64,000 nucleotides of DNA, taken from Cliona cf. orientalis (lineage: Eukaryota; Porifera; Demospongiae; Clionaida; Clionaidae). Under the pieces are notes generated by a model, which saw only the letters and a list, made by a program, of their open reading frames with translations, did no database searches and was not told where the DNA came from. Positions 1 through 64,000 of this stretch are shown one piece after another. The stretch is taken from positions 5,105,501-5,169,500 of the forward strand of contig OZ005699.1 of NCBI GenBank assembly GCA_963930775.1, written 5' to 3'. The position numbers and the translations under genes are program-made. The first letter of the stretch is position 1, and every line of letters begins with the position of its first letter.

Positions 1-2477
1 ATGGGCGCAAGATCTCTGTTCTTTCTCTCACTATTGGGTTGACTATGCAAATAAAGCCATGCCCTCATTAGCTCGTTCTGGCTAACCATGGCAAATGAGC
101 AGTTTCAGATCAAACAACGATGAGGAACTTCCGTAAGGGAGCAAATTTTGGAGGCCAGAAAATTAGTAGTAGCCACCAGTATCGACAGTTCTCTGAGCTG
201 AGCGCTGTATGCACCGGTGCGCGGGCGCCACTGATTTCGGTCACATGACTGCAGTACTATTATACGAGTATGCGCAATATGGCGTATCAGAGATGACTTG
301 TGCAAAATAAGCTGAATAAATCCACGATTTAAACACAAAAGTAGTGTACTATGGATGTATAATCAACAAAATGGAGTGGATTTATATTTTTAAGATGGGA
401 GGTCGAAGCAGTCTTGAGATAGCCCTGGAAAAGATTAAAAAAAGATTGACAATTTGCACCTTTTCCAAAAGACAAAAACAGCTAAACATGTACCTGATTG
501 TATCCATGGATGTTTTGGGGGTTGATAGATAGGTATCCTGGTGCAGATTACAAATAACATGAAAGTTAAAAATCTAGAAATTTATTTGCTTTGAGATGTT
601 TGCTTTTTGTAATGTATTGCACATATGGCATATCTGGGCCATCCCCACAAGTTTATAGAGTCAGTAGACTCTATGATAAACAATATGACATGCTGAGAAT
701 TGCCGTACACAGTGGTACACAGCACTGCGTACGACAATTCTACACTAAACAAAGATTGGATCTTCTAGATAACAGACACATAAATGCCTTGTCAAAAGCC
801 ATAATGGCTCTTACTGGATAGCCAGAGGTAAGCAAGTCAAAACATGATCACGCTTAAGTTTATATACATGTATACAAGGCTCTCTTTGGGAAAAAGCTAA
901 GAGTGAGCCAGATCAAAACATTTTGTTCTGTTTGTACCTTACTATATATACTCTAGATACAAGCCATAATAATAATTATTATTATTATTTATTATAAATA
1001 ATTATAATAATAATTATTGTGAACTTCTGAATCAGAGTTTGGTGCTGATTTTGAGCTAGCATCCCTTTATGGGCAATAAAATCAATGTTACATATCAGGG
1101 TTTTGTCAGGGGGAGATGCACCCCAGGAAAATGGAGGCTGCTTCTGATGACTTCTGACCACATACTCATTTTGGTTTATTAGTGCATGTACAACTATCAC
1201 ATTTTTTGTAAGCAAAGCCACCAAGTTAGAACTTTTAGTGCATTAGCACAATAAGCTCTTGTTTTGCCGAAAACACCAGTTTTGGCATCATTTGCTGATT
1301 CTAAGCTTCTCACTTTTCCATGCTAGTGGTAGCATGTAAATAGAGAATGTTGTGTGCCGCCCGCTACATATGGCAGAGCACAAAATACAAAATAACAGCC
1401 GGCTATCAGCCATTTTCCGTGCATTTCAACCAGATGGCCGCTTAAGTTACTTTTTGGTTGGTCACAGTGTCCAGGCAAAAAGTTTCAAAAGCTATATAAC
1501 TACCTGTATGGTTTGGATAGAAATATTTCTACAGTCAATCAGAATTGTATCCTACTTTTTATGTCAAAAAGATGAACAAACGAGCTCCTATATGGTCATT
1601 CTTGCTGTTCGTTCGATCACTCAGTACCCAAACACGGTAAGTCAAAGTGCAATTGTTGTGGAAGATGTCCACGTGTACCTGTGGTTAAACTAATTGACCT
1701 TGCTTGTGGTTTCCTAGTACAGCCCCCTAGCACTTGTACTCCCAGTTGTACAAGCATGGACTAGAGATAGCAAGGGATCTGGACTCAGTGGCATGTCCTA
1801 GCAAATGGAATAAATGACCAATTAACTTGGGAATTAGTTGGCCATCATGGCCACCCATTTTGAAAACCTTATTTTGTCCTCTGATATGGTACGTACTTAT
1901 TACTAATCCTCTACGCATGCACTACAGTGTACCAATTGCAATAATTGTCGACACTAATACTAGTCACTGCCGTCTTCCTTGCTCGCTGGCGAGCTTTCGA
2001 CAGATGAAGCCAATGACAGTGCATGGCTTCTTTTCAAATCTAAGGGATGGTATGTATGGATAGCTATACATGTAGATCCAACAAGACGACTGCTTGAATA
2101 ATTCATCACTGATTGGAGCACAGTGGCAGATAAGCTTCTTGGATGTATTTTCTTGTTGTTGCTATGAGGCCATTGGTGCTATCCCTACTTCGAATCGTCT
2201 AGATAGAAAAAATGGCAAATCCAACATACCCACTCGCAAAATGCACTGCACACACCCACGAAAAAAAAATCGCTGTCACGATAACACAAAACTAGCATGC
2301 CACAGACGTGCACTACAAAGTGGAGTGGATTTATACTCAAAGTAAGGTGAGTGGTCCAGGAGTCTTGAGTTAGTCTTGGAAATGAAAAGAAAGAATGACA
2401 AAATACACCAGTTTTACAATTTTTAAAAACGGCTAGTTCAGGTATACATGGATGTTTAAGGGCTTGATAGATAGATG
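1..2477. other. Gene-free stretch, no coding signal
   Basis: I see no convincing exon here on either strand. The open frames are short and lack flanking splice sites or recognisable motifs. An AT-rich imperfect palindrome of AATAAT/ATTATT words lies at about 966-1,018. The segment at about 1,260-1,370 resembles part of a dispersed repeat seen more fully at 28.8-29.0, 33.0-33.4 and 47.5-48.0 kb. That repeat shares the word AAGCTTCT and a GAAAACACCAGTTTTGGC-like stretch. The segment at about 1,985-2,050 resembles the other half of the same repeat. Confidence 0.5.
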
Positions 2478-2955
2478 TACCGTATAGCGGGAAATTTTCG
2501 TATGGTGCTAATTCTCATAATATATTTCGTATGCTCCATCCCTAATATGAAAATAAAAACCGCGAAAATTTGAACATACGAATTTATTTTTCCTTTCACG
2601 CGTGACACTTGACCTATACGCCTACCATGGCCACACGCAGTTGCTAGTGGCAGGTGCTAAATGCAAGGCTAGCTCACTGAACGATATCTCTTTATCAGTT
2701 CTTTGCCAAGGTGTCGAAATAGAGTGACCTTTCTGATTCAAGTGGACCACTATCAGCATCGATTACGATCAAGGAAGCCAGTGATGCTAGCATTACTGTA
2801 TACTGCACGTAAGTATGAGCGCTATCAGCTGCGCATGTGCGCAATCTCCCGCAGCAAGCATGCGAAATTAAAAAAATATAAAAATTTATTCTAAGGGTGT
2901 TTTGGTCAATCATGAATACGAAAATTAGCACCAATGAAAAATTCCGCTATACAGT
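2478..2955. mobile_element. Miniature inverted-repeat element, family D
   Basis: The ends are inverted copies of each other: TACCGTATAGCGGGAAATTT at the left and a matching AAATTCCGCTATACAGTA at the right. Just inside, TGGTGCTAAT faces ATTAGCACCA. It carries no transposase-like frame, so it looks like a non-autonomous miniature element. Family D, with CGTATGGCGGRTAATTTTCG-type ends, recurs at 5,750-6,197 and 27,672-27,868, and as fragments near 3,717, 13,985, 22,545, 34,352, 36,040, 39,765 and 52,640. Confidence 0.65.
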
Positions 2956-4084
2956 ATTCTGGCATAGATCATAAATATATGAGTTAAAAATCTTAAAACT
3001 ATATCTGCTCTGAGTAATTAATGTTTTGTTTTGTATTACATACAGGTCTTAGAGGTCATCCCTACTAACAGAGCCTACCGACTAAGACAGTAGGCCCCCC
3101 TCCCGGCTTTTCTGTGAGTAACACTGAAACATGTAGCTAATGCCAAGCAATGTGCCAAGGATTTAGTGCTCTATGTGCATGCTGTTTTTATCATCTCTCC
3201 ATGACTCTCTTCTTTAGGTGTACTATGCTTACAAGATTTACCTTCTACAATACTACAGCAAGTATGCAGGTATGCATACGAAGGCAGCTGCTTAAATTGG
3301 AGCAGCAGAGAGGCTCTCCCTCATCTCCCTGCTTGCATAGTATGTACATGTACATATATGTACCTGGAGCATTTTTGCCTCCTCATTCTTCTTGAAAGAG
3401 ATCACTTCACTTCCCACAATCGGTGCACAATCATCAAGAGTAAACACATTGCGTATAAATGGATCTGTTTCTCCCTACATATGTGTGCACATAATAACGT
3501 AAATCTACACTGTACGTGTACATTAGTAGGTAGTATTCCCTCCTGGCATCAAATGAGACCAACCTTGATTAATGATATCAAAAAAATTACTGGGCACTAC
3601 CGTACTTCCAAAATTCGACCCTTCTAAGTATTCAGTACCCTTTACGAAAAAAATTATTTTCAGCATAGATCGTCGTGCATACATGCTACAAATGGTAGCA
3701 GAATGTACACACAGATACCGTGTGGCGAGTAATTTCGTGGGGGCTAATTTTCATGGAAAGTAGGATAAAAGGCCCTCAAAATCTACTGCTGTTGACGACA
3801 TCCCTATTAAAAAGTTTCAAAGTACCTAAAACCTGGTTGAACCCCTGAACTGAGTGATGCCCATGACAAATCAAAGATTGGTATATCGAGTCTGAATCAG
3901 AGCTGGGCATCCTAGATGCTGTGATAATCTAATCAGAAAATATACAAAGTTGCAAAGGCGGGATTCAGGGCGAAATTGAGGGCCTTTCAGAGAGAAAAAT
4001 TAAGAGATGAATTTTTCTGCAGCCTTGATGTGAATTACCAACACGAGTAAGCTATTCAGGATGATTAATGGTAGTATAATTAAT
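2956..4084. other. Gene-free stretch with a half family D end
   Basis: No exon is supported. A single family D end lies at about 3,717-3,765, with ACCGTGTGGCGAGTAATTT and then GGGGCTAATTTTC, and no matching partner end nearby, so it is a fragment. Otherwise the stretch is AT-rich with short open frames that show no known motif. Confidence 0.45.
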
Positions 4085-5075
4085 GACTCAACTAACTCCA
4101 GCTTTCACCGAAGAATAAAGGAGCAGTATGCCAAACTCATAGAATATACATCCACTGGCCCTGAATCCATCACCATTTTACATGCGGAAGTATCCAAAGT
4201 CATCCAGTCACTTTAAACTAATAAGGCTGCAGGTGCAGATGCAATAGACCCAGAGCATCTGATTTATGATGGGGAATCTCTCACTACACACCTACATGTA
4301 ATAGCTCTCTTTAATGCAGTGATCATGGCACCATGCACACATCCTTAAAGCCTTCCAACTTAGTCTGGCAAGGAAGGTATTCAATACAGTACGGCATGAA
4401 GATCTACTTGTAAAAATCAACCAAAAGGATACATGTAGCTAAACTGCCAACATCTAGCAAAAACTGACATGAAAGCTTGCGAAACGATGGTAAAACTGCT
4501 CGATTTTTCAGTGAATACGTTTCATCATGTTTATCTCTGTTTTAGTTAATGTCCAGAGCTCTGCTCCATACAAAAGGATGGGAATGCATAGGGAGTTATA
4601 GAGTCTATAAGATGTTACAGGATGTAGGGATCCAAATCTGAAGCCATAGTAGTTTAGTGCAAAGAACGCACTCCTTCCTGATATGCATCTCTCAGACGTG
4701 CGGTGAACAGAGGTATGGTGTACACTCCGCAGAATACCCAGATGATGTTGTTCATCTACCGCTTTGATGACCTGATCACCCAGCAGCCACTTTCTTGATG
4801 TTCGTTCTCTTATCCTGACTTTGGTGTTCTCACCAAGCACCATTGCAACAGATTTATCCGTACTGCCAATTGTTGGATACAATATCCAGCATTTGCTGAA
4901 GCTCAAGAGGTAAGGTGGTAATGTAGGGCAAGATCATCAGCATACAGTATATAGGAGCCCCACAGTAGATCCCATTAACTGCAACACCAAGACCGGACTC
5001 AGTCAGAATGTCCCGAAATTCGTCTATGAAAGGATGGGGGAGACGACTCCTCCTTGCTGGACTCCTTATTGTTAT
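4085..5075. pseudogene. Decayed non-LTR retrotransposon reverse transcriptase, internally inverted
   Basis: The plus strand at about 4,085-4,440 reads like the front of a LINE reverse transcriptase, including NKAAGADAI and ARKVFNTVRHEDLL. Those are typical of fingers/palm motifs just before the catalytic blocks. The minus strand from about 5,075 down to 4,508 reads like the following part: GVQQGGVVSPIL, then a frameshifted YADDL-like catalytic box, then GRSAFFALNYYGFRFGSL and LLYGAELWTLTKTE, as in the thumb region. Stops and frameshifts interrupt both parts. The second part is reversed relative to the first, which fits either twin-priming during insertion or a later inversion. The LINE clade cannot be fixed from this much sequence. 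It cannot make a working enzyme. Confidence 0.75.
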
Positions 5076-5749
5076 TGAAAGCTGCTTTGACTATTTACCA
5101 TTCCAGAGGACAGAACTAGTGTATGTAGTGTACCATTTGCTAAGGGCCACACGTAGTGTTTTGCAAAAACACTGCTCTTTTGATAAGTCAACAAAGCACT
5201 GGCACAAGCGGCTCCTTGGACAGAACCGCTGTGCACAAATTAAAGTCGGCCATAACTCTGGCCCCGAACAGAATTATCTGCCCTATGGCAATAAGTAAAC
5301 TAACCTCACCACTAACAGTGTCTCTGGATTCCACAGCCCAGAGAAGTCAAGGTTCTACTTACGGGTAACTAAATATCCAAGTGCATATTCCACAATATGG
5401 ATGATTGGCCACATGACCACACTCGTTCAAATTTTATATTATAATATTATATTGTAACAATCCCTGTCAACTTGCACCAAAATGGCACAGTATGGGCGGT
5501 GGAACAAGGTTTGTACATGCCTTGAATGTTCTACAAAAGACTAATATTTATCCATGCCCCACTTTATTGAACCTTCCCTATAGTAATTAAATAAGACCTA
5601 TACGTAAATATTAGTGACTAAGTTCTCGGTTAGAAATCTGTCATACTTGTACATGAAACATAGATTGTGATACACCAACAAGATATATTAATAATAAAAA
5701 GTCAGTTTCAATTACTGAGGTGCTGCAGTCTTTATCAGTGCAAATCTAC

Positions 5750-6197
5750 TACCGTATGGCGGGTAATTTTCGTGGGGTCTAATTTTCGTGGAAAGTCCGA
5801 AAAGGCCCTCAAAATTAATTTTCGTGGTTTTAAATTTCATGACAGCAACCAGTCTAGGGGCGTGGCACTGCTGCATAAGCGATGATGTAATCGATACACG
5901 CGCTCGTGATCTTCTTTGTTACTAAGCCAAACTACAGAGACTTGGACAAAAGGCATGAGATAGAAGAATATTAGTGTTGAAGACGCTGACAGCTGGATGA
6001 CAGTGGCTACTGTTGCTTGCTAACACTGGAAAATGTTGGCCGTGCTGCCACAATGTTTGTGGCCACGCCCATCATCATGGACTCGCATAGTACCACATCA
6101 CTGCATTAATTTTCGTGGGTGGGAAAATTTCGTGACTGCAAGTCAACCACGAAAATTACGAAAATTAGCACCCCACGAAAATTATCCGCCATACGGT
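5750..6197. mobile_element. Complete miniature inverted-repeat element, family D
   Basis: This is the clearest family D copy, about 448 bases. The left end is TACCGTATGGCGGGTAATTT and the right end is its near-perfect inverted copy, ending ATCCGCCATACGGTA. Inside the ends, GTGGGGTCTAATTTTC faces GAAAATTAGCACCCCAC. The terminal TA on each side could be a TA target duplication, as in Tc1/mariner-type elements, but that is inference. No transposase frame is present. Confidence 0.75.
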
Positions 6198-6438
6198 ACG
6201 TCTGACTCCATGTCGGGTTCTTCCTCATAAACCTCTAATTATTATGACAACACCCAGTAAAGCATCATCAACCCCAAAGGAATGCAACACTCGGAAGTTT
6301 AATTATTATTGTGCTCATAAATTGGAGGGGAATCATCATAATCACTAACAACATACTTTACTTCAAGCCAGGACCAAGACCCTCTCTCCCAAGCACTACA
6401 CATCGGACAACAGGAGCACTTGCCGAATACAAATGAAA

Positions 6439-6840
6439 CTAGAGCTCTATAGAGCACATACCCCGCGCGCACATTGCGCAATCTATAGATGTGCTTTTGT
6501 TGCTGCAGCCAAACGAGTGCAATTAGCATTACTGACGACCTTTACCAGTCCATAATATTCAATGTTATGCGCATGAGCAGAAAACATATGCATAATGCAT
6601 TGAATGGGCACTATCGATAGGCGTGGTTACGAAGGCTAACAAAAAGGCACTATTTGTGCCGCTCATGGACCATATCCCTCGATTCGAAACACACTGAAGC
6701 ACGTTTTTCGTCAAATTCGACTGATTCATTGTGCTTACCAGTCGCTCAGGTGCCTATACCTCGAGATATGGCAATTTTTCTGCTAACGACAACGACGACA
6801 CGACCGATTACTTTACCCCTTGCGCATGCGCGCGGGGTAA
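6439..6840. mobile_element. Miniature element, family C
   Basis: One end is CTAGAGCTCTATAGAGCACA followed by TACCCCGCGCGCAC. The other, read inverted, is TTACCCCTTGCGCATGCGC. Both ends therefore carry an ACCCCGCGCGCA-type word in opposite directions. The middle contains an ACG-rich patch and the word GCCATATCTCGAG. At least eight further copies lie in this window, at 15,976, 16,949, 34,060, 34,880, 35,239, 36,521, 43,318 and 47,029, plus a 70-base internal-deletion form at 46,580. Confidence 0.7.
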
Positions 6841-7356
6841 AAATTGCCATTGGAGCACAGCTGGCCGATGTTTCACATGTTCTACTACTTGAAATTTGCA
6901 TGTCAGCGCAACGGTGATGTAGCAGACCTGAACAATCGAGCTATACTGGTACTATTTTGGAAAATTATATTAACGATTAGAAACTACTAAAATCAGCACG
7001 CACACCTTGATTGGCAGACTGCATGATTACATCCAATTTGTACCTATCTCAGCATTTATCAATCAGTTGATGGTCAAGCATGCTTGGAGAGCAATGTGCT
7101 GCACAAGTACCAGTCATTCTTTGTCACAGAAACTTCAAATATTAATGGAACATGGGAGAGAGGCTGATTCAAGATGACATAATAGAATAGAAGAGATCGA
7201 GGGGGAATTAAGAAAAGGGGGAGGTGTAGTCAACCTTGGGTCAGACCGATTAGCAAAAATGTTAACTGTTTTGATTCTGAAGACGTTAGCAACAAATGAG
7301 TAGTTGGAATCCAGCTGCAAGCAACATTGACTGTTGATACTAGTCTAACATAAATA

Positions 7357-7754
7357 CTGCAGAATCCCGCGATTACGCCCCCCCCCCCCCCTTTGTGCAT
7401 GCTAGCATTGGGCAAAAGTGGAGAGGGGGCTTATACTTGGGATCCCAAAATTTCCATGTGACAACCATTACCGACCATTGAATGCCACGTGGGTGCGCGA
7501 TCTTTGTAGTTTCTCCGGCTGTTTGGTGGGCAAAACTCAAGAAAATGATGAAGTAAGGCATAATAAGACACAAATAGCTAGTTTGTAGTTGTGGCTACTG
7601 TTTTTACTTGGCTTATGGTTCGTAATGTCTGCATTTTACAGTCAGAGAGGGGCACCTATACACGAGATAAAACTACCTATGCAAGACCTTGAGCTAAAAA
7701 TGCAGGGGGGGCTTATGCGTGAGGGGGGGGGGCGTAATCGCGGGATTCTACGGT
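7357..7754. mobile_element. Miniature inverted-repeat element, family E
   Basis: The ends are AGAATCCCGCGATTACGCCC and its inverted copy GGCGTAATCGCGGGATTCTA. Long runs of C and G sit just inside the ends. The 350-base interior has no coding potential that I recognise. A second copy, with more decayed ends, lies 210 bases further on at 7,964-8,320. Confidence 0.7.
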
Positions 7755-7866
7755 AATAGTTTTACATGTATAGACACCATGCATTTATACTATTCATATA
7801 GTTTTATATCAATATTACGTAGTTATCATACCTGTGTACATTAATTCTAATGGGTACCAGCAGTAA

Positions 7867-8866
7867 CTATACAGACAGTCTATCCTCGAGTCTTTGAACA
7901 AGTGCTCTTAGCTGTCATCCAAGGCATATTTGCAGGACACATCCATGCTACCTTCCGATAACTACTGTAGAATTCCGCGATTACGCCCCCCTTATGCACG
8001 CTAGCGTTGGGCAAAAGTGGGGAAAGGGCTTATTCGCGGGATCCTTACAATTCCGCGTGACGACCATTACTGACCGTCGATTGCCACGTGGGCGCGCGAT
8101 GTCTATACTTTCTCTGGCTGTTTGCTGGGCAAAACTCAATAAAAACGACAAAATAAGGCATAATATGATCACAAGTAGCTAGTTTGTTAGTTTTAGCTGT
8201 TTTTACTTTGCTTATGGTCTGTAGTGTCTGCATTTTGCTGTCAGAGGGGGGGGACTTATACGCGAGACAAAACTACTTATGCAGGAACTTGAGCTAAAAA
8301 TGCAACGGGATTCTATGGTATTAGCAAATCTTCTTGCATCTGATAACTGCTATGATTTCACCTCCTTGAGCAAGAAGTGAGTTTAGATACCTTCTTTGGG
8401 ACATGCTCTAGAGCCCAGACATTTTCCTTCATCATGTATTCTATCACGTATTCTCTCTCAGCTTGCAAACTTCTATCACTATATCCCTGCATCATTTGTA
8501 GACAAGATGTCCATGGAACTTACTTCAAAAATAGTAGTGGCCATCCTCCCTTAGTTTGCAGCTTGTCCACAATAGATACAACCCTTGCATGCATGATACC
8601 AAATTACAATACACACCCCCCACCCCCCCCCCCCCCCCCAAATAAACAGAATCAGGCATAATAGATCACCATCTGGCACACCTGTCTCCTTTACCTGTCT
8701 CCTATCTTCTATACATGTACACACTATATCAACTGACAGCTTCTTCCTCCTCTATAAATTGGATTTATGGTTTCTGACTTCTCATTTCCTCAGGAAGCAA
8801 AAGCTGTAACCTGATGGGGCGAGAGGATATGGCAAGGGCTAGGTCCTCATGTTCCATGAGGTACAT
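7867..8866 (-). CDS. Candidate four-exon gene for an unrecognised 82-residue protein
   Basis: Coding exons on the minus strand are 8,811-8,866, 8,524-8,583, 8,391-8,478 and 7,867-7,911. All three introns are GT-AG and the frame is kept across every junction: phase 2, phase 2, phase 0. It starts MYLMEHEDLALAIS directly after an in-frame stop, which sets the ATG, and ends with VQRLEDRLSV and TAG. The middle contains LQTKGGWPLLF and then a probable helix with REYVIEYMMKENVWALEHV. No signal peptide or membrane span is evident. I do not recognise the family and assign no function. Intron 3 holds a family E element, and intron 2 is only 45 bases long. The coherent splicing argues for a real gene, but with no homology in hand it stays a candidate. 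Confidence 0.38.
7964..8320. mobile_element. Second family E miniature element, inside an intron
   Basis: It begins TGTAGAATTCCGCGATTACGCC and ends AACGGGATTCTATGGTA, an eroded version of the ends at 7,357-7,754. The interiors of the two copies are closely alike, for example TTTGGTGGGCAAAACTC against TTTGCTGGGCAAAACTC. It lies inside intron 3 of the candidate 82-residue gene. Confidence 0.65.
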
Positions 8867-9064
8867 ATATTAGTCACCACTAGAGACACTGGAGATCTTA
8901 TTGCTATTCAATCTCTGGTAAAAAGTAGACATTGTAGGTTTGTACTCTTAAAGACTGCAGTACCACAGTCAAAACAAAATTAATGTCTGGTTACCACAAC
9001 TTATTATTATGTTCTTGCAGCTAGATACCTGGTACAATGATTCCCCCATCATTGCTCTACACTC

Positions 9065-9176
9065 ACTAAAAATTCCGCGCCCCGCCCACTTCCGGTATGG
9101 ACGTGGCGATTGCCGGTATCGCACACGGTCGAAAATCGGCCGTTTTATGCCTCACTTTGGAGCTCCACCACTTTAG
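9065..9176. promoter_or_regulatory. CpG-rich island between candidate transcription units
   Basis: This short patch is visibly richer in G, C and CpG than the AT-rich DNA on both sides, with CCGCGCCCCGCCCACTTCCG and several CGGC words. It lies about 200 bases upstream of the ATG of the minus-strand 82-residue candidate, so it could be its promoter. On the plus strand a frame starting MDVAIAGIAHGRK at 9,097 runs to a good donor, TTTAG|GTAAGA, at 9,176/9,177. A plus-strand first exon is therefore also possible, although no following exon was found. Assignment as a promoter is inference. Confidence 0.25.
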
Positions 9177-9668
9177 GTAAGAACATAGCTAGGCTTTCTA
9201 ACATTGGATTTCTTTAGAAGGGCTGGCCATGGGGTGCTTATAAATCTATGGCTCTTTGTACCTTTGAGTGGTGGCAATTTGAAAAATGTCAAAATTTAGC
9301 GTTTTGCACAAAATTATCCCTTTTCTCACATATATTATTGGTACTGTGCATAATCCTGATGTATACACAATCAAGTGTACAATCATGTATTCTTTCAAGA
9401 TCAGTCTTACCAGAATATTGAGGGAAAACTAAAGGGATGTGGGACATTAAACTTTATGTTCAAGGCCTATTTTATAAGACAGACAAATGTAGTTTGGATA
9501 AAAAGAGTAGCACATAATATACTTCAGCTTTGCCCAATATTAATTTGGTGGCAAATACAGTTGCACATGCATACTATTAATAATATTATGTGTAATTATT
9601 GTTACCAAAATAATCTATAATTTATGTAAAGGTATCAAATAAAAAACTATGGTATGAAAAACTTGACC

Positions 9669-10160
9669 ACATGCCCGGTAGCTGCATAATGGTTCATATG
9701 GCAAAAGGTCGTCAATATAGTGCATACACAGTCTAAGCCACATTGATGTCGGCACAGAGATGGAGTCTGAGACCGACTCTCAACCTCGACACAGACAATT
9801 TTCAATTGCAGGAGACAAACTCGACAGCACCATACAGCTTCTGAACATCGGGTTGGTCGCAGCATGTGCATGCTATATATAGCGCAAGGCTAGCTTTATT
9901 TATCCACGGGATTAGATCAGCCAAGAGTACGCGTGAAGTTCGGCCGGCGGTACTCGTCAGAGAAAGTAACATTCAGTTTGTAATGTATTCGCTGGATACA
10001 TGAGTCCAATACCCTACATACCAATTTTCAAGTCTCAGAAAGGCTCCACGGAGGCCCTGAATTTTCCAGCAATTACCTCATAGACTACACCATAAGTTTC
10101 ATCATACATTACACTATAATTACCTCACAACCAAAGAAAAGTAATTGCTACTGGGCATGT
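9669..10160 (+). mobile_element. Miniature inverted-repeat element, family B, solo copy
   Basis: The ends are ACATGCCCGGTAGC and its inverted partner GCTACTGGGCATGT. The body includes TATATATAGCGCAAGGCTAGC, GTATTCGCTGGATACATG and CTCCACGGAGGCCCTGAATT, which recur in every B copy: 11.26-12.1, 42.15-42.87, 42.88-43.76 and 54.05-54.53 kb. This copy stands alone. Three of the others lie directly beside family A units. No protein-coding frame is seen. Confidence 0.7.
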
Positions 10161-10174
10161 AATAATTATACATC

Positions 10175-10685
10175 TATACAAGTGTATGTTTGATGTCATA
10201 ATCATGGGATAATGTGACTGAACACTACTAACAGCATGCTATAGTACAATCGAGTGCCAGTTAGTATAGCGCACATGTGCAGATGAAGACCACATCCCTC
10301 ACTGGAAGCCTGATCAAACTCACCATGTAATGGCAAAGTTCTCACTCCGCTCGAACGTCGAATCTACCACCAGACCATGACAAAGAGCAGACATCGCCTT
10401 TCACTTCGCTCGAGGCTCGGTGGCCTGCCGAGCAGGCCTGTCGAAATGTGCGGCGCTTGCGCCGCTCGCTCGAGCTCGAGAATGCATCTCTGTGGCCCCT
10501 AGGCCTTGGCAACCTCGTTTATGCACATGGCACAACAATTCTGACCAATCGTGAGTCTTCTGAACTTGTAGGAGAGCGCATCTTTTATGCCCTCCAGGTT
10601 AGGACACGGACTATATAAGAAAATTGATCGTCTGAAAATTTTTTTTGTTGTATATATATAACAAGTCCGTATGTACATACATTGT
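10175..10685 (+). repeat. Dispersed 510-base repeat, family F, copy 1
   Basis: This stretch is nearly the same as 25,225-25,735. Both share ATGGGATAATGTGACTGAAC, TCGAACGTCGAATCTACC, GGCCTGCCGAGCAGGCCTGT and AAGAAAATTGATCGTCTGAA in the same order and spacing. It contains hairpin-like words such as GGCGCTTGCGCC. A shorter, rearranged relative lies at about 21,430-21,900. The right edge of this copy comes within about a dozen bases of the donor of POLD1 exon 2, so it sits at the very start of that intron. Confidence 0.75.
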
Positions 10686-10696
10686 ATATGGGTTAC

Positions 10697-13600
10697 CTGC
10701 ACAACAACCATATTGGCTATCTGAATGACTTGGTCTTTCTCAGCTTCAGGAAATATGCCCTTACGTCCTGCACACTCAATATCAAAGCTTAGAACTCTGA
10801 GAGGTGCCAGTTTCTGCCACTCTCCTTCTGGAGGATAACTTAACACATCCTCCCAAGACACATCCAATTCAATTTGGGCCTTGGACATCAGTACACTTTT
10901 TCCTCGGTCAAATGATGAAAATCCCATGCTTGGACTTACACAGGTTGACTGTCGATGTAGATTTCGAAGTTTATACGACCCTATTTATTATTATAATAAT
11001 ACATTGTTATAAGGACAATTCCGATACTTAAAACCTGCATAATATTATTACGAGCATGGAAATACACTATTATTACGAGCATGGAAATACACCAACCTAA
11101 GAAGCTAATAATATATTATAGCAATTCAGTATTTTTTACATTACTTGTCCTCGGTGCATCTTTACACACTCTTGCGTACTTCAAGGTGACCAGTTTTTAC
11201 AGTGAACCACAAAGTCCACCAAGGTATATCTTTTATGCACCAATTTCACAAACACACCCCAGTAGCTGCATATCGTATTTACTCAAATACTAGCCGCAGC
11301 TACTATTAATTTCAGCCTTGCTAGAGTGTGGCTAATAATCGAGGGTGGCTTTTATTAATTTTGGAGCAACACCTCTTGGTGACATTAACACGATAGACTG
11401 ACTTTCGAATATTCAAGATAGATGACGGATAAATAAGCAGCAGAACCAAGCCAAGGACGTTTTCTGCATGATTTTGCCTCAAACTGATGATCGCCCATGG
11501 CTTGTGATAGTGGCCACACCCACTTAATTATATTTGCACATGCATGCGGCTCTTACTTCTTCGCAGAGCTCCATGTGCAGCTACTACTTGAGGGCGGCTA
11601 CTAATCGGGGTGCGGCTTCTATTCCAATCAATATAGTAGTTCTAATGGTGCATATTATAGTAAAAGGTCGTCATGCAACACAGTGCATACACAGTCTACA
11701 ACACACGTCGATGCCGGCGCCTCAATCACAGAGATGGAGTCTAAGACCAACTCTCGGCCTCAATAGTGACAAGTTTCAATGCTTCAATCAAAGGAGATGA
11801 ACTTGATAGCACAGTACAGCTTTCAAACTTCAGATCGGTCATGCCGCTTGCACGATGCTATATATAGCACAAGGCTAGCTTTATTTATCTATGGGATTAC
11901 GTCAACGAAAACACATAAAGTTCGGCCAGCAGTACTTGTCAGCATTGACTTTTAATCTATTCACTGGATACATGCATCAAATACTCTACATAATTACCAA
12001 TTTTCAAATCTCAGAAAGGCTCCATGGAGGCCCTATATTTTCGGGTATTTACCTCATAGATTACATCATAACTACCGCATGATGGCAGAAAGTAAATTGC
12101 TACTGGGGATGTAATGAAAAACTTAGACTACATCCCTCGTCCCTCATGAAAAGTATTACACCGCGCTACTGTACGCCGCCATAAATTCAAACTAGGACAC
12201 ATCAACAAACTACGCATGTTCCGTATACGCGTATATTGAGGCATGCGGCTTGAGCCGGTTGACCCAGACGTGACCTCCAGCTGCCATGTGCTAGACAGAA
12301 TAGGGAAATCCTCCCAAGTGCGAGCTCACCAGAAGAAAGCGAATTGAGAGAATCGCCATATCTTTCATCGATAGTCTATGATGTCTTCTACGCTAGGTTT
12401 GAATTCTGGGACCCAACAACCTTTCATGCGCGCTAAATATGTTGAAGCAGTTTCACAGCAATTTCATCATAATTACCTCATTGATTGGCCGAATCGTTTT
12501 GTTGATTGGGACTCGGGATGTAATGAGAAACTTAAGACTACATCCTGAGTCCCTCATGAAAAGTATTGCACTGCACTACTGTACGCCGCCATAATTCAAA
12601 CTAGGACACATAGACAAACTGCGCATGCTCCATATACGCGTATATTGGGGCGCGCGGCTTGAGCCAGTTGACCTGGACGTGACCTCCACTGCCATATGCT
12701 CGACTGAATAGGCAAATCCCCCCAGAGTGCGAGCTCACCAAAGAAAGCGAACTGAGAGAATCGCCATATATCATCGATGGTCCACGATCTCTTCTACGCT
12801 AGGTTCGAATTCTGGGTCCCAACACCCTGTCATGCAAGCTAAACATTTTGAAGCAGTCTTCACCCCAATTTCATCATTACTTTCGTATTAATTACCTTAT
12901 CGGTCGGCCGAATTCTTTTTTGTGGATTGGGACTCGGGACGTAATGAAAAATTTCCCTCGTCCCTCATGAAAGGTATTACACCGTGCTACTGTATGCCAC
13001 CATAATTCAAACTAAGACACGGCGACAAACTGCACATGCTCTGTATATGCATATGTTGGGGCGTGCAGCTTGAGCCGGCTGACCCGGACGTGACCTCCAC
13101 CTGCCATGTGCTTGACTGAATAGGGAAATCTCCCTCCCCCCGAATGCGAACTCGCCAAAGAAATCAAACTGAGAAAATCACCATATCATGTCATCGATGG
13201 TCCACGATGTCTTCTACGCTAGGTTCGAATTGGTCCCAACAACCTTTCATGTGCGCTAACATTTTGAAACAGTTTCATAGCAATTTCATCATCATTTCAT
13301 CATAATACCTCATCGGTCGGCCAAATCGTTTTGTTGATTGGGACTCGGGATGTCATAAAAACTTATCAGTTGGCCAATTGTTTCTTGTTGACTGGGACTC
13401 GGGATGTAATGAAAAACTTGCTACATACCTCGTCCCTCATGAAAAGTATTACACCGTGTTACTGTATGCTCCGTATTACATAATATGGGGATGCATGGCT
13501 TGAGTCCGTTGACCTGAACATGACCTTTACCTGCCATGTGCTAGACTGAAAAGGGAAATCCCACAGAGTACGAGCTCGCCAAAGAAAGTGAACTGAGAAA

Positions 13601-15814
13601 ATCACCATAGATCATCCTTAATCTCTTCTACACTAAGTTCGAATTCTGGGTCCCAACAACCTTTCATGCAAGCAAAATTCACAGCAATTTCATCATCACT
13701 TCATAGGTTTCATCATCAATTACTTCATCATAGGTTGGCCAAATTTATTTTGCTGATTGGGACTCAGGACGTAATTACTTACATGAGCATATATATATAT
13801 ATTATAGCAACCACTGCACTATAATAACGGAGAAAAAATTTTATTCCACTGAATAATACATTGGTAACTTTGCCTGCAAAAATGCTAGAATTAACCAATA
13901 AAACAGAAAAGGGGGACATTTCACTATAAAAAGGATCTGTGTACGAGGACATGAGTAAGAGGCATACTTCCGTTGAAAAATGATTACCATATGGCCGGAA
14001 TTTTTTGAGGGATCCAATTTTCGTGGAAGGTCCATCGCTTTCGCTATCTAATTTTCACAGATGGACATTCCCGAGTTGCTCCACACACAATATCCATTAG
14101 GCTATATGCCTCTAAATGCACGTGCACCGCGACTAAAATCTCGTTAGAACCGGCCAAAAAAGTTGTGAAAAACCAGGAAGTGATCGATGATCGTACCTGA
14201 ACTTAGGGGAGATCAAGAAATGGCACAAGAGTAGCATATGATCGAGGCTAGAGACATAACTTTTGTGTAGAAGCTCAACAACAATGAACTGGCATAAAGT
14301 AAACCAGTTGTTCAGATTGATCAGTCCAACAGCGATATGCACCACGATAGCCACGCCCCCTGTTATTGCTCGTGTCGACGTCACAAGAACATGTGTTTAA
14401 CATTTCGCGGATTTACTTTTCATGGATGACCCAAAACTGGATCCTTCGAAAAGTTCCTATGAAGGTTGATGTTCTGATAGTTGACATCATACAAAATTGT
14501 TCTTGTAAGGATTGATCATGGGGAAGTTGATCACATAAAAATTGATCTCGGGTGCACACACTGGTATGCATATACAGTACTGTTTAGGTGCAAATGTGCG
14601 AAGGAATTCAAATGACATTCTGCGCCCTTTCAGGAAGTTCTGGCTAGCCAGGTTCCTGTCATGCCCATTGGTGGCAATCGAATTTATTACACTCTATGGA
14701 ATCATATGGAATCCACTGTTTTAGGAGTGCATGGTCAAAGAGCTTCCTGCAGCCTCGAGTTAGCATGCTCAGAAAAGGGGATGAGTATTAAGCCAAGACT
14801 TATAATACACTTGTTTCCCGTCCCCTGATTTGTCATCAATCCATGCGGGCGGGTGGATACTTTTTATTATTGTATTAATAATATCATTATCCTGCTGCTA
14901 TTAAGTAGCTGACTTACAATTCAGTAACTTCAAACATTTATCTTGCATGCAAAGTACATGTATCTACAGATTCTGACAACACCCCCAAACTGCCTTGAAT
15001 TAAGGGGTGTGGCCAATGAAACTGCCACTGAGGATGCAGGTGCCAAAATAGCACGCAAGCAGGGGACGGGAAACAATTCTATTAATAAACAGCCTGAATG
15101 CTGAATGAACAAACCTGGACAACACTTGATCCAATTACAGCCCACTATTCCAGTATCTACCATGAATCTTACTTCAAAATCGACATTACTTTCAAATGAT
15201 GGACAGCTCATAGAACCATATTGTGGCATACTGATGTTATTCAATACCCTTCGCGTTGATGGAACAAGCTTTGGAGTTGCCACAGTAATTTTCAGGAATG
15301 GAAACAATCTGTTGAAGTGAAACCCAAGCATTGAGCATTTCCTACATAGTTCAACAGCATAAACCGCTTGAGATATCCCATCTTTGTTGGATCGCATATC
15401 ACTGAGAACAGCATCATTGAGAAGGTGACGAAGGCGATCACAGTCTACATTCGCAAACGATTCAGAAGGAGCTGGCACATAAAAATATGGCAGGAATCCA
15501 TGAATATGCGCACACACACTGTTACCTTCCATTGTGACGCCATACATTCTCACTATCGGAACGGGTCCATTCCGTGCACCAGGCATTCCTTCAACAGGAT
15601 CACCTATGTAGTGATCAATGTCAATTTGCTGGAACGTTATTTCGTCCTGAGCAGATGAAAGCTGAGGAGGATCAGGCCTACACCAACGTGAAGGACACGT
15701 TGCAGAACCTGAACGTTCCAAAGAATGAAAGGATGCCAGTTCTTCTTCAAAACTGAAGGAATCGTCGATATCATCGGTCCGAGCCCTTTTTCTAGATGGT
15801 CCCACACCGGCCAT
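10697..15814 (-). CDS. POLD1: DNA polymerase delta catalytic subunit, N-terminal exons only
   Basis: Two coding exons are clear: 15,115-15,814 and 10,697-10,902. They join in phase 1 (CCPG to KSVL) and leave an open phase-0 donor (GTGCAG|GTAACC). The start [15 protein letters not shown] gives a basic nuclear-localisation-like stretch, as in the family. [39 protein letters not shown] and [15 protein letters not shown] follow the family order. Exonuclease motif I is present as [10 protein letters not shown], with acidic residues Asp274 and Glu276. The family makes the leading/lagging-strand replicative polymerase with 3'-5' proofreading. Only about 302 residues of the usual roughly 1,100 are here. 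The exonuclease II/III and polymerase motifs were not found between 10,696 and 1. Either the gene continues past position 1 through a giant intron, or it is a broken copy. The reading frame present has no stops. Confidence 0.85.
11257..12118 (+). mobile_element. Family B element with an insertion, in POLD1 intron 1
   Basis: The left end AGTAGCTGCATA at about 11,260 and the right end TTGCTACTGGGGATGTAAT at about 12,098-12,116 match family B. The body words GCAAGGCTAGCTTTATTTAT and CTCCATGGAGGCCCTATA are present. About 360 bases at 11,280-11,635 are not found in other B copies. They begin and end with CTACTAT/CTACTAATCGGGGTG-like words, so a further small element appears inserted. The element abuts the family A array on its right. 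Confidence 0.6.
12119..13780 (+). repeat. Tandem array of about four family A units in POLD1 intron 1
   Basis: Units run about 12,128-12,519, 12,536-12,943, 12,956-13,351 and 13,420-13,777, with a short stub at 13,360-13,415. Each unit begins near ACATCCC..GTCCCTCATGAAAAG and ends near GATTGGGACTCGGGATGTAAT, so its tips are inverted ACATCCC words. Shared internal words are CATGTGCTAGACTGAATAGG, ACGCTAGGTTCGAATTCTGG and AATTTCATCAT. Successive units abut through a short AATGAAAAACTT linker. The same unit occurs as a pair at 41.31-42.13 kb (opposite orientation) and as two to three copies at 54.55-55.5 kb. Confidence 0.8.
13985..15114. other. Remainder of POLD1 intron 1
   Basis: This stretch lies between the family A array and POLD1 exon 1. 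It starts with an eroded family D end near 13,985 (ACCATATGGCCGGAATTTTT). A possible partner, ATTTCGCGGATTTACTTTTC, lies near 14,402. The rest is unremarkable AT-rich intron. The word TTGTTTCCCGTCCCCTG at about 14,810 recurs inverted at about 15,060-15,077. Confidence 0.4.
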
Positions 15815-15975
15815 GATAGCATGAGTACTTGAAAGCCCGCGCGAATATATAGGTACAAGGTTCGGTGGATTTTGCGCCACGTGTCTCGTGCAGTGCGCTT
15901 GCGCAAAAGCGCGTACACTGTCGCTATAATTACTCCGCAATAATAATTAAAATTTTATTTTTCTGCTGACATCAT

Positions 15976-16557
15976 AGAGCTCTGTAAGAGCACATACCCC
16001 GCGCGCACATTGCGCAATCTATAGATCTGCTTTTGGGTGTATAGGGAAACATGAGTACATAGAAATGGTGTTTGGTTGTATCAAGGGCTTATAGACTCCA
16101 TAAGCCTAGGCTCCCGGTGATATCAGCCAAAAAAATCACTGACTCTCTCTCTCTGCACCAAATCTAGACTAGGTTGGGGCTTTGCATTCCAGTCTGCGGA
16201 TAGCTAGCAGTCAAACATGTGCCACTAGCATCATTGACGACCTTTACCAGCACATGTTTGTTATGCGCATGGGCAGAAAGCATAAGGGCCTGAGCTGCAT
16301 GCATTGAGTAGGCACTGTCGATAGGCGTGGTTACGAAGGCTAACAAAAAGGCACTATTTGTGACGCTCGTGGACTATGTCCCTCGATTTGAAGCACGCTG
16401 AAGCCCGTTTTTCACCAAATGCGACTGATTCATTGTACTTACTAGTCGCTCAGGTGCCTAGACCTCGAGATATGGCGATTTTTGTGCTCACGACGACAAC
16501 AACGACGACAACGACACGACCGATTACTTTACCCCTTGCGCATGCGCGCGGGGTAAT
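15976..16557. mobile_element. Family C miniature element with internal extra sequence
   Basis: The left end AGAGCACATACCCCGCGCGC and the right end CATGCGCGCGGGGTAAT match family C. About 180 extra bases at about 16,035-16,215, including CTCTCTCTCT, are absent from shorter copies such as 16,949-17,328. An ACG/ACA-rich patch lies near 16,493-16,520. No coding capacity is recognised. Confidence 0.65.
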
Positions 16558-16595
16558 AAGAGTATATACTCTTGGTAAAAATAGCAGCACTCCAT

Positions 16596-16910
16596 CAGTG
16601 GCGGATCTAGGATTTCTAGAAGGGGGGGAGTAATACAGTCTTGCGCGCGAAGCGCGCGCAAAATTTTAGAAGCCACGCCCACTTCGATCGTTTTTGAGAC
16701 AAACTACCAGCCCTACCAGTCCAATCGATCTGTTTTCGAACAAATTTCTTCTAAAGTATTCTAAGGTGAGCCACAGCAGCAGTTTTCTTAGATCTATAGC
16801 CAGAAAGGGGGGTTCCATTTAGTTTATCATCAATACTTCTTAGTGTTAGATGCAGCCCAAAGGGGGGGGGGGTACACTTGCACCCCCCTTACCCCCTGGA
16901 TCCGCCACTG
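16596..16910. mobile_element. Miniature DNA transposon with CAGTGGCGGATC ends
   Basis: It begins CAGTGGCGGATCTAGG and ends TGGATCCGCCACTG, so the ends are inverted repeats. Runs of G and C lie just inside. It is flanked on both sides by TCCAT, a possible 5-base target duplication. Similar CAG-type ends are widespread in small animal DNA transposons, often assigned to hAT-like groups. The 5-base flank does not match the usual 8 bases of hAT, so the superfamily is left open. It lies between two family C copies. Confidence 0.7.
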
Positions 16911-16948
16911 TCCATGGATACAGTGCTACACAGCAAGAGAGTAGATTT

Positions 16949-17328
16949 TTACCCCGCGCAAGGGTAAAGTAATCGGTCGTGTCGTCGTTGTCGTTAGCAG
17001 AAAAATCGCCATATCTCGAGATCTAGGCACCTGAGCAACTGGTAAGCACAATGAATCAATCGCATTTGGCGAAAAAGGGGCTTCAGTGTATTTCGAATCT
17101 AGGGACATGGTCCACGAGCGTCATAAATAGTACCTGTTTGTTAGCCATCGTAACCACGCCTATCGACAGTGCCCACTCAATGCATTAGGCTTTGTGCTTT
17201 CTGCTCATGCGCATAACATGGACTGGTAAAGGTCGTCAATAATGCTAGTGGCACACGTTTGGCTGCAGGAACAAAAGCAGATCTATAGATTGCGCAATGT
17301 ACGCGTGGAGTACTATAGAGCTCTAGTT
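16949..17328. mobile_element. Family C miniature element, compact copy
   Basis: It starts TTACCCCGCGCAAGGGTAAA and ends TATAGAGCTCTAGTT, the reverse of the copies at 6,439 and 15,976. At about 380 bases it shows the basic form of the family without extra internal sequence. Confidence 0.7.
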
Positions 17329-17880
17329 GCCACTGTATCGGTTAAACTTGCATGTCTCTATATTTGATTTGACTAGTTAGGTCAATGGATGGACTATATC
17401 TACATCATCTGCAGAGTGGAAAGTTGATACCACCTTCTATCCAAAAATTTCCAATTCTTATGTTAGGCACAATAATTTGAGATGAAGATAGACACCAACT
17501 AGATACCTCTTAACTACAAAGGGTCACGGAGCTATTGACCAAAATCTAAAATATGGTTAGGCACAGAAACTTGCATGGAAATATTAGCATTAAAGAAGTG
17601 CGTGGGCGTGAGCGTGAGGATTGGCTAATTCAATTAGCGAATCGTGAGGGGGTGTGGCCGAAGAGGCCATACGAGTGCTTTTGATCGAAGGTGGGCATAA
17701 CAGCCAGGGATGATTATGCGCATGTAATTAGCAACTGGAAGTGGCCCCTGAAGAGAAGACCGGTAATTGCCCACATCAAAGCAAGATCAAATCATTCTTT
17801 CTTACCACAACAACTTAAATTACACACTAAGTAGGAAATGTAGTAAATAATGTTTGGAGGGATTGGGAACACTTGGGGAG
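17329..17880. other. Gene-free stretch
   Basis: No exon, repeat family or structural signal that I can support. The short open frames have no splice context. Confidence 0.4.
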
Positions 17881-18465
17881 ATAATTTTTATATATATATA
17901 GGCACGCAGAATGGGTCAAAACACGAGATTTGACATGAGAAAATTTTGATTGACACCTTAGAATTAAAGTTACGGCCCTTTGAAGTATCCCATAGTATAT
18001 TTGTATAGGAAGCCATGCATTTGCAATGTTTGCCCATACGGGCGCGCGGGGTACGTTGACGACCCTTTGTGTACATGGCTATTTGGATCCCTGCTTCCAT
18101 TATAATATGGCTCTACTATGCATCCAGTTTGACTGTGTGTTGGTTTTCGGACCATTTTTTTCTGCTTAGTGTGTGGTCCCCTTGAAATTATACACTAAGT
18201 AGTTACACACTAAGAAGTTTTACAACCTAAGATAAAAGAATATGTGAGCGTGTAATGTAATATGTAATTAATGTAATGTAACGTAACGTAACGCATTCAA
18301 AGCACAGGAAAAGGTATTGTACAATAATTTTTATATCAGCATATTATAGGTAGAGTGGATCAAATATAAAAATTTAATCGTCTCAGATTTTTGATTTTCA
18401 CTTTCAGTTTTGAAATACGAGGTGTAGTAGTTTCTGACCACTAAAGTATGAAGGAAATTACTACT

Positions 18466-18548
18466 GTCGAGATGGTGCAATGGTGTCTGCCAACCAGTGT
18501 CAAATGCGTGCACTGGTTCGAATCCCACCTGGGGCCAATTTTTTTCCA
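18466..18548 (+). repeat. tRNA-like sequence, possible SINE head
   Basis: The plus strand carries GATGGTGCAATGGTGT, close to a Pol III A box, and 43 bases later CACTGGTTCGAATCCCACC, with a perfect B-box core GGTTCGAATCC. A run of seven T at 18,539-18,545 could be a Pol III terminator. I could not fold a good cloverleaf: the T stem is poor and no clear anticodon arm is seen. It is therefore more like a decayed tRNA-derived SINE than a working tRNA gene. Confidence 0.45.
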
Positions 18549-21369
18549 CCTTTTTTTTTCACTGCCAGTGATGCTTGGATGGCAGTGTACATACACCAAC
18601 AAGCGATGCTTCTTAAGTTGGATCTAGACTGGGGGATGATTACATAATATACAAGCCCCAAGTCACTCTCAGATATACATTACGCATTGACATTATAGTG
18701 GGCATAGTAATCAATATTTGCAACTTGAGATTTTCTGCCTTACCACATATCTGACCTATTGTAGCACACATGCATGATAGGAAATGGTGACATACCGTTA
18801 AGCTTGATAAAATTCTTTTATCTTAGGTTATGGTTTAGCTTGTTACACACTTTACATGCTAAGTAGGAAAAAAATGGAAATAATTTGTGGGGGAACTGGG
18901 AGCACTTGGGGATGTAATTTTTATACGGGCACGCAAAATACGAGATTTGATGGTGGGGAATTTTGATTCACACCTAAGTTATGGCACTTGAAAGTATTTC
19001 CATATGTTATATAGGGGAAGCCATGTATTTGCGCGCTACGTGAGGCGCGGGCCTCGCGCGCACACAAACGTAACGACCTTTACCAAATTTGGCCGTATAG
19101 GCTGCCTGCTTGCATTGTACTAAGCATCCTGCTCAACTTTATCATGGTTTCTGGATAACTTTTTTTGTTTCTGCTTAGTGTGTGGTCTCCTTGAAAAAAA
19201 ACCAACTATTAAATGCTTGAGACTCTGGGAAGCTATTCATGACAAACAGTTCACCTGAGCACGCAGAAGGGATCGCACCTGGAAAAGTTGATGGAACAGA
19301 CTTGATACTTTAAAGAGTTCCCCATATGTATGTATGTATGTATGTATGTATGTTTAGGAAGCCATTCATTTGCAATGTTTTCCGCCCACGCGCTACGTGA
19401 GGGGCGTGGCTACGCGCGCACATCAACGTGACAACCTTTACCCGCTTTGATCAAAATTGCAGTTTAGGCTGCCTGCTTGCATTGGCTCAACTATGTGGAC
19501 TGTGTTTTCTGCTTATTGTGTCTGCTTCTTGTTACATGACGCATTAAGTAGAAAAAATTCAATGAGGAATTGGGAGTACTTAGGGACGCAATTTTTATAC
19601 GGGAATGCAGAATGGGTCAAAATACGAAATTTGATGGCGCGGAATTTTGATTCACATCTTAGAATTAAAGTTATGGCACTTTAAAATATTCCTATATTAT
19701 GTTTGTATAGGGAAGCCATGAGTTTGCAATGTTTTCCGCCCACGCGCTACGTGAGGGGCGGGGCTTCGCGCGCACATAAACGTGCAATATTGAGCCTGGT
19801 TGCTCTACTATGCATCTAGCTGATTATTTATATGGTAGTTTCTGGACAATTTTTTTTATCTGCTTAGTGTGTGGTCCCCTTGAAAGGGGATTTGGGAGCA
19901 CTTGGGGACATAACTTTTATATGAGCACACAGAATGGGTACGGACTTTTGATTCACACCTTAGAATTAAATGTTTGTATAGGAAGCCATGCATTTGCAAT
20001 ATTTGCCCATAAAAAATTACGGGTGCGTGGGGTACGTTGACGACCATTGTTTATATGGCTTGAGTTTTCTTGCATTATAAGGTTGTTCCGCCCACGCATC
20101 ACATGAATAGTTATATTCCAGTTTTTGGCCACTGTCTGCCTGCAAGCGCGGGTAAGTATTACAATTTTCTGCGTCAGTTTTTGCCAAGGTAAACAGCCTC
20201 TATGTATTGATATACAAACGAAACGATAGCTTACGTGTCTTTACAGGGCCAAGTATAGCGTTTGAAGTTACACGAACAGAGTCTGACTGACTCACGTTTC
20301 GAAAAAGCACTATACTAGTTCATTCCTTCAAAAGTTGACGCAGAAATTTGGACTTTTGCTCACATCTGGAAATGGTCGACGTTCGTTCGCGTTTCTTACA
20401 AAACATAATTATGTGAATTGTGTCCGTGCGCAATCATAAATTTTATAAATTGCGCGTCGAATACTATCCCGTATCCCTCTCCATGCATTCCACCAGCACT
20501 GTGTATAATATTATGGTGTCCGCTTGCACTTTGGTCGTTTGATTATAGGAAGCCATAAAAACCACGGGTGCGGGGGGTGCGTTGACGACCCTTTACCGAA
20601 CGTTGTTTATATTGTTCCTATGGCTCTTTACTCACATTTCCCTTAGTGTGTTCGCTTTCTTGTTTATAAGCGCATATTCGTTATTAAGCGCAGCATTATT
20701 AGACGTATTTCGCATAAGCGCATATGTGACCATTGGCCTCGATATCTGCACGCTTGCTAGCCTCCAACCTTTTCAAGATTGTCGAAATCACGATGGCTAA
20801 AGTGTTCTCAGGTTCTTTCACCTGGGCGGAATGCATCAACGTGAACGATTATGATACCGCGAACGCGCATGCGTTCTTGATTTAGGTTAGGCGCCATCTC
20901 GCTATTGGCGTATGTTTACGGGATCGACTAAGTTCACCCTGTTTGAAACGGTTACGTTGGCCGCCGCTAGTACTTGCACTCTGAACCACCCATATTAAAC
21001 AGCCATCACCAAAGAAGTCAGAGTTTAATAGAGCTAGGGAAGGTTGTGTCTGCTTGTGCCATGGCCTGAAGAAGACGTAGTAGTACAGCAGGGATGTTCA
21101 AGCCTGGAGGAGCTTGGATTGTTTCCATGTAGCAGACCTACTGCAAAGGTACATGCACTCATTAGCCTCGTACCCAGGCTCAAGAGCTGAGCCATGCAAA
21201 GCTTGGTTCTGTTGGTCGCTATAGCATGTGATCGCAACCGGCAGTAAAGCAAACCTTGAACCTGATTGGTCAGCGAAATTGAATAGCTTATACAGCTATA
21301 CAGCGATGTTGCATTCCTGCGGTAAATTTCTCATGTGACTGAGCGAGCTGTGATCTCATTGGCACTGGC

Positions 21370-21900
21370 CCAATGATTCTGCCCAAGTTCACTAGACCCT
21401 TTTCCTCCTTGGAGGAGGGGTCTGGGGACGAGACTATTCTCGAGCTCGAGCGAGCGGTGCAAGCGCCGCGCGTTTCGACAGGCCTGCTCGGCAGACCACC
21501 GTCTGGTGGTAGATTCGGCGTTCGAGCGGAGTGAGAACGTCGCCATTACATGGTGAGTTTGTGTGAGGGGTGTGGTCTACACCATAATAGCCACGGTGCT
21601 GCTTTCATCTGCGCATGCGCACTGTATATATTATTAAAACCATAGTTGACATCAGTTGCCTTTGTCCAAATTGGGTAACGGTCGTCAATCCTATGTGCGT
21701 AGCACCGCCCCTCACGTAGCGCGTGGGCGGAAACATTGCAAATGCATGGATTCGGCCAAGTTCACCAGACCCTCTTCCCTCCTTTTGAGAGTAGGGTCTG
21801 GGGACGAGACTAGCTCGAGAACGCACATGCACGGCACAATTCTGACCAATCGTGACAGCACATGTTTTAGTTAGGACACGGAAAATTGATCGTCTGATTA
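21370..21900. repeat. Rearranged repeat block related to family F
   Basis: Two copies of GACGAGACTA with a preceding GGTCTGGGGA lie at about 21,419-21,436 and 21,787-21,812. Each follows a CCAAGTTCACYAGACCCT word. Between them lies an inverted piece of family F (CGGTCTGGTGGTAGATTCG, CGAGCGGAGTGAGAACGT). The right part ends with ACGGAAAATTGATCGTCTGA, again as in family F. No coding gene is recognised. Confidence 0.5.
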
Positions 21901-22543
21901 ATATTATGTCACACTTGAGAAGTTATGCATTTGCACCCATGCGCTATGTGAGGGGCGTGGCTACGCGCGTACAGTAATTATGACGATCTTTAGGGGTTAT
22001 TTTTGAAAATGATTATTGATCGATTCACAAAAGTTCTCCATATGAAGCCATAAAAATGACGGGCGCGCGGGGTACGTTGACGACCCCTTACTATGCCAAA
22101 ATTTTTACCTTAGAATTAGTTACAGATAAAAAAGACGGGCGCGGGGTACATTGACGACCATTTACCGAATATTGCTTACATGGCTATTTGGATGTGGTCC
22201 CCTTGTTAAACATACTGCATTTGCGATGTTTTTCGCCCACGCGCATACAGTAACGTAACGACCATTACCCACTTTGGACATTGGGGCTACGCGATGATAG
22301 GTGGGCATGTCCCGGATGCGGTATGAAGTTTGAACGGCCAAGTAAGTTGATGAGGTACTGTAGGCTGGTGTGATTGAGGGGACCGTATGGGCGGACGGAA
22401 GTTTGAAGCGGATGTGGTTGTGATGACGTGTTACCCCGCCCACACAGAAAATGAGCTTGTGTCTTGTGTTTGGCCTTGAGGTGTTTGCTTCCGGTGAGCG
22501 CAATCTGGTGGTCCTTGAGTTTGGCCCCTCCCCATTGAGAATA

Positions 22544-23567
22544 CCGTATAGCTCCAAATTTTCGTGGCACAATATTTTCGTGAATTTCGTGATCTAATCA
22601 CGAAAATTTTCCTCACGAAAATTTAGTATCGATGTGGACGTGGCTACGTTCTGTGTGTACATGCGCGCGTACCGCGATACTAGTGAACGTGTGAACTGTC
22701 TGAAACGAAGTATTGAATCGCTGCTAATTATGTATAGATTCTGTACGCTGAAAATGAGCAAAAATTGCCTGCCAATCCGCAAGGACCTTTGTCCAAACAA
22801 CTTCCTCCGTCTTGTATCGAATCCGCCAACAACCACGTTGAAGAAATGGCCAAACAGACGACAGCAGAAGGCGCTAAAGGCAGAAAGAGGCCCGTATAAG
22901 TCTTGTCTAGTGTCTTTCTCTTCATATTAGCATGCACTGTACTAGCCCATACTACCTATGACTCTAGCCCAACGCCGAGCCACGTGCAATTGTGGGCGGA
23001 GCGATAATGTGAATTGTCCGTGGCGATCACACAATTTTTCAATTATGGGATTTTCAGCAATTTCACAAAAATTTTGAACCACGCCCCTGATTCGCAGTCA
23101 CACAACATGCACCTCTTGGTTTAGGTGCCACGCACTAACGAGAAGGCAGTTGTTAGCGTTGAGCGCGCGTATCTAGATCTAGGATCTAGGAGGCAGTACT
23201 CCGTTATTTTGCACGCGTGTACTGTGCAGGCAAACGACACCGGTCGAAATCCGCTCGTGTAAATTCTAAGTAGCGCGTACGCGTGCAGATAGCACATGGC
23301 AGCCAACCGTGTAACCGATATTGACGTCACCGATAGAGCTAGCCGACCGTTAGAGGGAGGGGGAGGGAGACTGGTAAAGTGCTATGTCCCAGCGCCTCGC
23401 CTCGTACGAGGCGCGACTAATCAGATTGTGAACGGAAAATCAATCTCGTCCGTTCACAGTCGGATACGCTATATAATGCCATAAAAATTGGTCACACCTC
23501 ATACCATTACCAGACCCAAAGTCTGAAAGCAGTGAGTGGGAGGTCGCGTGTTGCTTGACAGCTCATA
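22544..23567. other. Gene-free stretch with a family D fragment
   Basis: AATTTTCGTGGCAC and TCACGAAAATTTAG near 22,556-22,626 are family D-like ends with almost no interior. The following kilobase is richer in CpG than its surroundings but shows no known protein motif. The words CGCCTCGCCTCGTACGAGGCG at about 23,393-23,413 form a short near-palindrome. Confidence 0.4.
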
Positions 23568-24238
23568 TGTGACCAGATTTGGGTAAACCCTCCGTAAGGG
23601 ATCCGCATGCGATTCGCTAAAGTCCAGATTTTGTCATATACAGGTCGAACAACCCTTCTAACTGTTGCCCTGTTGCCGTTGTCTACGGAGGCTAGTTGTG
23701 CTATACAAAGGCGAAATAAGCCTTCATTTTGACCCATCTAGTCGGCCCAGCTGCCGTACCCGGAGCCGTTGCTACGGGCGCTAATTAGAATTCTCTACCG
23801 AGATACAGCTATATTCATTGAACTACTGTACGTTCGCTCCCCTTTTCAGCTTCTTGGGCAACTAAGAACAATCGGCTGTCGTCAACAACGAAATTCAACT
23901 CTTGCTCGATCTTTACGTTCATTTCGAACGGCTCCGCACGTCCATTTAATTGATTTCCGGGTCACGCGTAGTATGCGGAAACGCCATACGCATGCACTGC
24001 AACGCTTTTCTCGATTATCGGGGGTGTGGCGCGATCGCAAACAAAGCGCTGTATCTCCACAACGAAGCGCGCGATCCGCATGAAATCCGGTTGGGCATTT
24101 ACCACCTGTTGTTTAATGCCGGCGAACGTACAGTATGTCTGCGCCAGCTGTAGAGACAGAATCGTTTATGAATGTAGACTCAATTTGCGGCAAATCAATG
24201 TGACCGGATTTGGGAAAACCCTCCGTATGGGATTTTTT
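23568..24238 (+). repeat. CpG-rich block bounded by two 38-base direct repeats
   Basis: TGTGACCAGATTTGGGTAAA with CCCTCCGTAAGGGAT at about 23,570-23,605 is repeated in the same direction at about 24,199-24,234 with three changes. The 590 bases between are clearly more GC- and CpG-rich than neighbouring DNA and contain several open frames of up to 104 codons with no recognised motif. Direct flanks could mark a short LTR-like element or a local duplication. I cannot tell which. Confidence 0.4.
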
Positions 24239-25224
24239 TTTTCCTGAAATTTGAGTGTGATGCATGGTTGATATGTTCTACCATAGAGCTACCCTACCAT
24301 AGAGCTAACCCGCGTTAGCCGAACTCGCTGAGTCACCAAGAACACTCCTGCCTTGCAACATAATTAGGACCGAACCCGAACTACTTGCACCGTACTCTAT
24401 CCGGCGGTATTGTATAGCAATTTGCAATCGCAACACGCACGTGTGTCGTATATGTTTCGTCGCAAGCCAGACCGAGGAAGACCTCTTGGGCGGACCCCGC
24501 CCGCATACATTCCATCAGCAAGTTTACCGCTCAATTTTTTGGACTACTGGACTTGACGGTTTGACGATCAAACTTGAAAACCAGCCGCCCAGAGCAATGA
24601 GACTTTCAAGCCCAGCCCCTTCGCAAGAGGTAGTCTCGCTAGCCACACCCTTCCCTCGGGGGGGGGGGGGGGGTTGGCGCGCGAGACTACGCAATACCCA
24701 GAGTCACTGGTCTACCTAGCCTAGCAAAAGTTTGGATTCTGTGACTGGCGGGAAGGCGGTAAAATTTTCGACTGGTACCATAATAATAATATTATATTAT
24801 ATTACAGTCTATAAGATCTAGTACAAGTACATGATGATGACTTAAAAGTGCGTGAGCGAGCGCTATCGCGCAATGAGCGAGCAGCTACAATTACATGTAC
24901 TGTACATATGTACGTATGAAGCGTGGCCTCAGGCACTAAGCTATCCCAACATACATGCCAGCACGTATAAACCAGCCTTGTGGACAGTGTACCATTAATT
25001 TGCACAATTTAATGTCACATTTGCCAGATTTGGTTGGCGATCTTTTCCATACGGAATCGTAGGTTAATCACCTATACAAGAAATAAGTTTAATGATGAAT
25101 TTGCATCACAATAATATACGAGTCTCCAGGTACAGTTATGCTTTAATAGGCCATCAACCTCCCTTTTCCGCTTCCACAGCAGAGGACCACAATCCTGTCC
25201 TGTCCCACGATTATTAGTTATATT
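24239..25224. other. Gene-free stretch with a 16-G run
   Basis: A run of 16 G lies at 24,658-24,673. It is framed by GGTAGTCTCGCTAG and its partial inverse GCGCGAGACTACGC, which may be a minimal inverted-repeat element. No exon is supported. Confidence 0.4.
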
Positions 25225-25735
25225 ATTCATACAATACAAGTATGTTTGATGTCACAATCATGGGATAATGTGACTGAACACTACTAACAGCATGCTATAG
25301 TACAATCGAGTGCCAGTTAGTATAGCGCGCATGCGCAGATGAAGACCACACCCCCCAATGGAGGCCAAGAGTAGCTGATTCAACTCACCGTGTATTAAAT
25401 GGCGAAGTTCTCACTCCGCTCGAACGTCGAATCTACCACCAGACCATGACAAAGAGCAGACATCGCCTCTCGCTTCGCTTGAGGCTCGGTGGCCTGCCGA
25501 GCAGGCCTGTCGAAACGCGCGGCGCTTGCGCCGCTCGCTCAAGCTCGAGAATGCATCTCTATGGCCCCTAGGCCTTGGCAACCTCGTTTGTGCACACGGC
25601 ACAACAATTCTGACCAATCGTGAGTCTTCTGAACTTGTAGGAGAGCGCATCTTTTATGCCCTCCAGGTTAGGACACGGACTATATAAGAAAATTGATCGT
25701 CTGAAAAATATTTTTCGTTGTATATATATTAGTTA
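25225..25735 (+). repeat. Dispersed 510-base repeat, family F, copy 2
   Basis: This copy matches 10,175-10,685 along its whole length. It includes GGCCTGCCGAGCAGGCCTGT, ATGCATCTCTATGGCCCCTA and TGCCCTCCAGGTTAGGACAC, and ends in GTTGTATATATAT. It directly abuts the foldback cluster that follows. Confidence 0.75.
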
Positions 25736-27365
25736 GACACTGTTTAGGAGGTTTCTATGTGATTTAGAAGACTGAAGGACTCTATATAGAATCCCGAGCG
25801 AAGCGAGGGTTCTATGAGAGCCCTGAGGTCTTCTAAATCACATAGAAACCGACTAAACAGTGTCTAACAAGTTTAGATCATATAGCTTTGTATTGCTAGA
25901 GCCACAGGGCAAAACTTGTAGGTGACTATGAAAATCTTGTAGGTGACTATGAGAAGCTTGTAGGTGACTATGAGATTTAGATACCTGTCAGTAGCCAATC
26001 AAATTGCAGTATTTGTTACAGCTATGATCTAAATAATAGTTAGATACCGAGTCCGAGGGATCTACGCGATTTAGAGACCCGAAGGCCCGAGGCTGTAGCG
26101 TCCCGAGCGCAGCGAGGGCGCTACTAAGGGCCTGAGGGTCTCTAAAGAGCGTAGATCCCGTTGGACGAGGTATCTAACTTATTTAGAATATAGCAACTGT
26201 AACCATGACGGCATGAAAATTCAAAAGGAGAGTTAAAAAGGCTACTAGAACAAGAACTGTGAGTTAGCAACAGACCCTAGCGCCTGAGCAGCTCTCAAGT
26301 CACCAACACTAACGCTGGGTTCTTCGATGCATCATGGGTGTGGTCAAACGTGGCTACCTCAGCTCGAGTCCAGTAACGAGCATGCGTGCAAGCGCTATGG
26401 ACTAATTATTGTGAGTGTGGTTTCCTGGTTGAGAGTACTCGAGTACAGCTAGTACAGCGCTGATTTGAACCAGTAATGCGCAATTATTGCGCGTAGCAAC
26501 AGCCTTGTTGCTATGCTAGACCAACCAGGTATACTAAGTAGGTTTACTAAGTGCCTGTAGCACTTAGTAAACCTACTTAGTGAACCTACAGGTTTAGAGG
26601 TACAGACCTCAGGGCTCTCATAGAACCCTCGCTTCGCTCGGGATTCTATATAGAGTCCTTCAGTCTTCTAAATCACATAGAAACCGACTAAACAGTGTCT
26701 AACAAGTTTAGATCATATAGCTTTGTATTGCTAGAGCCACAGGGCAAAACTTGTAGGTGACTATGAAAATCTTGTAGGTGACTATGAGAAGCTTGTAGGT
26801 GACTATGAGATTTAGATACCTGTCAGTAGCCAATCAAATTGCAGTATTTGTTACAGCTATGATCTAAATTAGAATATAGCTGTAACAAATACTGCAATCT
26901 GATTGGTCAAACCAATGCTTCTAACCAACTTAGAAACCTGTAGGTTCACTAAGTAGGTTTACTAAGTGCTACAGGCACTTAGTAAACCTACTTAGTATAC
27001 CTGGTTGGTCTAGCATAGCAACAAGGCTGTTGCTACGCGCAATAATTGCGCATTACTGGTTCAAATCAGCGCTGTACTAGCTGTACTCGAGTACTCTCAA
27101 CCAGGAAACCACACTCACAATAATTAGTCCATAGCGCTTGCACGCATGCTCGTTACTGGACTCGAGCTGAGGTAGCCACGTTTGACCACACCCATGATGC
27201 ATCGAAGTGTTGGTGACTTGAGAGCTGCTCAGGCGCTAGGGTCTGTTGCTAACTCACAGTTCTTGTTCTAGTAGCCTTTTTAACTCTCCTTTTGAATTTT
27301 CATGCCGTCATGGTTACAGTTGCTATATTCTAAATAAGTTAGATACCTCGTCCAACGGGATCTAA
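25734..27365. repeat. Nested foldback palindrome cluster
   Basis: Hairpin 1 (25,734-25,869) pairs GTTAGACACTGTTTAG with CTAAACAGTGTCTAAC around a CCCGAGCGAAGCGAGGG tip. Hairpin 2 (about 26,058-26,155) pairs GATCTACGCGATTTAGAGAC with GTCTCTAAAGAGCGTAGATC around CCCGAGCGCAGCGAGGG. A large inverted repeat then has arms of about 420-440 bases: 26,150-26,595 against 26,930-27,362. The arms are nearly identical except for about 13 bases present only in the left arm near 26,312. Part of hairpin 1 and the 208 bases after it (25,830-26,037) are repeated in the same direction at 26,668-26,877, in the spacer of the large palindrome. No coding frame is recognised. Confidence 0.85.
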
Positions 27366-27513
27366 CTATTATATAGTATACTTGTACTTTGATGTATACA
27401 AATCTTGTATACCAATTACAAGTATTACAAGTGAAATAGGCACCTGAGTTTGAAATACCATTCTGAGTTGAAATACCTATCTGACTTTGTGTATGTATAC
27501 TATTAGCCTGTGA

Positions 27514-27663
27514 TAGTGAGGTTGTATGTTGAATTTGGGTAAATAGCACTCTGAAATAGGCATTTGGTTCATCAAATTGTACTCGCTATCGCTCGTACAA
27601 TTTTTGAACCAAATACCTATTTCAGAGTGCTATTTCACCCAAATTCAACATACAACCTCACTA
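27514..27663. repeat. 150-base near-perfect hairpin
   Basis: The left arm TAGTGAGGTTGTATGTTGAA is matched by TTCAACATACAACCTCACTA at the right. Pairing continues through CACTCTGAAATAGG and CCTATTTCAGAGTG to a tip of TTGTACTCGCTATCGCTCGT. Each arm is about 62 bases. The tip again has the CTCGCTNNCGCTCG form seen in the hairpins at 25.8 and 26.1 kb. Confidence 0.8.
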
Positions 27664-27671
27664 TTACCCAT

Positions 27672-27868
27672 ACTACCGTAAAGCAGTTCTTAAATTTCGT
27701 GGGACTTAATTTTCGCTGTTTTCGCGGATACAACGGCTTCCGTGAAAATTATTCAACGAAAATTTCCAATGCCCACGAGCGCGCGCCCAAACAAGGCCGG
27801 AACCGTGAAATTTATTCAACGAAAACTTCGTAGATAGCTATCCGCGAAATTAAGGCGCTATACGGTAA
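27672..27868. mobile_element. Short family D miniature element
   Basis: The left end TACCGTAAAGCAGTTCTTAA is matched loosely by the right end TTAAGGCGCTATACGGTA. Inside are AAATTTCGTGGGACTTAATT and GCGAAATTAAGG. It is about 197 bases, the shortest two-ended family D copy seen. It lies about 210 bases beyond the CREB stop codon, so it may fall in the 3' flank or untranslated region of that gene. Confidence 0.6.
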
Positions 27869-28081
27869 TATCTACTGTGTACATAATAGCATATGTAAGG
27901 TTATAGAACCATCAATGAATCAACATGTTACAGTTTGTTTTTCAGTAAATATTCCTCATTAAAACATGTAAAAAAAAAAAAAAAGTAAGCAACTGTTCAG
28001 TTCTATAGCTATAATAAGTACAAATTAGGATGAAAGAATGGAAGTATAAACAATAAAAGCACAATTATTCAGAGCATTTAA

Positions 28082-31000
28082 CTAGTCTTGACTTTTAGGG
28101 AGATAAAGTTCCTTGAGTGCTCGAAGCTCACCAATAAGTGCTTGATTTTGGCTTTCAAGAACCGCTACTCTATTCTCCAGACAGCGAACATATTCCTTTT
28201 TCTTACGACGGCACTCTCTAGCGGCTTCCCTGGCAGCAAAGCAAACATATCATCCCAATATAAACTCCCCTCTATATACAGCAGCAAATACAGACCAGCT
28301 AGGGACACAATGCACCTGAAGGTCACCTAGTCATCTATGGAACCCACTCTCATTCCATCACTACATGGCCAACTTTTTCAATGTTAATGTTGTGTCAAGC
28401 TGATAAAATCATCATGCCTTTTACGTTAAAAATCAAATCCAAGGTCTCTTAGTGTTTTAAAGGCCCAAGACTGTAGCATCCCAAGCAAAACGGCCACTAA
28501 GCCCAGAGACCATTGGACGAGATCTCTCACTGACGTATTACACAATGTTAACTGTAACCATGACATTAGTTAGTCCGGGGACTAGGCTACTGCTTCATCT
28601 TTCTTCGCCCTTGGCACCCCAGTAATAGACCTATTTAAAAGATCTCTCAAGATGTCTGTAAGTGATTGCCTAAAACGCATGCACAGAGGGTTAATAACAT
28701 ATTATTATGATACATGTACAGGGTGTACGTACCGTATACAGCACGCGACACATAATGTTTACTTACAATGTACATGTATACGAAAAGTCATGCTATCACT
28801 AGCTCAGGAGAAGTCAAGAAGCTTAGAATCAGCAAATGATGCCAAAACTGGCAAACAAAGCATTTTTGGCAAAATCCATGCATTAGGAACACCGTAAGGA
28901 CCCTTATACACATGTACATGTAATACTGCACTTTGGATTTGTAAAATTAATAAGGTATGTACATGTAGCAGCTAGCTTGGAAACAGACAGACACACGCAC
29001 ACACAGAACGACTACCGAAACCCTGTGGTACATGATGCGCCGAGGGTTAAAAGGTCTAACAGCCAACAACAGATGCGGGTGGGCCTGATACTAAGGCCAC
29101 TACTAGTGTAGTTGAATCAGAACTGACTGTCATGCTGCTGCAGTATGCCGCTGATGATAGCCTATGCCATGAGCACGATCTTTCACTGCACAGATAATCA
29201 CCACTAATAAATATCTGTGCAAGAACTTGGAGGTCAAAGGGGAGAGGGGCTCAGAAGGGTATGGTACATTGTATGGATACATGTACGTACCTATTCTTCA
29301 TAAGCCTGACTTCTCTCTTTCTAGAAGAATCATCAACAGCAGTGGATCCCATCGCCTGCTCTAACTTGACATTTGAGCCAGGCAATCCAGTTACTCCAGC
29401 TGTATGTATATGTACATGTATTATTAAATGTACATGTACATGTACATAATATAGGCTGGATATGATAGTGCAAAATCAATACAAACAAGGTGAGAAGCAT
29501 GTGGCAAGAGTGACAGTACATTATTTGTACCCCATGTTTCATGAAAACATGATGATGATGATATTAAGTGGCATGATGATGGCACTGATGGATCTGGTGT
29601 GCAGTTTGTATCAGTGCAGCATCTTAGCAACTGAATGCACTGAAAAATCAGGTACAGGTAATTACATATAATTATTATAAGAATACTCAGCACTTAGATA
29701 GAATGAAAGTATTTCAGATCTAAGCTTTAGAAAATAGAGTTGATTTACATGCATGCCTCTCTGCAGTACATATAGGTGAAGATCATAATACGATGTCACC
29801 ACAAATGTACCTCATACTGTTTAATTCACATGGTAACAACCCTTGTACATGCATACGCACACTAAGAATAAACATGTACACACAACTACAATTACCAGTG
29901 TTTGAAGAAGCCGCACTCAGTGTAGCTGCCATATTTGCGTTTAGAAGTGCTGATGAAAGAATTGTAGCTGGAATATTTGTTTGGGCAGCAAGAGATTGAA
30001 CTACACCCGATGAAGCATTGAGTAGTGCAGATTGCAGTTGGAGCTGATAAGCATAGATCCAAGGTGATAATAATATTATATGTATTGAAATACCGTACAT
30101 GTGTATATCGGGAAACTTTGAGGGAGAAACTTTCAAGATTTGAGAGCCACCAGCGAAAGACGAAGTTTGGGCATGTCCCACCCACCTATACGATTGATTC
30201 AGCATACCATAGAAACTGGTTGTTAAGCGCATAGTTTTGTGCGAGCTTTACCGCTCTTTGTTAGGCGTATATGCCCAGCAAGACACCTAAACGACGAGCG
30301 ATCAGTTACACGAGCCCAGAAAGAAGGCTAAAAGTAGGCTGGAGAAGAAAACGTCGAGAATTACACTCTCTGGTCGCTTCTTGGCCACCGCTGTAGGCCT
30401 TTCTACCCTCGACACGTTCTTTACGCACGCCCCACCTACTGTGTTTTAGCACTTTTAATTAAGCACATGCTTCCTGTTAAGCGCATACTTTTTGTTAAGC
30501 GCATATTTTTCTTGCTGCCGCGTGTATAAGTGCATGCGCTTAACAACCAGTTTCTATGGTAATTTTGCAAAAGCAAAATGCTCATTTCTGCTAATCCGTG
30601 AAAGTCCCTCGAATGTTTCCCACTATACGGTACAATGTCATGCATGCATATACATGTAATATTCACCATAATATTATGTGTGTGTACCTGTTGTTGTGAT
30701 GGTAGCATCATAGAAAGTTGTGATGTGGTATCTGTAGCAGAGGGGGCAGAAGATGTAGCTGGAGCTCCACTGCCATTAGCTGCAGCTTGAAAGAGACCAG
30801 GAATCAAAGCTGGGTTTGAAGCAGAAGCTTGTTGAATAGCAGTCTAGATTGAAAACAACAACAACAACAACAAAAATACACGTACATGTACATGTAGCAT
30901 TGTAATTAAGAGTTAATTAAACTTGCTTGGAGTTGGTGAGCTTGCAGAGTAGCTGCTGCTGCAGCAGAGAGGGGATCAGAGCTGCTTTTATGAAGGGTAG

Positions 31001-32121
31001 CATCAGCAGATGAGAGATCATCAAGAATTTTCCTATACAATAGACAAACACTTGATTATCCACTAACATTATAATTATCATTGGGTACGGTAATTGTGGC
31101 TCTATAAGATATTAGGAGCTAAGGGTAAACTGCCTCGTGGGGCCTATTAACAAACCCAAATCCATCTGTAATTAATGGAGAATAAATTCATATAAAAAGT
31201 GTGTGGATATTGACATGGAGCTGTTACATTGTGTAACTACATCTTCATACTAGTATATATACCGGTACGTGTTGATCTCAGTTGGCAAGGTACATGTATA
31301 ATATTATGTTTAATGGCTACTGTAAATTGCAAATATTTTGTTGTTAAAATATTTTTGGACAGCCCGAAAATTAAACTTACAAAAATAGATGCGCAGGCAG
31401 TATTAATGATAATGCAGTACAGGGTCGTCTGTCCAAAATATATTTAATGCAAATAATTATTGCATGAGGACACGAAATATTCGGTAGTTCTGGACAATGC
31501 AATTTTTTCATTATGAACTAAGTACATATCCATGTATAAAAACTGTATGTACATGTATACATGTACACATGTATCTCACTTAAATGAAGGCCTTCTTGCA
31601 AGCTGTTCACTTGATAGTGCTTGAAGAACAGAAGGCTCCACCTCCTCATCATCATCTTCACTGGTTCTGCTCTCGGTCACTGCTACATGCTCATCTGCAG
31701 CTATTTCAACAGAATGGCCTGCAAAATAAAACCAAATCCCATCTGTAATTTATGGAGTCGAAAATATAAAAAAAGTGTGTGTATATAAGTTGGTATGGGG
31801 TTGTCCATTGTAATTATTGGATGGCCCAACTCGACTAGAAGGTAATCATTAAATTACGCACTTAGAACTATGAAGTACATGTACATGTATATACATGTAC
31901 GTAAAATATTATACTCTAATTCAGTGCTAGTGGCACCTCGTTTGGCTATGGTGTGGTAGGTGGGGATTGATATTGACGGTTGCACTATACATGCAATAAT
32001 CCATCTGCACCTAGCCTTTGGAGGGTGTTTTTCGAGCTCTGCTAAAGCTACATGTAGGTCCTTAACTTTTAAGTGTCTTACCAGATTTTGGATCCACTGA
32101 AGCATCAGTTGCTCCTTCCAT
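28082..32121 (-). CDS. CREB: CREB-family transcription factor (KID plus bZIP), complete
   Basis: Seven coding exons: 32,082-32,121; 31,580-31,718; 30,927-31,032; 30,688-30,843; 29,896-30,043; 29,291-29,399; 28,082-28,229. They total 846 bases, giving 281 residues and TAG. All junctions keep the frame. Five introns are GT-AG. The intron after 30,927 uses GCAAGT. The kinase-inducible domain is residues about 44-66, with LARRPSFKKILDDLSS and phosphoacceptor Ser58 in the RRPSF site. An Ala/Gln/Ser-rich activation region follows (70-195). The bZIP spans about 221-281: KREVRLMKNR, then REAARECRRKKKEYV and a leucine zipper ending LKELYLPKSQD. The family binds CRE sites as dimers in the nucleus and recruits CBP when the KID serine is phosphorylated by PKA-type kinases. 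The start MEGATDASVDPKS is the only ATG in frame before the first donor. It is shorter than vertebrate CREB1, mainly in the Q-rich part. Confidence 0.93.
28640..29060. repeat. Dispersed repeat, family H, in a CREB intron
   Basis: The words CATGCTATCACTAGCTCAGG, AAGTCAAGAAGCTTAGAATC and ATGCCAAAACTGGC match the copy at 32,985-33,450 and, reversed, the one at 47,510-47,960. It lies in intron 6 of the CREB gene. The related words AGACAGACACACGCACACAC near 28,984 correspond to CTGTCTGTCTGTCT in the 47-kb copy. Confidence 0.55.
30088..30631. mobile_element. Nested inverted-repeat elements in a CREB intron
   Basis: The inner element, 30,208-30,562, has ends TACCATAGAAACTGGTTGTT and AACAACCAGTTTCTATGGTA, a perfect 20-base inverted repeat that continues with AAGCGCAT. 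The outer segments resemble a second element: AAATACCGTACATGTGTATA and GGGAAACTTTGAGGG at about 30,085-30,125, and CCCTCGAATGTTTCCC with ACTATACGGTAC at 30,606-30,632. The order suggests that the inner element jumped into the outer one. Both lie in intron 4 of CREB, between exons at 29,896-30,043 and 30,688-30,843. Confidence 0.65.
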
Positions 32122-33828
32122 AACCAGTTTGTGTTAGCCTGTACCTGTACATGTATACTGGATAATGGGCAAGGGACACTCCTAGTACAGAAACCAATTT
32201 CTAGAACACATAATATAAATTTTGGTTATTCATCCTGCATCTATTAGCACACCTACATGTACATACTCTGTAGTACATTATTATGTTGTAGGTTGTGCGC
32301 ATGAGCAGAAATTGTATAAAACATGTAATATGGCATGCAGTGCATTCATGTATAGTTGATAGGTGTGGCCAATAAAAATGTAGTGTTTGTAATTATGAGG
32401 ACTGAACTTTGAATATAAGATCGACAAGTAACCTGCCAAACAGCCGTAAAACTAAGCCTAACTAACTTTATGCTGCGTTTCAGCACAAAGGATTGATTGT
32501 GTACGGCTAGCGATCATAACCATGTCCACTTAATATGGCTGCTGTCAACAACATACAATGAATTAGCTGCATGCTGCTACTATTCGAACTATAGAGCTCT
32601 CTCAAGCACAAAATCCTCGGCACGTTGCATGGCATTATAGCTACATGCTTCAACAGTTGCATGCAGAAAAGAGGGTATAGCTAAAGGGCCGGGGCCGGGG
32701 CAAGGCTACTATTGGGGACAAGGCTAATGTTATACTTGCACAGAAGTGTTATTCAAGGTTCAACGGCTCACAGCAGCAATTAACAACCCTGGTGTGTTGT
32801 ATCAAACTCCATACTGCGGTATCGACATCAACTCAACTTCCCTCACTGCAGACTAACCTCCAATTCTTGGGGACTTAGCCAGCTACATCTTGAAAGACTA
32901 TGATGCAAAGCCTTGGCACAAGAGAGAAGTAGATCTACACTGAGAAATATTGTATGTCCAATATAATTTATCACAACTCAATTTGGGTTCAAGCACTGTA
33001 ATGCCATGCCATGCATACAAGCCAGAGAGTCAAAGGGTACCACAAGAATACACATGGCAATTGGCAACTAAGCCTTAGAGTTGAAAAGAAGCCACTGTCG
33101 TCCCACGATTGTCAAAAGCTCGCCAGTGGACTAAGTGGCGGGATTGATGCAACCGTGCATGTGCTGAGGGTTGATAAATGTACATACTGTATATAGCGCG
33201 CTTGAACACACAACGTTCTATTTATACGTTAAGCCATGCTATCGCTAGCTCAGGCAAAGTCAAGAAGCTTAGAATCGATAAATGACGCCAAAACTGGCGA
33301 ATAAAGCGTTTTCGGTGAAATTCACACAAATCATGCGTTTGAAACGCCGTAAGGAACCTTACAACACCATAAATTGGACTCGTAAATGAGGTATGTATAT
33401 AGCAGCTAGCGTGGTAATAGACAGACAGACAAACCAACTCCCGTAACCCTTAATTACCATGTTTATGCTAATAGAATGCAAGCTAACAAAATAATTACAA
33501 TTTTTAACTTTCGTGCGATTTTCTGGTAAAGGCTTCACAGATACATCATGAAAAATCCTAGAACACAAATTTTCTTGTGCTAATTAAATCTTGCATTTTA
33601 GTAGCATTCTGATTCAGTTCCATAGTGTATCACATTTCAATCAGTGGATATGTATATAGCTAGCAGCCAAACAATATAATATTATGGTGCTAATACATGT
33701 GTTTCATTTAGAGTATTTCTTGATAATCTTTACATTATAATATTAGTTGTGAATATGAGCAGAAAGCACATCCTACATGCATTGTGCATTTAACAGGGAT
33801 GTACCTTAGTTATTACCTTATTACCCAG

Positions 33829-33863
<35 letters not shown>

Positions 33864-34059
33864 CAGTCAGATTCAGTATGATCTTCTGATTTAGCTGGCA
33901 GGAAATACCTTGGTTTCCAGATTAATTTTGATCTGTAGGCACTAAAATCTCTTGAAATAGCATAGATCTCCTCTTATGCTTTTCCTTGTTTAGCAAACTG
34001 TCGCTAAAACAGTGCTTGTTAATTAGAGGGTGTGGTCACTAGTTTTTATCTCACATGCA
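32122..34059. other. Upstream of CREB: repeats and a 32-C run
   Basis: This stretch lies upstream of the CREB start codon, so its promoter is probably here, but I can identify no specific site with confidence. A family H copy spans about 32,985-33,450. A run of 32 C lies at 33,831-33,862. No coding exon is supported. Confidence 0.45.
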
Positions 34060-37000
34060 TGCACAAGGGGTAAAGTAATCAGTCATCGTCATCATTAGCA
34101 CAAAATCGCCATGTCTCAAGACCTACATGTACACTGTATAAGCTAGGCACCTGAGCGACTCGTACACATGTAAGCACAACAAATCAGTCAAATTTGGCGA
34201 AAAACTGGCTTCAATGTGCTTCGAATCGAGGGATACAGTCCATGAGTGTCACAAATAGTGCTATTTTGTCCTTCATAGCCACGCCTATCAACAAGCCCTC
34301 TCAATGCGTTATGTATACAGACCTTGTGTTTTCTGCTCATGTGCACAACAAAGTGTGGGAAATTTTCGAAGGAGAAAAGTTCCAAACCTTCACGAATTTC
34401 GCGATTTTACAGCCACCTACAGAAGTTTTCTTCACGAAATTTTAGGCATCCACACCCATTATGCAATCTTGCTGATGTCGTACTTGGACGTGCATAAACA
34501 TCAAGCAGCTGCTGCCAAGATCCCTCCCATGGCAGCTAGCAGTGGAGGTGTTGGAGGGAAAGTGGGGGGAGTTTTGTCAACGGTGGGCTGAGAAAGAAGT
34601 GTGGTGCCTCATGGTGGTGTGAAGAAATCTCTCAACATAGCTATATCTTCCTAGTCTAGATCTGGTGCAGAGAGAGAATCAGTGTTTTTTTGGCTAACAT
34701 CACCGGGAGCCCTACAAGTAAAACCAAGCAGCATTTCTACAACTTTCCCATGCACACGAAAGTAGATCTATAGATTGCGCAATGTGTGCAACGGGGTATA
34801 TATGTGCTCTACAGAGCTCTAGTTTTATTTCGCACACACTTTGCACGCAGAAATCCCCTGCATAAAATCCCGAGTACACTCCTATTGAGTAGGCATTGTT
34901 GATAGGTGTGGCTATGATGCCCAATAAAAAGGCTCTATTTATGACACTTGTGAAGCATGTCCCTTAATTTGAAGCCAATTTTTCGCCAAATTCAATTTGT
35001 TGTGCTTACATGTCTGAGTCGCTGAAGTGCCCAGGTATAGAGATATGGCAATTTTTGTGCTAACAATGATGACGAAAATTATTTTACCCCCTTGCGTGCG
35101 GGTAATAAGTGGGCATGATTTCAAATGTTGAGCATGACCCCCTGGGCAACTCCCCCGGAGAAAGCATTCAGAATTAGTAGCTCAGGTCAGCATGGCACCA
35201 ATGATTAATAAACAGATGATGTACATGTACATTGCTTTATTACCCCGCGCGCATGCGCAAGGGGTAATGTAATCGGTTTTGTTTGTCGTCGTCGTTGTTG
35301 TCTGTTAGCACAAAAATCGCCAGATCTGGAGATCTAGGCATCTGAGCGACTCGTAAATACAATATATCCGTCAATGTCGCCGAAAAACTGGTTTCAGTAT
35401 GCTTCAAATCGTTTGGCAAGGCCCACGAGCGTTGCAAATGCTGCATTTTGTTGGCCACGCCTATGGACACTGCCCACTATGTGCTCTCTGCTCATGCGCA
35501 CAACCTGGCACCATGTGCAGGTAAAGGTCGTCAACAAGGCTGCTCGCATCATCGAGCTCAGGCTCTGACCATTGATATGCTCTGACATCCGACGCTGCAG
35601 CGCGCGCGGGGTATGTGCTCTATAGAGCTCTAGTTTAATATTGCCCACTACAAGCCTGCATTTTCATTTGATTTGGACATAATAAGGCCTAGAAATCTGA
35701 TCCATTAGACTTGAAGGTGCCATAAGGTGGATAACAGTAGCAGAGTTATTGCTGACTAGCACTGAGATTAGTTGACCATAGTATGCTTTCACTATGCTAT
35801 AATATTTGACAATACCTCCATCTCAGTACATATCCACCATACGTAGCTTCCACATGGTAGTATTTGTGATATTGTATACCACACACACATGCACAGTAAA
35901 GTATTGGGTTTTATCTGTCGTCACCGCCAGAATTGCCAGACCTTGAGAGCTACATGTAAGCATCTGGGCAATTCGTAAGCACACTCAAAATCTTCAAAAA
36001 GCAGTGCGCATCTTTTTATGCCCTCCAGGTTAGGATATATGTATAGCAGGAAACTTTCGCAGATCAGTAGGAAGGGAGCATTTCGCATAGAAAGCTTTCG
36101 TGGAATGTTAATGGGTGTGGCGTACCTAATATTTCATGGAGAATACCTTCGTGGGTAGCTGTGAAATCGTGAAATTTGTCAAGGTTTTCTCCCTCAAAAG
36201 TTACCCGCTATATGGTATAAGTCAACAATTGAGTCTTTTCTTGAAAAAAATCTGCTTGAGAATGTAAATTAAACCTGACCTCTGACCCCAAAACTAACAA
36301 TTGCAAAAGTAGGGTCGGTTGGGCTGAGCACAAGATTCAATTTAGTGGAAGTGGCCTAGCTAAGGCTCAGCTATTCCTTGCTCTTGACCTGCACCAAGTA
36401 CTGGAAACAGCTTTTGCCACATCTACGCTCCAGACGCACTGGTGTAGGAAGCATGGGTGCACCCATGAATTTCTGAGTGGAACACACACAAAGTCACACT
36501 TTGCTCTGAATTGTTTTTTTTTACCCCGCGCGCGCATGCGCAGCAAGGGGTAAAGTAATCGGTTGTGTCGTTGTTGTGAGCACAAAAATCGCCATATCTC
36601 GAGATGTAGGCATCTAAGCGCCTCGTAAGCACAACGAATTAATAGAATTCGGCGAAAAACTAGCTTCAGTGTGTGTCAAATCGATGGACACGGTCCACGG
36701 GCGTCACAAATAGTGCTTTTTTGTTGGCTAACGTAGCCACGCCTATCGACAGTGCCCACTTAATGCATAATGCATGCCCATTGTGTTTTGTGCCCATGCG
36801 CACAACTAAGTAGCCAAGAATATGACTGGTAAAGATTTTCGAAATTAATAAATGCTCGTTAAATAAAGTCTATCCACATCCGCTGACAGAGCTGAAATCT
36901 GCAGCCCTATGGAACCAAAACATAATGTAAGACGGCTATACTATTAATTTTCAACAAAAATAGTATCTGTCTATCTGGTGTAGAGAGAGTGCTTTTTGTC

Positions 37001-37158
37001 ACCGGGACCTCCAGTAGCTACATATATACAATTAAGCAGCACTTCCACTAATTTTCTGAAGTTCACTATGACAAAATTATGACCATGCACACGCACAAAA
37101 GCAACTCTATAGATTGCGCAATGTGCGCGCGGGGTATGTGCTCTACAGAGCTCTAGTT
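34060..37158. mobile_element. Cluster of family C elements with nested insertions
   Basis: Family C copies lie at about 34,060-34,826, 34,880-35,104, 35,239-35,634 and 36,521-37,158. The first is split by a family D piece near 34,352-34,445 (TGTGGGAAATTTTCGAAGGA to TTCTTCACGAAATTTTAG). The 36.5-kb copy has about 250 extra bases in its middle. A family D-like fragment lies at 36,040-36,215 between two C copies, and 36,003-36,035 matches a piece of family F (TTTATGCCCTCCAGGTTAGG). No gene is recognised in this cluster. Confidence 0.6.
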
Positions 37159-37838
37159 TGTTATCGATTTAGTGTACGTATGTACATAGGCATTAGAGCA
37201 CCCGTTTACCAAATCGATATCATCTTCCTACGCCTATGAGACGTGACAGCACCTCTGCTGTATCCGTTCTACACCAAATGTTTAGTAAGTAAACTATGGG
37301 CTAGCATAATTTCTCGCAGACCACACCCTGACAAAAATGCCCAAGATAGCAGACACACATTTTAATAGCAAAACATAATAATTTTCTATATCTCGTGTAT
37401 CATTAAATCTATAAATGGGCATTTAGCAATACTACACTGTTTTATACGGTGGCAACTTTCAATATTAAAGACAACCAAAACAGTGGGAGGTCATATGCAT
37501 GGCGGTAGATTCATGTAGACTCGAAGGCAACTTCGATCGAGGAGCTTTATTGCAACAATATAACTGATATCTCGTGAATAGTTGATTACGTACACGTACA
37601 CTGTACAGTCACTGACCTGATTTCACGAGTCAGACGCTACGTCAAATGACAAAGATAGGGAGAAGGACACGTCGGCAGTTTTGTCAAGATGGCGTCACAC
37701 AAACGAGGTTGCTGCAATCCATCAGTGCGCATGCGCAGATATGGGTGTGCCCCCCTTCTAATGATCTGATCTGCATCGACATCTGAGAGACTTGAGGGGG
37801 TGGGGCTACAGCAGGGAAGATCTAGATACGGATCTGAA
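37159..37838. other. Upstream flank of the 227-residue gene
   Basis: No exon is supported. The last 150 bases before the ATG are richer in G and C (GGGGGTGGGGCTACAGCAGG, CGCATGCGCAGATATGGG) and are the likeliest promoter or 5' leader of the gene starting at 37,839. No specific factor site is claimed. Confidence 0.35.
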
Positions 37839-40062
37839 ATGGCAGGTGCGAGTGATTCCACATCATCACCTCGAAGAAGACCGAGAGCTCGAAGTGCCAA
37901 ATTTCCAAGAGCTAGGCAATTTTCGTATGAGTCACCAGAAAGGTATTATTTCGTAATTAAACTACAAATGTAGCATTTTTTTTCAATTTGTAGACTAAAA
38001 GAACTGGAGAGAGGCTTTGTTCTAGATTCAGTTGCGCTAAGCAAACACGCTAATGATGAAACTGGTCGGACACATCCGTCGCTAAACCTGGGTATTCCAC
38101 AGTACAATGCCTTGAAGGATCCTCATTGTAAAGCCTACTTTAGAATGAAGGGACTCCCAAAGCATACAAATCAAGAAAAACTATCTCAAGGAGATGTGGA
38201 CGGTGGAAGTACAAGCTCTATGATGGGTGCCGTATTTGACCAATTTTTACGAAACAGCTCAGCCAAGGAATATTTGAAAGAAAGGGAATCAATAGGAGCG
38301 GGTATACAGTAATTTATACTCACTAAGATAGTCATGCACATGCATGCAGACTCACTGCAATATTCCTTATACTCCCATCTGTGACAGCATAGGCATCGGC
38401 CATGCCCCCCCCCCACCCCACTTTTTTAAGGCTGACACACCCACTCTTGCCTTATGCTAAGCAAAAACAGTGAACTTGTCAATTTTATCAGTCTGCAATA
38501 GCCTTCTGTCAGCTCTGAGTCGAAATTATGCTAGTTTCTTTGCTGCTCTCCTTGTAATCGACTGTTTTAGCCTGTTGACCATCTTTGTTACTTCATTTTC
38601 GCCATCAGTGCCACGAATGCGGTTAATACTGTTAATTAGTGGGCGTGGCTTATTTTTTGCGCGTGTATTGTATTTGCCCTGGCCCCATCACATTCAAAAT
38701 GTTTCCAGCACCTATGAACAGAAATTTTGTTATACTATGCATGACCAACAATGGAGTGTCTCTGATTAATTCATATACTAATCCATTTATAAGTCTATAG
38801 AAAGGCGATCGAGTAAAGCTTCATTGGAAGAATTGAGTGATTAAGCGCTGATTGCCATCGCAGGTGAAGTACGGGCAATACTTTGATGAATACCCCTTAG
38901 CAGCATCGCCGTATAGGGCTGTATACATGTGGAATCCTGAACGAAGCGGGAGTTCTACTGAGCCCCTAGGTAAACAGTGTCTACCAACTTTAGATCCTAG
39001 CAACAATGCCCATAAGCTTGATATACATGTACATAATAATATTATTATATAAACTGCTGCCTAGCAACAATTATGATTTGACAACCATAGCCATAGGCAC
39101 CAATTTTTTATGAGTGTTATATATAATTATGGAAAATAATATACAAGTGTCATATGAGATTTTCAAGTGTTATAATAATGGGATATATATCGGTCCAGTC
39201 AGATTCAGTGTTTATTACAACTAAGATCTAAACTAGTATATTATTATAGTATAACATTATTATAGTTCCATTAAATATGGTGACTAGGTTATACAAGAAG
39301 GCTTTATGGAGGGCACCTAACAGTCCCTACGGCACCTGCAAAGGTAGGCTATCATGGTGAAGAAGGATTCAGGAGAAATACACCAAACCTCCGGTTGAAG
39401 AGATCAGTGTTTGACTATGAAGGTATTTTATATTTATGAGTAAATTTAATACCGTAGTGTCCTGGGCAAGCGCCCACTCCCGGTTAAGCTAGCTCCCATG
39501 TAACTCGTTTCAAGGGGTCAATGTAGCAGTCTCAATACAAATGTATGGAAGTTATTGGGTAAGCACCCATCAGGCCAAATAGCGAGTTATGTTCAAGTGC
39601 CCATGGGCGTCTACCCCATGACACGACATCTCAGAGTCAGTGGTACATGATATTGTATGTATGTTATTACCAGTATAATATTATAATGGAGTAAGGTTTA
39701 AGTGGATGGTAACCGTTCACCATGTGAGTAGGTGTTGAGTTCAATGACACCTAAAATTTTATGGGGAAAATTTTCACGGGTGGCTCTCAAATTGCGAAAT
39801 TTGTGAAAGTTTTCTCCCTCAAAAATTTCTCACATACTTGGTTTAGCATGTTTTTATTAACACAGATCCATTTGATGATCCAAAGCCAATTAATCGTCGT
39901 TTGCGGACACAGTCAGCACCAGCCACAATGAGATTGATGAGACAGAAGTCAGCTACTGTTTACAGGCAGCCACCAGGAGGAAGAAGAATTCTCTCTGCAT
40001 TTCCTCAAACAGCTGAATCTAAGTTACCACTAGTCACTAGAGATCTTGCTGTTGGACCGTAG
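37839..40062 (+). CDS. Unrecognised four-exon protein of 227 residues
   Basis: Exons are 37,839-37,942, 37,994-38,301, 39,348-39,422 and 39,866-40,062. They total 684 bases, every intron is GT-AG, and the frame holds (phase 2, then 1 and 1). The start MAGASDSTSSPRRRPRARSA is highly basic. The middle holds LNLGIPQYNALKDPHCKAYF and GLPKHTNQEKLS. The C-terminus has RRLRTQSAPATMRLMRQKS and GGRRILSAFPQTAES, and it ends VTRDLAVGP. No signal peptide or membrane segment is seen. The YNxLxDPHxxxYF word recalls a motif in cilium-linked glutamate-rich proteins such as ERICH3, but that is a weak resemblance from memory and no function is assigned. It sits 508 bases upstream of the FHA-ankyrin-RING gene on the same strand. 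Intron 2 contains a fragment resembling the foldback repeats near 38,930-38,995. Confidence 0.75.
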
Positions 40063-40570
40063 TAATATTATTATTGAAGTTGCATTTGGTAGATATTAAC
40101 TTTTACACAGGTTTAATAATAATAAGTGTTTTTATAGCAGAGCTTCTGTGTCTGTATAATGAGTGTTGTTTATTCTCGCAATAGTATTGTAACTCATAAA
40201 ACACATTTTATTGTCATCATGCAATTAATGGAGCCATGATTCATGGTACAGATGCTCAAAGTATTCGTATGCACATGATTGTTCTAGAAGCCGTTACTCC
40301 ATGTTTATGAGTGCTTCTTGTACATGTAATGTACACAGGTCACTGTCACAGACTCAGGCTGCATGATCTTAAAGTTCGGTAGTGCTGGTTGTGTCAGTCG
40401 TGCAGCCATGCTGCCATCTATGGTGCTGCATTCTGGGATCTACTTGAAAATTAAAATTCCTAGGCTATATTATTTGTGGGCGGGGCTGTTACGTATTACA
40501 ATTAGGCTGAGTTGCATCAACATTTTGAGGGTACTTTTCTAGTTTAATAGTGGTTTAATTTGATTTCGAT

Positions 40571-43500
40571 ATGAATCCTGAGAGGCGAAGATCATCACTG
40601 GTGCGTGAATTGAGCCGAGCTCAGGGCAAGATAGCTACACTTGAGGAGTTCATTCGGGACAGGGAGAGGCAATTCCACTCTGCGGTGGTCCGCATGGAGC
40701 GCAGGGACTCTTTTCAGGGCACTGGTATTGGGACGAGAGTGAGAAGAGCAGGATTAAGCCACGACATGCTGCGACTGCGCAGCATGAGCAGTGAAGAACA
40801 CGAAGATATCTCCGGTATGAAAATCAAAATTTCTGCATGTCTCCAACGGTTCAACTTAAACGTTAACAGTGTCCATTTTACAAGAATATTAATATTATAT
40901 TAAGGATAAAATTATGTTTATTTATTTCAGATGGGGTATTTGGCAACCCACTGGCTGAATTTGCCAATCTCACAGTCTCCAGAATTATGTGTAATTCTGA
41001 TGAGTCAGTACCCTTTATGCTAAGACGTCTTGTTTCAAGGCAATATCATATTAGTCCTACTGGTGTCATCATTGGATCCAGCCCTGAAGCTGATATTTGT
41101 CTTCCTCAAGAGACAGGGCTGTTGGAGAACCATGTTAAGATCAAAGGGACCTCAGGTAGGACTTCATGTACATGTATAGTGGCTTGAGAGGCAGCTACCA
41201 TAAATTATTAATATACTGAAGGACTTGACTATGTCCCAAGTAGCTGCATACCTTAGGATGATACTTTTAGTGGGTACAAAATTTGCAAAAATACCAGAAT
41301 TAATTACATCCCAAGTCCCAATCAACAACAAACAATTCGGCCAACCTATAATGAAGTCATGATGGAACCTATGATGAAATTACTGTGAAGGCTGTTTCAA
41401 AATATTTAGCTCATATGAAGGGTTGTTGAGACCCAGAATTCGAACCTGGCGTAGAATAGATCATGGACTATCGATGATATATGGCAATTCTCGCAGTTCG
41501 CTTTCTTTGGCGAGGGGGGATTTTCCTATTCAGTCTAGCACATGGCGCATGGCAAGATGGAGGTCATGCGCGACCGGGTCAACCGGCTCAGGCTGCATGC
41601 CCCAATATTATGCAATACGGAGCATGCGCAGTTTGTTGATGTGTCCGAGGTTGACAATGGCGGTGTACGGTAGCGCGGTGTACTACTTTTCATGAGGGAC
41701 AAGGGATGTAGTAAGTTTTTCATTACATCCTGAAGTCCCAATCAACAAAAACAATTCGGCCGACCGATGAGGTAATTATGATGAAATTATGACGAAAATG
41801 CAGTTAAGACTGTTTCAAAATGTTTAGCACACATGAAAGCTTGTTGGGGCCCAGAATTCGAACCTAGCATAGAAGAGATCATGGACTATCGATGAGATAT
41901 GGCGATTCTCTCAGTTTGCTTTCTTTGGTGAGCTCGCACTCGGGGGGATTTCCCTATTCAGTCTAGCACATGGCAGGTAGAGGTCACGTCTGGGTCAACC
42001 GGCTCAAGCCGCATGCCCTAATATACGCGTATACGGAGCATACGCAGTTTGTCGATGTGTCTTAGTTTGAATTATGGCGGCATACAGTAGCGGGGTGTAA
42101 TATTTTTCATGAGGGACAAGGGATGTAGTCTACGTCTTTCATTAATTATATCCCCAGTAGCAATTGTTATGAGGTAATTATGGTGTAATTATTAGGTAAT
42201 CTTTGAGGTATGAGAAAATTCAGGGCCTCCATGGAGCCGTTCCAAGACTGTAGACCTAGTATCTAACGCATGTATCGAGCAATACATTATAAGCCGTGTG
42301 CTACTTTCTCTGACAAGTATGGCTCATCGAACTTCTTGGCTTACGTAATCCCTATAGCTAGCGTGCGCTATACATAGTACGTGGTCCATGACCTGACCAA
42401 TCTTGCTTTTGAAAGCTGTCCTGCACTGTCAGGATCTTTTCTGTGTTTGAAGCATTGAGATTTGTCGCTTTCGAGGTCGAGAGTCAGTCTCAGACTCCAT
42501 CTCCGTGATTGGGGCATCGAATATGCACACTATGTTGATGATCCTTTACTACATACACCATTATTATCAGGCCCGTAGGCAGGGGGGGTGCAGGGGGGTG
42601 CACATGCACCCCCCTTTTTTTCAGCCTAATAATTGCATGTCACTTCACAGAAGTTCTTAATTGCATGAGCAATAGACTGAGGCTGCATGCTATCCTCTCT
42701 ATCAAACCACACTTAGAGTAGCTAATTAACATCACACCTCAATCAATAAGCAGTTGTGACCAATACATGCATAATTATTATAGTAGTCACTAAACCCATA
42801 CACGTGCACCCCCCTTTTAAAAAGTCTGGCTACGGGCCTGATTATCATGCAGCTACTGGGGATATGGTCAAGTGTTCATGTTAGTACCCAGGTAATTGTA
42901 ATGGTGCATTTGGTAAAGGTTGTCCATTACGGTGTGTACACAGTCTATATCGATTCCAGTGCCTAAATTACAGAGATGCTGACTTGACCTTGATAGTCAC
43001 ATATGTTTGATGCTCCAATCACAGACAAATTTGACAGTGCAGTTACTTGTATAGCTTCTGAACTTCAGATCGGCATAATTATATAGTGTGGTATAGCTGC
43101 ATGCGTGATGCGTGCTATATATATAGCGCAAGGCTAGCTTTATTCTATGGGATTACATAAGCCAAGAAAGCATGTTAAGTTCAGCCAGTGGTACTTTTTA
43201 GAGAAAGTAATACGAATACAGCTTGTAAGGTATTCGCTGGATACATGCATCAGATACTCTACATAATAATATTGATTTTCAAGTCCCAGGCTCCATCGAG
43301 GCACTGAATTCTCTCATAATTATCCCATGTGTGCATGTGCAGCAAAAGGTAAGATAATGGGTTATGTCTGTCATCGTTATCGTTGTCGTCAATCATCGTC
43401 CACACAAAAATCGCTAGATCTGGAGGTCTAGTGACTTGTAAGCACAATGAATCAATGGAACTTGGTGAAAAATTGGCTTTAGTATGCTTCAAATCAATGG

Positions 43501-46500
43501 AGATGGCCATGAATGTCACAAATAGTACCGTTTTGTTGACCACCATAGTCATGCCTATCAACAGTAGCTATGTGCTTTCTGCTCATGTGCATAAGCAGCT
43601 GGTAAATGTTGGTCATCAATTGACTCACGCATGCTGCAGCAGTTGTGCAGGAAGCGGATGCAACGCATGGGGTATGTACTCGATACAGCTCTAGTCATCG
43701 CCTAGATTGCACCATAATTACTCCATAACCACGGAAAAGTAAATTGCTACTGGGGATGTAATTATGCGGTAAGAGCTGTGAATGCTCTACAAAACAGTAT
43801 GAGATGGGGGTGCTCAGTCTTCAAAAACAAGAGCCAATAGCCATCTAGCGAGGTCTGGAGGCATGCTCCTCCAGAATTTTTTCACTCTCTGAGGGTGTTG
43901 CCGCTGAAGCCACTTCTGACAGTAGTTTTGAGCATTTTTGTTGTGTGCAAGGCATACGTACTGAAAGTATTCACATCTGGAAGATGAGGGGTTCACCTCC
44001 TAGCATGCATTTCTTGTGCTATCCAAGTGAAAAATAACTCTCAAGAAAGCTACATAATGTACAACGTACAGCACTTTTTATCTGCCTTGAATAAACTATT
44101 AATGGGCATGACAGGAACCTGCAGAACTTCCTGAAAAGCATTTACATCTCATTAAAATTCCTTCACGTATTCACTTTGTTGGGTTTGCTAGTCGGGCCAG
44201 CTAGACTCACTATGTGGCCCTCTCCTATTCATTATGCTGAATCTTACTGTCAAATTAAAATTAACTCAAAATGATAACCTTGAAAAGGGATAAAGGTCTA
44301 GCTGACCAGCTAGACTACTGTGACATTCTTGTGTACTTCATTGAGATTCAAATGTTCATCAGTAGAAAGCATGGTATTATGTGTAGGTAATTCAGAAGAG
44401 AGAGCTTCAAATTATTTTTCACTTTGTGACCTCACAAATGGTGATGGAGTCTTCTACATTTCCAAAAGTGGATCTAACGTGCAGCACTCCATCATCAAGG
44501 AAGAGATATCAACCAGTGGTCACCAACTACCAATACTCTCTCTAAAGCAACCAGATTTACCTGGAGGACTGGACCAATCCCTATCTGCTCACTCTCAACA
44601 TGATCCGAATACTTCATGCCACCTTGACATACCGATCACAAGTGGTGTATCATTTGTAGCCGGTTGTGTAGAGTTCAGTTTGACAGCTCTTCCATTGGAG
44701 GAGCTACTAAGAATTCGAATGTTTTCTGCTGCTTCTAGTGGTAATCTCCCCAAACTGAAGTCAGTGATTAATTCAGTGGGCACATTTCAAGCTGCCAGTA
44801 CAGTATCTCAGTGCAGTCATTCTGAAGCAACACAACCACAGGGAGATATAGACATCAATTCAGAATACTGTAGCCCATCCCATGGTGAGGAGTCTTATTT
44901 TGATAGATATCAAAAGCGTTCCTCTGTTGCTCCCCCATCGTGTATTTCTCCCTCTCATAAATTGCTTTTGCATATTGCTATCGGAAACAGAGATATTGAA
45001 ATGACTGCTTTCTTACTGGAAAAGGGAGCTGATGTGAGTTAAAATAGTTGTTAGTGCATGCAATAGATTACATAATTAGAGCATCTTACGTGACATTGTA
45101 GCTTTCCATAGTGGTTGTGGTGCTATGTACATTCCAAGTATCATCATCTTTTTAGCCTAATAAATGTGCTGGAGAACTGAATCAGAATGCACTTCATTTA
45201 GCTGCACATCACAACCTTAAAGAAATCATGATTGAGTTACTCAAGTATGGAGGGGATGTAGAAATGAAAGATTCTTATCATCACCCTCCTCTGGCACTAA
45301 CTACTGATTATGAAGTCAGGCAAGATGAGCTGGTTCTATTTAGGGTTACATAGAGTAATAGTGATTGTTAAAACACTTAGGAAGCTGCTGTTGGATGTAG
45401 TCATGCTTTGTGCTGCTGCTGAGGCTGGTGATCACGTAGAGGTTGATAGGCTTTTATCCAGCTCTCAAGTCAGCCCAAATGCCTGTGGGCTTAGGCATAA
45501 AAATGCCCTTCATTGGGCAAGTGCCAAAGGTCACACGAATGTTGTACATAGGCTTCTCATGAGCAAAGTGAGTCTTGGTCTTTGCTTATATTCTTGATAA
45601 ACTATAGCTTGCCATGCCTGCTATTATATAGGTCAATGTGAATTCTAAAGGTGGCAACCATCAGCGAACTCCCTTGCATTATGCTAGCATAAATAACCAC
45701 GTTGGTGTAGCCAAGTTACTACTCGATGCTGGAGCTAATGAATTTGCCAGGGATTCAGGCGGGTACACTCCACTCAATCTATCTCTTGGTGGTGAAATGT
45801 GTAAGTTGCTGCACAAGGTAAGTTGTGCATGCACATTGTGTGGTTATATGCAGTGATAAATATTTATCAACGTTTTGGCCTTATCTTAGCAACCACTATC
45901 TCTCTGCTTGGCTGTTCAGAGTGGTGATCTGTGTGAAGTGAAACATGTGCTGTCAATGATAGATAGAGAAAACATGCATGTTGTGGATCAGAGAAATGAA
46001 CAGTCACATGCACCGCTTCACATTGCATGTGCTGCAGGAAACATGCAAGTTCATGACTTATGCTCTATGTTAACACTGCTTCTGCTATATATCATACCAT
46101 CATTCTAAATTGTTTAATTTGTTGCAATAATTGTGTCTGTAGTGGGATTGTGCGTGTGTTGGTATCTCATGGAGCTGATCTCAACCTCCATGGTGGAAGT
46201 GACGGATGGACTCCTCTCTTTTATGCCGCTATGGCAGGTAACTCACCTCTCTGAGGCAATAGTCTAAGGTGGTGTTCCGTTGAGGTGAGGGTCACATGCA
46301 AAATCTGTGGTGGTGTCACATTTAGGATGTTGTTTCTATGAATTTAGCACAATATTATTCTGCTCAAATGTCTAGAGGCAATTAATACATGTATCAACCT
46401 TTCAGCAGTTCGTGCACATTTATAACCTAACTGACTGAAACGTTTCCATATTCATTAAAAGCAATAATTATTATGGCCATAGTTGTATGTTAATTAATTT

Positions 46501-49500
46501 CTTCAGATAGATAGCTATATAGCTAAATAGTAGCTACCTTTTGAGTACCTTTTGATGTTAGCTCATCATATATAGGATATTTACCCCGCACACGCATGCG
46601 CATGCACAGCAAGGGATCAAGTAATTGGTTTTGTCTATTGAGCTCTAGTTATGCATGTTACACTATACTGCATCATAACTGTTACTGGCACAGCTTGTGG
46701 TGTACTGTCAGACAAACATATATTCAGTGTATATTGGTTTATACTGCAGGAAGAGATGACGTAGTGGAATTTCTTCTTTCTGTTGGTGCTTCTGTTGAGG
46801 TAATTATGTGGTTCTGTATGTGCTCATGAATTTTGTGTACATGTAATTATAGTCAGGATGAAGTTGGTCGGTAGTGCGTGAATGGTTGTAGAAGTATAAT
46901 TAATTACACACTTGAGTACAATTTATTAGGCAGTATTCTTACTTGTACGTGTATAGTCAGTAATAGCACGAGCGACAGTGAGTGCTATTTGGCTGTACGA
47001 GTACATGTAAGAGTGCTGTTGCTGCTCTAATTACCCTGCGCACATGCACAAGGGGTAAAGTAATCAGTTGTGTCGTTATCGTTGTCGTCGTCGTGAGCAC
47101 AAAAGTCGCCATATCTCGAGATGTAGGCATTTAAGCGACTCGTAAACACAACGAATTAATCGAATTCAGCGAAAAACTGGCTTCATTGTGTGTCAAATCG
47201 ATGGATACGGTCCACGGGCGTCACAAATAGTGCCTTTTTATTGGCTAAGGTAACCACACCTATCCACTGACAGATCTGAAATCTGCGGCCCTATGGAATT
47301 ATAGCCATGCATGCACACAAAAGCAACTCATAGATTGCGCAATGTGCGTGCAGGGTATGTTATTACCATAATAATGTACCAATTAATAGCTATTGCATAT
47401 TTTCACCAGCAAAAATTTCCAGGGTGATTTCACACAACTGTATACAATTTACCATGCATTTCACATTACCTCTCATGCTCCCGGCCTGGCCTTAATTATT
47501 AACCTTCGGTGCATGCGCCACAGGGTTACGGTAGTCGTTCTGTGTGTCTGTCTGTCTGTCTGTTATCAAGCTAACTGCTACATACCTCATTTGTGACTCC
47601 AAAGTGTGGTGTTATAAGGTTCCTTATGGTTTTCCAAGCATATGAATTGTGTGGATTTCTCCAAAAATGCTTTGTCCGCAAGTTTTGGCATTATTTGCCG
47701 ATTCTAAGCTTCTTGATTTTGCCCGAGCTAGCTAGCGCTAGCATGACTTATACTATAGAAAACTATTATATAGAACGTTGTATGTATGTTGCGCGCTATA
47801 TATGGTATGTACGTGTATTAACCTTCAGCGCATGCACTTTAGGTATGGTTGCAAAAATCATTGACCCTGCGCACCGCCACCATGCCTTCCTTGCTCAGTC
47901 CACTGGCAAACTTTCGACAATCGTGGGATGATAGTGGCTTCGTTTCAACTCTAAGGGTATACCGTATGTATGCTTAGCTGCCAATTACCATGCGCATTCT
48001 TGTGGTACATGTACCTTTCACTCTCTAGTTAGCTAAGCTTGTATGCATTGCAGCGCTTGGACCCAAATAAGTTGCGATAAATTACTAATATTGTACATGC
48101 AATATTGCTCAGTGTACTTTATAGTCTTGTGCCAAGGCTTTGCATCCCCAAGAGTTGGAGGTTAGCGTGAGGGAAGTTGAGTTGATCTTGGCACCACAGT
48201 ATGGAATTTGTGACAACACACCCTATTGTTGTTGCTGTGAGCCATTGAACCTTGAACAACATCAGGATTTCATTTAGGATTTTTGTCAAGGGGGGGGGGG
48301 GGCAAACGTGATAATTCCAGAGTTAAGCGGGGGCAAAGACTATAGTATGTTTTTCCATCTGTGAAGAATAATGTTGTGCTCATTAACTTCATTATGTTAG
48401 GGGGTCTGGGGGTATGCTCCCCCAGGAAAATTTTTTAATGTTTCTATCTCTGAGACTGTTTATGGTGGCGTCTGAGCACTCGGATGGGGAAAGTCCGTCA
48501 GTAATATCCACTGGTTCCCCTCTATTTCAAGTCAAATGTTGTAAGGATGTGGGATGTGTCTCCTACCGCACGTAGCGCGAAGCTTCAGCTAATTTATGGC
48601 TTAAAAATGAGCAAAACTGCCACTTTGGACACTTTCACCGTTTAAATCTTTTACTTGTGCGTGTATTGCATGTATGGATGGTGGCTACTCTCAAGGGGGG
48701 GGGGGGCGAGTGACCCCTCCCGCCCCCCCCCCCCAAATGAAACCCTGAACATTGCTATGCAAGTATAACGTTAGTCTTGTCCCTAGCGCTTATTGTTATA
48801 GTAGCCTCACGATCGCCTTTAACCCTTTCTGCATGCAACACTGAAGCATGTAGCTAGTTCAATGCAACGCGCCGAGGGTTTTATGCTCGAGAGAGCTCTA
48901 GTTATTATGGTTCCCTTCGTTTGAGATTGCATAGTTGCATGTACGTGAGTCATCTAAACTGGCATATTGAGCATTCTGCCTGCTCCAGGTGGTGCTAAGT
49001 GAAGCCACCAAGAATATAAGTTGGAGCACAGATATACCATACATGTATGCATGGACATATTTTTCTGAAGGGTTGCACCACATAGCTAAATTTCACTATG
49101 CGCATAGCCAATAGCAAGCATAATGTACAGTGCCTATGATTATAATGAGACAGCTTAGTATTATGTCTATGTTATAGGAGGTGGATATTTATGGTAAAAC
49201 TGTTCAAGACAGGGTTGAAAAAGCACTGCAAGAAGTAAAGGAACAGCAGTCTCATCTTGAAAAGAGGGGGAGAGCAGGATCAGTGCAGGGACAAGAAATG
49301 TACTTGCATACCCTGGAGCCAGCTAGTATGACCAGACAGGTGATTAGTGTAGTTGTGCTCATTACTCATATTTTGTATTGATATATTTAAATTATTATAC
49401 TCTGGGCCGGCTGGAAAATATTTATGTAGGAAAGTGCTAGTTCTTGTACACACGAGATGGAAAGAGAACATCTTGCTCACCGTTACGAAGCTCTCAAGAT

Positions 49501-52500
49501 GGTCTCCAAACTCCTTATATCTGGTGCAGAGAGGTTGTTTGATGCTTTGGAAACGAGAAACTTGAATGATTTCAAGTATATACTTTTCTGGCATTCATAA
49601 TTATCATGTACAGTAATTATTGGAAATTGTACAGGGAGGTTTTGGCATCCTCTGTTGTAGATGCTAACACACTGGTTGACAAGCACAATCCCACACCTGT
49701 GTTGGTTAGAGTGTGTGAGGAAGGTCTATTTGAATTTGCCAAAGTTTTACTTGAAAAGAATGCAACAGTGAGTTTCATTCCTTCCTGATGAAGGTGTTTG
49801 CAAGCTGTGTTAGTAATATTTGGTAAAATGCATGTCTTATAGGCCACCTCCTTAGACTTGTGTGCTACTATAGTCTTACAGCTATAGTCACTTTGGACTA
49901 CTGTAGATCCCAATTGGAAATTTAAACAAAAGTAGGGAGGGGTGGCTATGGACAACTTAAATTGTATGGTGTAACATGCCAAAGTTTTAGTACTTTTGTT
50001 ACCCTCAGTTCAATAGCATCTTGTTGAAACATTGCAGTAAATTAGAAAATCTTTATTAATGTCACTATTTTTACCAATCAGATGCATTGTGATTACATGC
50101 TTCTTGCAGATCAATGAAACCGGGCCAGTGAACCTGATACCCCTTCTGGTGGCTGCTGCTAGTGGATATTGTGAAATTGTACAACTACTTTTGGACAAAG
50201 GAGCTAAAGTTAATGTTCAGGTAATCATACTGAAAGCTTTTAATCTTTGATTTAGTTGTCCACTTATAGAGCTTGGGTACCTTATCCACTCCACTGCATG
50301 AAGCTGCTGCAGCCAATAGCTTGGATACTGTAGGCTGCCTTTTGGAGGCTGGTGCTGATCTATCTGCTCAGAATTTTGCTGGGGAGGTACCATTTGATTG
50401 TTCTACCTCAGTTGAAGTCAGAACGTAAGAACCATTATTATACATATACATGTAGATTATAGTACTGAGAAGAAATGAAATGGTTTTAATTGTACATGTG
50501 TGGTTTATATTGACTGCACTTTAGCTGTTAGACAAATTGGTATATACATGTAATTGAATTTGTGAATTTGCCATACATGCAGGTATACTTACTATTCGGA
50601 ATTAATAAATATTACTTGCCTACAAGTAGAGAAAATTACTATTAAAATATGTCCTATCTTATTGCAGATAGTCATAATATGAAACGATTACCACATCCCT
50701 AGTAGCTTCATTGTATGGTAATTATGGAGGGTCACTATGTATGTAAGTAGCATACTGAAGTTATGCAATATTATGTATTCATTAAATGCTTTAAAGTGGC
50801 ATAACTTGAAAATGAAAACAAATGACAAACTTTAAAATGTTTATATAGAACCATTTTCCATATTCACCTGTATCTATGCCAAATTTCACGATTCGATATA
50901 CCCTTACTGGGTAAATCTTGCTTGTTTCAGAAAAGTAAATTGCTACTAGGGATGTAAATACCGGTATATACTATCTGTACAGCCTTGTACCCCTGCAGGC
51001 CCTAAGTGTGAGGCTAATATCTGTAGTGCACCATTTATTTGCAGAATGTTAGCATCTGGTGCCAATCGTTTGCTAATGGCAGCCTGTGAGGGAGACAATG
51101 AATCTATTCTTAAGCTTGTTGAAGAGGAGGGAGTTTCCCCATCACATGAATTTTCACATGGAATCACTCCTTTGCATGAAGCGTGTGAAGGTGGACATAT
51201 CAAAGCCACTGAGTTGCTTATTGAACTTGGAGCTGATGTCAATAAACAGGTAACTGGGACACTCTATAGTCAACAGTACACACACATATGCAAGGTGCTA
51301 ATGTATGACCAGGATATAATATGAATCTACATAGATGTTGACACCCTGCCGTGTATCTCACAATACACACTGAGGACGTGCTTTTCATAATATCCATTGC
51401 AGCATGAAAATAATGTGCAAATCTTCAGTAATTTGAACTCGATATTAATTGCACTGTAGAGGCTGCATGGATACTGTGAGCTAGATCATAGATGAAGTGA
51501 AAGTGCCAAATGTGTATAAGGGCATATATAATAATAAGACCTTGATATAATAGGTCTTCTTCCATTTTAAATTCCTGTATGGTGAGAGATTTATTATCAC
51601 TTAAACAATGCATATACCTGGTATATGCATGTTAGATCCCTATGATGTCTTGTCTTCAACTTACAAGTCAGGTATATAATAATGTATCAGTTAGTTACAA
51701 GTATACAATAACGTGTTAGAAGTGTATACACGTACATATGCATAATATTAAATCATGGTCTGTACAATTATATTAATTAAGACTGCAACAATTTCTACTT
51801 TTTATAGACACTTTCATCTCAGATGACACCATTGCATATTGCTAGTCTCCATGACTACGTCGAGCTTGCTAAGGTATTACTAAAGGCTGGTGCAAAATTG
51901 GATGCCAAAGATTCCAATGGAAAGGTAAAGCTTGCTCTGGACTCTCAATTTAGCCTGTCACAACAAATTTGGATCCCCCCTTTTTATTCCCCCCAGTCAA
52001 TATTATATTTCGAAATATTTGTACCCCCCGGCCCTTAAATTTCTGAAATATATGGACCCCCATGCTTGTGATCAACTATTAGTAGAGATTCAGAAGGGTC
52101 AGGGGCTGGGTTCTGGGCATGTAGTCTCCAGGGTTTGTATGGCAGAGTAAGTCGTCTGCATGGGGGTTCAAATACCACGTGATAATCTTCAGCTCGTGCT
52201 CAGCTCTCAATATTGCTGAAAAGTGGGAAGGCGTACAGCATAGCTAGTGGGAATATAGGGAATGGTACAGGATCGATATCCACATAAGTAGTAGTTACAA
52301 ATCATAGTAACTAGTTGCTATGGTTTAACTATTATATATCCTGCTTCCTATTGGTCACAGCACCACCAATCACCACAAGTGACCTTTGTACTTCAATTAA
52401 ATGGGCATGGCCCTAAACATTTTGTGTGTGCAATTGATTATTAATACTTGCCCCCTCAAACAAAACTCCCTCCGCCGCCTATGAATAGTACTAAGCAACT

Positions 52501-53204
52501 ACGGCACCGTATATATACATGATAAACATTTCACCAAGCCCAGCTACCTATGTACTGCAGAAAAGGTTTGCATGTGGAAAAATTAATGTTTGGCCAATGT
52601 GGTAAAGGATGCCATATCTCTATGCAATCCTTAAAACAAGACAAAAAGTTAGCGTGGATAAAAAAATTTCACCAATGAGTGCAGGTGGCGAAATTGGCAA
52701 AAATTTTCTCCTGGCAAAAATTTCTACGCATATTGAATACCAGTATACATGTACATGCAGCTAGAAACTATAATCAACGTTATTATATAACAACTGTGAG
52801 CAGCTATTGCAATTGATAAAGGTGGCTTTGGGCAACTATTAAAATATCCTTGTATTGATAGTGACAAAATTTCTTCTCTTATCCCAATAGGTTCCTTTTG
52901 AGGTAGCATGCACCAACCAGATGCGGACGGTTTTAGTTGAAGCACGTTCAGTGAAGGTTCAACCTATTCCAGTTGACAAAGACACCAACTCTGAGAGGTG
53001 TTGCATGATCTGCATGGTCAATCCCATTAATTCCATTATTCTTCCATGTGGGCATCAGGTGAATATTATAGTGTTTGAGATTCGTGATCATTAAATTTTC
53101 ATTATGATATTCTGCAGGCATTTTGCACCTCCTGCGTATCAAGAATCACAGTTTGTGCTTTAGATAGACAAGCTATACGCGAGGTGATTACTGTATATAA
53201 GTAG
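40571..53204 (+). CDS. FHA-ankyrin-RING protein, probable E3 ubiquitin ligase
   Basis: Eighteen exons: 40,571-40,814; 40,931-41,155; 44,363-45,033; 45,156-45,319; 45,381-45,567; 45,632-45,817; 45,890-46,044; 46,143-46,237; 46,750-46,799; 49,178-49,339; 49,430-49,575; 49,635-49,767; 50,110-50,220; 50,270-50,424; 51,045-51,249; 51,808-51,924; 52,891-53,058; 53,118-53,204. The frame is unbroken for 1,086 residues. An N-terminal coiled-coil-like stretch (about 8-50) is followed by an FHA-like fold (about 107-262: GVIIGSSPEADICLP, NHVKI, LCDLTNGDGVFY, SGVSFVAG). About ten ankyrin repeats run from 270 to 1010, e.g. RTPLHYASINNHVGVAKLLL and TPLHEACEGGHIKATELL. A C-terminal RING follows (1040-1074: CMIC, LPCGHQAFCTSC, CALD). 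RING domains recruit E2 enzymes; FHA and ankyrin domains bind partners. The usual FHA Arg is Ser, and the last RING ligand is Asp1074. Two introns use GC donors. Substrate unknown. Confidence 0.88.
41300..42140 (-). repeat. Pair of family A units in an intron of the FHA-ankyrin-RING gene
   Basis: Units at about 41,308-41,707 and 41,722-42,129 run opposite to the array at 12.1-13.8 kb. Each starts at ACATCC..AGTCCCAATCAAC and ends CATGAGGGACAAGGGATGTAG. They share the GAATTCGAACCTRGC and GTCTAGCACATGGC words. As in the POLD1 intron, a family B element lies immediately beside them, at 42,150. Confidence 0.75.
42150..43760. mobile_element. Two family B elements carrying nested insertions
   Basis: The first B copy (about 42,150-42,870, reversed) starts TATCCCCAGTAGCAATTG and ends CAGCTACTGGGGATATGG. 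It is split by the CAG-ended element at 42,568-42,840. The second copy (about 42,880-43,760, forward) ends TTGCTACTGGGGATGTAAT and is split after CACTGAATT by a family C element (about 43,318-43,696). B elements are thus older than the C and CAG-ended insertions here. All lie in the 3.2-kb intron 2 of the FHA-ankyrin-RING gene. Confidence 0.7.
42568..42840. mobile_element. Miniature DNA transposon with CAGGCCCGTAG ends
   Basis: It begins CAGGCCCGTAGGCAGGGGGG and ends GTCTGGCTACGGGCCTG. The flanks are ATTATTAT at the left and ATTATCAT at the right, identical over the first five bases and matching at seven of eight. GTGCACATGCACCCCCC lies near the left end. It has no coding frame. It cleanly interrupts a family B element, so it moved after that element was in place. 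Confidence 0.75.
46580..46650. mobile_element. Internal-deletion family C element
   Basis: TTACCCCGCACACGCATGCG and CAAGTAATTGGTTTTGTC, which form the left part of family C, pass directly into ATTGAGCTCTAGTT, the right tip. About 320 interior bases are missing. It lies in intron 8 of the FHA-ankyrin-RING gene. Confidence 0.6.
47029..47360. mobile_element. Family C element in an ankyrin-gene intron
   Basis: It starts TTACCCTGCGCACATGCACA and GGGGTAAAGTAATCAG and ends AATGTGCGTGCAGGGTATGT, then stops short of the usual CTCTAGTT tip. It lies in the 2.4-kb intron 9 of the FHA-ankyrin-RING gene, which also holds a family H copy (about 47,510-47,960). Confidence 0.6.
48263..48747. mobile_element. 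Element with CAGGATTTCATTT ends, G/C runs inside
   Basis: The left end CAGGATTTCATTTAGGATT and the right end CAAATGAAACCCTG are inverted partners, with long runs of G and C beside them. AACAT lies immediately outside on both sides, a possible 5-base target duplication. The interior includes TATCCACTGGTTCC and AAACTGCCACTTTGGACAC. These recur in a left-truncated copy at about 55,520-55,872 inside VPS41. Confidence 0.7.
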
Positions 53205-53388
53205 ATCTGTTATAATATTATTGTTAAACATGCTCAATGTTTGGATTTTATTGATCTATGAATATTAATTACCCACAATAATAATTATAATGCTGCGCCT
53301 GTGATCCAATTCCAAGAAGTACAACAATGCAATCGAGAAGTGGGCGGAGCCGAAAAAGGTCAAAGGTTGTGCGCAGCTAACTGCAAGC
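53205..53388 (+). promoter_or_regulatory. Very short spacer between two genes; probable VPS41 promoter
   Basis: Only 184 bases separate the TAG of the FHA-ankyrin-RING gene from the ATG of VPS41. The left half is AT-rich, fitting a 3' untranslated end. The right half, from about 53,293, contains GCGCCTGTGATCCAATTC with an inverted CCAAT-type word, then AGTGGGCGGAGCCG, a GC-box-like word, within 60 bases of the ATG. The 3' end of one gene and the promoter of the next must overlap closely. Function is inferred from position. Confidence 0.45.
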
Positions 53389-56300
53389 ATGTCTGAAGCT
53401 GAAGAGTATTCCGACGAGGAAGAGCGCAGTAGCGGTGAGTCAGGAGAATCCGACGATAGATCTGATACAGAAAATGGCAGTAGTAGCTATGGATCGACTG
53501 AAAGCGGGAGTGGTTCGGAATCGGACGCTGACAGCGAGGAAGAAGAGGAATTTGAGCCTGTGCTCAAGTATAAGCGTTTTGCTAGGGATGTGATCACCTC
53601 TATCAGTCAGGGTCAAGGTGGAGAAGAGAGTAACGTGATCTGCTGTATTGCCGTTCACTCAAAGGTGTGTTGATGCTCTTTAATTGGGGATACGCCGTGC
53701 GTTCCCCTACGAGATATTCACAAAGTAGCTTGCATAATGTAAGTCTTAGGGTATGCTACACAACACGAGACCGGCCAGTTACTGCAAGAAAATTCTTGGA
53801 CTTGGTATTAGCCACCATTATTTAATATAAAGATCATACAGCAAAAGCCGCACCCCTCAGTCTAAGGAATTGTGATGACTTTGCATATACAAGAAGTTGT
53901 TTGTGCAGAATGTACATGTATATGCACATGCCTATAAACAAAGGGGTTTTGCATGTACCTGACCTTGGTTGTCTGCGTGTGTATTCACCGAATCTGATGA
54001 CTAGTATAATAGTATTATGGTGATCAACTATATAGAATTTTGATAGTGATGAAAACTTGACCACATGCCCATGCCCATGGCCCAGTAGCTGCATAATGGT
54101 TCATATGGTAAAAGGTTGTCAGTATAGTGTGTACACACATTGATACTGGCGCCTCAATTGCAGAGATGGAGTCTGAGATAGCCTCGCGCCAGGTTCTTTT
54201 CAATCACAGGAGATGAACTTGACAGCTTCTGAACGTCAGGTTAGTCGCGGCACACAGCGCGCGTGCTATATATGGCACAAGGCTAACTTTATTTATCCAC
54301 GGGATTACGTCAGCCAAGAGAACGCGTGAACTTCGGCCAGTGGTACTTCGCAGAGAAAGTAGCGCTCAGCTTATAATGTATTCGCTGGATACATGCGTCA
54401 GATACTCTACATATATACCGATTTTCAAGTTTCAGAAAGGCTCCACGGAGGCCCTGAATTTTCTGGCAATTACCTCATAGATTACGTCATCATTACCTAA
54501 TAACCGCAGAAAAGTAAATTTCCACTGGACATGTAATGAAAAACTTAGAGACTACGTCCAGAGTCCCTCATGAAGACACCGCCACAAATTCGAACTAGGA
54601 CACATTGACAAACTGCGCATGCTCCGTATACGCGTACACTATTGGGGCGCGCGGCTTGAGCCGGTTGACCTTCACCTGCCATGTGCTCGACTGAATAGGG
54701 AAATCCCCCTGCCCTGAAAGCGAGCTCGCTAGAGAAAGCGAACTGAGAGAACCGCCATAATGATATCATCGGATAGTCCACGATCTCTTCTACGCTAGGT
54801 TCGAATTCTGGGTCCCAACAACCTATCATGCGTGCTAAACATTTTGAAGCAGTCTTCACCCAATTTCATCATAGGTTTCATCATCATTTCATCATAGGTT
54901 TTATCATTATTCATCATAATTACCTCATCGCAAGGCCGAATCGATTTGTTGATTGGGACTCTGGACGTAATGAACAACTTAACTTAGACTACATCCCGAG
55001 TCCCTCACGAAAAGTATTGCACCGCTACTGTACGCCGCCATAATTCGAACTAGGACACATCGACGAACTGCGCATGCTCCGTATACGCGTATATTGGGGC
55101 GCGCGGCTTGAGCCGGTTGACCCGGACGTGACCTCCACCTGCCATGTGCTAGACTGAACAGGGAAATCCCCCCCCCCCCCCCCCCCCCCGAGTGCGAACT
55201 CGCCAAAGAAAGCGACCTGAGAAAATCGCCATATCTTATCAATGGTCCACGATGTCTTCTACGCTAGGTTCGAATTCTGGGTCCCAACAACCTTTCATGC
55301 GCGCTAAACATTTTGAAACAGTTTCACAGCAATTTCATCATCATTAATCATAATTAATCATAATTACCTCATCGGTCGGCCGAATTGTTTTTTTTCTAAT
55401 GAACAACTTGGAGACTACGTCCAGAGTCCCTCATGAATACGCCGCCATAAATTTGAACTAGGACACATCGACAAACTGCGCATGCTCCGTACACGCGTAC
55501 ACTTCGGCGGCTCGATAAGCCCTTGGTAATACTTCAAATATTTTTTCATATGCGAAGAATGACATAGTGCTCAGGAAATTTTTTTTAACATTTCAACCTC
55601 TGAGACCGTTTCTGGTGGCTTCTGAGCACCCGGTTGGGGAGAAGCCTGTCAGTGGTATCCACTGGTTCTATTCCATTTTAATAGTTGAACGTTGGATGTG
55701 GTGTGTGTCTCTTACCGTGCGTAGTGCGAAGCTTCAGAGATTAAAATAAGCAAAACTGCCACTTTGGACACTTTCCCCATTTTTTCCCCATTTTTACATG
55801 TACTTTCAAAGGGGGCAGCCAGCTTTCAAGTACTCGCCCCCCCCCCCCCCCCCCCCCCCAAATGAAACCCTGATAGGTTTTATCAGACCCGTTTAATCTG
55901 TTTACTGCAGTTCATTGCTCTTGGCACCTTTGATGGTACAATCAAACTTTTGGACCACACTGGCACTTTTCTTAAAGACCGAGACTACACAGTTGTAAGT
56001 TAGTGTGCGGTATATTTTGGTATATTTTGGAATGTGATCTAAGAGGGGGTGATGTGCTGTGTGATGTATTTTCTCCTGGAGAGGGGGCCTTGTATCATTA
56101 GTCTAAGACAAGCCCAGTTATAAGACACATGCATATATTATTCGTATGATAGACGCGTACTAACTTGGGCAACGTGAAGTTATCCTTATTAATGACCACA
56201 TTTTACAGCATTCAGCTAAGATAAACTACCTATCAGTGGATGAAGAAGGAGAATTTTTAGCAAGTTGTTCTGACGATGGAAAGGTATAATACATGTACAT

Positions 56301-59300
56301 GCACGTGAAAATTCATCTTCCAAAACCAATTCTAACCTAAGAGGTGATTACTAGCGTGTTTATGTTGTGCTTAACACGTATGAATAGCCAATAATATTAC
56401 AATTTTAGTGAAGATGCATACATGTATGTGCAGTACCGTAGTGGTGCACCTTACATGTATGTTGGAGTCATACAGGGTATGAGCCATAATACTGTACAGT
56501 AGTCCTGTGTGACTAGGTGGCTCATAATACTATACAATGTAGTTCGATGACTGTAGTCAGAAATATTTGTATCAGCTCCACCCACCACACCCTCCTATTT
56601 AATCCTTGTTTTGTGCCATAATAATTATTAGGAAAGGTATAATACACTGAAGTATTTGCAAAATTAGAGCTTTTTAGAGCACATACCCTCATGTGCACTG
56701 TTCCTATATCCTGCTGTTGTTAGTTGTTTGCTCTTTGCTGAGCATGAGATCCATAACTAGTAGGCTACTTGTGCACCTGGGAAGAAAACACATGGTCAGC
56801 TGTAGGTGTGGTTGATAGGCGTGACCAACACTAAACTAAGCCCTCATGGCTAGTGTCATTTGATTCCAAGCCATGGCTGTATTTTTGCTGTATTTGATTG
56901 CTGTTACAATGCACCCAAGTGCTTATCTCTAGATCGGGACGTTTGAGTATACTTTATACGTTGTAGTACTTAGCACTCAAAGCGATGCATCTACATGTAC
57001 ATGTAATTGAGATCAGTGCCTAACTTCAAAGTGTAAAATTTACACAGTGCATTTAGTTAGTGGGTGTGTCCTCCACGCTATTTTGTCATATAATATGCAT
57101 GCTCCGACACTGTTGCCATGGTGAAGTCACGTGACTTAAATTAGTTGCACTCGCGGGCACTGCTCGCGCTCGAGCACTCAGCTCAGTGAACCGTCAATAA
57201 TGGTGGCTGCTATCAACAATGAACTTGCTGGTCTATAAAATTCACTCCCTAATAAGAAATTTTTCATATCACTACTCGGCGCAAAATGGAAAGGAATAAG
57301 TTAATGGGGGGGGGGGGGGGGGGTGGCTACCACATCGCATTGGATATGATGTCTTGTAGTATAGCAATGCACACAATGATTACCTGCAAACTATGTCTCG
57401 AGAGTCCCACTGGTGCATGTTCAATTGTACATTGAATGAAGACATCCCATGATCAAACTGCAATGTAAATAATATACAAATATTAGAGGGTTGAACACAC
57501 AACATCAAAATGTCCAAACGGGCTTTATGATGGAATTTCATGAAGGTATCGGTGAGATATTTTGTATAGAGTGAGGGATGGGATCTAGCCTCAGACTTGG
57601 CCTATCAAGTGCAAATCCAGTCTTTTGATGGTTGTCTTAGCGATTGACAATGAGATTGATAGTGAAAGGGCAAATCGTATGAGGTGGTATAATTGCCAAA
57701 ACATCGTACGAATCATTAGTTGCATGCCCAGAGAGCAATAAAAAGGAACAGTGACAAGTATAAAAAGAATTAAAATTAAAGGATGAAATAGGGATGGCAG
57801 GGCTAAAATGTACACAAACAAGACTTGTAGGGATCGATAATCACATCCATTATACATCCCTATGCTTGCTTTTCTTGACTATTGTCATTGATGTCAATTG
57901 ATACATGTAATATTACCGTAGTTAATCGAATACAACGCATGATCCAGCAATAAATTAGCATTTTACGAATTCTCATAACGTTTATATATGGAGCGATTGA
58001 CGACCTTTACCAGAAAAACGCGCGTTTTTCAAAATTGAAATTATTTTTTTGGCATGCGTAGTATTAGATTAAGTACGGTATGCTATTCTTCAGGTCTTCT
58101 TGATTCCACAATAATATATACTTATTGCCATAGTAGAACGATGATACCGGGAAATATCACGAGTTCATTGCCATGTATTGTTACGAGTGTGAAGCATGAG
58201 TAACAATGCAAAAGGCAATGAACAAGTGGTATTTCCGAGGTATCGTTGTTCTACTATGGCAATAAGGTATTTATCGTATATTTAAGAAGCCTATTCTGTA
58301 CTGGAGCTTTAGTAGCTCGAGCGGCAAAGTTAAGAAGGGACTGCTTTAAGTTTTGGCAATGGCTGCCGTCTTTTCAGGCACCGAAGACTAAGGCGTATAG
58401 CTAAGTAAGGTAAGGGCAGTGGCACCGTGGCTCATTTATCTAACTCGGGCAACAAAAATGACTGATAGCAGCAACTTACTTTCTCCTCTGTGCAAGTGAG
58501 TGGCGCTCAACATTCAACCATTGTTCATTTCAACACTGTATATATGGTGATCATGTGACGAACACGACTGATATGGGAAATTATCATATGTGTTTCCACC
58601 CACGCGTTTCCCATATGTTTGTATTACGGGTCAAGTTCAATATACGATAAATTTATTATGACATATGCGTCCTATTATTTTGACTAGTGATGATTATCGG
58701 ATTACTGGTTAGTTTATCTGCATAATTAGCTACTCAAAAATCGATGTATATTGGATGTGATTTTCCCTACAAATCTTGTTTGTGTACTTTTTAGCCCTGC
58801 CATCCCTACTTCATCCTTCAATTTTCAATTTTTTTTATACTTGTAGTACTTAGCACTCAAAGCTACATATAATTGAGATCAGTGCCTAACTTTATAGTGT
58901 ATAATTTGCCCCTCAATATGTTGTTATCTACATTTACTATCTTTGTATGTAGGTTAATGTCGTTGGTCTGCTCACTACCAAGAACAACATTACAATGTCA
59001 TTTGATAGGCAGGTCAAGGTGAGATCAAGCATCATGTTCTACAGTCAATCAGCATAATACTGAATCTGTGTCTCTTTATGCAGTCAGTGGCAATTCATCC
59101 TCACTTCAGTAGGAGTACAAACCACGTTTTTGTCATTGGAACCGACAGAGTACGTATTTATAATTATGGTATAACTGGATATGCTAGCTTTCACTTTCTA
59201 CTACCAAGACTAAGTGGAAGATGAAGCAAATCTCACATGCTAGCACAGACATGAATAAGTCCCCATTCTACTAGTTTTATCTTTTCCAAATTTTTATAGT

Positions 59301-62300
59301 AATATGCACACTGTAGTGGCCAGAAAATTTGGCAGATTGGTGGATCGACCAGCCAATCCACTACACATGTTAAGGCAATCATGCATCGTGAAGTAAATTG
59401 TGTGGTCTTTGCCAATAATGACATGTCGCTTGCTCAAATTACTTCTACTGCGCACTGATTTTTCAAGACTCATTCTTGATTTTTCTTTAGTGCTTGATGA
59501 TCTCTTGCTGATGATTAATATTGGCGTCCAAATACTCGTGAAAAAATTACATTTCCTTCATGTGTAGCGCTCCATATTTTTCGATTGAACTGGGCTTGTC
59601 CAGTAAACCACTCCCATCAACTATCTCAAGTGCACACGCATAGGTGCCAGACTCGGGGCGTGGGTAGATTGAACTCAGCTATCGCCAAATTAGAATCTGC
59701 CAATATTTTTTTGTTCTTGCTGGTTGAGGCCAATCCACTTACCGCCAATTCTTCCAGCTGTACAGTAGATTAATATGTATTGAAATCACCAGGTTGACAT
59801 GTACATGTATATTAGCACCTTATAGAATTATCCACTGGACAGTTGGTCTATCTAGTCCACTATCTTTCTATGCTGACCCGGGGTATTTGGATTCTCACAA
59901 GCCCACTTCACACTTCAGAGAATACTTTATGGACTAATGAGAAATTTGTGTTGAGGCATAAATGTGCTTCAGGCGTTGATTAGTGCTTCACTTCATTCTG
60001 ATAGACTAGCTAAATTTTTTTATTGTTGATGTATTGCGATCTACATTATAGCTACAATTACATGTACATGTATGTCAGATTCCCAACCGGCCACTGAAAA
60101 TAGTTGCATAGTTGTACAACTGTGTTGTTTGCTAGGTGGTGATGGTGGAGGAGCGGCGATGGCCTCTCGGAAACAAGATCACTGAGCTCCATGGAGGCTT
60201 TGGTACTATCTCTACCATCAAATGGAAGGAAAATCTTATTGCCTGGGCCAATGAAAAGGTTATTATAAAATTATTATAACATGAGAACAAGCAGTTTAAG
60301 TATGAACTCTTAAACCGGATGTCCTGCAAATTGATTAGATATAATAATTATTGTAAAAGATTAATGGTAAAGGGTTGTTCATGTGGTGTGCACATATAAT
60401 AATATAATTATAGTGAACCAGCAATATTTGGGTATACACATGGATATGGCATTACACAAAGCAAGAGATTATGTGTGTTCCAACTGCTCTATCTTGTTGG
60501 ACAAACTGAAAGGCAACTTATAATGTATATAATCATTATGAATGCTCCTTGCTCCATGTACATTTGTATAGAAGCTGCTACATTGACCCCTTGAAATAAC
60601 GTAGTACATAGGTGGTTACCCAGGAGTGGGTGCTTGCTCGGGATACTACAGTCTATGTGAATGTTTTTGTATTTCTTTATCAGATGGTAATTGTCTATGA
60701 CACAACACTCAAGGAGAGGATTTCATCGATTACTTTTGAAGAGGAGAGGTATATTAACAGTTGTTGATAATTTGTACCAAGCGTGACGTATCGTTTGCCT
60801 ATGCTAAGAATATAAACATGCAAGTACATGATTTGCATGTATTTTGGATACAAACTGTTACTAAAATTTTCTACGCTACTACTAGGTGAGGGTATACCCT
60901 AGTGGTATGCAAGTCAGTTTTTTAGGAGAAAGATCCTGCCATGTTGGTGCATGTCCATACTTGCATGACAGTTTGTATATGTTTGAACCACAACTGCAGC
61001 AAGTTATCTGTGTATTTATTATGCATACACACTGGCAGTCCCACATTCTTGCCTTGTAGTCTCTTTTGGCAGGAATCAAATGTTTTGTTGGTTGGAAGAG
61101 GGCACATAGTTAAGGTAAGCAAAAGGTGCATATACAGTAAATTAATGATTTTGACTAGTACCAATATACTTATCTGAAGATTGATTGAATTATGAGAATG
61201 GGGCCATTTTTGTGCTAAACAACTGGCATTGATGATCAGCATCTCTGGTCCAGAAGAACCCTATATCGTCCATTATTTGATTATCCTTCTTTCTTGTGCA
61301 TGTGTGCTTCAATTTTGTTGTGTGCACAACTATATGATGTGCGTTGCTTTATTTTACTGTTCTATGTGGTCTTGTTGTATGAAGCATTGAAACAGTAATA
61401 GTCTAGTTTCTCTTAGGTGAGTCAGAGGAGGTTCGACAGGGTCAAAAGGTCAGCAATAACCCTCCGTTAACGAGCATTCTTGTACTTTGACCCCGAATTT
61501 AGACAGTCCTGGTGACAGGCGCTGCTTTCTCCAAGGCGTTGACAGACATTTTAGAAGTAATTGGCGGCTTTTCTATGCCATCATTCTCGCTACAGCAGCT
61601 TGCCTTGCTTTTCAAGGTCGCAAAGGTCAGCCATATGGTAGCCATTCACGAAGGGTACGGTGCTCGAACTAGTATTAGACACGACGAAAAACATGATAGA
61701 GACACTTTCGTAGCAAGATAGCTGGGGTACAGCGGAGAAATTAGTACTCCCATACAAACATATGGGAGCACGTGATTAGCTAATTGTGACCTTTTGACCC
61801 TGTCGAACCTCCTCTGGGTTGGAGTGGCCCTTAATAACCAGCACTGTCCTGTTGTAGTGATCAATGTACAATATAGACAGTCAATCATTATACATATTAA
61901 TATCGTCTAATGTGTAACTATAGACTGTGTCAGTAAAGGAGGGAGAAGGAGATGACCTACTGTCCTCTTATACTGGTGATATGGATCCATCTCTTCGAAG
62001 AAAACGATACATGGCCATTAGTAAATAAACTGTAATATTCTTCCCTAAAGAATGTAGTGTTGACATTTAACTATTCTACACAGATCTCACTAACCAAGGC
62101 CTTATAGGCTTACTTTTTTCCAATTCCCACTAGTACTTCACTGCTTCATACATGTACATGTGTTTTTGATCATAATAACCTGGACTTGTATGATCTGTGT
62201 ACAGATCAATTTGTCACTTTCAGACTTTAAAATTATTGCCAGGGAATAATATTACTACATGATTATACGTATTAATATCATCTTTAGTGAACATATACTC

Positions 62301-63916
62301 ATATACATATACATGTACATGTACTTGTAGTTGCTCAGAACACATTCCCCCATTTTCTTGTTTGTGGAGTGGTCCCTCTGTTTGATGGACATTCATGGAA
62401 GCTGGTGAGTCTGCATCCTTAACTCACTTTTGGACAGTCAATCATGTTGGTTTGATTGTGCAGATTGTTCTTGGTTACAGTGCTGACTTTGATCAGCAAG
62501 AGAAGATTGTAAGTATATGACACTTGTAGTAGCCTTCATATAAAATGTGACATTTTCTAAAATTATTGGTCTAAAATATTGGTCTGAGTATGTACAAATG
62601 TTTGTGTTTTCTCACAGCGCACTGGTGAAGTCCCTCCCCCTCACATGGTGGTGATCCCTCCAGGATGGTACTCTCCAGAGCATCAAAATTTCAATGATCC
62701 CAAGCACATTACTAAAGATAAGCTGCTGCCCAAAGGCTATGGATTTTGTCGATGTGAAGAGTACCACCTAGGTAAGGGAGTTAAGCATTTAAGTATGTAC
62801 ATGTATGCAGTTCGTATCGATATCGTACATGTAAATTATACATTGTGCTCAAGAGCTTGTTGATTGTACCATCTCTGCCTGTCTATTTACGTGATGTGTA
62901 CAGAATGTGTGTTGGGAGAGGACAGATTCTACATTGTGTCTCCTATTGATATTCTCCTGGCTCAGAAGAGAGATGTGGCAGATCATATTGACTGGTTGCT
63001 GCAAAGAAAGGACTTTGAGGTACATGCATGTACATACTTAGATTGGAACAATCTTGAATATTGTTACCCATGAAAGGTTGGTATGTGAGCATGCATTTTC
63101 GAAATAGAGCCATATACGTACATGTACATGTAGTAGTTATATCATGGGCGCGAGGGATGTATGGCATTTATTGTACCGAAACCCGAGGGTTGAGGGCAAT
63201 AAATACCGTGCATCTGAGTGCACGTGATACAACTATTTTATATCCTGTGGGCATAGCTACTATGGATACGCATAGAACACTAGAAAAACAGGCTCATCTC
63301 TTACTCGAAACAGACACACAAAGCCGCTCTCCGATTCGAGCTCTGCAGTAAGCATACCTGGCAATCGATCGACAACTCCTCAAGCTGACTCTGCCCTTCG
63401 CATCAAACCACTCACTGTACTTCGATATCCTGCTGCCATACGCTCCTTTGAAACAGTTTACAGAGCATTGAGTCACTGAGGGAGTCTGATCCCGGGACCG
63501 TTTTGCTTAGAGTACTTCATATTGCACTGTAAATATATATGGATTTTAAATTAATGCACATACATGTAGCAACAATATAGTAATGGGATATAAGTACATG
63601 TACGTGTATCATAATATATAATTATTGTAATACGTTAATTTTGTTTTGTACTTATTACATGTAGGAAGCGATGACTTATGCTGAAAATCCAGATATTGCT
63701 AGACAACTTCCAAGGGGAAGAATGAAGGTACATGTATAGTCTGCATGTAAGCGTTAATGCATTATACATGTGTATGAGGTGATGTGATAAGGTGTTGCCC
63801 TTAGTGGTCTGCAAGACCTTGTCACCAAATCACTAAATTATACTTTTCTGACAGGAGATTGGGATTCAGTATATATACTACCTCATAAAGAAAAGAAAAT
63901 TCGAGAACGCTGCTAG
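53389..63916 (+). CDS. VPS41: VPS41, HOPS tethering subunit; first 15 exons, 3' end outside the window
   Basis: Exons: 53,389-53,664; 55,911-55,994; 56,209-56,283; 58,953-59,018; 59,084-59,149; 60,136-60,258; 60,684-60,748; 61,039-61,114; 61,924-62,020; 62,331-62,404; 62,464-62,508; 62,618-62,771; 62,904-63,019; 63,665-63,727; 63,855-63,916, with an open donor. The frame is continuous for about 480 residues; the family is about 850. An acidic Ser/Glu-rich start (1-60) is typical. The N-terminal propeller follows: FIALGTFDGTIKLLD, VAIHPHFSRS, IKWKENLIAWANEK, PCSLFWQESNVLLVGRG. Then come FYIVSPIDILLAQKRD and DHIDWLLQRKDFEEAM, entering the alpha-solenoid. VPS41 acts in the HOPS complex at late endosomes and lysosomes, linking Rab7-type membranes for fusion. 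The C-terminal clathrin-repeat and RING parts lie beyond the window. Introns 1 and 3 are swollen by mobile repeats. Confidence 0.93.
54050..55510 (+). repeat. Family B element followed by family A units in VPS41 intron 1
   Basis: A family B copy (about 54,050-54,530, CCCAGTAGCTGCATAATGG to TTCCACTGGACATGTAATG) passes directly into family A units at about 54,555-54,970 and 54,990-55,400, plus a stub from 55,425 to 55,505. The second unit carries a run of 22 C at 55,168-55,189. The order B then A, joined by AATGAAAAACTTAGA, is the same as at 11.3-13.8 kb. Confidence 0.75.
55520..55872. mobile_element. Left-truncated copy of the 48-kb element
   Basis: GAGCACCCGGTTGGGGAGAA, TATCCACTGGTTC and AAACTGCCACTTTGGACAC match 48,263-48,747. 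The right end AAATGAAACCCTG is present after a run of 23 C. The left inverted end is missing. It ends 38 bases before VPS41 exon 2. Confidence 0.65.
56284..58952. repeat. VPS41 intron 3 with a large inverted arrangement
   Basis: TTGTAGTACTTAGCACTCAA and GAGATCAGTGCCTAACTT occur at about 56,960-57,030 and again, same direction, at about 58,843-58,895. AGCCCTGCCATCCCTA near 58,793-58,810 occurs reversed at about 57,787-57,803, with about 95 bases matching in inverse. A run of 18 G lies at 57,306-57,323, and a family C fragment (AGAGCACATACCCTCATGTG) at about 56,675. No coding exon is seen. An 88-codon hydrophobic frame on the minus strand near 57,591-57,857 falls in the inverted repeat and is not taken as a gene. 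Confidence 0.5.
58121..58266. repeat. 146-base hairpin in VPS41 intron 3
   Basis: ATTGCCATAGTAGAACGATG at the left pairs with an imperfect CATCGTTCTACTATGGCAAT-type arm at the right (CGTTGTTCTACTATGGCAAT). Inside, GGCAATGAAC is the inverse of GTTCATTGCC. It is a foldback element of the same general design as those at 25.7-27.7 kb, but with a different sequence. Confidence 0.7.
63028..63660. other. VPS41 intron 13
   Basis: This 645-base intron shows no inverted-repeat element that I can define. Its centre (about 63,145-63,480) is richer in CpG than the neighbouring introns and holds frames of 60 to 96 codons on both strands with no recognised motif. It may be an old element. Confidence 0.35.
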
Positions 63917-63927
63917 GTATATGTAAT

Positions 63928-63949
63928 TATATATATATATATATATATA
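63928..63949. repeat. TA microsatellite
   Basis: A pure run of alternating T and A of about 20 bases lies just after the donor of the last visible VPS41 exon. Its length may vary between individuals. Confidence 0.8.
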
Positions 63950-64000
63950 GGGTGTACACTGAAGATTGATTTTGTTAGCTAATGAACCCTTGACCATCTC

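Follow-up and report, generated by a model that had tools for sequence, protein, structure and literature searches.

A sponge gene predicted to encode an ankyrin-RING ubiquitin ligase with a possible FHA-like N-terminal domain

Positions 40571-53204 of the window (the whole 64,000-nucleotide stretch of Cliona cf. orientalis DNA analysed here) hold, on the + strand, one consistent reading frame that runs through an array of ankyrin repeats to a RING with its zinc-ligand pattern. Our favoured reading, which we hold at somewhat better than even confidence, is that this is one gene for a scaffold-type animal RING E3 ubiquitin ligase, with ankyrin clusters and a degenerate FHA-like front that would serve for docking. 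All features of the gene described below lie on the + strand.

The frame stays open across 18 exons, with compatible phases and splice dinucleotides, and closes at a single stop (53202-53204), which bears out the single 18-exon frame of the original prediction. Protein length depends on the exon 3 acceptor: the 1,086 residues first proposed hold with 44363, whereas 44396 gives 1,075. Acceptors at 44363, 44366, 44387 or 44399 are alternatives to 44396, and the acceptor scores favour none decisively. These scores come from home-made weights set from recall and applied against the 3,863 AGs in the window; on this scale 8 of the 17 acceptors score at or above the 95th percentile of window AGs and all 17 exceed the median. 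Ten of 15 GT donors score above the listing cut and five below it. The ankyrin register is restored across the joints of both GC-AG introns (2 of 17, with GC starts at 45320 and 46045). For exon 4, a GT donor at 45315 was rejected on account of its wrong phase for the acceptor at 45380; the GC donor at 45320 gives the required phase.

Two long introns, intron 2 (3,240 bp) and intron 9 (2,378 bp), together with poly(A)-type signals inside intron 2 (AATAAA at 44090, ATTAAA at 44151 and 44254), would fit a division of the exons over two or more transcripts, for example one gene for the FHA-like part and another for the ankyrin-RING part. We consider such a division very improbable: intron 2 interrupts the FHA-like domain and intron 9 an ankyrin repeat, and intron 9 contains neither AATAAA nor ATTAAA. 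Furthermore, no splice separates half of the N-terminal domain from the first ankyrin repeats in exon 3, or the last ankyrin cap from half of the RING in exon 17. Because these two exons each span two domains, the domain order is independent of any one doubtful splice. The earlier proposal of one protein in which a long ankyrin platform lies between an N-terminal domain and a RING E3 module is supported. Pfam scans of three stretches flanking the gene returned a lowest E of 0.12.

Exon 1 (40571-40814; frame from the ATG, donor gtatga, phase 1) encodes aa 1-81, a charged product that looks helix-like by eye; this coiled-coil-like start has no Pfam match. The FHA-like region would be divided between exon 2 (40931-41155; acceptor ttatttcag, fitting phase), which holds the putative first half with GS at 130-131 and LLENH at 145-149, and the first part of exon 3 (44396-44697; placed by frame and phase), which holds the putative second half with a long loop. 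The FHA family PF00498, whose gathering cut-off is 20.7 bits, matches the N-terminal fragment at E 0.055 (14.4 bits) and two further N-terminal versions at E 0.037 and 0.074 (14.9 and 13.9 bits), all sub-threshold; it gives no match when the acceptor for 1,086 aa is used, and is absent from the whole-protein Pfam listing, where HMMER filters discard most matches with E > 0.1. FHA is nevertheless the sole family listed for the fragment among 24,736 Pfam models at E <= 10. The FHA-like fold of the original prediction is a weak call, being the only listed family but falling short of the cut-off (E 0.04-0.07). We infer both the FHA fold and a loss of phospho-binding from sequence, and describe the domain as probably a degenerate FHA-like beta-sandwich.

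A possible, if doubtful, alternative is that the N-terminal domain is not FHA, which would leave an ankyrin-RING E3 with an unassigned N-terminus and remove the three-domain novelty. The sub-threshold Pfam scores and the missing match with one acceptor version fit this alternative, as do scores against a small FHA profile built from eight sequences. In hmmsearch the loop-trimmed candidate reached 2.4 bits, and shuffles took all eight top places among the 1,002 sequences scored, with 3.6 to 7.6 bits, so that at least 8 of 1,000 shuffles outscore it. With hhalign the probability stayed below 1%, both for the eight-sequence profile (E 0.058, probability 0.9%) and for five FHA stretches from the sponge's own genome (E 0.14, probability 0.4%). 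The FHA-like region had no sequence match in the PDB at E <= 10, and an NCBIfam scan of aa 1-369 gave none at E <= 5. Against this alternative, the sole Pfam listing recurs in two of the three other N-terminal versions, and in the hmmsearch alignment the match spans a glycine turn, a conserved His and then a D-L strand, in FHA order. When exon 3 was modelled on its own with AlphaFold, the result (mean pLDDT 33.7) was uninformative and was left out of the evidence.

The phosphothreonine pocket of FHA domains is formed by the G-R, S-x-x-H and N-G residues. As assigned from the hmmsearch (eight-sequence profile) and hhalign (own-genome FHA) alignments, the candidate keeps G130, H149 and G174 of these motifs, and S131 stands where GR has its Arg, L146 where SxxH has its Ser and D173 where NG has its Asn. 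The hhalign alignment to the eight-sequence profile (E 0.058) places the middle part differently. The original prediction had called the domain a phospho-signal-type reader, which, like the FHA domains of RNF8 and CHFR, would recruit phosphorylated partners; the sharing of one chain by an FHA-like domain and an E3 module, with these two proteins as precedents, speaks for that role. The reading is unsupported, because three canonical phosphothreonine contacts appear replaced and the FHA match is sub-threshold, and we judge it quite unlikely. A search of open-access text found no paper on an FHA domain without phospho-binding.

The middle of the protein is an extended ankyrin array. Pfam Ank_2 (PF12796; E 2.2e-71) and Ank (PF00023; E 3.2e-64, 10 stretches) both score above cut-off, and in a consensus scan 11 repeats score above the maximum of 200 shuffles, in agreement with the roughly ten repeats first reported. 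Five modules (M0-M4) align as a cap, two repeats (three in M3) and a second cap. The array reads as five capped clusters that may act as functional units, with limits set by our own reading. M0 (aa 258-428, exons 3-5, 44698-45393) includes the GC-AG intron 45320-45380. It is followed by M1 (aa 429-548, exons 5-6, 45394-45817) and by M2 (aa 549-664, exons 7-10, 45890-49225), which includes the GC-AG intron 46045-46142. A linker (aa 665-732, exons 10-11, 49226-49519), with a single consensus match whose score of 15 lies within the shuffle range, separates M2 from M3 (aa 733-891, exons 11-15, 49520-51066) and M4 (aa 892-1004, exons 15-17, 51067-52929). All five clusters are placed by the frame, the consensus scan and the module alignment.

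At the C terminus, zf-C3HC4_3 matches aa 1026-1070 above cut-off (E 9.8e-10; 38.5 bits, cut-off 27), confirming the predicted RING. Of the profile searches proposed at the outset, those for ankyrin and RING thus lie above cut-off and that for FHA below it. Exon 17 (52891-53058), in an uninterrupted frame, encodes the last ankyrin cap and the first half of the RING; exon 18 (53118-53204) encodes the second half (C1050, C1053, C1060, D1063, R1064), the tail IREVITVYK and the stop, and aligns with the RINGs of cIAP2, CGRRF1 and cIAP1. The eight zinc-ligand positions are C1029, C1032, C1044, H1046, C1050, C1053, C1060 and D1063, a pattern that makes the domain a putative C3HC3D RING with Asp1063 as the predicted ligand 8. 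It is unlikely, in our estimation, that this RING is a pseudo-ligase, with E2 binding lost through the Asp ligand and a missing Pro, acting only as a scaffold or as the partner of another RING. Such a loss is suggested by D1063 in place of Cys and A1061 in place of Pro; I1031 and Arg1064, which we take to occupy the usual E2-contact and linchpin places, speak against it. So does the C3HC3D class itself, which a fly survey defines by Asp at ligand 8, counts at 5 of 139 RINGs in fly and exemplifies with TRAF6 and Roquin (PMC3166285). The same survey reports Pro at the fourth hydrophobic place in all C3HC3D members, along with a third zinc site and, in most cases, a Trp in the helix (PMC3166285). 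In our sequence the Asp1063 of the pattern is present, but Ala1061 occupies that Pro place, which counts against the assignment.

In the favoured reading of a scaffold-type ligase, clusters M0-M4 would grip partner proteins or short motifs. The RING, IAP-like with the short hydrophobic tail IREVITVYK and with Asp1063 taking the eighth zinc position as TRAF6-type RINGs do, would pair with another RING; this dimerisation, like E3 activity, is a prediction. It would then hold an E2-ubiquitin conjugate and ubiquitinate whatever the clusters hold. The N-terminal domain may contribute docking or self-association in place of canonical phosphothreonine reading.

Several known systems share parts of this layout. 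The nearest solved RING relatives are cIAP1, cIAP2, XIAP, CGRRF1 and MYLIP (E 2.8e-7 to about 1e-4), led by cIAP2 (2.8e-7), CGRRF1 (1.2e-6), cIAP1 (2.8e-6) and MYLIP (7.1e-6), among the best 60 of 86 PDB matches. In three alignments cIAP2, CGRRF1 and cIAP1 have Cys at ligand 8, in contrast to Asp here, and unlike the IAP family this protein has no BIR match in Pfam. MIB1 and MIB2 likewise place an ankyrin array before a C-terminal RING, and a MIB1 RING3 construct matches weakly (E 0.042, among the best 60 of 86). MIB ligases have several RINGs and carry MIB/HERC2, ZZ and REP regions ahead of the ankyrin repeats, whereas these three regions are absent among the 16 families in our whole-protein Pfam listing. 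RNF8 and CHFR resemble the candidate in combining an FHA or FHA-like part with a RING E3 module in a single chain; they have no ankyrin repeats, and here the FHA match is sub-threshold, with its phospho-contact residues apparently replaced. BARD1 too has ankyrin repeats together with a RING and a phospho-reader-type domain, but in the order RING-ANK-BRCT; here the order is FHA-like-ANK-RING, with no BRCT match in Pfam.

Tankyrases contain SAM and PARP catalytic domains, both absent from the same 16 families. The likeness lies in five ankyrin clusters in a row: the human tankyrases are reported to have five ARCs, four of which bind peptides (PMC6439159). We rejected the candidate as a tankyrase relative on its merely generic ankyrin similarity and the lack of PARP or SAM matches. 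No tankyrase kinship is shown, because ankyrins, NOMPC and designed repeat proteins outscore tankyrase-1 among the best 60 of 356 matches.

Among the candidates scored, we found no second gene copy and no paralogue or orthologue able to show conservation. One candidate ankyrin-RING paralogue (G000 C5:3112259) was rejected: its frames go on as ankyrin repeats, with no RING by eye. Pattern searches for exon 3 relatives gave 4 matches in viral contigs and 45 in prokaryote genomes, none of them confirmed. An animal gene is also in keeping with the Wnt matches of the sponge's own genome, ten in all, which form clusters on C4, C8 and C19; to our knowledge, Wnt is specific to animals. No described FHA-ANK-RING protein was found in searches of open-access literature text. 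This agrees with the original remark that no described animal protein with all three domains in this order was known, a remark whose FHA part is not firmly confirmed. We propose only tentatively that the protein represents an undescribed animal architecture, in which a degenerate FHA-like module turned to docking precedes five tandem capped, tankyrase-like ankyrin grips and a C-terminal C3HC3D RING.

If the N-terminal domain is not FHA, the protein would be one more ankyrin-RING ligase. Should the architecture prove real and conserved, it would offer an example of an FHA-like fold employed without its phosphothreonine pocket, and would show how an animal lineage could assemble a multi-partner ubiquitin ligase from modules that are usually separate.

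The gene at 40571-53204 on the + strand was rebuilt manually from reading frame and splice dinucleotides, and the 18 exons of the original prediction are upheld: the phases are compatible, all exons share one frame and the only stop is terminal. A home-made score was applied to 3,863 AGs across the window; by it, all 17 acceptors lie above the median and 8 of them reach at least the 95th percentile. Ten of the 15 GT donors pass the listing cut-off and five fail. Two introns, 45320-45380 and 46045-46142, are of the GC-AG type with a GCAAG donor, and an ankyrin repeat is restored across both joints (TTDYEV-R-KLLLD at 45320 and CAAGN-I-GIVRVLVSHGADLN at 46045). The predicted length of 1,086 residues is reproduced with the exon 3 acceptor at 44363, but acceptor 44396 gives the 1,075 residues by which positions are numbered here. 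The candidates score -2.0 (44363), -0.0 (44366), -2.0 (44387), -1.5 (44396) and -4.7 (44399), a spread that therefore gives no choice among them.

The ankyrin repeats originally described are borne out, with whole-protein Pfam matches to Ank_2 (E 2.2e-71) and to Ank in 10 stretches (E 3.2e-64). In a scan with a consensus written from recall, 11 repeats score 33 to 85 against a top score of 32 among 200 shuffled controls, and four further places score 15 to 20, inside the shuffle range. We read three of these weak places as probable ankyrin caps, and the array as five putative modules (M0-M4, residues 258-1004), each with a cap at either end and two repeats in between, or three in the case of M3. 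The exon 4/5 and 14/15 joints are identical in phase and one residue apart in the module alignment, which would fit module duplication. When residues 255-1075 were searched against the PDB, designed repeat proteins and ankyrins ranked above tankyrase-1 (E 9.6e-40) among the best 60 of 356 matches; the likeness to the tankyrase clusters is thus a general one.

The C-terminal RING is also borne out, with zf-C3HC4_3 scoring 38.5 bits against a cut-off of 27 in the whole-protein Pfam scan. Its zinc ligands by sequence are C1029, C1032, C1044, H1046, C1050, C1053, C1060 and D1063, a pattern that, like the domain content, is directly observed, and Arg1064 occupies what we take to be the linchpin place. 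The nearest solved relatives are cIAP2 (E 2.8e-7), CGRRF1, cIAP1 and MYLIP (best 60 of 86 PDB matches). In a published survey, the C3HC3D class is marked by an Asp at ligand 8 and takes in 5 of 139 fly RINGs, with TRAF6 and Roquin named as members; it is reported to carry Pro at the fourth hydrophobic place throughout, along with a third zinc site and, in the majority of members, a Trp in the helix (PMC3166285). The RING here has Asp1063 at ligand 8. Ala1061 stands, by our reading, at the place of that Pro, and no Trp occurs from C1053 to C1060; set beside the class traits, these features speak against an E2 surface of entirely standard form.

The N-terminal domain is harder to assign. FHA is unlisted in the whole-protein Pfam scan at E up to 10; HMMER filters discard most matches with E above 0.1. 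For the fragment of residues 82-256, FHA alone among 24,736 families is listed (E 0.055), which favours the FHA-like fold originally proposed, but its 14.4 bits fall under the cut-off of 20.7. Fragment versions with the loop omitted or with acceptor 44387 match FHA at E 0.037 and 0.074, respectively, and the version with the 1,086-residue acceptor gives no FHA match in Pfam. An FHA profile of eight stretches does not detect the candidate, and its loop-trimmed version scores 2.4 bits against 3.6 to 7.6 for the top eight of 1,002 sequences, all of them shuffles. Two hhalign runs against FHA give E 0.058 (probability 0.9%) and E 0.14 (probability 0.4%), and a PDB sequence search with the FHA-like region gives no match. 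If real, the match would represent a degenerate FHA domain. At positions that we presume to serve phosphothreonine contact, S131 replaces the Arg of GR, L146 the Ser of SxxH and D173 the Asn of NG, and H149 and G174 are retained, as read from one hmmsearch and one hhalign alignment, the other hhalign alignment shifting the middle part. Because the Arg, Ser and Asn of the pocket appear to be replaced, a canonical phosphothreonine reader is unlikely, and with it the phospho-signal role first suggested. Elsewhere in the genome, an FHA match at C17:388287-388493 likewise has GS in place of the usual GR; it is perhaps another degenerate FHA, in a protein presumably resembling an afadin/RADIL relative.

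A single open frame in exon 3 runs from the later half of the N-terminal domain into the initial ankyrin repeats, and exon 17 joins the final ankyrin cap to the opening half of the RING; introns 2 and 9 interrupt the N-terminal domain and an ankyrin repeat, respectively. Since these exons span domains and these introns cut within them, no single between-domain splice is decisive for the predicted order of N-terminal domain, ankyrin array and RING. A scan for poly(A)-like hexamers places AATAAA at 44090 (intron 2), 45159 (exon 4), 50604 (intron 14) and 51241 (exon 15), and ATTAAA at ten sites between 40450 and 53090, intron 2 containing two of these; neither hexamer occurs in intron 9. Intron 2 also holds, at 41300-42144, a dispersed repeat in tandem units of ~420 bp, with inverted copies at 12014-13775 and 54579-55499 and matches over 100 bp that are ~73-85% identical. 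A neighbouring gene with an acidic N-terminus seems to begin ~185 bp downstream (53389 onward, + strand); we take it to resemble VPS41, and two pieces of it gave no Pfam match under E 0.12.

Within the sponge's own genome, the N-terminal query matches only the gene's own two exons (E up to 1; 3 candidates scored). With the RING query, at least 17 matches pass an E limit of 0.1 (23 candidates scored): the gene's own pair of exons plus 15 more, of which the best-scoring one listed is 41% identical. With the ankyrin-RING query, at least 97 matches pass a limit of E 1e-6 (150 of 1,548 candidates scored), and outside the gene's own four places identity is at most 46% among those listed. These counts cover scored candidates only, and distant copies may exist. 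The lone listed match extending beyond the RING start, at C5:3112259 (26% identity, query 10-163), was rejected as an ankyrin-RING paralogue: its open frames go on as ankyrin repeats, with no RING by eye. On the minus strand of C5:3108500-3116500, long ankyrin open frames are followed by a 428-residue frame resembling, by eye, the ZU5 part of ankyrin. Long ankyrin frames, up to 3,745 residues stop-free, also cluster at C5:2.27-2.59 Mb, C13:7.03-7.20 Mb, C14 and C7, which suggests a large lineage-specific ankyrin expansion. At C9:1.10-1.11 Mb, four loci form a small cluster whose open frames combine hydrophobic stretches of membrane-like character with an IAP-like RING at the C-terminus. Relatives of exon 3 were not confirmed in the viral contigs or prokaryote genomes searched. 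Wnt, to our knowledge animal-specific, gave ten matches in three clusters on C4, C8 and C19 and none in 14 control genomes, those named being prokaryotes; the matches mark this genome as that of an animal.

No described FHA-ANK-RING protein was found in the portions of the open-access literature consulted. The most likely working model is a scaffold-type E3 in which the ankyrin clusters would hold partner proteins, a RING dimer would deliver E2-ubiquitin, and the N-terminal domain might dock or self-associate; E3 activity, dimerisation and partners are inferred. The gene would belong to the known group of ankyrin-RING ligases, with an FHA-like front whose identity is uncertain.
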